Origin: Sphingomonadaceae bacterium
Lineage (GTDB): Bacteria; Pseudomonadota; Alphaproteobacteria; Sphingomonadales; Sphingomonadaceae
Length of the DNA: 34,688 bases
NCBI GenBank assembly: GCA_020630295.1
Contig: JAHDBR010000008.1
Span: forward strand, 30,121-64,808
Direction of reading: 5' to 3'
In this document: positions 1-34,688 of the stretch, piece by piece
Layout of the letters: each line of letters begins with the position of its first letter
Numbering within the stretch: the stretch's first letter is position 1
Made by a program: the position numbers and the translations under genes
Notes under the pieces: model-generated
Database searches by the model: none
Told to the model about the DNA's origin: nothing
What the model saw: only the letters and a program-made list of their open reading frames with translations

Positions 1-605
1 AGAATGCTCGCACCTTGGCTTCCGCCGGTTACCAGAACGCGCAGCAAGCCTTCTTCCGTAAATGCCGGAAATGGTTCGTCGCGCAACTGCAGGACCTCTG
101 CGCGGACCGGATTGCCCACCAGATGGACCTTGTCCTTATGCTTGGCCTTTAACCGCTTAATTTGGGGATAGGACGTGGCAATCGCCTGCACCTTTCCTGC
201 CAACAAGCGGTTCACGCGGCCCAGAACGGCATTTTGTTCATGCACCAGACTAGGCACATCGGCAGAGGTGGATGCCAGCAGTGCGGGCAGCGCGGGATAG
301 CCGCCAAAACCGATGACTGCGCTGGGTTCAAAGCTTTCAAACAGGCGGAGCGCCATTTTGCGCCCTTCCCAAACGGCTTTCGCACCCTTGAACCAACTGA
401 GCGGGTTCTTGCCGAACCGGCCCGCTGGCAGGACGTGCGCGGTCAGGAAATCCGGCTTTCCGGGGATATTGGCCCCGCGTTCGTCCGTAATCAGCGCAAC
501 GTGATGCCCGCGCCGGTCCAGTTCAGTGGCCAACGCGAAAGCCGGGATCAGATGCCCGCCTGTGCCGCCTGCGGCCAGAACATAATGACGGTTGGCCCCG
601 CTCAT
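1..605 (-). CDS. murG: MurG, lipid II synthase (UDP-GlcNAc transferase), 3' end cut by window
   Basis: This peripheral inner-membrane glycosyltransferase adds GlcNAc from UDP-GlcNAc to lipid I to make lipid II, the last cytoplasmic step of peptidoglycan precursor synthesis. About 201 codons are present. Reading from an ATG at 605, the protein begins MSGANRHYVLAAGGTGGHL, which contains the MurG glycine-rich GGTGGH loop near residues 13-18. A second conserved stretch, VIGFGGYPALPAL, lies in the N-terminal domain, followed by HEQNAVLGRVN. The sequence breaks off in VTGGSQGAS, the start of the donor-binding C-terminal domain. The ATG overlaps the ftsW stop by four bases (602-605), so translation is probably coupled. 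Being last in the cluster within this window, it is presumably followed by murC, which cannot be seen. The identification is secure; only the C-terminal half is missing. Confidence 0.96.
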   Translation of the reverse strand, partial: MSGANRHYVLAAGGTGGHLIPAFALATELDRRGHHVALITDERGANIPGKPDFLTAHVLPAGRFGKNPLSWFKGAKAVWEGRKMALRLFESFEPSAVIGFGGYPALPALLASTSADVPSLVHEQNAVLGRVNRLLAGKVQAIATSYPQIKRLKAKHKDKVHLVGNPVRAEVLQLRDEPFPAFTEEGLLRVLVTGGSQGASI

Positions 606-1855
606 GGTGTATTTCCTTCCCCTTGCGGGTTTCGCTTCAATACCGATTCAGACAGGACATTGCGCAAGCCTGGCCGTTCCCGCGTCAGGAACGGGTTTCG
701 GCGTGTAATTGCCAGCAATAGTCCGGCTGCAAGGCATACGGCGATTGTCGATGAGCCGCCATAGGAAACGAGCGGTAAAGTCATCCCTTTTGACGGGAAA
801 AGCTGCAAATTTACCAAGATGTTGATGAAAGCCTGACCGCAAATCTGCGTGACCAGACCCGCTCCGGCCAACAAGGCAAACAGGTTTTCCTCATCCGCCA
901 ACCGCACAAGCACCCGGGCGATTATCGCCAGATACAGGATCACGACCATAGCGCAGACAAGCAATCCAAACTCTTCGCCAATGACAGAGAAGATATAATC
1001 CGTATGCGCTTCTGGCAGATTCAGCTTTCGCACGCCAAGCCACAGACCGCTTCCGGTCCAGCCGCCGGACAACAAAGTGCGCTGCGCAAGATCAACCTGG
1101 TCAAACGCAGTGCCGCCGCCAAGGAACGCGTCAATCCGGTTGCGGGCATTGCCATACAGGAAATATGTCGCGGTCACGCCTGCTACGCCTAGCGCGATTA
1201 ATCCGGCGATGCGCTGCACCGACACCCCGGACAACAGCACCAGCACAAACCACACACCGCCAAACAATATTGTCGCACCAAGGTTCGGCTGTAACATCAG
1301 CAGCAGCGCAACAAAGCCCATAAGCACTGTGACAATCGCCAGCACCGGCAAATGCGGATCGCGCAATCGCCAGGACAATATCCACGCCAGCGCAATGGCA
1401 AATCCCGGCTTTAAAAACTCGGATGGCTGGAACGACATGCCCAGCTTTAACCAGCGCCGCGCACCGTTTACCTCATGCCCGATCAACGGAACCAGAACAA
1501 GGAAGCCCAGCATCGCCGCAGCAATCAAGATGCCCAGCCTACGCGCATTATCGCGTGACAATAGGGATGCGCCAAGCAGCGTAATTAAACCTAGAAACTG
1601 CCAGCGCAAATGCGCCCAGTAAAAATACAGGTCCGGCAATTGCACCGCTGCGGTCGACAGGCGGCGTGCGCTGGCAGGCGATGCCGCGGCAACCGCTGCA
1701 GTGCCGAATGCCATAAGGAGCAGGATAAGAAACAACAAAACCCGGTCAATTTCGCGCCACCAAATTTTCAGATCGGCGTAGACCGAGCTTTTATACTGGT
1801 CACCCGTTATGCTCTGTGCGTTGGCGCGCGGTATATATGGCTGCGTGCTATTCAT
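602..1855 (-). CDS. ftsW: FtsW, septal peptidoglycan polymerase (SEDS family)
   Basis: FtsW is the divisome glycosyltransferase that polymerises lipid II at the septum together with the transpeptidase FtsI. The 417-residue protein is strongly hydrophobic, with about ten predicted membrane spans, after a hydrophilic N-terminus of about 35 residues. SEDS-family motifs are visible: GARRW followed by QPSEFLKP (residues 131-150), and late in the protein the extracytoplasmic HTDYIFSVIGEEFG segment, which holds the conserved aspartate of the family, and PLVSYGGSS. Its start ATG overlaps the murD stop by four bases and its stop overlaps the murG start in the same way. Assignment to FtsW rather than RodA rests on its place between murD and murG. 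Confidence 0.97.
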   Translation of the reverse strand: MNSTQPYIPRANAQSITGDQYKSSVYADLKIWWREIDRVLLFLILLLMAFGTAAVAAASPASARRLSTAAVQLPDLYFYWAHLRWQFLGLITLLGASLLSRDNARRLGILIAAAMLGFLVLVPLIGHEVNGARRWLKLGMSFQPSEFLKPGFAIALAWILSWRLRDPHLPVLAIVTVLMGFVALLLMLQPNLGATILFGGVWFVLVLLSGVSVQRIAGLIALGVAGVTATYFLYGNARNRIDAFLGGGTAFDQVDLAQRTLLSGGWTGSGLWLGVRKLNLPEAHTDYIFSVIGEEFGLLVCAMVVILYLAIIARVLVRLADEENLFALLAGAGLVTQICGQAFINILVNLQLFPSKGMTLPLVSYGGSSTIAVCLAAGLLLAITRRNPFLTRERPGLRNVLSESVLKRNPQGEGNTP

Positions 1856-3231
1856 GCCGCAGAGCTTCCTTCGATCTTACCGTTCGTCTCATGGGAACTT
1901 GTCTCATCCGGGCAGGCATCGTTCCCGGTCAGGGCGCCCACGATCTGACGGAAATGTTCCCCGCGTCTTTCATAGTCGCGAAACTGGTCGAAGCTGGCGC
2001 ACGCCGGGGACAGCAACACAACATCACCAGCCTCCGCATTTGCAACAGCGCGATTAACAGCCTCGCACAGCAATTCGCACCTTTCGACAGGAACATCACC
2101 TTCCAGAAGTTCCGCAAATCGGGGGCCGGATTCGCCAATAGTGTAAGCCGCCTTGACGTTACCGAGATGCTCTGCGCATTCGCCGATCCCGTCTTCCTTT
2201 GCCAAGCCGCCGACAATCCAGTGAACCCGTTTTACCGGGTTCGGTGGATATGCCGACAAGGCCGGAGCAGCGGATGCGGGATTAGTCGCCTTGCTGTCAT
2301 TAATGAACAACACGCCCGCACTCTCGCACACGAACTCCATGCGGTGCGGCAGGCCGGAGAAGCTCTTTAGCGCGGCTTCCAGAACATCGTCTTCAATACC
2401 CAGCTGCGCACCGGCAGTAGCTGCGACGATGGCATTCTGCCGGTTGTGCGGCCCCTGCAACGCCGGCCAGTTTTCCTGCCCGATTGCGGTGATCCCGCCT
2501 AAATCCATGACATGTTCCGGCCCCGCGCTTTCCAGCAGAGAGGACAGGATGCTGCGGGAGGCATCGTCTATGCCTGAAATCAGCGCCAAACCATCCGGCT
2601 GCATCATTTCGAACAGACGCGCCTTAGAAGCGGCATACGCCTCAAACCCGTCATACCGGTCAAGATGGTCAGGCGTGATATTCAGCAAGATTGCAATGTC
2701 GCAAGCCAGACTTTGTGACAGATCGATCTGATAGCTGGAAAGCTCCAGCACATAGACCCCGCCTTCTGCCAGCGGCTCCTGCGCCATGATCGGAATGCCG
2801 ATATTACCGCCCATCAAAGTAGGCAGTCCTGCCTGATCGCAGATGTGATGTAGCAAAGCGGTCGTAGTCGATTTGCCGTTAGTACCGGTAATTCCGACCA
2901 CTTTATGAGCAGGTAAATCAGCCCGTGCCATCGCGAACAATTCGATATCGCCGATCACCGGTACGTCGAACTTGGCCGCATGATCTGAAATCGGATGCGT
3001 ATTGAGCGGCACGCCGGGCGAGACGACCACACCATCATAGCCGGTCAGATCAATCTCCAGCGGATCGACCAGCCGGGCACGCCCTTCTAACGGCTCACGC
3101 GCCACGTCCTGACGGTCCCATGCGGTAACTTCGGCCCCGCTGGCAAGCAGCGCCTCCGCCGCAGCCAGCCCAGAACGGGCAAGACCGAGAATGGCAAAGC
3201 GTTTGCCGGAAAAGGCGGGCGAGGTAATCAT
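1852..3231 (-). CDS. murD: MurD, UDP-MurNAc-L-alanine:D-glutamate ligase
   Basis: This is the cytoplasmic ATP-dependent Mur ligase that adds D-glutamate to UDP-MurNAc-L-alanine. At 459 residues it has the family's usual length. The N-terminal domain carries a glycine-rich nucleotide-type fold ([12 protein letters not shown], residues 13-24). The central ATPase domain has the Mur ligase P-loop [11 protein letters not shown] at about 113-123, followed by LELSSYQ and [10 protein letters not shown], both typical of MurD. The C-terminal domain contains [12 protein letters not shown], a MurD hallmark near the substrate site. The ATG at 3231 overlaps the mraY stop by four bases, and the stop overlaps the ftsW start. 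The C-terminal tail is short and acidic or polar, with no known role. Confidence 0.97.
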
Positions 3232-4298
3232 CTAAGCTTGAGCGTTGCCAATCCCATGAGAGCCAGAACGATCGAAACAATCCAAAACCGGATGACCACG
3301 GTGGATTCCGCCCAGCCCTTCTGCTCGAAATGATGATGGATCGGCGCCATGCGAAAAACCCGCTTGCCCGTTCGCTTGAACCAGAAGACCTGAATAATGA
3401 CGGACAATGCTTCCATCACGAACAAACCGCCCACAATCGCCAGCACGATCTCATGATGCGAGGCCACCGCAATCGCACCCAAGGCACCGCCGAGAGCAAG
3501 GCTGCCAGTATCACCCATGAACACAGCAGCCGGCGGCGCATTGAACCACAAGAAGGCAAGCCCCGCACCCATGATCGCGGCACATAATATCGCTAGCTCA
3601 CCTGCGCCGGGAACGTGCGGAATGCCGAGATATTCTGAATAGTCGACCCGGCCAACCAGATAGGCGATCAGAGCGAAGGTTCCTGCCGCAATGATGACTG
3701 GCATCGTCGCTAGCCCGTCAAGCCCGTCCGTCAGGTTCACCGCATTACCGGCACCGACAATGACGATTGCAGCGAATACATAATAGAACGGCCCCAGCGG
3801 AATCGACACGTCCGACAGAAACGGAATATAGAGGTTCGTATTAATCTGGCTGACGATAATATACGAAGCGACACCCGCGACCAGAAACTCCAGCAGCAAA
3901 CGGACTTTACCAGACACGCCTTTGTGGCTTGCCTTGGACACTTTGTCATAATCATCCAGAAACCCGATCAGGCCGAACCCGACGGTTACGGCCAGACAGG
4001 CCCATACGAACGGGTTGCGCATATCCATCCACAGAAGCATCGATACAACGAGAGAGATGATAATCATCAACCCGCCCATGGTCGGCGTGCCTACTTTGGC
4101 GAAATGTGTTTCCGGACCGTCCTCGCGGATTGGCTGCCCCTTACCCTGCCGCACACGCAGCATATTGATGAAGCGCGGTCCGATAATCAGGCCGATAATC
4201 AGCGCGGTAATCAACGTCGCTCCCGACCGGAAAGATTGGTAGCGAACGAGGTTGAATATTCCCTCGAAGTTCAGCCACTCGGCGATCAGATAGAGCAT
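3228..4298 (-). CDS. mraY: MraY, phospho-MurNAc-pentapeptide transferase
   Basis: MraY is the integral membrane enzyme that moves phospho-MurNAc-pentapeptide from UDP to undecaprenyl phosphate, forming lipid I. The 356-residue length and about ten hydrophobic spans fit the family. Catalytic motifs are present in order: FLDDYDK (about 113-119) with the adjacent aspartates, [13 protein letters not shown] (about 185-197), and the APIHHHFE loop with three histidines at about 321-323. This gene differs from the rest of the cluster: 19 bases separate it from the murF stop, and a strong GAGGAGG ribosome binding site lies four bases before its ATG, so it can initiate independently. Its stop overlaps the murD start by four bases. 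Confidence 0.98.
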
Positions 4299-4302
4299 TG
4301 GG

Positions 4303-4309
4303 CCTCCTC
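4303..4309 (-). promoter_or_regulatory. strong ribosome binding site of mraY
   Basis: On the minus strand this reads GAGGAGG, four bases before the mraY ATG at 4298, inside the only non-overlapping junction of the cluster. It supports the mraY start and suggests that mraY translation does not depend on ribosomes finishing murF. Confidence 0.8.
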
Positions 4310-4317
4310 AGGCGCGA

Positions 4318-5784
4318 TTAGTTCCTACCCACAAAATGGGCTACCAACCTGCCGAGGCCAACCGAATTGGAGCCTTTGACCAGGATCGCATCACCGGATG
4401 TGATGCCATACTCTTCCAGCGCCGAGATCGCCTCTGCAGGTCCCTCGCAATGCGCGAAGCTGAGTCCCCCTGCAAGCGCATCGGCTGCGCCTTTCCCCAA
4501 GTCCCGCACAAGAGCGGTCATTTCCTCGCCCACAAGGACGGCATAATCGATGTTTGCCTCGGCCAGCGGGGCCGCCAATTGCGCGTGGAAGCGCGGGGCA
4601 AAATCGCCCAGTTCTTTCATCGACCCCAATACGGCGACACGCCTTGTGGCAGGTGTTTGACCAAGTTGGCGCAGAGTTGCGCGCATGGAGGCCGGATTGG
4701 CGTTGTAACTTTCGTCAATCATCAGGGCTTTGCCGCTAATCGCCGCAATCTCGTGCCGCGCACCGCGCCCCTTTAAACCGCCCATCTCCGCAAGTGCTAG
4801 CCCGGCAGAGCCCAAATCACCGCCGACTGCGCGCACCGCAGCCATCACTGCAAGCGAATTACTGACCCAATGCTCGCCCGGTTCGGCAACGGAAAAGCAA
4901 AGGCGTGTATCGCCCATGTCAGCAGTTACCAGCGAACCGCCATTGGCCGCCGGTATAGAATCCAGCAAGCGGACATCCGCGTGTTCGCTCGACCCGAATG
5001 AAACAACATTTATTCCATGCGCCGCCGCCGCATCACGCAGCTGCGCGAATTGCGGAATATCCGCAGGAATAATCGCAGTTCCGCCCGCTTCCACGGCTTC
5101 AAAAATTTCCGCCTTGGCAGCTGCAATAGCCTCGATACTGCCCAAGTTCTCGATATGCGCAGGCGCGATCGTTGTGATAACTGCCACATGCGGTTTCACT
5201 TGCGCGGTAAGAGCGGAGATTTCACCGCTGTGGTTCATGCCCATTTCGAACACGCCGAAATGCGACCGTGCGGGCATCCGTGCCAGACTCAGCGGCACAC
5301 CCACGTGATTATTATAGCTGCGAACCGAACGGTGCGTCTTGCCGCGGCTGGCGCGGTCCAGACCGGCAAAGATCGCCTCTTTTACGCCGGTTTTGCCAAC
5401 CGATCCGGTAACGCCGATCCGCTTTGCGCCGCTGCGCTTGCGCGATGCCGTGGCGAGCGCTTCGAGAGCGGCGTTGGTGTCCTCCACCAGAATATGCGGA
5501 TAGTCGACAGGCCGGTCCACAACTGCGGCAGCGGCCCCGTTTGCGAAGGCTTTATCGATAAACCGGTGACCGTCCATCGCCTCACCTTTGAGCGCGAAAA
5601 ACAAATCTCCTGAACGCACATCGCGGGAGTCGATTTCAACACCGGCAACTTGAAAATCGCCGCTTGCAGTTCCGCCTGTTGCCGCGGCAATGTCTGCAGC
5701 GGTCCACAGCGCGAGACCAAGGCGGTCACGCGAACGTACAGGCCATGCCCGCAAGGCCGGATGTGTGTTTAAAGCCGCCTTCAT
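4318..5784 (-). CDS. murF: MurF, UDP-MurNAc-tripeptide:D-Ala-D-Ala ligase
   Basis: MurF adds D-alanyl-D-alanine to UDP-MurNAc-tripeptide, completing the cytoplasmic pentapeptide precursor. I place the start at the ATG at 5784 (MKAALNTHPALRAWP, 488 residues). The open frame extends 14 codons upstream into murE, but 5784 gives the four-base ATGA overlap with the murE stop seen throughout this cluster, and the extra residues look like murE read out of frame. The protein shows the N-terminal domain (GVEIDSRDVRSGDLFFAL), the P-loop VTGSVGKTG (about 125-133), FEMGMNHSGEI, and the C-terminal DESYNANPASM typical of MurF. The N-terminal 22 residues before the domain are basic and unassigned. Confidence 0.96.
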   Translation of the reverse strand: MKAALNTHPALRAWPVRSRDRLGLALWTAADIAAATGGTASGDFQVAGVEIDSRDVRSGDLFFALKGEAMDGHRFIDKAFANGAAAAVVDRPVDYPHILVEDTNAALEALATASRKRSGAKRIGVTGSVGKTGVKEAIFAGLDRASRGKTHRSVRSYNNHVGVPLSLARMPARSHFGVFEMGMNHSGEISALTAQVKPHVAVITTIAPAHIENLGSIEAIAAAKAEIFEAVEAGGTAIIPADIPQFAQLRDAAAAHGINVVSFGSSEHADVRLLDSIPAANGGSLVTADMGDTRLCFSVAEPGEHWVSNSLAVMAAVRAVGGDLGSAGLALAEMGGLKGRGARHEIAAISGKALMIDESYNANPASMRATLRQLGQTPATRRVAVLGSMKELGDFAPRFHAQLAAPLAEANIDYAVLVGEEMTALVRDLGKGAADALAGGLSFAHCEGPAEAISALEEYGITSGDAILVKGSNSVGLGRLVAHFVGRN

Positions 5785-7280
5785 TGCCCGCTCTCCCACG
5801 CGCCCTGACCGATCAGAGCAGCACATTCACGCGCCACTTCGACATCATCAAATGGTAAGACGCGCATTTTTTCTCCTGATCCGATAATCTGCCCGCGCTC
5901 ATGGCCTTTGCCAGCCACCAGCACGATGTCATCTTTTTGGGCTTCGGCGATGGCGGCCCCGATGGCCTGCTTCCGGTCGCCCACTTCACGGGTGTTTTCT
6001 CCGGCCTTGGACATTACCTGGCTGCGAATTGCAGAGGCATCTTCGCCGCGCGGATTGTCATCAGTCACAATCACCAGATCAGACAGGCGCGAGGCGACTT
6101 CGCCCATAGGCGCGCGTTTACCCGTGTCACGGTCCCCGCCCGCGCCGACGACAGTGATCAGCCGGCCTGTAACGTGCGGGCGTAGCGCCGCGATGGCAGA
6201 TTCAATGGCATCAGGTGTGTGCGCGTAATCAATATAGATGGGCGCGCCGGAAGGAGCGATAGCGGCCCGTTCCAAACGTCCGCGCACAGGCTGCAACCGC
6301 GCAACTGCATCAAAAACGCGGCCCGCATCAATACCAGTGGCCAGCGCCAGTCCCGCAGCAACCAGTGCATTGGCCGATTGATAGGCGCCGATCAGCGGCA
6401 GTTTAATTGTCCGCTTCTGACCGTCATGCTCAACCTCTAATTCCTGCCCCAATTGTGTAGGGGTATGGGCGAGCAGGCGAATGCCGTTATGGTCATTTTC
6501 CCCCTGCTCCCCCACCGTGAACACGCGCAGGTTCCGCTTCCGTGCGTGCTCGATTGCCCGGTCAGTCCACTCGCCAGGAGCCGTCCAGACAATGATTGTT
6601 GCATCATCAGCCACCACTTCATCAAACAGCCGCATCTTGGCTGCGAAATATTCGTCCATGTCGGCGTGGTAATCGAGATGATCGCGGCTAAAATTGGTGA
6701 AGCCCGCTGCCATGACCGGCAGGCCTTCATTGCGATATTGAGACAGGCCGTGGCTGGATGCCTCATAAGCTACATGGGTAACACCCTCGCGCGCTAATCC
6801 GCTCATATTGGACAGGAATGTCACGATATCCGGTGTGGTCAGTCCGGTAGAAACGGACTCGTCTGGCGTGGTGACACCCAGCGTCCCGATGGAAGCCGCA
6901 CGCTCTCCGCTCATCCGCCAGATCTGGCGAGTCATTTCAACCGTGGAGGTTTTGCCATTTGTACCTGTGACGGCGACAATATTGGCGGGAACCGGGGTGA
7001 AAAACTGCGCAGCCAGTTGCGCAAAGGTTTGGCGCGGCTGTTCGCTTTCGATGTGGATCGCACCTTCAACCCGTGCCTCAGGGCGCGCTACAATCGCGAC
7101 CGCCCCCGCAGATATCGCTGCGGTTATAAAGTCTTCCCCGTTTACCTGCGCGCCTTGAAATGCCCCGAAAATGGTGCCGGGCGCAACTTTGCGGTTATCG
7201 ATAGCGAAGCCGGTTATCTGGTCGTCATACGCATCCAGTCCGGGGATCGATGCGGCGGAGGCAAGCGCACTAAGACGCAT
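5781..7280 (-). CDS. murE: MurE, UDP-MurNAc-dipeptide:meso-diaminopimelate ligase
   Basis: MurE adds the third residue of the stem peptide to UDP-MurNAc-L-Ala-D-Glu. The 499-residue protein has the Mur ligase P-loop VTGTNGKTST (about 104-113), the YEASSHGL motif that follows it, FSRDHLDYH, and the IDYAHTPDAIE segment. The motif DNPR at about 408-411 is the established marker for enzymes specific for meso-diaminopimelate rather than lysine, which predicts a DAP-type Gram-negative cell wall. The ATG at 7280 shares one base with the ftsI stop (TAATG), and the gene's own stop overlaps the murF start by four bases. Confidence 0.97.
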   Translation of the reverse strand: MRLSALASAASIPGLDAYDDQITGFAIDNRKVAPGTIFGAFQGAQVNGEDFITAAISAGAVAIVARPEARVEGAIHIESEQPRQTFAQLAAQFFTPVPANIVAVTGTNGKTSTVEMTRQIWRMSGERAASIGTLGVTTPDESVSTGLTTPDIVTFLSNMSGLAREGVTHVAYEASSHGLSQYRNEGLPVMAAGFTNFSRDHLDYHADMDEYFAAKMRLFDEVVADDATIIVWTAPGEWTDRAIEHARKRNLRVFTVGEQGENDHNGIRLLAHTPTQLGQELEVEHDGQKRTIKLPLIGAYQSANALVAAGLALATGIDAGRVFDAVARLQPVRGRLERAAIAPSGAPIYIDYAHTPDAIESAIAALRPHVTGRLITVVGAGGDRDTGKRAPMGEVASRLSDLVIVTDDNPRGEDASAIRSQVMSKAGENTREVGDRKQAIGAAIAEAQKDDIVLVAGKGHERGQIIGSGEKMRVLPFDDVEVARECAALIGQGAWESGQ

Positions 7281-8998
7281 TAGCGGCCTCCCGAAATTAG
7301 CGGCTTGAGATCGCTCATATCAATGTCGCGCGATGTATCGGGGCGTACGCCAAGGATGGGCCCGATACGCGGAACCAGCTTGCCTACAATCGGGGCAGCA
7401 TTCCATGCGGCAGTACGCTGGAATGAACTCGCAGTTGTGCCTTTCGGCTCGTCCAGCATCGCAATCACAACATAGCGCGGCTTATCCATCGGGAACGCCG
7501 CTGCGAAAGTCGAAACAAGCGAAGTCTTGCGATACCCGCCAGAGCCGGGCTTTTCTGCCGAACCGGTTTTTCCGCCAACACGAAAACCGGGTGCGTCCGC
7601 ATTCTTGCCGGTGCCGTAAACGGCAATCATCCGCAGAAGCTGGCGCATCCGGGACGATGTAGATGCTTTAAAAACCCGGCGCCCCTTTGGTGCTGCACCG
7701 GGTGCAATCTTATGCATGGTTGCAGGCCGCCAAACGCCGCCATTGACCATAGCAGCATATGCACTGGCGAGATGCAGCGGCGTCACTGCGATACCGTGAC
7801 CATAGCTGACTGTCATATTGCGAAGGCGCGGCCAATTATCGCCGGGCCAGATGGGGTGGCCACGTGCGGGAAGCTCGACATACGGACGCTCGTTCATGCC
7901 TAGATCGATCATTGTCCGGCGCAGACGCGCAGCACCAAGTTCATCCGCGATCCGCGCTGTGGTGGTGTTCGACGAATGGATCAGCGTTTCCGCGACATTC
8001 AGATGATTACCGATGAAGTGGCTGTCTTTAATCTTGAAACGGCCAACCTCGACAGGCGCGGCATTATAACGCCGCCCGAAATCGCGCACAGTGCCTGCAT
8101 CAATCGCAGCCGCCACCGTCAAAGGTTTAAATGTGGAACCCAGTTCGTAAACTTGGTTGGTGACGCGGTTGAACATATTCTTCACGCCGTCCGCATCAAT
8201 CTTGTTCGGATCGAATTCCGGCAGTGATGCAAGCGCCATGATCTCGCCCGTATCCACGTCCAGCACAATCCCCGCAGCGCCCATAGCGTTGGTGGCCAGC
8301 ATGCCGCTGCGCAGTTCATCCTCCAGCGCACCTTGGGCGCGCATATCAATTGAGAGCGGTACCGGCTGTCCGCGCAATGCCGGGTCCATCAGCCGGTCGT
8401 TGAGCACTTGCTCCATACCGACCTGACCGGCACCCTCTGCATCGACATAGCCAAGGACGTGCGCAGCCATTGATCCTTGCGGATAATGGCGGTCAGTCTC
8501 TTTCGGCATTTCAAGCGACAGTTCCCCGATGGCCATCACACGGTTGGCATCTTCCGGCAGAACGCGGCGGCGCAGATAACCGGGTCGGCCCGCGGCCAGT
8601 TTCTCCGCGGTCACCTCGATATTCAGTTCAGGGAAAATGGCATTCAGTGCAGTCGCCACTTCGCGCGGGGACTTGACCAAAGGATCGGACGGGTCGCCCA
8701 TCGCCTTCGGATTATACCACAGCGCGTAGGCAGGAAATGCCCGGGCCAATGGCGATCCATTACGGTCGGTCAGCTCGCCGCGCGGCGGCAGCAATGCGTC
8801 TTCCAGACTTGTTGTTCTGACCGTTCCGTCGCTCAGGCCCAAATAACCAATCCGGACAATCGCCGCCACAGCGACAAGCCCAAACACCAGCGCAACCCAC
8901 AAAACGCGAAAACGCGCCATATCCAGCGCGCGTTTGCGGACCGTTGAAAGCGCCCCGTGCCCTGTCGTCGGACCGCTATTTATGGCGATAGTCGTCAT
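7280..8998 (-). CDS. ftsI: FtsI (PBP3), septal peptidoglycan transpeptidase
   Basis: FtsI is the class B penicillin-binding protein that cross-links septal peptidoglycan with its partner FtsW. The 572-residue protein has a short cytoplasmic N-terminus, one membrane anchor at about residues 31-53, the PBP dimerisation domain beginning near PPRGELTDRNG (about 71-81), and a C-terminal transpeptidase domain. The three active-site motifs are intact: S288-T-F-K291 (catalytic serine), S342-S-N344, and K477-T-G479. The start overlaps the ftsL stop by four bases; the stop shares one base with the murE start. FtsI is preferred over PBP2 because of the ftsL-murE context. Confidence 0.97.
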   Translation of the reverse strand: MTTIAINSGPTTGHGALSTVRKRALDMARFRVLWVALVFGLVAVAAIVRIGYLGLSDGTVRTTSLEDALLPPRGELTDRNGSPLARAFPAYALWYNPKAMGDPSDPLVKSPREVATALNAIFPELNIEVTAEKLAAGRPGYLRRRVLPEDANRVMAIGELSLEMPKETDRHYPQGSMAAHVLGYVDAEGAGQVGMEQVLNDRLMDPALRGQPVPLSIDMRAQGALEDELRSGMLATNAMGAAGIVLDVDTGEIMALASLPEFDPNKIDADGVKNMFNRVTNQVYELGSTFKPLTVAAAIDAGTVRDFGRRYNAAPVEVGRFKIKDSHFIGNHLNVAETLIHSSNTTTARIADELGAARLRRTMIDLGMNERPYVELPARGHPIWPGDNWPRLRNMTVSYGHGIAVTPLHLASAYAAMVNGGVWRPATMHKIAPGAAPKGRRVFKASTSSRMRQLLRMIAVYGTGKNADAPGFRVGGKTGSAEKPGSGGYRKTSLVSTFAAAFPMDKPRYVVIAMLDEPKGTTASSFQRTAAWNAAPIVGKLVPRIGPILGVRPDTSRDIDMSDLKPLISGGR

Positions 8999-9537
8999 TC
9001 CGACACCTCTGCCATGGGACCGCCCAAAGGATTATCGAGTGACAAGCGTTCTGCCAAAGAGCGCGGGGCCGACAACGGGTTTTCCGTTTCGCCCTCATTT
9101 GCTGCAGTAAGCTCTGCATCGCTTTCTTCATCGGCTGCAACCGGTTCGCCAGTAAGCGGAGACACAAAGGCAGCAAATCCGCCAGTTTCGCCTTCAATCG
9201 GTGCGTGAGCAACCCGGATGGGATCGGGTGATCCCGCGCGGCGCGGCTGGCCAAGTGCGGCCAATTGGCGTTCGTTTTCCAGATACTGATCCGCTTTGGC
9301 CGCCTTGTAACCAAATTCGACCCGGTTCCAGTTGGCCAGTTGCTGCTGGTTCGCGCGCGTTTGAAACTCGGTTTCAAGTATCAGCTTCTCGCGCTCCAGC
9401 GCCACGATCTGCCGCTCGGCCAGAAGCACTTCGCTTTTCACGGCATTCACGCGGAATGTCAGCGCCACAAAGAGGCACGCACAGATGCCGAGCGCCATGG
9501 CCCAGCCGATCTGACGGAGGCGGCTACCGCGCATCAT
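8995..9537 (-). CDS. ftsL: FtsL-like divisome membrane protein
   Basis: FtsL is a small bitopic divisome protein that forms a coiled coil with FtsB and bridges FtsQ to FtsWI. The evidence is position (between rsmH and ftsI) and architecture: a short basic N-terminus, one membrane span at about residues 11-30, then a heptad-like helical stretch (about 33-65) rich in Leu, Glu and Arg. FtsL sequences are poorly conserved, so sequence alone would not suffice. At 180 residues it is longer than the roughly 90-120 typical of enterobacterial FtsL. The extra C-terminal part (about 100-180) is acidic, polar and probably disordered. Two ATGs lie in tandem at the start; the outer one gives a four-base overlap with rsmH. 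Confidence 0.85.
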
Positions 9538-10496
9538 GCTGCGTCTCTCGCCGGTATATCGGTCCGCACCGCATGGCGAAGAACCGCTGAACGGGCGCGC
9601 GGATTGCGGTCCAGTTCAGCCTTGCCTGCGCGCACCGCTTTAGAAACATCGCGGTAAACCGCTGGTGTCTGTTCAAGCTGGGGCAAATGACGCGAACCGC
9701 CACCTTTCGGTGCAGCCTCACGCAGATAGCGTTTCACAATCCGGTCTTCGAGGCTGTGGAAGCTGACGACGGCCAAGCGGCCACCCTCACCCAACAATTG
9801 CTCGGCTGCAGACAGACCTTCTTGCAGTTCATCAAGCTCCGCATTCACATGGATGCGAATGGCTTGGAAGCTGCGCGTCGCCGGATCCTTTGGCGCGCCG
9901 GGCCGATAGCCCAACGCCTTGCGCACCACGCGCGCAAGATCGCCCGTGGTTGCAAGCGGGCGAGCCGCGACAATTGCACGGGCCACGCGGCGTGACTGAC
10001 GCTCTTCACCGTAATTATAGAGAACATCAGCAATGACATTCTCATCCGCAGTGTTGAGAAAATCGGCGGCACTTTCGCCATCTTGGCTCATCCGCATATC
10101 GAGCGGCCCGTCGGAGGAGAACGCGAAACCGCGCTCCGCCTGATCAAGCTGCATCGACGAGACGCCAATATCCATGGTGACCCCGTCAATGCGGGCAACA
10201 CCCGCTTCGGCAATTGCGCCAACCATTTCGGAGAAGCGCCGCGCATGAAGCACCAGCCGCGGCGGCTGCTCTTGCGTTTCAGGCCATTTCTGGCCTTCTG
10301 AAATGGCATCGGGATCGCGGTCAAATGCGTGCACCACGGCGCCAGCATCCAGCAGCGCGCGAGTATAACCTCCGGCACCGAAAGTGGCGTCGATCATGAC
10401 ATCGCCAGGCTGCGGGCCCAAAGCCGCGATGACTTCATCCAGCAATACGGGAATATGCGGCGCGTTGGCCGGCACTTGCGAAACGGGCTGCGTCAT
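9534..10496 (-). CDS. rsmH: RsmH (MraW), 16S rRNA N4-methyltransferase (C1402)
   Basis: This SAM-dependent enzyme methylates N4 of C1402 in the 16S rRNA decoding centre. I use the ATG at 10496 ([19 protein letters not shown], 320 residues), which overlaps the mraZ stop by four bases. The frame continues 22 codons further upstream, but that segment lies inside mraZ and lacks family features. Motifs: HIPVLLDEV at the N-terminus, the SAM-binding [14 protein letters not shown] (about 36-49), the acidic FDRDP after it, [18 protein letters not shown], and near the end [15 protein letters not shown]. The length matches the family. The stop overlaps the ftsL start. Confidence 0.97.
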
Positions 10497-10993
10497 GCGC
10501 GCTTCCCCTTCGCATCCAGATCGGCCAGCAGGCTCTTGCATCCGGCAATTGCAGCCTTCCATTCATCGCCTTGGATTTGCAAAATTTGCGGATCCCAGAT
10601 TGTGAAAAACCGGCCGCCACCACGGAAAAACAGCTGATCGCCAATGAGGCCTTCGGATTTCAGGAAATCCGGCATGGTGAAGCGTCCGCTATCGTCGAAC
10701 GGAATTTTCTCGAACCCGAAAAGCTGGCTGGCGCGCAGCTCACGGTCATATTCGCGGCCAAGACGCAAGGCGGCATCTTCTTCGCGGTCCAGCTGGCTCT
10801 CCAGCTCCGCTTCGCGCGAAAGCCCGAAACCGACGAGGCAATCCCAGCGGTCATGTTTGGCAAGGCACAAGATGCGTTTGTCATCGCTGGATGCGCGGAC
10901 AGTTTTGCGAAAATCGGAAGGCACAACGAACCGGCCCTTGTCACCCATAAGGGTCAAGGCTTGTCCGCTATAACTATGAAGCGCTCCCGCCAC
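10493..10993 (-). CDS. mraZ: MraZ, DNA-binding transcriptional regulator of the dcw cluster
   Basis: MraZ is a double SpoVT/AbrB-fold protein that binds its own promoter region in other bacteria and represses the dcw cluster. The 166-residue protein has two related halves: the first contains [16 protein letters not shown] (about 15-30), the second [14 protein letters not shown]-like sequence near residues 95-112, each matching the DxKGRxxLP core of the fold. The start is a GTG at 10993 with a purine-rich GAGGGTAGGG stretch just before it. The gene is first in the cluster and its stop overlaps rsmH by four bases. A gene-free region with phased GGG motifs lies upstream and is a natural candidate for its operator. 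Confidence 0.94.
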
Positions 10994-11051
10994 TTCGCCC
11001 TACCCTCTGTTCGATCCAAACTCCCCGCAGACACATCTTCCCCGTTGCCGC

Positions 11052-11067
11052 CCGCGCATAGGCGCGG
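11052..11067 (-). other. GC hairpin in the presumed mraZ leader
   Basis: On the minus strand, CCGCGC, a four-base loop CTAT, then GCGCGG form a perfect 6-bp stem about 60 bases before the mraZ GTG. No T-run follows, so it is not a typical terminator. It could be a leader structure, but function is unknown. Confidence 0.3.
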
Positions 11068-11143
11068 TAGCTCACCATGAAGAAGCATGATGCAGCACAA
11101 GACGGTCTGTCTGATGGAGATTGGTATTAACTTGCCATTCACG

Positions 11144-11177
11144 GGGATGGAAGGGAAAATTAAGGGATTAATGGGGA
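11144..11177 (+). promoter_or_regulatory. GGGA repeat cluster in the mraZ upstream region (plus orientation)
   Basis: Four GGGA words start at 11144, 11153, 11164 and 11174, spaced 9, 11 and 10 bases. The last two fit the pattern of a GGG-containing pentamer, a 5-base spacer and another pentamer exactly. They point away from mraZ, opposite to the second cluster at 11234-11321. Possible MraZ binding boxes; inferred from spacing only. Confidence 0.4.
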
Positions 11178-11223
11178 TTGATTGCTAAACTACTGTTTTA
11201 AATATATTTTTATCCTTAACTTT

Positions 11224-11252
11224 ATTGTTGAGAACCCGTGAAATCCCGGCAA
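11224..11252 (-). promoter_or_regulatory. weak candidate sigma-70 type promoter for mraZ
   Basis: Reading toward mraZ, TTGCCG (11252-11247) and AACAAT (11229-11224) are separated by exactly 17 bases, a poor but correctly spaced -35/-10 pair. The pair of GGG boxes at 11234-11248 falls in its spacer, which would suit repression by MraZ. It predicts a leader of about 220 bases. Other placements are possible. Confidence 0.25.
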
Positions 11253-11321
11253 AATTCGGCTTCATCCCGTCGAATCCCCGAAAAAAACCCAGATTTTCAA
11301 TACCTGTCCCGTAATATCCCC
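11234..11321 (-). promoter_or_regulatory. Phased GGG-box array, candidate MraZ operator
   Basis: Read toward mraZ, this stretch has three pairs of pentamers of form nGGGN separated by exactly 5 bases: GGGGA/CGGGA (11321-11317 and 11311-11307), GGGGA/CGGGA (11279-11275 and 11269-11265) and CGGGA/CGGGT (11248-11244 and 11238-11234), plus a single TGGGT (11291-11287). Successive GGG cores lie close to multiples of 10-11 bases apart, so they would face one side of the helix. E. coli MraZ is known to bind TGGGN direct repeats with 5-base spacers, so the arrangement matches although the first base differs. Confidence 0.5.
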
Positions 11322-11329
11322 GAACAAGT

Positions 11330-11350
11330 CTCGGGTTGCTCGGTCCCGAG
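11330..11350. other. hairpin just after the end of the GldG-like gene
   Basis: CTCGGG and CCCGAG flank a 9-base loop, immediately beyond the stop at 11354 of the minus-strand gene. There is no T-run, so a role as terminator is uncertain; it also borders the GGG-box array. Confidence 0.3.
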
Positions 11351-11353
11351 CTA

Positions 11354-12145
11354 TCAATCCAGATCAAATGCTTGATTTACAAGCACCGACAGCGCCGTTG
11401 CAGCTTCCTCACCTTGCTGCCTGGCATCGAGAAGAGCCGCATCAGCCACGACCAGCGCGCGGCCTTTACCTACGCTACACTCTGCGATGACACCGCCTGC
11501 TGTCAGCTCACAGTTTGCAAATTCAGTCGGGACTAGAATAAACTGACCCGGCACCTCGACCGGAATGGCCGCGCCATTCCAATCTACAACTTCGCCTGCA
11601 TCAGAGTGATCATGCGCCTGATCGACAAGTTCAGTGGCGAGGCCCCACCTGCTGAGCAACGGTGAGAGAAGCGCGATTGCCTCTGGCCGGCGTTTGTCAC
11701 CAATGCCAAATTCCGAATGCGCAGTCAGTAACGGATCCGCGAAGATCAGCGCGCGCCCTCCGGCCCGCAGCCAATCATCCAGCGCAGCAAGATCAGCAGG
11801 CGGAAGCGCCGGCGGCTGGGCCAGAATGAGGAAATTCAATCGGGCGAGCGCGGCCGATGGCACTGCGCTTTGATCATCCGCCAGCACATCCAGTGGCTCA
11901 AGAACAAATCGTCGCTCCAATTCCGCCCTGACCCAATGGCTCTCGTCACTCTCTGATAAAGCCGCAGCGAAATCGGTGCTTTCGGCCCAGAGGATCGGCA
12001 AAGAAGTAATAAGCCCGACTTCGCTTTTTGCGCCCGCAACTGCGGTTTTATTCGAAGCTCCGCTATTGCCCGCCGCGAACCATAAAAACAGGGCGGCCAC
12101 GATGCTCATAACAAGCCCTGCCAATACCGCCCGCCGGGTCTGCAT
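11354..12145 (-). CDS. membrane-anchored protein with GldG-like domain, function unknown
   Basis: I do not recognise a specific function. The 263-residue protein begins with MQTRR and a hydrophobic span (about 8-25) that could be an anchor or uncleaved signal. The rest is periplasmic-type sequence with alternating strands and helices. The stretch LDDWLRAGGRALIFADPLL (around residues 125-143) resembles the GldG/IFT52-like domain found in auxiliary subunits of ABC transporters linked to gliding or unknown export, in which a sentence-like pattern of hydrophobic strand, small loop and D-P occurs. No ABC ATPase or permease lies beside it. Its ATG shares one base with the stop of the upstream 118-residue gene (TAATG), so the two are probably made together. 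The family suggestion is tentative. Confidence 0.7.
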   Translation of the reverse strand: MQTRRAVLAGLVMSIVAALFLWFAAGNSGASNKTAVAGAKSEVGLITSLPILWAESTDFAAALSESDESHWVRAELERRFVLEPLDVLADDQSAVPSAALARLNFLILAQPPALPPADLAALDDWLRAGGRALIFADPLLTAHSEFGIGDKRRPEAIALLSPLLSRWGLATELVDQAHDHSDAGEVVDWNGAAIPVEVPGQFILVPTEFANCELTAGGVIAECSVGKGRALVVADAALLDARQQGEEAATALSVLVNQAFDLD

Positions 12146-12501
12146 TATTCGGTCTCTGTAGCCGGACCTTGCTCGGGCAGAATAGCTGCTTCCTGCTCAG
12201 GTTCTTCAGCAGTCTCCGCTGGAAGGTCGGGCACTACCCCTGCATCGACAAGCGGATCACTTTGCGGCGCCTCGGTAGGTTCCGGAGCAACTGTAGCGGC
12301 AGCTTCTGGTACCGCCTCTGCCTCTGCGCGATCAGCCCGTTCTGTTATCACGTCTGCAAGCGTCACAAGCAGAAGCATCACGACAATGCCCGCCGCGCCG
12401 ATCTGCAAACGCTGGAGCGCTTCTGCATTGGTTCCGCCCAAAGGCATCGCGCCCTTATCGGCAGGGCCATGCATAATGCGATCAAGAAATCGGTTTGCCA
12501 T
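12145..12501 (-). CDS. small single-span membrane protein with acidic Pro/Ala/Glu tail, unknown
   Basis: No function is recognised. The 118-residue product has a short polar N-terminus (about 1-33), one hydrophobic segment (about 34-50) and then a tail of about 65 residues made almost only of Ala, Glu, Pro, Val and Asp, which should be disordered. By topology the tail may be periplasmic or cytoplasmic; the charge pattern does not decide this. It is coupled to the downstream GldG-like gene by a TAATG overlap and lies 49 bases after cysK on the same strand. Coding is supported by the overlap, codon-position GC pattern and clean membrane segment. The ribosome binding site is weak. Confidence 0.7.
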   Translation of the reverse strand: MANRFLDRIMHGPADKGAMPLGGTNAEALQRLQIGAAGIVVMLLLVTLADVITERADRAEAEAVPEAAATVAPEPTEAPQSDPLVDAGVVPDLPAETAEEPEQEAAILPEQGPATETE

Positions 12502-12550
12502 ATCAGGAATCTAGCCCAGCATTACCTTAGCGCCAAGCAGCAAATGCAGC

Positions 12551-13558
12551 CTATTTCAGCCATTCGAATACAGGCAGACCTTTTTTCTCGAGCCATTCTG
12601 CATTGTAGAGCGACGACAAATACCGGAAGCCAGTATCGCACAGGATGGTCGCAACCCGCGGATTTTCGCGGCCCTCAGCGATCAAATGCTGCCCCAATGC
12701 AATTGCTCCGGCAACGTTGATACCTGACGAAAGCCCCAGACACAGCCCTTCTTCGCGCAGCAATCGTGCGACCCAAACAAGCCCCTCCTCATCGGAGATG
12801 CGGAACTGGGTGTCGATCGGCGCGCCTTCCAGATTGCCGGTTATCCGCCCCTGCCCAATCCCCTCGGCAACCGAACTGCCTTCGGATTTCAGCTCACCAT
12901 CTGCAAAATAGCTGTAAAGCGCGGCACCGTGCGGATCGGTCAGCGCGATCTGGACGGTTTCATCAAATGATTTGAGACCAAGCCCCACACCGGCAATCGT
13001 ACCGCCGGTACCCGCTGCGCAGGTAAAACCGTCAATCTTGCCGTCCATTTGCTCCCACAATTCGGCGGCGGTCGTCTCGATATGAACTTTGCGGTTGGCA
13101 GTATTGTCAAACTGGTTGGCCCAGATCGCACCCTCTGTTTCTTCTGCCAGCCGGCGTGATGTGTGCACAAAATGGCATGGGTCAGCAAATTTGGTCGGCG
13201 GCACCAATACCAGCTTGGCCCCCAGCGCCCGCAGAGTGTCCATCTTCTCCTGAGACTGGTTGTCCGGCATGACAATAATGGTCTTATAGCCGAGCGCATT
13301 GGCGACCAGCGCAATGCCGATCCCGGTATTGCCAGCCGTTCCTTCGACCACGGTTCCCCCGGGCTTTAACTCGCCGCTTGCCTCTGCATCGCGAATGATA
13401 CCCAAGGCGGCACGGTCTTTCACCGATGCCCCCGGATTGGCAAATTCGCATTTACCGTAGATTTCGCAGCCGGCAGCCTCGCTCGGCCCCTGCAGCAGGA
13501 CGAGCGGCGTATTGCCGATCAATTCTAAAGTGTCATCGCGTGGTTGTGGTGCAATCAT
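12551..13558 (-). CDS. cysK: Cysteine synthase A (O-acetylserine sulfhydrylase)
   Basis: This PLP enzyme makes L-cysteine from O-acetylserine and sulfide in the cytoplasm. The 335-residue protein shows the PLP lysine K47 in NPGASVKDRAA, the substrate loop VEGTAGNTGIG (about 70-80), the phosphate-binding AAGTGGTIAG, and GLSSGINVAGA, whose serine contacts the pyridine nitrogen. It ends near CDTGFRYLSS, a close variant of the cysteine synthase C-terminal motif. There is no CBS-pair extension, so cystathionine beta-synthase is less likely, though the O-acetylserine specificity is inferred from the family. It follows the ferredoxin gene by 61 bases on the same strand. Confidence 0.93.
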   Translation of the reverse strand: MIAPQPRDDTLELIGNTPLVLLQGPSEAAGCEIYGKCEFANPGASVKDRAALGIIRDAEASGELKPGGTVVEGTAGNTGIGIALVANALGYKTIIVMPDNQSQEKMDTLRALGAKLVLVPPTKFADPCHFVHTSRRLAEETEGAIWANQFDNTANRKVHIETTAAELWEQMDGKIDGFTCAAGTGGTIAGVGLGLKSFDETVQIALTDPHGAALYSYFADGELKSEGSSVAEGIGQGRITGNLEGAPIDTQFRISDEEGLVWVARLLREEGLCLGLSSGINVAGAIALGQHLIAEGRENPRVATILCDTGFRYLSSLYNAEWLEKKGLPVFEWLK

Positions 13559-13619
13559 GGCGCTGAATTAGGGGTATCCGTCCCGCAGTTCAACGCAGTT
13601 GCGCTTTTAACGCGCGAAC

Positions 13620-13937
13620 TCAGTCTTCCGGTGCAATGGTGACTTTCAGACCGTCCAGCTCCGGCGTGAACGGCACCTGACAGGACAAGCGCGATGTCTC
13701 GGCACGGTGATCAGAGCTTTCAAGCAGATCATCTTCGTCCTCGGACATTGCAGGAAGCTTGTCTGTAAACGCCGGATCTACATGGATATGGCAGGTAGCG
13801 CAGGAGCAACAACCGCCGCACAGCGCAAGCAATTCATCAAATCCATTGTCACGGATCGCTTCCATAACGGTCAGGCCATTATCGACCTCTACAGTAGATT
13901 CTTCTCCGTCACGGTTGACGACGATAAGCTTGGGCAT
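13620..13937 (-). CDS. 2Fe-2S ferredoxin, adrenodoxin type
   Basis: This is a small soluble electron carrier. The 105-residue protein has the ligand pattern of vertebrate/bacterial adrenodoxin-type ferredoxins: C40-x5-C46-x2-C49 and a fourth cysteine C86 after 36 residues. Two extra cysteines, C43 and C44, lie inside the binding loop. The acidic stretch DEDDLLES (about 67-74) corresponds to the partner-docking helix of the family. Proteins of this type serve cytochrome P450s, Rieske oxygenases or Fe-S assembly; none of these partners is visible, so the physiological role is open. It lies upstream of cysK on the same strand and diverges from the glycosylase gene on the other side. Confidence 0.92.
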
Positions 13938-14042
13938 GATGAGCAGGCTCCAGTAAAACGTGGCCGGATTGGCCGTTCGCGGGTGCTGCTAAAATAGCGA
14001 CTGGCAATTTGCAAGGCGCGAGACACCGGGGAGTGAAACTGA

Positions 14043-14660
14043 ATGAGCCTGAGCGTTGAACAAATCCGTGAAGGAATAGACCACGCGGTTGCAGTGGAGC
14101 CCGCGCTGGCACCGGCGCTGGCTGCCGCAGGGTATCCCGCACCGCGGATCCGCCCCACCGGTTACCGCACATTGCTGCGTACGATTGTCGGCCAACAGGT
14201 CAGCGTTGCTGCGGCCGCATCTGTTTGGAACAAGCTGGAGATCGAACTGGGTGAGGATATCGCGCCGGACGAATTGCTTGCACGCGATCACGACCAATTG
14301 CGGGCCTGCGGCCTGTCGCGCCAGAAACAGGGCTACGCGCGGTCGCTATGCGAGCTGGTGGTAAATGACGAACTTGATCTGAATAATCTGCCCGATGATG
14401 ATGAGGCCGCGATTGCCGAATTGACCCGCATCAAAGGCATTGGCCGGTGGTCCGCCGAAATCTACCTGTTGTTTGCAGAAGGGCGCGCTGACATCTGGCC
14501 TGCGGGCGATCTGGCCGTCCAGGCAGCAATGCATAAATTGCTAGGTCTGGATGAGCGGCCAAGCGAGAAAGAGGCGCGAATTCTGGCAGAAAGATTCTCG
14601 CCGCACCGCGGGGCATTGGCGATATTTTCGTGGCATTGTTACGATAATCCGGCGCTGTAG
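14043..14660 (+). CDS. alkA: DNA-3-methyladenine glycosylase II family protein (HhH-GPD)
   Basis: This enzyme is predicted to remove alkylated bases from DNA in base excision repair. The 205-residue protein is a compact HhH-GPD glycosylase. YRTLLRTIVGQQVS (about 41-54) is the conserved first helix region. The helix-hairpin-helix is LTRIKGIGRWSAEIYLL (about 127-143), and the catalytic aspartate is D156 in WPAGDLAVQ. There is no Fe-S cysteine cluster at the C-terminus, which argues against endonuclease III or MutY. It lacks the N-terminal domain of E. coli AlkA, like many short alphaproteobacterial forms. The ATG follows a GGGGAG ribosome binding site. Exact substrate range cannot be read from sequence. 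Confidence 0.9.
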   Translation: MSLSVEQIREGIDHAVAVEPALAPALAAAGYPAPRIRPTGYRTLLRTIVGQQVSVAAAASVWNKLEIELGEDIAPDELLARDHDQLRACGLSRQKQGYARSLCELVVNDELDLNNLPDDDEAAIAELTRIKGIGRWSAEIYLLFAEGRADIWPAGDLAVQAAMHKLLGLDERPSEKEARILAERFSPHRGALAIFSWHCYDNPAL

Positions 14661-14673
14661 GCAGTTCATCGAA

Positions 14674-14703
14674 TTGCACGACACATTAAGTGCAAATTGT
14701 GCA
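14674..14703. promoter_or_regulatory. TTGCAC/GTGCAA repeat, possible operator of the S9 peptidase gene
   Basis: TTGCAC (14674-14679) and GTGCAA (14690-14695) form a perfect 6-bp inverted repeat with a 10-base spacer, and a third GTGCA follows at 14699-14703. The cluster ends about 35 bases before the peptidase ATG. It could be a regulator site; no specific regulator is recognised. Confidence 0.35.
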
Positions 14704-14737
14704 GTTTCTTCCTATCTTGTGATTAGGGAGAATTACG

Positions 14738-16813
14738 ATGACATACTCGCACACTTTGAAACCACTTCTCGCCAGCTGCGCCGCCGCAGCAATGGCCTTA
14801 ACGCTGCCTGCACCCGCTGCGGCACATCACCACGCGGAGACACATACCGGAATGAGTAACCCAGCCGAAACTGCACCACTGATTGCCCGCGAAGATCTGT
14901 TCGGAAATCCGACCAAGGCTTCCGGACGGCTTAGCCCTGATGGAAAGTGGCTGAGCTGGCTTGCGCCTAAGGATGGCGTGCTGAACGTATGGGTTGCACC
15001 CGTGACTGATCCTGCATCGGCAAAAGTGATGACCAGTTCCGTTGACCGCCCGATCCAGCAATATTTCTGGGCGCCGGATTCGCAGAGCTTGCTGTATATC
15101 CAGGACAAAGGCGGCGACGAAAATTTCCTGCTTTACGGTATCGATCTTGATAGCGGCGCAGAGCGAACCCTCACTGATTTCGAGAATACCCGCGTTCAGG
15201 TGTTCGGCACGTCAGAAACCATTCGCGACAAAATGCTGGTGGGTATCAATAACCGCGATCCTCGCTTTCACGACGCCTATCTGCTGGATTTGAATTCTGG
15301 CGAGCTCACACTTGTGCAGCAAAATGACGGCTATGCCGGCTTTATGGCGGACGACAATCTGGAACTGCGCATGGCCGTGCGCCCGAATGCCGCTGGCGGG
15401 ATGGACTTCTTCACCATAACCGATGGCGAGATTGCCACCGAAGCCAGTGAAAGCACCGGATTGGAAGACTCGCTGACAACCCAGCCAGCCGGATTCACGA
15501 CAGACGGTTCTACCATGTATTGGATAGACAGCCGCGGGCGAAACACTGCGGCTTTGATTGCGCAGGACGTTGCCACCGGCGAAAAGACCATTATCGCCGA
15601 AAATGACAAAGCCGATATTGGCGGTGCCATGTCGGATCCAAAAACGGGTGAGATTGAAGCGTACAGCTTTACTTATCTGACCACGGAATGGACCGCGACA
15701 GACCCCGACGTAAAGGCCTCACTGGACTGGCTGGGGGAACGGCTTGAGGGCGAATTTGGCGTTCAATCGCGCACAGAGGCTGACGACAAATGGGTCGTCT
15801 GGAATGATCCGCTAACCGCACCGAGCAAGACGTTCATCTATGACCGGACAGCCGGGACGCTGGAAGAATTCTACACCACACGGCCCGAGCTGGTCGGTGC
15901 ACCGTTGCAGCCCATGCAGACGCTGGAGCTGACATCACGCGACGGGCTTACCCTCCCCTCCTATCTGACGCTCCCGCCGGGCAGCGACACAAGCGGAGAC
16001 GGTGTGCCTGATGCCGCCGTGCCAATGGTCTTGCTGGTCCATGGCGGCCCGTGGGCGCGCGATGGTTACGGATATAACAGCTATCACCAATGGCTCGCCA
16101 ATCGCGGTTATGCAGTACTGAGTGTCAATTTCCGCGGCTCCACCGGTTTCGGCAAAGAGTTCATCTCTGCCGGCGACTTGGAATGGGGCAAAAAGATGCA
16201 TGACGATCTGATCGACGCGGTCGATTGGGCCATCGGCAAAGGCATTACCAGTGCCGATAAGGTCGCGATTATGGGCGGTTCCTATGGCGGCTATGCCACG
16301 CTCGCCGGGCTGGCGTTTACGCCTGAGAAATTTGCTTGCGGCGTCGATATTGTCGGCCCGTCAAATCTGGAAACATTGCTCGAAACCATCCCGCCATATT
16401 GGGAGCCGCTAATCGCGCAATTCCACGAACGCATGGGCAATCCCAATACGCCGGAAGGTCTTGCGATGCTGAAAGAGCGCAGCCCGCTTTATTCGGCGGA
16501 CAAAATCACCAAGCCGCTATTGATCGGTCAGGGCGCAAATGACCCGCGCGTAAAACAGGCCGAAAGCGACCAGATTGTTGGCGCGATGAAGGAGGCAGGC
16601 ATTCCTGTGACCTATGTTCTCTATCCTGATGAGGGCCACGGTTTTGCCAAGCCGAATAACAATATCGCCTTCAACGCAGTGACCGAGAACTTCCTCGCCA
16701 CCTGCCTTGGCGGGCGCGCGGAACCAATTGGTGACACGGTGTCCAATTCAACTGCCCAGATCGTTGAAGGCGCTGAACACGTTCAAGGTCTGAAAGAGGC
16801 TCTCGAAAGCTAA
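14738..16813 (+). CDS. secreted S9 family peptidase (prolyl oligopeptidase/acylaminoacyl peptidase type)
   Basis: This is a serine peptidase of the alpha/beta-hydrolase prolyl oligopeptidase clan, predicted to cleave peptides in the periplasm or outside. The 691-residue protein has a signal peptide (about 1-29, ending PAPAAA before a His-rich stretch), a TolB-like beta-propeller (about 45-380; WLAPKDGVLNVWVAP and later repeats) and a C-terminal hydrolase domain starting near LTLPSYLTLPPG. The triad is visible: S515 in GGSYGGY, D602 in GANDPRV and H634 in DEGHGFAKP. An AGGGAG ribosome binding site lies seven bases before the ATG. The gene appears monocistronic, with a hairpin terminator after it. 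Substrate preference cannot be told. Confidence 0.94.
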   Translation: MTYSHTLKPLLASCAAAAMALTLPAPAAAHHHAETHTGMSNPAETAPLIAREDLFGNPTKASGRLSPDGKWLSWLAPKDGVLNVWVAPVTDPASAKVMTSSVDRPIQQYFWAPDSQSLLYIQDKGGDENFLLYGIDLDSGAERTLTDFENTRVQVFGTSETIRDKMLVGINNRDPRFHDAYLLDLNSGELTLVQQNDGYAGFMADDNLELRMAVRPNAAGGMDFFTITDGEIATEASESTGLEDSLTTQPAGFTTDGSTMYWIDSRGRNTAALIAQDVATGEKTIIAENDKADIGGAMSDPKTGEIEAYSFTYLTTEWTATDPDVKASLDWLGERLEGEFGVQSRTEADDKWVVWNDPLTAPSKTFIYDRTAGTLEEFYTTRPELVGAPLQPMQTLELTSRDGLTLPSYLTLPPGSDTSGDGVPDAAVPMVLLVHGGPWARDGYGYNSYHQWLANRGYAVLSVNFRGSTGFGKEFISAGDLEWGKKMHDDLIDAVDWAIGKGITSADKVAIMGGSYGGYATLAGLAFTPEKFACGVDIVGPSNLETLLETIPPYWEPLIAQFHERMGNPNTPEGLAMLKERSPLYSADKITKPLLIGQGANDPRVKQAESDQIVGAMKEAGIPVTYVLYPDEGHGFAKPNNNIAFNAVTENFLATCLGGRAEPIGDTVSNSTAQIVEGAEHVQGLKEALES

Positions 16814-16836
16814 TTCGCTTTCCATTGCTGACAAAC

Positions 16837-16876
16837 GGGCTGCGCGAGGTTACCCCCTTGTGCAGCCCTTTGTTTT
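16837..16876 (+). terminator. rho-independent terminator after the S9 peptidase gene
   Basis: GGGCTGC (16837-16843) pairs with GCAGCCC (16862-16868), with further pairing possible inside the loop, followed directly by TTTGTTTT. It lies 24 bases after the peptidase stop and 25 bases before the SDR start, so the SDR gene is probably transcribed separately or by read-through. Confidence 0.6.
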
Positions 16877-16901
16877 GGGGCTGTGTGCAGAGGACGAACC
16901 A

Positions 16902-17705
16902 ATGAATGAACGCAAAGCAATCTTCATCACCGGCGGCGGATCAGGCATTGGCCGCGCAATCGCGCTGAAATTCGCCAAAGAAGGCTGGTTTGTCGGACTA
17001 GCTGACATCAGCGAGAGCGGCATGAAGGAAACCGCTGCGTTGATCGGCAATGAGCACACTTCCAGCCACATACTCGATGTGCGCGACCGCGCGGCATGGG
17101 ACGAAGCGCTGGACGCCTTCATCGCCGTGAGCGGCCGCATGGATGTTCTGGCGAACAATGCAGGCATCCCGATTGGCGGTTCAATCATCGAAAATAGTGA
17201 AGACGAAATCACCCGCTGCCTCGACATCAATCTGAAGGGCGTTTTGTTCGGCGCGCAGGCGGCATATCCGCATTTAAAGAAAACAGCGCCGGGATCGTGC
17301 TTGCTCAATACCGCAAGCGCGGCGGGCATATACGGAAGCGCGGGCGGATCGGTCTATTGCGCGACCAAATTCGGCGTGCGCGGCATTACTGAGTCGCTTG
17401 ACGGAGAATGGGCGCCGGACGGGATCAAGGTTTGCTCCTTGATGCCCAGCTTCATTGATACGCCGCTATTGGACATGGTGCCCAATGCCAAAACCAATGA
17501 ACACGTCCGCGCGCGCGTTCAGGCATCCGGTCTGGAAATCACTCCGGTAGAAGAAGTGTCCGAAGCCGCATGGCGTGCGGTGCATTCGGACAAGCTACAT
17601 TGGACCGTCGGCAAGACGGCAAAGAGCATTGCCTTTGGTGCCCGCTGGATGCCAGGCCGCGTGCGCAAACAAATGCGCGGGCAGATGCAATTGTTGGGCG
17701 ATTAG
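16902..17705 (+). CDS. short-chain dehydrogenase/reductase (SDR) family oxidoreductase
   Basis: This is an NAD(P)-dependent oxidoreductase of unknown substrate. I use the ATG at 16902 ([13 protein letters not shown], 267 residues), preceded by GAGG; an in-frame ATG 14 codons upstream overlaps the terminator of the previous gene and adds no domain. Classical SDR motifs are intact: cofactor loop TGGGSGIG (10-17), NNAG (85-88), N110, and the catalytic S139, Y152 and K156 in YCATK. No charged residue typical of NADP preference is obvious after the second strand (LADIS), which leans toward NAD. The stop codon overlaps that of the convergent pterin dehydratase gene. Confidence 0.92.
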
Positions 17706-18004
17706 AGTAACGCGTCGATAGCCTTCGCCAGCTGAACGTCACGTTGCGACAGTCCGCTGCCTTCGCCCGGCACATCATGGGTGGTCAGCGTGACTTCAAC
17801 CTTATTGTAGACGTTAAACCATTCGGGATGGTGATCCTGCTTCTCTGCAAGAATTGCCACGCTGGACATAAATCCGAATGCACCGACAAAATCCTGAAAT
17901 TCAAACCGGCAGTGGATTGCCTTGCCATCATCACGCAGGCCCCAGCCGGTCAATTCCTGCATCACAGCTTCGCGTTCAGCATCGGTAAGTTCGGCAACGG
18001 CCAT
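17702..18004 (-). CDS. phhB: pterin-4a-carbinolamine dehydratase
   Basis: This enzyme dehydrates 4a-hydroxytetrahydrobiopterin, recycling the cofactor of aromatic amino acid hydroxylases; some members also act in pterin metabolism generally. With the ATG at 18004 the protein is 100 residues ([16 protein letters not shown]), the usual size. An AGAGGA ribosome binding site precedes it. The frame runs 32 codons further, but that segment overlaps the ccmA promoter and start. The signature [12 protein letters not shown], with the adjacent histidines of the active site, and the final TTHDVPGLS-like segment are clear. No phenylalanine hydroxylase gene is visible. The gene diverges from ccmA with 67 bases between starts and converges on the SDR gene with shared stop bases. 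Confidence 0.93.
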
Positions 18005-18071
18005 CACACTATTCCTCTCAAAATCGGCAAATTCTTGTAGCTGCGCGGGCTTTCCCCTATCGGGCGCTTTC

Positions 18072-18656
18072 ATGCAAGCCTGCAGCATCCTAGCCGACAA
18101 TATCGCCTGCCGCCGCGGGGACCGCGTTCTGTTTCGCGGGCTTTCGCTGGATATGCGGAGCGGTCAGGCGCTGCATATTTCGGGCGCAAACGGCATCGGT
18201 AAGTCCAGTCTAATGCGCATTCTGGCGGGCCTTCTCAAACCGGCTAGCGGGACAGTGTCGCACAAAGGCGCAATCGGCTTGCTGGACGAAAACCCTGCGA
18301 TTGATCCGCAAGCACGGCTGGCCGACGGTTTGAAATTTTGGGCGCAAATAGACAATTGCGGCAATCCCGCCGGCCCGGAGCTTGCGCTGGATATTGGGGA
18401 CTTGCTGGACGTCCCGTTTCGCTATCTTTCCACCGGCCAGCGCAAGCGCGCTGCATTTGCGCGGTTGCTCAATCAAAATGCCGCGATCTGGCTGTTGGAC
18501 GAGCCGCTGAACGGTCTGGATACAGACGCGCAGGCGAAGATTGGCGCATTGATCAAATTGCATTGCGGCGGCGGAGGAATTTGCATTGCCGCGTCGCACC
18601 AGCCGATTGACCTGCCCGAAGCGCAAATGATTGCGCTGGAGGATTTCGCCGTATGA
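18072..18656 (+). CDS. ccmA: CcmA, ATPase of the cytochrome c maturation ABC complex
   Basis: CcmA powers release of heme-loaded CcmE from CcmC/CcmD in the system I cytochrome c assembly pathway. With the ATG at 18072 the protein is 194 residues ([19 protein letters not shown]), close to the family's 200-215. ABC motifs: Walker [10 protein letters not shown] (38-46), signature [14 protein letters not shown], Walker [12 protein letters not shown] and a switch histidine in AASHQP. The single small nucleotide-binding domain and the overlap with ccmB make this assignment firm. The open frame begins about 150 bases earlier, but that part is antisense to phhB and not family-like. The stop overlaps the ccmB ATG by four bases. 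Confidence 0.95.
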
Positions 18657-19318
18657 TGTGGCGACTTCTGAAACGCGACCTGAGTATCCTGATGCCCGGC
18701 GGCTCCCGGTCAGGAGGGCGAGGCGGAGCGATCCTGCCGCTGCTATTTTTTCTAGCGGTAGCGATGCTGTATCCTTTTGCTGTGGGGCCTGATGCACCCT
18801 TGCTGGCCAAAACCGGCGGCGGGGTGATCTGGGTCGCGGCACTGCTCGCAGCTATCCTCCCGCTTGACCGCCTGATCGCTCCGGATCTGGAGCTTGGCAT
18901 ATTCGACCAGCTGGCTCTCCGCGGCATTTCAGAGGAAAGCGTTGTTGCCATACGGATGCTCGCCCACTGGCTCAGCTTCGCGCCGCTATTGCTCATCGCA
19001 GCCGTGCCCGCCTCGGCGCTGCTGGGGCTGGAATATGACACTACCAAGCTGGTGATGCTCGGCTTGCTCGCCGGTACACCCGGACTGGCAGCAATCGGCG
19101 TTATGATTGCCGCCCTTACGGCAGGGTTGCGCGGCGGCGCGGCCTTGTCGGGCTTGCTGCTTATCCCGCTCGCTGTACCGATCCTGATTTTCGGCGCAGG
19201 CAGCCTTGCCCTCGGTGATCCGAGCGGTATCGCCCTATGCGGCGCGATCAGTTTGCTGCTGGTCGCAATCACGCCCTTTGCAGGGGGTGCGGCATTGCGA
19301 TCTGTGCGGGAGAACTAA
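18653..19318 (+). CDS. ccmB: CcmB, membrane subunit of the cytochrome c maturation ABC complex
   Basis: CcmB is the inner-membrane subunit that pairs with CcmA. The 221-residue protein has an N-terminal LLKRDLSILMPGG typical of the family, and about six hydrophobic spans spread over residues 30-215. The motif LAGTPGLAAIGVMIAALTAGLRG (around 140-160) and PLAVPILIFGAG match CcmB. Translation is coupled to ccmA by ATGATG overlap. The other ccm genes (ccmC, ccmE, ccmF) are not in this window. Its TAA shares bases with the TAG of the convergent map gene. Confidence 0.94.
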   Translation: MMWRLLKRDLSILMPGGSRSGGRGGAILPLLFFLAVAMLYPFAVGPDAPLLAKTGGGVIWVAALLAAILPLDRLIAPDLELGIFDQLALRGISEESVVAIRMLAHWLSFAPLLLIAAVPASALLGLEYDTTKLVMLGLLAGTPGLAAIGVMIAALTAGLRGGAALSGLLLIPLAVPILIFGAGSLALGDPSGIALCGAISLLLVAITPFAGGAALRSVREN

Positions 19319-20145
19319 ACCGCGTAAGGCGGCTGGTTCAGCCCCGTTGGACTGAGCGTGAAAATCTCGTTTCCGGTTTCCGTGATTGCCAGCGAATGTT
19401 CAAACTGCGCGGACAGGCTCTTGTCGCGCGTCACCGCCGTCCAGCCATCGCTAAGCATTTTGGTCCATGGCTTTCCGATATTGATCATCGGTTCGATTGT
19501 GAAAAACATGCCAGGCTTCAGTTCAGGGCCTGTGCCAGCTTTTGCCGCATGGACCACTTCCGGCGCATCATGAAACAGCCGCCCGAGGCCGTGTCCGCAA
19601 AATTCGCGCACAACGCCGTAACGGTGTTTCTGCGCGTGTTCCATAATCGCCGCGCCAATATCGCCCAGACGATTGCCTGGCTGGGCCTGTTCAATACCAA
19701 GCATCAGACATTCATATGTCACATCAACCAGCCGCCGCGCTTTCAGCGGTACGTCGCCCACAAAATACATACGGCTGGTATCACCATGCCATCCGTCCAG
19801 CAGCGGCGTGACATCGATATTGACGATATCGCCGTCTTTCAGAACCTTGTCGCTCGGGATGCCGTGACAGACCACATGATTGATCGAAATACAGCAGCTA
19901 TGCGTATAGCCGCGATACCCCAATGTCGCGGGCACCGATCCGCCAGCCAGCATCAATTCGCGAACCTTGTCATCAATTGCGGCGGTGCTGACACCGGGTT
20001 GGACCATCGGTGCAATTTGGTCGAGAATGGAAGCGGCCAGCGCGCCTGCTTTGCGCATCCCTTCGAAACCGGCGGGGCCGTGTAATTTAATCGTCCCGTC
20101 GCGCACCACGGTTTCGGTGCCTTCAATATGCTGATATTCGTTCAT
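19315..20145 (-). CDS. map: type I methionine aminopeptidase
   Basis: This cytoplasmic metalloenzyme removes the initiator methionine from new proteins. I choose the ATG at 20145 (MNEYQHIEGTETVV, 276 residues); a TTG three codons upstream is also open but has no better ribosome binding site. The five dinuclear metal ligands of the family are present: D111, D122, H185, E218 and E249, along with H94 in the substrate pocket (VCHGIP). The length fits type I with a short N-terminal extension and no zinc-finger. The gene is convergent with ccmB, whose stop codon it overlaps by four bases, and diverges from the SH3-argC pair. Confidence 0.96.
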   Translation of the reverse strand: MNEYQHIEGTETVVRDGTIKLHGPAGFEGMRKAGALAASILDQIAPMVQPGVSTAAIDDKVRELMLAGGSVPATLGYRGYTHSCCISINHVVCHGIPSDKVLKDGDIVNIDVTPLLDGWHGDTSRMYFVGDVPLKARRLVDVTYECLMLGIEQAQPGNRLGDIGAAIMEHAQKHRYGVVREFCGHGLGRLFHDAPEVVHAAKAGTGPELKPGMFFTIEPMINIGKPWTKMLSDGWTAVTRDKSLSAQFEHSLAITETGNEIFTLSPTGLNQPPYAV

Positions 20146-20310
20146 GCGGTCCAATTAGCGATTGGCGGCAGAAATTGCGAGTCCCGAAACAGGCCGCACG
20201 CTGACGCAAAGAACCGCCTCATCTGGGGACGCGAACTGCCAGAAACTTGCCCTCGCCCGCCGTGACGGTTAAGCGCGCAAATTCGCCCGCAGCCGAACAG
20301 GCTCGTGGCA

Positions 20311-20323
20311 CCTAGAAGCTAGG
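20311..20323. other. short inverted repeat before the SH3-like gene
   Basis: CCTAG, AAG, CTAGG: a perfect 5-bp inverted repeat ending 13 bases before the GTG of the SH3-like gene. It could influence translation start or serve as a half-site pair; no function is known. Confidence 0.2.
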
Positions 20324-20336
20324 GGCATAGTTTAAG

Positions 20337-20702
20337 GTGAGTGAGAAAACGCAATATTCTGTGCCGGAAGGTCCGCTTGGACTGAAAGGCCCGATGGCCC
20401 GGCCAGAAGCCGGCACTTTGCCACTGCGCGGTGACATTGCCCATATTGCGTTGGCTGACCGATATCTCGTTCCGCATTATGTTATTCCTCATTTCCGCAA
20501 GATTGGCGCTGGGACGGTGTCGTTGAAACTGACTGCGGATGCCGACGGTCAAACGATTACCGAATTAGCCGCAGGCACGGACTTTGAAGCGCTGGATTTC
20601 GCCGGAGACTGGTGCTGGGGCTGTGTCAGTGCAGAAGGGCCCACGGGTTTTATCCCTACTTCGGCATTGCTCGAAGATGCCCGGTTTGAAGTATCCCAGT
20701 GA
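20337..20702 (+). CDS. small SH3-like domain protein, coupled to argC
   Basis: Function is not known. The 121-residue product starts at a GTG (MSEKTQYSVPEGPLGLKG) after a short AAG-G purine stretch. From about residue 30 it reads as a bacterial SH3-like beta barrel: LPLRGDIAHI and, after a central segment on regulated exposure (YLVPHYVIPHF), a second strand set ending in GDWCWGCVSAEGPTGFIPTSAL, which has the W-x-x-V...G-x-(I/V)-P core of SH3 domains. There is no signal peptide, so it is probably cytoplasmic. Its stop overlaps the GTG of argC (GTGA), an arrangement that predicts joint translation, but no link with arginine synthesis is known to me. Confidence 0.8.
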   Translation: MSEKTQYSVPEGPLGLKGPMARPEAGTLPLRGDIAHIALADRYLVPHYVIPHFRKIGAGTVSLKLTADADGQTITELAAGTDFEALDFAGDWCWGCVSAEGPTGFIPTSALLEDARFEVSQ

Positions 20703-21634
20703 CACTAACGGTTTTTATTGATGGTGCTGCCGGCACGACCGGGCTTGAAATCCGAGAACGGCTGGCGGCCCGTGACGAATTTAAAGTGCACGTTCTCGAC
20801 GATGACAAGCGCAAGGATAAAGGCGCTCGTAAAGACGCGCTGAACAATTGCGACGTTGCGATTTTATGCTTGCCTGACGCCGCTGCCCGCGAGTCCGTAA
20901 GTTTGGTCGAAAACAGCACCACCAAGATCATTGACGCCTCTACCGCGCACCGGGTCAAAGAAGGCTGGGAATACGGCTTTCCAGAAATCGTCGGGCGTAG
21001 CACTATCGCCGATGCCAGCCGGATCGCAAATCCCGGTTGCTACCCGACCGGATTTCTTGCGCTGGTCACGCCGTTGATCCGCGCGAAACTGCTACCGAAA
21101 GACTGGCCATACACAGTACACGCTGTGTCCGGATTTTCCGGCGGCGGCAATCCGCTGATTGAACGTTTTGCGGAAGACGGCAGCATTGCCTGGCGCGGTT
21201 ATGGCTTGGAACTCGGCCACAAGCATTTGCAAGAGATGCAGCATTATGCGCAGCTAACCCATCCGCCGCTCTTCTCACCTGCGGTCGTCGATGCGCATCG
21301 CGGTATGTATGTGGAAGTGCCGCTTCCTTTGGCGGCGATCCCCGATGCGCCCGGCCCGGCCCGTATTCGTGCCGTGCTGGATGAATTCTATGCAGACTCG
21401 CCTATGGTGACAGTCGCACCGCTTAGCAATCCGCCCGCCGAGTTACTGATGCGGAAAGATGCGCAGCCATGGGACGGAATGACACTCTATGTGTTTTTCG
21501 ATTCTTCAAGCGGTCAAGTCCGCCTGATTGCGCATCTGGACAATTTGGGGAAAGGCGCCAGCGGGGCTGCTGTTCAATCGCTGAATTTGATAGCCGGAGT
21601 GCCGGAGACAACCGGACTGCGCTACACTGCCTAA
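20699..21634 (+). CDS. argC: N-acetyl-gamma-glutamyl-phosphate reductase, class 2
   Basis: ArgC catalyses the NADPH-dependent reduction of N-acetylglutamyl phosphate to the semialdehyde in arginine biosynthesis. The 311-residue protein is the short class-2 form common in alphaproteobacteria. It shows the nucleotide-binding DGAAGTTGLEIRERL (8-22), the catalytic cysteine C114 in NPGCYPTGF, SGFSGGG, the HKHLQEM segment with a probable active-site histidine, and DNLGKGASGAAVQ near the C-terminus. The start is GTG at 20699, sharing bases with the stop of the SH3-like gene. An AT-rich hairpin with a T-rich arm lies about 30 bases after the stop. Confidence 0.95.
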   Translation: MTLTVFIDGAAGTTGLEIRERLAARDEFKVHVLDDDKRKDKGARKDALNNCDVAILCLPDAAARESVSLVENSTTKIIDASTAHRVKEGWEYGFPEIVGRSTIADASRIANPGCYPTGFLALVTPLIRAKLLPKDWPYTVHAVSGFSGGGNPLIERFAEDGSIAWRGYGLELGHKHLQEMQHYAQLTHPPLFSPAVVDAHRGMYVEVPLPLAAIPDAPGPARIRAVLDEFYADSPMVTVAPLSNPPAELLMRKDAQPWDGMTLYVFFDSSSGQVRLIAHLDNLGKGASGAAVQSLNLIAGVPETTGLRYTA

Positions 21635-21664
21635 AATTTGGGCAGTCGATGCGCGCGAATCGCG

Positions 21665-21685
21665 CAAACAAAGGCGCTTTGTTTG
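21665..21685 (+). terminator. probable terminator after argC
   Basis: C-AAACAAAG (21665-21673), a GCG loop and CTTTGTTT-G (21677-21685) give a perfect 9-bp stem whose right arm is T-rich. Just before it, GCGCGA-A-TCGCGC (21653-21665) is another palindrome. Moderately convincing because no separate T-run follows. Confidence 0.45.
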
Positions 21686-21773
21686 GCTCGGCCGTTCCAG
21701 AGCAACCTCGGCGAATGGCGGATTTTCGCGGTTTGTGCGGCAGGATTGTCGCGCCGTTGGAACAAGCTCAGTT

Positions 21774-21788
21774 TGGCACAGTTCTTGG
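21774..21788 (+). promoter_or_regulatory. possible sigma-54 promoter of glnB
   Basis: TGGCAC (21774-21779), five bases, then TTGG (21785-21788) matches the -24/-12 sigma-54 consensus TGGCAC-N5-TTGC except for the last base. It would start transcription near 21800, about 86 bases before the glnB GTG. glnB-glnA operons are controlled by sigma-54/NtrC in many proteobacteria, which adds plausibility. I see no clear NtrC site upstream. Confidence 0.4.
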
Positions 21789-21792
21789 ATAG

Positions 21793-22224
<432 letters not shown>

Positions 22225-22309
22225 CATATCAGGAATGCTGCCGCACGGGGCCGGCCGCTTCCGATCACATTTACTGCCCTTCTGAAACGTTCCGACAAGA
22301 GGTAAAATT

Positions 22310-23719
22310 ATGGCTTCCGCAAAAGAAATTCTGAAAAAAATCGAAGAGCACGAAGTTGAGTGGGTGGACCTGCGTTTCACCGACCCCAAAGGTAAATGGC
22401 AGCACCTGACCATTGTATCTTCGGTTTTGGGCGAAGATGAATTGGAAGATGGATTGATGTTCGATGGTTCGTCTATCGAAGGCTGGAAAGTCATCAACGA
22501 ATCCGACATGATTTTGCGGCCTGACCTGGACCGTTTTTACATGGACCCGTTCAGCGCCACACCAATGATGATCCTGTTCTGCGATATCGTAGAGCCATCC
22601 ACTGGCGAGCTCTATGCACGCGATCCGCGCTCGACTGCGAAACGCGCCGAAGCTTTCGTAAAATCTGCCGGCCTTGGCGATACGATCTTCGTTGGCACGG
22701 AAGCTGAATTCTTCATGTTTGACGATGTGCGCTTTGAAGATGGCTATGCCGGTTCAGGCTTCATGATTGACGACGTGGAACTGCCGACCAATAGCGGCAA
22801 GGAATATGACAGCGGCAACATGGCCCACCGTCCGCGCGCGAAGGGTGGATACTTCCCGGTTGCACCGGTCGACAGTGCCGTAGACATTCGCGGTGAAATG
22901 GTTGCGACCATGCTCGAAATGGGTCTGCCATGCGACAAGCACCACCACGAAGTTGCCGCCGCGCAGCACGAGCTGGGCGTTACCTTTGCGACGCTTCTGG
23001 AAACTGCTGATAATATGCAGATCTATAAGTATGTCGTGCAACAGGTTGCACACGCTTATGGCAAAACTGCCACCTTCATGCCGAAGCCGATCAAAGACGA
23101 TAATGGCAGCGGTATGCACACGCACATGTCGATCTGGAATGACGGCAAGAACACTTTCGCTGGTAACGGATACGCCGGACTGTCCGACACGTGCCTGTAT
23201 TACATTGGCGGTGTGATCAAACACGCAAAGGCACTGAATGCCTTCACCAACCCGACTACCAATAGCTATAAGCGTCTGGTACCGGGCTTCGAAGCCCCTG
23301 TGCTGCTGGCATATTCAGCGCGTAACCGTTCCGCATCTTGCCGCATCCCATACGGTGCTGGCGAGAAAGCGAAACGCGTAGAGTTCCGTTTCCCCGACGC
23401 GATGGCCAATCCTTACCTTTCATCAGCAGCTCTGATGATGGCCGGGATCGACGGTATCGTGAACAAGATTCATCCTGGTGAAGCGATGGATAAGAACCTG
23501 TATGATCTGCCGCCGGCTGAGCTTTCCGAAGTGCCGACAGTGTGCGGTTCATTGCGCGAAGCACTCGAGGCGCTTGAAGCCGATCATGAGTTCCTTTTGA
23601 AAGGCGACGTATTCAGCAAGGACCAGATTCTGGCCTATACCGAACTGAAATGGGAAGAGGTTATCCGTTGGGAAACCACACCAAGTTCGGTAGAATTTGA
23701 TATGTATTACAGCGCATAA
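22310..23719 (+). CDS. glnA: glutamine synthetase, type I
   Basis: GlnA condenses glutamate and ammonia to glutamine with ATP, the main ammonia-assimilating step. The 469-residue length fits the dodecameric GSI-beta form. Motifs include the N-terminal [14 protein letters not shown] and FDGSSIEGW, the metal-binding [11 protein letters not shown], the ATP-site [18 protein letters not shown], and the glutamate-site NRSASCRIP. The adenylylation tyrosine is Y398 in NLYDLPP, so activity is probably controlled by GlnE through PII. A good AAGAGG ribosome binding site lies before the ATG. The gene ends in a strong terminator. Confidence 0.98.
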
Positions 23720-23758
23720 GCATATGCACCCATTCAGGTGCGGCATCTTTACAACAGA

Positions 23759-23790
23759 CGGCGGCCGGAATCATCCGGCCGCCGTTTTTT
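23759..23790 (+). terminator. strong rho-independent terminator after glnA
   Basis: CGGCGGCCGGA (23759-23769), loop ATCA, and TCCGGCCGCCG (23774-23784) make a perfect 11-bp GC stem followed by six T's. It ends the glnB-glnA unit. Confidence 0.92.
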
Positions 23791-23902
23791 GCTTTGGAGA
23801 AATGTAACGTTCTGTAAACTATTTCCCAGGTTGCAAATATTTTGCCTTCGCGATTCTGAAAAATCAGGACGCAACATTGATTAACCTTAGGGATTCTTAT
23901 TC

Positions 23903-26900
23903 ATGACGAAATCCGCTGACCGGAAGGTCTTAAACCGTCTGCTTGCAGGTGCTGCACCGCTCGCCCTGTCGCTTGCAGCATTCAGTTCGCCAGCTCACGC
24001 AATTGTTCCCAACGATAATGTCGGACCAGAAGACGCCGTCGATAATGACGACAATTTCCGCGGCGTTGGTATGTTTTTCCGGAATGACGGTTTCGTATGT
24101 ACCGGTACATTGATCAATCCGCGTACAGTTCTGTTCGCGGCGCACTGCGTGAACAACGTTGATCAGGATGATTTTAACGAAAACAATCTGCGTTCGGCAT
24201 TCTCGTTTAACGTGAATGCGCTCCCAGGGTTTATCAGCTGGTTTAACAACAATTTCTCCAGCAACCCTGATCTGGCCGTATATAATGTGAACCGGATTTT
24301 TTATAATCAGGATTCGCTGACCAACCCCGGTGCAGCCGGCTTCCTTGAGGCTGACGTAGCGCTGGCCAGCCTAGACACACCGGCTGCTGACATTCCAACT
24401 TGGGCGCTGCTTTTCTCGCCCCTGCCAACTCCAGAAGAAATCACTGACGAAACCGGCACTGGCTATCACGTTAACATTACTGGCTATGGCCGCTCTGGCA
24501 CTGGTACCACCGGCGCATCACAGGGCATCGATTGGCGTCGCCGTTCCGCTGAAAACTTTGTCGGTGCGCTGACATCTTTTGACGAGCGTAACACCTTTCT
24601 CTTTGGTGCGCCTTTCGGCAATCTGCCGCAAAGCCTGTACCGCTTGGACTTTGATGATCCGAACAAAACCAACCCGTTCGATTTCAACCTTTATAAAGAT
24701 GAACCCCTTGAGCGCGAAGGCACGACCGCGGGCGGCGACTCTGGCGGTCCGTTGATCCTTGATGCAGCCAATAACACATTGTCGGAAGAAGACCTTGTCA
24801 TCGGCGTTCTGTCGGGCGGAAGCCGATTTTTCGGACCGCAAGGGTTTTCCAGCTATGGCACAGAGAGCTTCTATCAGCCGCTCTATTTGTTCTGGGATTA
24901 TATCGCGGCGGTTAACCCGTATCGTTATGTCACGGCGAAAGCAGGTGATGGCAAATGGGAAAGCAGCACCCATTGGGAAACCACGCTTGATCCAGCCTAC
25001 CGCATCATCAATGCAAACGGCGACGTCGTAAATGGCATCCCTACATCACCTGGCGCTGGTATTACCGGCGGCAGCCCCGATTTCGGTGAAGTCTGTTTCG
25101 ATAGAGAGGGCGATAATCCGGGCGACGGCTGTCAAGATCTGTCCACCGGCGACAACACTCCGCCAGCTCGCAATATCGGCGAAGGTGTCGAGATTGTCAG
25201 CGGGATCGGAAGCGTAAGCGTTGATCTGCTGAACGGCCTTGGCATCAGCAATATCGGCGGACGCGATGACCTGAACGGCGATGACTTCGCTCTTGCTGTT
25301 CAAGCCCAAGGCACACAGGCCAACGGTATCGAGTTCGCTTTGGAAGAAGCGCAAGGAAGCGATGGCGGTGCTCCAGAATTCAGCGCCGATCCACTTCCGG
25401 CTCCGACACTTGCAAACGGCCTTCCTGGCGCAAGCGGTTTTGTGCCCAACAACATCGATCCGGTTATTACCGGCGATCCGGCGACCAACGTTGACCCGCG
25501 TTACTTCGATGTAACCTTGGCCAATGCCGGCACAACCACTCTTGATAGCACTGTTGTGATTGACCGGCTGACCGTTCGCGGCCCGGCCAACCTCAACATC
25601 CGCTTCAATGGTGATCTGACTTCGCTGATCGACATCAGCCAGTTTGGCGGTACCATCAATGTTGACAATGCGCTGACCAGCGTGGGTGATTACACCATCT
25701 TCGGCGGAATGCTGAGCGGTAACGGTACGGTCACTGCGCCGTTCGTAACCAACCTGATGGGTGCCATTTCGCCTGGTCAAATCGGCACGGTTGATACGCT
25801 TACCATTGATGGCAGCGCGGTTCTTTCTTCGGCCTCAACGCTGTTGATTGATATCGGCCCTAACGGAACCTCGGATACGCTTGCAGTTACCGGCGACGTT
25901 AGTGTTGGCGGCGTAGTTGCTCTGGGCACTGGTATTGCCGGAGTAGTGAACGGTACCGGCACACAGTATACAATCGTGACTGCTGGTGGCGGAATTCTGG
26001 ATGCTAATGGCGACCCGCTTGGCACTTTCAACGAAGGTACAATCTCGGCGATCCTGAGCCAGAGCTTCACCTATGAAGAGAATGCAGTGCTGATGTCTAT
26101 CGACGCTGCGAGCTACTCGACGGTGATTGATGGTACGGACCCAGTCCAAGTTGCCTTCGCACAATTGCTGGACCAGAACCGGGGTAATTCGGCGCTGGGC
26201 GATCTCTATGCGCTGGACTTCTTCAGCGCCAGTGACATCCAGAGCCAATTGGCAAACCTTGCACCAACTGCTGAAACCGGCGTCCGCTCTCTGACGGCGC
26301 AGACATTCACGCATATGTTCAACTTCCATGATCGTCGTTTGCGCACATCGCGCCGCAGCTCTGCTGGCGGTACGATTGCAACTCTCGGCAATCCATTGGG
26401 AACTGCTGAAGCAGGTCTGGCGCGTTATTCCAGCCCGCAAGCAGGCATTGAGCTTGGCCTCCAGTCTGATGGCGAACCAACAAACGTTCAAGAAGGCGCA
26501 GTTCCAGAGAACATGGCTCTCTACGTAGCTGGCGGCTTCATGAATGGTGACGGCGAAGCAATGCCTGGTTTCCAAGCGGCGGAAACCGACTTTGACGGTT
26601 ACTTCCTGGCTGGCGGTGTTGAAGTGTTCCCGAGCGATAACTCTGTCTTGGGCTTCTCGGTCTACCACTCGGACATCGATTCAGACACAGCATTGGCAGC
26701 CACTGCCGATAGCAAAATCTGGGCGGGTACCGTTTATGGCCGCGTTCGCACCGCTAGCGGGATCGCGTTTGACGGTCAGTTGAGTGTGTCCGATTACGAT
26801 GTGTCGACGCAGCGCACGGTCGCATTCGCGAATACTCAGCAAACACTGAGCACGAATGATGACAGCAGCGGCCTGACAGCGGCTCTGGGTGTATCGTATG

Positions 26901-27334
26901 ACATCGAAACCGGTGCGGGAACAATCTCGCCAGGTGTCGGTGCCCGCTATGCACGGGTCGGCTTTGACCGGGTAAACGAAACTGGCGGCTTTGCCGGTCT
27001 CACGATTGACCGTGAAACCTATAAGAGCTTCCAAGGCCGTGCCGGTCTTGAGTTTGCTTCTGATCAGGACAGTACGTTCAAACTCGGAGCGAATGCGCAT
27101 TACGTGCATGAGTTCGAAGACGGACCGCAACTGTTCAACTCGAACTTCGTCGGCGGTACTGGCCCGGCTGCAACATTCGCACTGGCTGGCACAGATCAGG
27201 ATTGGTTCGAAGTTGGCGTTTCTGCCAGCGTCAATGCCGGTCCGGTCGAAGTCGGTGTAGGCTTTGACAGCACCATCGGCCGCGACAATGCTGAAGCACA
27301 AACCTATTCGGCAAGTGCAACCATCCGCTTCTAA
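23903..27334 (+). CDS. autotransporter serine protease (trypsin-like passenger)
   Basis: This is a type Va secreted protein: the passenger is carried to the surface by its own C-terminal barrel. The 1143-residue protein has a signal peptide (1-33, SPAHA before the mature IVPND), then an S1 trypsin-fold domain with H81 (AAHC), D151 (EADVALAS) and S280 (GDSGGPL) in the right order. The region about 330-560 is Gly/Asn/Asp-rich without recognised domains. About 540-760 is repetitive beta-helix-like sequence (VVIDRLTVRGPANLNI, TVDTLTIDGSAVL). The C-terminal barrel covers about 870-1143 and ends in the aromatic signature ATIRF. The ribosome binding site is weak (AGGGA). The substrate is unknown; self-release is possible but not shown. 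Confidence 0.93.
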   Translation: MTKSADRKVLNRLLAGAAPLALSLAAFSSPAHAIVPNDNVGPEDAVDNDDNFRGVGMFFRNDGFVCTGTLINPRTVLFAAHCVNNVDQDDFNENNLRSAFSFNVNALPGFISWFNNNFSSNPDLAVYNVNRIFYNQDSLTNPGAAGFLEADVALASLDTPAADIPTWALLFSPLPTPEEITDETGTGYHVNITGYGRSGTGTTGASQGIDWRRRSAENFVGALTSFDERNTFLFGAPFGNLPQSLYRLDFDDPNKTNPFDFNLYKDEPLEREGTTAGGDSGGPLILDAANNTLSEEDLVIGVLSGGSRFFGPQGFSSYGTESFYQPLYLFWDYIAAVNPYRYVTAKAGDGKWESSTHWETTLDPAYRIINANGDVVNGIPTSPGAGITGGSPDFGEVCFDREGDNPGDGCQDLSTGDNTPPARNIGEGVEIVSGIGSVSVDLLNGLGISNIGGRDDLNGDDFALAVQAQGTQANGIEFALEEAQGSDGGAPEFSADPLPAPTLANGLPGASGFVPNNIDPVITGDPATNVDPRYFDVTLANAGTTTLDSTVVIDRLTVRGPANLNIRFNGDLTSLIDISQFGGTINVDNALTSVGDYTIFGGMLSGNGTVTAPFVTNLMGAISPGQIGTVDTLTIDGSAVLSSASTLLIDIGPNGTSDTLAVTGDVSVGGVVALGTGIAGVVNGTGTQYTIVTAGGGILDANGDPLGTFNEGTISAILSQSFTYEENAVLMSIDAASYSTVIDGTDPVQVAFAQLLDQNRGNSALGDLYALDFFSASDIQSQLANLAPTAETGVRSLTAQTFTHMFNFHDRRLRTSRRSSAGGTIATLGNPLGTAEAGLARYSSPQAGIELGLQSDGEPTNVQEGAVPENMALYVAGGFMNGDGEAMPGFQAAETDFDGYFLAGGVEVFPSDNSVLGFSVYHSDIDSDTALAATADSKIWAGTVYGRVRTASGIAFDGQLSVSDYDVSTQRTVAFANTQQTLSTNDDSSGLTAALGVSYDIETGAGTISPGVGARYARVGFDRVNETGGFAGLTIDRETYKSFQGRAGLEFASDQDSTFKLGANAHYVHEFEDGPQLFNSNFVGGTGPAATFALAGTDQDWFEVGVSASVNAGPVEVGVGFDSTIGRDNAEAQTYSASATIRF

Positions 27335-27363
27335 GCGGCAGCATCGGGCTTCAGGCCCAAAGA

Positions 27364-27397
27364 AAAAGGGGCGCTCGGGAAACCGGGCGCCCTTTTT
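27364..27397. terminator. bidirectional terminator after the autotransporter gene
   Basis: AAAA plus GGGGCGCTCGG pair with CCGGGCGCCC plus TTTTT around a GAAA loop (27379-27382), with only G-T wobbles in the stem. The A-run and T-run at its ends let it act for the autotransporter gene (plus) and for the zincin gene (minus) that ends at 27447. Confidence 0.9.
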
Positions 27398-27446
27398 CAT
27401 TGATGGCGATTTTATACTACGCTGCTGTGATCCAATTTCGCTTGGG

Positions 27447-28202
27447 CTAATATGACCAATCCAGCAGATCCACCTGATCCAGTGCCGCCTGCACATCCGG
27501 ATCGTTACGATGGACGTAAGCAAGTGCTTTGCGCATATCCTTCTTTAAATACGGCTTCAGCTGCCGCTCGGCATCCACCAGCGAATGACCGCGCAATTCC
27601 GCGAAAAGAACTGTCGCGGTGGTCAGCGCCGCCTCCGACAAATATCCGTTCGTCGCGGTCTGGTGCATGGATGCGAGCCCATCTGACCAAGCCATGTAAG
27701 TACGTGCATTATTCGCCAGAAAAACGCCAAAGCCCAAATATGCCGCAGCACAATCGGTAGAGTGCTCCATCAGTTCAGGGCCGCCGGGCGGATCACCCGC
27801 ATTCGCCAACAAATAGTGACATAGCTCATGCGCCAAAGTGGCGGTCAGCCCTTCCGGGTTGCGTAGCATAGCGTCACTATACCGGATTACCGCTTCCCCG
27901 CTTTCAATCGAGAAAGTGCCGCAAGCGTTCATTCGGGTAGTCTCGAACCCCAATTCGTCCGTTTCGACATCCACGGCAACCTTCTCAAGGCGGCATGGCC
28001 ACTCCGCCATCCCCATCAAATCACGCACAGTATCGAACAGCTCCTGCGCAGTAGTTGCAGCAACAATGTCAGGGTGGTCCGGCAAAACGAGAGCCGGCGT
28101 AATCTCGCGGTCATCAAGCACGGTCTGTAGCCATGCGAAACACGCCAGAAGCCACTCATATTCACGCGTTGCAATCGGCAATTTTGGAGAGAAGAACACC
28201 AT
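27447..28202 (-). CDS. putative zinc metalloprotease (HExxH), function unknown
   Basis: I do not recognise the family. The 251-residue protein has no signal peptide or membrane span, so it is likely cytoplasmic. It contains a zincin motif H125-E-L-C-H129 in TLAHELCHYLLANAG, followed 17 residues later by E146-H-S-T-D150, either of whose acidic residues could be the third zinc ligand as in gluzincins or related groups. The C-terminal part is helical and charged. The start ATG at 28202 has no strong ribosome binding site. It diverges from the lysozyme gene with a 136-base gap containing a palindrome. Activity is inferred from the motif only. Confidence 0.75.
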   Translation of the reverse strand: MVFFSPKLPIATREYEWLLACFAWLQTVLDDREITPALVLPDHPDIVAATTAQELFDTVRDLMGMAEWPCRLEKVAVDVETDELGFETTRMNACGTFSIESGEAVIRYSDAMLRNPEGLTATLAHELCHYLLANAGDPPGGPELMEHSTDCAAAYLGFGVFLANNARTYMAWSDGLASMHQTATNGYLSEAALTTATVLFAELRGHSLVDAERQLKPYLKKDMRKALAYVHRNDPDVQAALDQVDLLDWSY

Positions 28203-28262
28203 TGGTCACATTTTCTGCTGTGAATTTAATGGCGGGTCAACTGCCGAAACCCAAACCGGCAA

Positions 28263-28284
28263 AGTAGAAAAACATTTTCCTACT
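28263..28284. promoter_or_regulatory. 22-base near-perfect palindrome between zincin and lysozyme genes
   Basis: The two halves AGTAG-A-AAAA and TTTT-C-CTACT pair at ten of eleven positions around the centre at 28273/28274. It lies 61 bases from the zincin start and 55 bases from the lysozyme start, an operator-like position for divergent genes. No regulator is recognised. Confidence 0.4.
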
Positions 28285-28338
28285 CGAACAAATGTCGGCA
28301 AATGGAGTCGCCTCGAACTGCCATTTACGAGGTTTCCT

Positions 28339-28935
28339 ATGCAGCGCCGCCATATATTTGACACCGTCCGTTCCATGCTTGGTCGCGGGTTCCGCCGTAG
28401 CGAGATAGTCGATCTCGACCGCGCTGTAGAATGTGCATCTGGAAATGCGGATGCTTGCGCAGCGCAGGCCTCATTTCCGAGCCAAATCGGGCCGCAAGGC
28501 ATCGCACTAATCAAAAGGTTCGAAGGCTGTGCCCGCTTGCGCACTGATGGGTTGGTGGAAGCTTATCCCGACCCCGGTAGCGGCGGTGCTCCCTGGACCA
28601 TCGGATGGGGGGCAACCGGCTCCGGGATCGGCCCCGGCACAGTCTGGACACGCGCCGAATGCGATGCGCGGTTAGAACGCGATCTGAAGATTTACGCTCG
28701 TGATGTGGCTCTGGCATTGGGTTCTGCGCCAAGAACGCAGGCGCAATTCGATGCGATGGTCAGTTTCCATTATAACACCGGCGCCATTTCCCGGGCGACA
28801 CTGACCGAACGCCACATCAGCGGCAATCTGGCGGGGGCACGCAAAGAGTTTGCGCGGTGGAATAAGGCCAGCGGCCGCGTGCTGAAAGGTCTGACCCGCC
28901 GACGTAGCGCGGAAGCAGCGCTCTACAGCGCGTGA
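28339..28935 (+). CDS. GH24 family lysozyme (phage-type endolysin fold)
   Basis: This is a predicted muramidase cleaving the MurNAc-GlcNAc bond of peptidoglycan. The 198-residue protein starts at ATG 28339 after an ACGAGG ribosome binding site; longer open frames upstream are antisense to the zincin gene. The first about 48 residues are an unassigned extension. The GH24 domain follows: FEGCARL with catalytic E62, the AYPDPGSGGAPWTIGWGATG segment with D78 and T87 completing the E-D-T triad, and FDAMVSFHYNTG. No clear signal peptide or SAR segment is seen, so export is unexplained. No holin, spanin or other phage gene lies nearby, so it looks like a domesticated gene. Confidence 0.88.
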   Translation: MQRRHIFDTVRSMLGRGFRRSEIVDLDRAVECASGNADACAAQASFPSQIGPQGIALIKRFEGCARLRTDGLVEAYPDPGSGGAPWTIGWGATGSGIGPGTVWTRAECDARLERDLKIYARDVALALGSAPRTQAQFDAMVSFHYNTGAISRATLTERHISGNLAGARKEFARWNKASGRVLKGLTRRRSAEAALYSA

Positions 28936-28961
28936 ATCCATCCAGCTCGGCCAGCTACTGA

Positions 28962-31900
28962 TCAATAATCGCGGCTGATTTCAGCGACCACGCTTTCGCG
29001 GCCAATGGTCGAAACGCTGGCCAGCAAAGACAGCCAGCTGGTGACCCGGAATTCCGCCTCGGTGGCGCTGTAACCGCGTCCGTCAGTTATAATCTCGACG
29101 TAGAACCGGCGCCCGATATTTTTGCCTAATGCCACACCCGTCCCGCGATTGATGGCTGGGTCGGCACTGACGATCCGCAAACGATCCAGGCCGATCGCGC
29201 TGCGCAGCTGGTTGATCGGATCAAGACCGGCCCCGCCGCGCAGGCTGGCCAGCGCGGTACCAAGTTGCAGCGCATCGGTCGCCGATAGCGACGTAATCGA
29301 GCCGCCAAAGAGCAACCGTGACAGAATCTCTTCCTCTGGCAGCAGCGGAGTAGAGCTGAAGGCGATCTCGGGATTGAGGCCATTGCCCTGCACAGTCACA
29401 CTCACATCAAGACCGTCTTTTTCTGTCTCTGCAACGATGTCGATGCGCGGATCAATCGGCACGCTGGCGTCAAAATCAATGCGCCCTCGGGTCAGTTCAA
29501 ATCGGGTGCCTGCAAAGCTGTAATCGCCGCGCACAACGCGCGCTTCTCCGCCAATGCGCGGATCATCTGTTGTCCCGCGCAGCTGGATATCGGCAGACCA
29601 TTCGCTCTCCAACCCCATTCCATCCACATCGACCCGGCTCGGGGCGTTGGCGTTAATGAGGTAGCGCCACGGCGCGCTGGCTGTACTGGAGGGAGCAATA
29701 TCGGCCGGTATGTTGATTTCCCGCGTTTTGATACGCGGCAGCGCCATATCCACATCCGCACTGCCCAGTTTCCAGTTTGCGCGATCAATCCGCACCTTCC
29801 CGGCGATTGTGCCCCCAATACCGTTGGAAACGATACGCAGCGGACCGGTAATGGTTGCCCCCAACCCGTTGGCATTCAGCAAGTTGGCATTCTTGGCCGA
29901 AACTTTAATGTCTAACACAGGCCCGCGCGGTCCAAGATTTTCCAAATCTATTGTCCCGCTGCCGGAGATCGAACCGCCATTAGAAGTGCTGCCTGAGAAA
30001 CGCGAAAGGGTAAGCCGTGATCCGGCGAACGATCCGCGCATGGACACTTTCTGCACATCGGTGCCGGACAACGCGCTTTGTACGCGCAAATTATCACTGG
30101 CCACAGAGCCGCGCACGCGCGGATTAGCGAGCGAACCGGTAATGTTTGCAGCTGCAGACAATGGACCTGTCAGGTCAAACGCCTCAACGCCCGAAAGCCT
30201 CCAAATGGCAGAGGCTGGTCCATTGAAACGCAATTGGCCGAACAGATTGCCAGCCTGCAATCGCTGGAACAATGCGCCCGATTGCGGAAGGCCGGTAATG
30301 CGCGCCTGCAACCGGCCCCGCCGCTCGCCGCCCTCGTCTATGACCGCGCGCGTGTCCAGCCGGTCTGCCGATAGGCGCGATACCAATGCGACATCAATCG
30401 GACGCGATGTCAGCACCAGACCTGACCGTGTCAAATTGTCAATTTTCACACGCGCATTGCCGACCGGCACGCCCGAACCGTTAGACCGGAAATCGATTTT
30501 GCCGGAAATATCGCCGCCTAACCCCAGATCCGCGACTGCGATATCGACCAATGCAAGCGGCATATCCTTAAGGCTCAGATCCATCTCGGTGGTTCCGCCG
30601 CCAAATTCGCCCGAAGCGACCAAGGCACCATCGCCATAGGATATCTGCGTCGGCTGCAACTGCCAGCCGCCATCATCCACTTGCGTGAGGACAGCGCGGC
30701 GCGGCATCCGTATATTGCGACCAGCGAACGAACCTTGTCCGGCAACGGCGATACGGCCCGGTGCAATCCCGGCGTTCAGCTGCAAGGCAAACCGGCTGCC
30801 ACGTCTACCCGCGAGAGACGCGGTTGCCGTGCCAGAACCGTTTTCCAGTTCAGCCCTTGCCGCCATTCTGCCGACAAACAGCGTGCCGTAAGACAGCCCT
30901 TCCCCGCTCATATTGCCGCTTATGGTGCTATTGCCGTCCTTCAGATATCCGCGCGCTTCAATGTCGGCCCGGCGCAAGGAAATCGGCGTAGCCCCGCCAA
31001 AATTGGCGCTGTTTGCATCGATATCGATAGCGAAGCCCTGCCCCCCGTCACGCGTGGCGAGGCCAATCCGGCCATCAAGGCCGCCACCCGATAGCAACAA
31101 ACGGCCATCAGCGCCCCCGTCTCCAAGGACCAGATTGCCACTGACAGAGGTTTTCCAGACATTCAGCGAATTGACCACAATCTGCGTCGGCCCGTCAGCG
31201 GGCGCGACCAAGTTGAGGATCCCGTCAAATTCACCGAGCAGTGACTGACCTTCTGTTTCTATCAGAAAGCCGTCATCGCTTGGCGCAATCGCGACACGAA
31301 CATCTTTCAAACCGGCCGCCGGAAGCGGGTTGGCGAACACAAGCACAGCGTTGGGGCCAGCATCATTCAGCGATGCCTCAACGGTGAAGTCGCCATAATC
31401 TGCTTGCGTCCCGCGTCCGGCAACGCTGGTTGTCCCGTTTGCTATCCTGCCATCCATCACAAGCGTGAGCTTGCTGGCGGCGACTCGCAGATTCTGGAAA
31501 TCAAGCGGCGCTGTGGCACCCAAGGATACGCCGCCATTTATACGGATATCCGGCCCGGCCAGATTTGCCAGCGTCGCATTGGTTACGCGCGGAATGCGCG
31601 CGGAAATATCCGCCTGCAAAGTCCACGGAATATTACTACCAATCCGGAAATCGATATTGCCGCCGCCATTGACAATGCCGACATTCTCCAGCGGCAATCC
31701 GTTCACGGCCACCGGACCGACCAAGGCATATGTTCCCAAATCGGTATTGCCGCGCAGCGCGAGCCGCGCATTCGCTTCGGGGAAATTGATCTGCAGATCG
31801 TCAGACAAAATCTTGCCGCCTGTATAGACCAGCGTGCCCTGAAGCGTTCCGTCAATCAGGCGCGGATCAATCAACGCATTGCCCGTTTCGACCCGCCCTA

Positions 31901-33161
31901 CATTTGCGCCAAGCGGCAAAGTGAAACGCGTCCCGTCATAAGTCGCAGTGCCTTCCTGACTCAGCTGCGCAAGACGGGTTTCACCGGATACGAGCTGATC
32001 CAGTGTCAGCCGGTGTTCAATCGAAAGATCACGGAATCCGCCGTCTAGCGTAGCGGCAATCTGGCCGTTCTCCAGCTGGAAAGTCTCCCCAAAAACATCG
32101 GGCTTCAGCAAACGCGCGGTCAAGGCAAAATCATCGAATCGGTTGTCAGCCAGATTGATCGCCCCGCTTCCAGACGTTTTGAGAGCCGCAGCTTTGACGG
32201 CCAGCTCGCCATCAAAAATGCTGTCTTCCAAAGTGCCGAAAGCGGCAATGTTGACTGCCTGACCGGCAAGCTCTGCGGGCAATCCGCTGAGGAATTCTTG
32301 CGGATATGCCTGACCAAGCACGCCATATTGGCCCGACTGGTTGGTCAGTTTCACTGATACAAAACGCTCGTCCTCGCGCCGCACCACCAATGCGCCGTCC
32401 CAATCGCTCCAGCTACCGTCCCCGTCTATCAGAGCACGGTAAGAGGCATCAGCACCGGTCAAACCGGCGAGAACCCCGCCTGCCGGAGCGTTGTAATCCA
32501 GCTTTATGTCAAACTTGTCCGCGTCGGGACGGGCATCGATCAGCGCGGCCAGCGTGTCGCTCTCACCCAAATCGCTATCGGCCTTTACGAAAACCCGCCC
32601 ATCGCGAATATCCGCCTCGGCCAGCATGGTAATAACCGGCGAAGTATCGCCAACGATACCTTGCGCGAGGGTCAGCCGGTCAATTTCAAACCGATCAATC
32701 CGGATATCAAAATCAGGGAGGATAGGCGCGTCCGGATCGCCTGGCAGCAATTCAGGTAACCGTAGCAAAGTCCCGCGCCGGGCGACCAGATTACGTATAT
32801 CAAGCCCCCGCGTCAGCCAGCTGAGCGGCCGCCAATCCAGCTCTACTTCGGGTATCGTCAGGAATACGCCTTGGGGATCAGAGACGCTGACATCACTCAG
32901 CACAGCTTCGCCAAAAATGTCGCCTTCAATTCTGCCAACTTCGAACCGAAGACCCGAAGCTGGTGCAACCTGCGCAATCTGATCGGTAATGATGCGCTTC
33001 CCGATCGAACTGTTGAGTATCGCAAACCCAATCGCCAGTAAGGCGAGGAGCAACAGCGCGGCGCCAATCAGCCAGTTGCGCAGCGTGTTTTTCCGCTTCT
33101 GTTTTGGAGCCTGTTCGATTTCGCTTTGGTCAGCGGTTGGCGCGTCGATTTGATCAGTCAT
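28962..33161 (-). CDS. tamB: TamB, inner-membrane anchored translocation and assembly module protein (DUF490)
   Basis: TamB spans the periplasm and works with TamA in outer-membrane protein assembly and, as an AsmA-like bridge protein, in lipid transport. The 1399-residue protein starts with a cytoplasmic, charged N-terminus, one membrane span at about 29-50, and a very long beta-rich repetitive region that would form a taco-shaped groove. The C-terminal 300-350 residues (from about the RIKTREINIP region to the final SRDY) match the TamB/DUF490 domain. The ATG at 33161 shares one base with the tamA stop (TGATG); a TTG one codon earlier is an alternative. It is the last gene of the minus-strand pair, convergent with the lysozyme gene. 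Confidence 0.95.
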   Translation of the reverse strand: MTDQIDAPTADQSEIEQAPKQKRKNTLRNWLIGAALLLLALLAIGFAILNSSIGKRIITDQIAQVAPASGLRFEVGRIEGDIFGEAVLSDVSVSDPQGVFLTIPEVELDWRPLSWLTRGLDIRNLVARRGTLLRLPELLPGDPDAPILPDFDIRIDRFEIDRLTLAQGIVGDTSPVITMLAEADIRDGRVFVKADSDLGESDTLAALIDARPDADKFDIKLDYNAPAGGVLAGLTGADASYRALIDGDGSWSDWDGALVVRREDERFVSVKLTNQSGQYGVLGQAYPQEFLSGLPAELAGQAVNIAAFGTLEDSIFDGELAVKAAALKTSGSGAINLADNRFDDFALTARLLKPDVFGETFQLENGQIAATLDGGFRDLSIEHRLTLDQLVSGETRLAQLSQEGTATYDGTRFTLPLGANVGRVETGNALIDPRLIDGTLQGTLVYTGGKILSDDLQINFPEANARLALRGNTDLGTYALVGPVAVNGLPLENVGIVNGGGNIDFRIGSNIPWTLQADISARIPRVTNATLANLAGPDIRINGGVSLGATAPLDFQNLRVAASKLTLVMDGRIANGTTSVAGRGTQADYGDFTVEASLNDAGPNAVLVFANPLPAAGLKDVRVAIAPSDDGFLIETEGQSLLGEFDGILNLVAPADGPTQIVVNSLNVWKTSVSGNLVLGDGGADGRLLLSGGGLDGRIGLATRDGGQGFAIDIDANSANFGGATPISLRRADIEARGYLKDGNSTISGNMSGEGLSYGTLFVGRMAARAELENGSGTATASLAGRRGSRFALQLNAGIAPGRIAVAGQGSFAGRNIRMPRRAVLTQVDDGGWQLQPTQISYGDGALVASGEFGGGTTEMDLSLKDMPLALVDIAVADLGLGGDISGKIDFRSNGSGVPVGNARVKIDNLTRSGLVLTSRPIDVALVSRLSADRLDTRAVIDEGGERRGRLQARITGLPQSGALFQRLQAGNLFGQLRFNGPASAIWRLSGVEAFDLTGPLSAAANITGSLANPRVRGSVASDNLRVQSALSGTDVQKVSMRGSFAGSRLTLSRFSGSTSNGGSISGSGTIDLENLGPRGPVLDIKVSAKNANLLNANGLGATITGPLRIVSNGIGGTIAGKVRIDRANWKLGSADVDMALPRIKTREINIPADIAPSSTASAPWRYLINANAPSRVDVDGMGLESEWSADIQLRGTTDDPRIGGEARVVRGDYSFAGTRFELTRGRIDFDASVPIDPRIDIVAETEKDGLDVSVTVQGNGLNPEIAFSSTPLLPEEEILSRLLFGGSITSLSATDALQLGTALASLRGGAGLDPINQLRSAIGLDRLRIVSADPAINRGTGVALGKNIGRRFYVEIITDGRGYSATEAEFRVTSWLSLLASVSTIGRESVVAEISRDY

Positions 33162-34688
33162 CAAAATGCCTGCCCAAGCGAGACATAGACTGCGACCGGA
33201 TTATCATCCGGCCCCGGATTCAGCGGTACGCCAACATCAACACGAATAGGTCCAAAGCCCGTATCGTAACGGATACCCAAACCGGCGCCGATACGGATCT
33301 GGTCAAGGTCAGGCGTTGTGCCGCGGCTTACCGAACCGGCATCCACGAAGGGCACAACCCACAAAGCTCCGTCGAAGAATCCCGTCCTGATGCGCGCTTC
33401 TGCAGCCAACTCGACCACAGAAAGGCCTCCGGTCGGCTCCCCTTCGACATCGCGCGGGCCGATTTGCTGGAAGCCGTAGCCGCGAACCGATCCGCCGCCG
33501 CCCGCATAGTAGCGGCGCGAGGGCGCGATATTTTCAAGATCTGTACCCGGAATGCTGCCGAACCGGACGCGGCCAGCCGCGATGACATTATCCGTGATAC
33601 TCTGGTAATAACTGGCATCCACCTGAGCGCGTAAATAGAAGCTTTCTACGCCTTGGGTCCGTGACACTTCCGGAGACAAACGTCCGCCCAGCCGGAAGCC
33701 TTCGGTGGGGTTGAGCAAGCTGTCTGACGTGTCGATCAGTGCCGTAACCGGCAGCGCGGCGACGAAGAATGTTTGCCGCGGCTGTGTCACACCGTCAACG
33801 GCAGCGGGACGCTCGCTCGAAGCGAGAATTTCCAGCCCGCCGCTCCAGCTCAGCGGCTTTTGGAAAAGCAGCGTACTTGTCCGTTCATAGGACGCTACAA
33901 ATGCAACCGTCCGCGCATCAAACGCATCGCTGTCGATGGTGCTGGCATAGGCATCCAGCGTCAGAACTTTGTCACGGCCGCCAAAATTGTTTTTTCTGAA
34001 AGTGACACCGGCAAGCTGTTCCTGCGTACCCAGAATACCGCGTAATTTCAGTGAACCTTCTGGCGGGAACAGGTTGCGATGTTCCCAGCTTCCCTGAAGC
34101 CGGAACCCTTCTTCCGAACCATAACCGATAGCGCCGGTAATCGTACGCAAGGGCGCTTTCGTCATATCGACGGCAAGATCAACGATCCCCGGTCCATCAG
34201 CTGTTGGCGGCGTGACTTCTACCGGCGTAATCGTGACCGACGATATGAGCCCGGTCGCGGCGATAGCGCGGCGCAGATCGAGTTCCAGGCTGCGTTTATA
34301 GGTGTCACCTTCGTCAAATCGGGCAATCGAGGCGATATGTTTACCTGACAAGAAGTCCGGTAGTGTGCTGGTGACACCGCCAAAAGCGTATTTCCCGTTA
34401 GGACTGACCGGTACGGTCAAATCACCGCTTGCCTCGCGGTGGTCGATTACCAGTTCTGGCTCGTCAATCACGGCAAACGGATAGCCGGTTTCGCCCAGCG
34501 CTGTATCCAGGTCTATCTGCTGTTCGACTATAACGTCGCTGGCTACCGGATCATTCACCTCAATCCCGAATGCCGCGCGCAGTTCCGCGTAATCAGGCGC
34601 CTGATTTAACTGGCCGAAATCAATCGAGGCATAGCGGTATAATTGGCCGGGCACGATATCAAACCGCACGCGTGCACGTGCATCGTCA
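33161..34688 (-). CDS. tamA: TamA, outer-membrane BamA-family protein, 5' end cut by window
   Basis: TamA is the Omp85-family barrel of the translocation and assembly module. About 508 codons are present; the frame stays open to the window edge (DDARARVRFDIVPGQ precedes the only start candidates), so the true start and first POTRA domain lie outside. Visible parts: POTRA-type sequence in the first about 170 residues (VRFDIVPGQLYRYASIDF; FDEGDTYKRSLELDLRRA), then a C-terminal barrel starting around ITGAIGYGSEEGF. The Omp85 lid-loop motif appears as GGGSVRGYGFQQIGP, and the protein ends in the barrel-type SLGQAF with a terminal phenylalanine. It is translationally coupled to tamB. Confidence 0.95.
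   Translation of the reverse strand, partial: DDARARVRFDIVPGQLYRYASIDFGQLNQAPDYAELRAAFGIEVNDPVASDVIVEQQIDLDTALGETGYPFAVIDEPELVIDHREASGDLTVPVSPNGKYAFGGVTSTLPDFLSGKHIASIARFDEGDTYKRSLELDLRRAIAATGLISSVTITPVEVTPPTADGPGIVDLAVDMTKAPLRTITGAIGYGSEEGFRLQGSWEHRNLFPPEGSLKLRGILGTQEQLAGVTFRKNNFGGRDKVLTLDAYASTIDSDAFDARTVAFVASYERTSTLLFQKPLSWSGGLEILASSERPAAVDGVTQPRQTFFVAALPVTALIDTSDSLLNPTEGFRLGGRLSPEVSRTQGVESFYLRAQVDASYYQSITDNVIAAGRVRFGSIPGTDLENIAPSRRYYAGGGGSVRGYGFQQIGPRDVEGEPTGGLSVVELAAEARIRTGFFDGALWVVPFVDAGSVSRGTTPDLDQIRIGAGLGIRYDTGFGPIRVDVGVPLNPGPDDNPVAVYVSLGQAF

Follow-up and report, generated by a model that had tools for sequence, protein, structure and literature searches.

A candidate bipartite MraZ operator with helically phased distal boxes, and a candidate leader RNA, upstream of mraZ in part of the Sphingomonadaceae

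Repeated GGG words in the gap before mraZ

MraZ forms rings and heads the division and cell-wall cluster in many bacteria; why it forms rings and why its boxes are repeated as single units are both unsettled. The window, a stretch of 34,688 nucleotides from a Sphingomonadaceae genome, carries a mraZ gene preceded by GGG words in two orientations, which raises the question of whether these words form one operator and how separate parts of it could act together. The gene (10494..10993 on the - strand, GTG start at 10993) encodes the presumed regulator, recognised by profile and structure matches to MraZ. Taken alone, the protein scores 18.1 bits against a Pfam cut-off of 23 and 46.7 bits against an NCBIfam cut-off of 162, that is below both. 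By using a profile of 26 aligned relatives, E. coli MraZ included, we matched the MraZ structures 1n0e (E 2.6e-10), 9qlr, 9qlg and 9sx6. Also, an AlphaFold model of the window protein (mean pLDDT 83.9, built with 11 sequences) matched only MraZ chains at E <= 0.001, namely 16 chains that include M. genitalium MraZ on its promoter, with 9sz7_B at E 1.2e-7. R21 and R104 are invariant among the 26 MraZ sequences and correspond to E. coli R15 and R86, which we take to be the DNA-binding arginines. The array described below lies directly upstream, at the head of the dcw cluster, and is followed by MraZ, then RsmH, then a PBP2/FtsI-type transpeptidase. By MraZ identity, the nearest named relatives are Pontixanthobacter luteolus (87%), an Erythrobacter MAG (73%), P. 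aquaemixtae (72%) and Pontixanthobacter sp. CEM42 (70%).

On the other side of the gap, the gene at 11354-12145 (-) matches ABC_transp_aux, and its DUF4350 match is below the cut-off. The longest open frame upstream lies on the same strand in 40 of 52 loci, a mechanical orientation call that we kept out of the argument.

In the gap between the two genes (10994-11353), GGG runs start on the mraZ (-) strand at 11321/11320, 11310, 11290, 11279/11278, 11268, 11247 and 11237 (seven runs), and CCC runs, which are GGG on the + strand, start on the - strand at 11176/11175, 11166, 11155 and 11146/11145 (four runs). The first-pass annotation had reported eleven GGG cores, and the run listing, which places them within 11143-11321, confirms their count, coordinates, pairing and distances: on the mraZ strand there are three pairs at exact 10-base steps (11320/11310, 11278/11268 and 11247/11237, which leave a 5-base spacer between 5-letter words) plus one single, then four boxes in the opposite orientation at 11144-11177, the whole lying about 150-330 bases from the start codon. 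It had passed over six other GGG in the gap (11347, 11053, 11043, 11026, 11005 and 11000) and a CCC at 11335. Its description of the gap as gene-free is right in that no listed ORF of at least 80 aa lies wholly inside, and needs correcting in that an antisense ORF (10571-11080, +) reaches in.

The cores had also been said to lie near multiples of 10-11 bases. We counted eight run pairs at 10- or 11-base steps in the gap (five GGG, one of which, 11053/11043, sits in the leader, and three CCC); 5000 dinucleotide shuffles gave 0.66 on average and never reached eight. Chance or base composition could be invoked, as the region is rich in G-runs and single pairs do arise by chance elsewhere in family genomes. 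We give this explanation practically no weight: it is refuted by these shuffles and by the motif information, the conservation and the one-per-genus phasing given below.

What looks like the main part of the site is the proximal array, four 10-bp MraZ-type boxes at 11138..11180 on the + strand, opposite to mraZ, identified from the run listing and a weight matrix, with GGG cores at 11143-11146, 11153-11155, 11164-11166 and 11173-11176. In the weight matrix, which reads TCCCGTAAAT on the mraZ strand, four boxes recur exactly every 10 bases. We scored it on set E, the 152 family regions with the most similar MraZ (L001-L025 and L058-L184; 150 after removal of two near duplicates): 150 of 151 regions exceeded the 99% shuffle level, and the remaining one, at first read on the wrong strand, scored 14.7 once turned. 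Searched against the genome from which the window comes (2.44 Mb, 88 contigs), the four-box pattern is matched exactly just once, at mraZ. Since 19 of 29 class-level regions also have a three-box array, mostly of CCCAT boxes, the proximal array is old and general, and the four boxes that had been singled out as opposite look like an ordinary alphaproteobacterial MraZ operator.

Comparison with known MraZ sites agrees with this assignment on several points. First, as in E. coli, GGG-core direct repeats recur every 10 bp before mraZ; in E. coli MG1655 we read three boxes at 10-bp steps, TGGGAaattgTGGGGcaaagTGGGA. The E. coli boxes run in the same direction as mraZ and lie close to the ATG, whereas here there are four, reversed and about 150-185 bases upstream. 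The number of boxes, which the first-pass annotation had called unusual, is so relative to E. coli and is the rule within this clade. Second, the M. genitalium MraZ promoter (PDB 9sz7 and 9r4j, by their titles) likewise has four boxes, besides the fold match; its box letters, given as AAAGTG[T/G] in the part of PMC8475190 available to us, are unlike those found here. Third, the B. cenocepacia MraZ site is described, in the accessible part of PMC7761207, as four 7-base repeats with 3-base spacers, that is 10-bp steps, and was gel-shifted with purified MraZ; that account places a single array downstream of the -10, over the transcription start, whereas the site here has two parts and would lie over the -35. 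The proximal array thus has at least three direct repeats with a G core at 10-bp steps, as expected of a MraZ operator. It has no T before GGG (TGGG, or the GTG core of E. coli, B. subtilis and mycoplasmas), and we therefore class the site as a variant of the MraZ operator.

Inverted distal pairs and their helical phasing

Upstream of the array, on the - strand and facing the other way, are two distal pairs: pair 1, GGGGATATTACGGGA, at 11307..11321 (score 26.5, 144 bp from the array) and pair 2, GGGGATTCGACGGGA, at 11265..11279 (score 17.1, 102 bp from the array), which lie 42 bp, or four turns, from each other. Both are conserved in eight congeners, whose alignment also preserves the four-box array. 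A third pair, CGGGATTTCACGGGT, at 11234..11248, 71 bp from the array and in phase with it, scored 12.8, below our cut-off of 14, and its two boxes (11247/11237) do not stay together as a pair at the corresponding position of the other seven congeners. The single GGG at 11288..11290 aligns with GGAGTC in six of the eight congeners and is probably not a box. Conservation in close relatives, the test set beforehand for these boxes as an operator, was therefore clearly positive for the outer pairs and the four-box array, here and in the wider clade below, and the single box and the third pair have to be taken out. Between distal pairs and array, GTTAAGGATA at about 11205-11218 (-) is kept in most of the eight congeners, and GTTAA often occurs 44 bp from the array.

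By searching upstream of the array, we found a distal motif, TCGGGGAAATTGCGGGAAA, with 21.5 bits, compared with 11.1-11.7 bits in five runs on shuffled sets. At the score cut-off of 14, about the 99% shuffle level (11.3-14.2 across five shuffled sets), 144 of 150 E regions have at least one distal pair (one in 88, two in 42 and three to five in 14), and six regions lack it. We then used a plain rule, GGG[AG], 6-7 bases, GGG, at most 220 bp upstream of a three-box array, leaving out the regions with no three-box chain (9 of 152 in E, 11 of 31 in set D, which gathers the more distant family members L026-L056, and 10 of 29 at class level) and one short class-level locus. Such a pair occurs in 136 of 143 E regions (15.9% of shuffles), compared with 3 of 20 D regions (7.7% of shuffles) and 1 of 19 class-level regions (2.9%). 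A CCC pair facing the opposite way was found in 7 of 143 E regions (2.9% of shuffles). As judged from these sequence counts, it is the clade of Pontixanthobacter, Croceicoccus, Novosphingobium and relatives that gained the inverted distal pair. Adjacent inverted pairs are seen in two D regions (L042 and L052) that fall outside the plain-rule count for want of a three-box chain, and in L197, one of the class-level genomes from beyond the family, an inverted GGG pair stands 154 bp from the array, a possible independent case.

The pair pattern GGGGAWNNNNCGGGA has two matches in the whole 2.44-Mb genome, which are distal pairs 1 and 2. We rejected the idea that such pairs are unique to mraZ as a general trait: true in the window's genome, it fails in 59 family genomes, which have 0-10 pattern matches each, many of the listed places being far from mraZ. 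Loosening the pattern brings the count in the window's genome to 21, of which one match lies at mraZ.

The distal unit (TCGGGGAAATTGCGGGA) closely resembles the proximal unit reversed (TACGGGAATTTACGGGA): the column frequencies of the two correlate at 0.86, compared with at most 0.43 at other shifts and -0.32 when the distal motif is reversed.

Then, we measured the distance from the array to the nearest distal pair in the 144 regions that have one. It is 92-187 bp in 138 of them and 29, 249, 279 and 320 bp (three times) in the other six, and the distances fall into clusters at 92-93, 101-104, 109-114, 122-125, 133-136, 143-147, 153-158 and 165-169 bp. Pooled over all 144, the Rayleigh z is 74.5 at a period of 10.5 bp, and 126 of the distances lie within 2 bp of one phase, where 38% are expected. 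The three window pairs (144, 102 and 71 bp) are all in phase. The pooled genomes are related and not independent, and we therefore drew one genome per genus (n = 41 of 42 genera, those with a distal pair): the median z was about 18.2 and the minimum 13.0 in 2000 draws, whereas 5000 jittered sets, also one per genus, reached at most 8.6. With the best-scoring in place of the nearest pair, the one-per-genus median was 13.4 and the minimum 7.9. Spacer lengths vary inside genera too, in steps of about 10.5.

Control words tell how much of this signal is general. First, one per genus, z was 0.5 for CCC, 0.6 for CC, 0.8 for GG and for CGC and 1.5 for lone GGG. Second, it was 3.1 for AAAA and for GGGA outside pairs, and 4.7 for TTTT, against 18.3 for the distal pair in the same comparison. 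Third, when pooled, lone GGG outside pairs (26.7) and TTTT (25.2) were phased as well, so that ancestry, decayed boxes or bent DNA account for some of the pooled signal. The T- and A-tracts of the set E spacers share the periodicity of the boxes, offset by about 3 bp past the GGG phase; their phasing is weaker, and bent DNA or decayed boxes may contribute. A control with the 3' arm of the leader gave z 11 at 10.5 bp and 22 at 12.4, and is uninformative because its distance hardly varies.

Putative promoter and leader RNA

At a fixed offset from the array, 8-10 in 143 of 150 regions, lies a conserved element, CGGGTTAAAACC...CCATCGGACA, in which we place the putative -10, TAATAC (11124..11129, -). 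The putative -35, TTCCAT (11147..11152, -), stands 17 bp before it, between boxes 3 and 4, in strongly conserved TT..T columns. Transcription would then start near 11117. A scan with the E. coli-type consensus gave no promoter-like site on the mraZ strand, and the proposed promoter itself misfits that consensus.

From this putative start, a leader RNA of about 94 nt (11024..11117, -) would fold into an outer helix, an inner helix and two hairpins around a three-way junction, leaving the region of the start codon uncovered. In 31 aligned leaders, 19 of 24 pairs change on both sides and 85.9% of the cells pair (77.6% when shuffled, at most 55.0% when slid); when 98 rows were fitted to the model (three had been read on the wrong strand), 23 of 24 pairs change on both sides with a covariation of 0.499 (0.231 shuffled, at most 0.144 slid). 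The fold was derived from column-pair statistics and counted first on that same alignment and then on a model-fitted one, so that both counts are biased in its favour. RNAalifold returned one hairpin only on the first alignment, the full fold having come from the column-pair statistics. The window leader matches the covariance model at 82 bits and, folded alone, gives a modest z of -1.92, with 7 of 200 shuffles at least as good.

The distribution of the leader points to a clade-limited element. Within set E its model matched 45 of the 52 longer loci and 95 of another 100; in set D, none of 31 loci gave a match. The same conserved RNA is seen for instance at 1372-1466 of L002. Genome-wide, 41 of 119 family genomes have it, and 40 of the 42 matches lie directly upstream of mraZ places; the other two are one in G045 (E 0.0037), which lies elsewhere than mraZ, and one in G122. 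Among 73 genomes from other families of the order, the model had no match. Rfam had none in the window at gathering score, and at E <= 1 in five loci its sole match was a flavivirus stem-loop outside the leader (22.9 of 38.3 bits). Together these data make the leader a candidate for a new cis-acting RNA that is confined to part of the family. The GGG pair at 11040-11053 (-), at a 10-base step, falls inside its helices, and its conservation may stem from the RNA.

Like UpsM of Rhodobacter sphaeroides, which the accessible part of PMC5089854 describes as a dcw leader with a 268-nt UTR, ending in a terminator that makes an sRNA, this is an extended structured mraZ 5' UTR in an alphaproteobacterium. 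Unlike UpsM, the UTR predicted here is about 124 nt with another fold, and we found no terminator-like site within 10950-11400, which speaks against a terminator-sRNA of the UpsM type for this leader.

Possible roles of MraZ at the two parts

The MraZ protein itself gives a further link to the boxes. Throughout this clade the Asp of its loop motif DxKGR, four residues before E. coli R15, is replaced by Gly, in one case by Ser, whereas the arginines never vary; in the window protein this position is residue 17 (near 10945), and the exchange may represent a natural change of specificity. A T precedes GGG in 3 of 192 boxes where the loop has Gly or Ser, compared with 62 of 93 where Asp is kept. 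The co-variation is imperfect: T boxes are few or missing in L023-L025 (more distant), L027 and L028, although the Asp is retained there. The first-pass annotation had held that the geometry fits MraZ even though the first base is mostly C or G; the geometry stands, and the missing T goes together with a changed residue in the DNA-binding loop. In addition, the phased array is absent from the 620 bp upstream of rsmH in four genomes (L188-L191) of one genus without a MraZ match, the loss of MraZ and of the array coinciding in that genus only. A second genus (g94, three genomes), considered at one time as MraZ-less, was dropped from this test: the frame before its rsmH reads as a diverged MraZ. 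Thus, the shared motif, the co-variation with the loop residue and the absence of the array in the four MraZ-less genomes point to MraZ as a protein that would bridge both parts and loop the promoter region.

These observations support the earlier proposal of an extended MraZ operator and refine it, as far as sequence can tell, into a main array plus a clade-specific inverted part. Our preferred reading, which we consider fairly likely, is that the two form a bipartite MraZ operator, proximal array plus inverted, helically phased distal pairs, with MraZ looping the DNA between them. MraZ on the four boxes (11143-11177) would cover the -35 of the dcw promoter and repress mraZ and the genes behind it. 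The distal pairs, about 70-190 bp upstream and facing the other way, would be held either by more subunits of the ring that MraZ forms on the four boxes or by another ring, and looping out the intervening DNA could make repression stronger or more cooperative. MraZ binding, the position of the promoter and the looping are all predicted here, as is the sign of regulation, which we take over from MraZ repression in E. coli. MraZ forms rings, so that a ring seated on the proximal array would still have free subunits with which to contact a distal pair; alternatively, two rings could meet. Mention of an octameric toroid in the accessible part of PMC7761207 is consistent with this.

One motif, facing arrays, a variable distance and a fixed helical face are together the classic mark of a looping repressor. 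The DNA-looping operators of lac, gal and deo have two sites per regulator at whole helical turns, and the present locus resembles them in its two candidate sites, the distant second one recognised by motif only, and in their whole-turn spacing; those operators are palindromic, whereas here arrays of single boxes would face each other for a ring-forming MraZ. The E. coli operator has no distal part in the 130 bases that we read above its boxes, in contrast to the distal pairs here. Nor is a second inverted part mentioned for the M. genitalium operator in the part of PMC8475190 available to us. Our searches of openly licensed PMC papers turned up no account of looping by MraZ or of this leader.

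Ranked next, and in our view rather unlikely, is that MraZ binds both parts independently, the distal pairs being auxiliary or storage sites with no loop and the phasing a product of box gain and loss in units of 10-11 bp. In several clade members the distal boxes do number three or more and follow each other every 10 bp or so, and the phase is shared by T/A-tracts in the spacer and by stray GGGA words, which is what decayed boxes would show. Independent binding leaves unexplained why the parts face each other, the opposite CCC pair being so much rarer than the inverted one (7 against 136 of 143), and why the phase is kept across genera whose spacer lengths differ.

Another protein with a similar GGG motif, an activator or a nucleoid protein, might instead occupy the distal pairs at a fixed helix face to the promoter. 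An activator also fits a fixed face with variable distance, and the binding of MraZ is itself a prediction; we nevertheless hold this to be improbable, since the distal motif is the proximal unit reversed, down to the base before GGG, and neither kind of array is left in the four MraZ-less genomes.

Finally, the G-tracts could control mraZ as a G-quadruplex. In the part of PMC11796246 available to us, a motif in the S. aureus mraZ promoter region is reported to form a quadruplex and is proposed to control mraZ; that motif may overlap MraZ boxes. The proximal array does offer four G3 tracts, with loops of 6-8 bases where the criterion allows at most 7. Yet a quadruplex accounts neither for the 10-bp steps and the conserved A/T letters between the cores nor for the register with two-tract distal pairs and the co-variation with a MraZ residue, and we find it very hard to credit.

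We keep looping by MraZ as the first reading. In its most specific form, which to us is evenly balanced between right and wrong, one MraZ ring or two would clamp the facing arrays around a loop of about 70-190 bp in whole turns, an arrangement that evolved in an Erythrobacter/Novosphingobium-like clade with a changed MraZ loop and a new structured leader as a second layer of control.

If this is true, MraZ rings join separate arrays and loop the promoter, which would be a looping mode for a near-universal regulator. Two inverted arrays that keep strict helical register in a natural operator suggest a testable role for MraZ rings, and the change of Asp to Gly in the MraZ loop together with the loss of T from the box would be a natural experiment on DNA recognition. 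The same mraZ leader would add a new candidate RNA element to the control of division and cell-wall genes in this part of the family.
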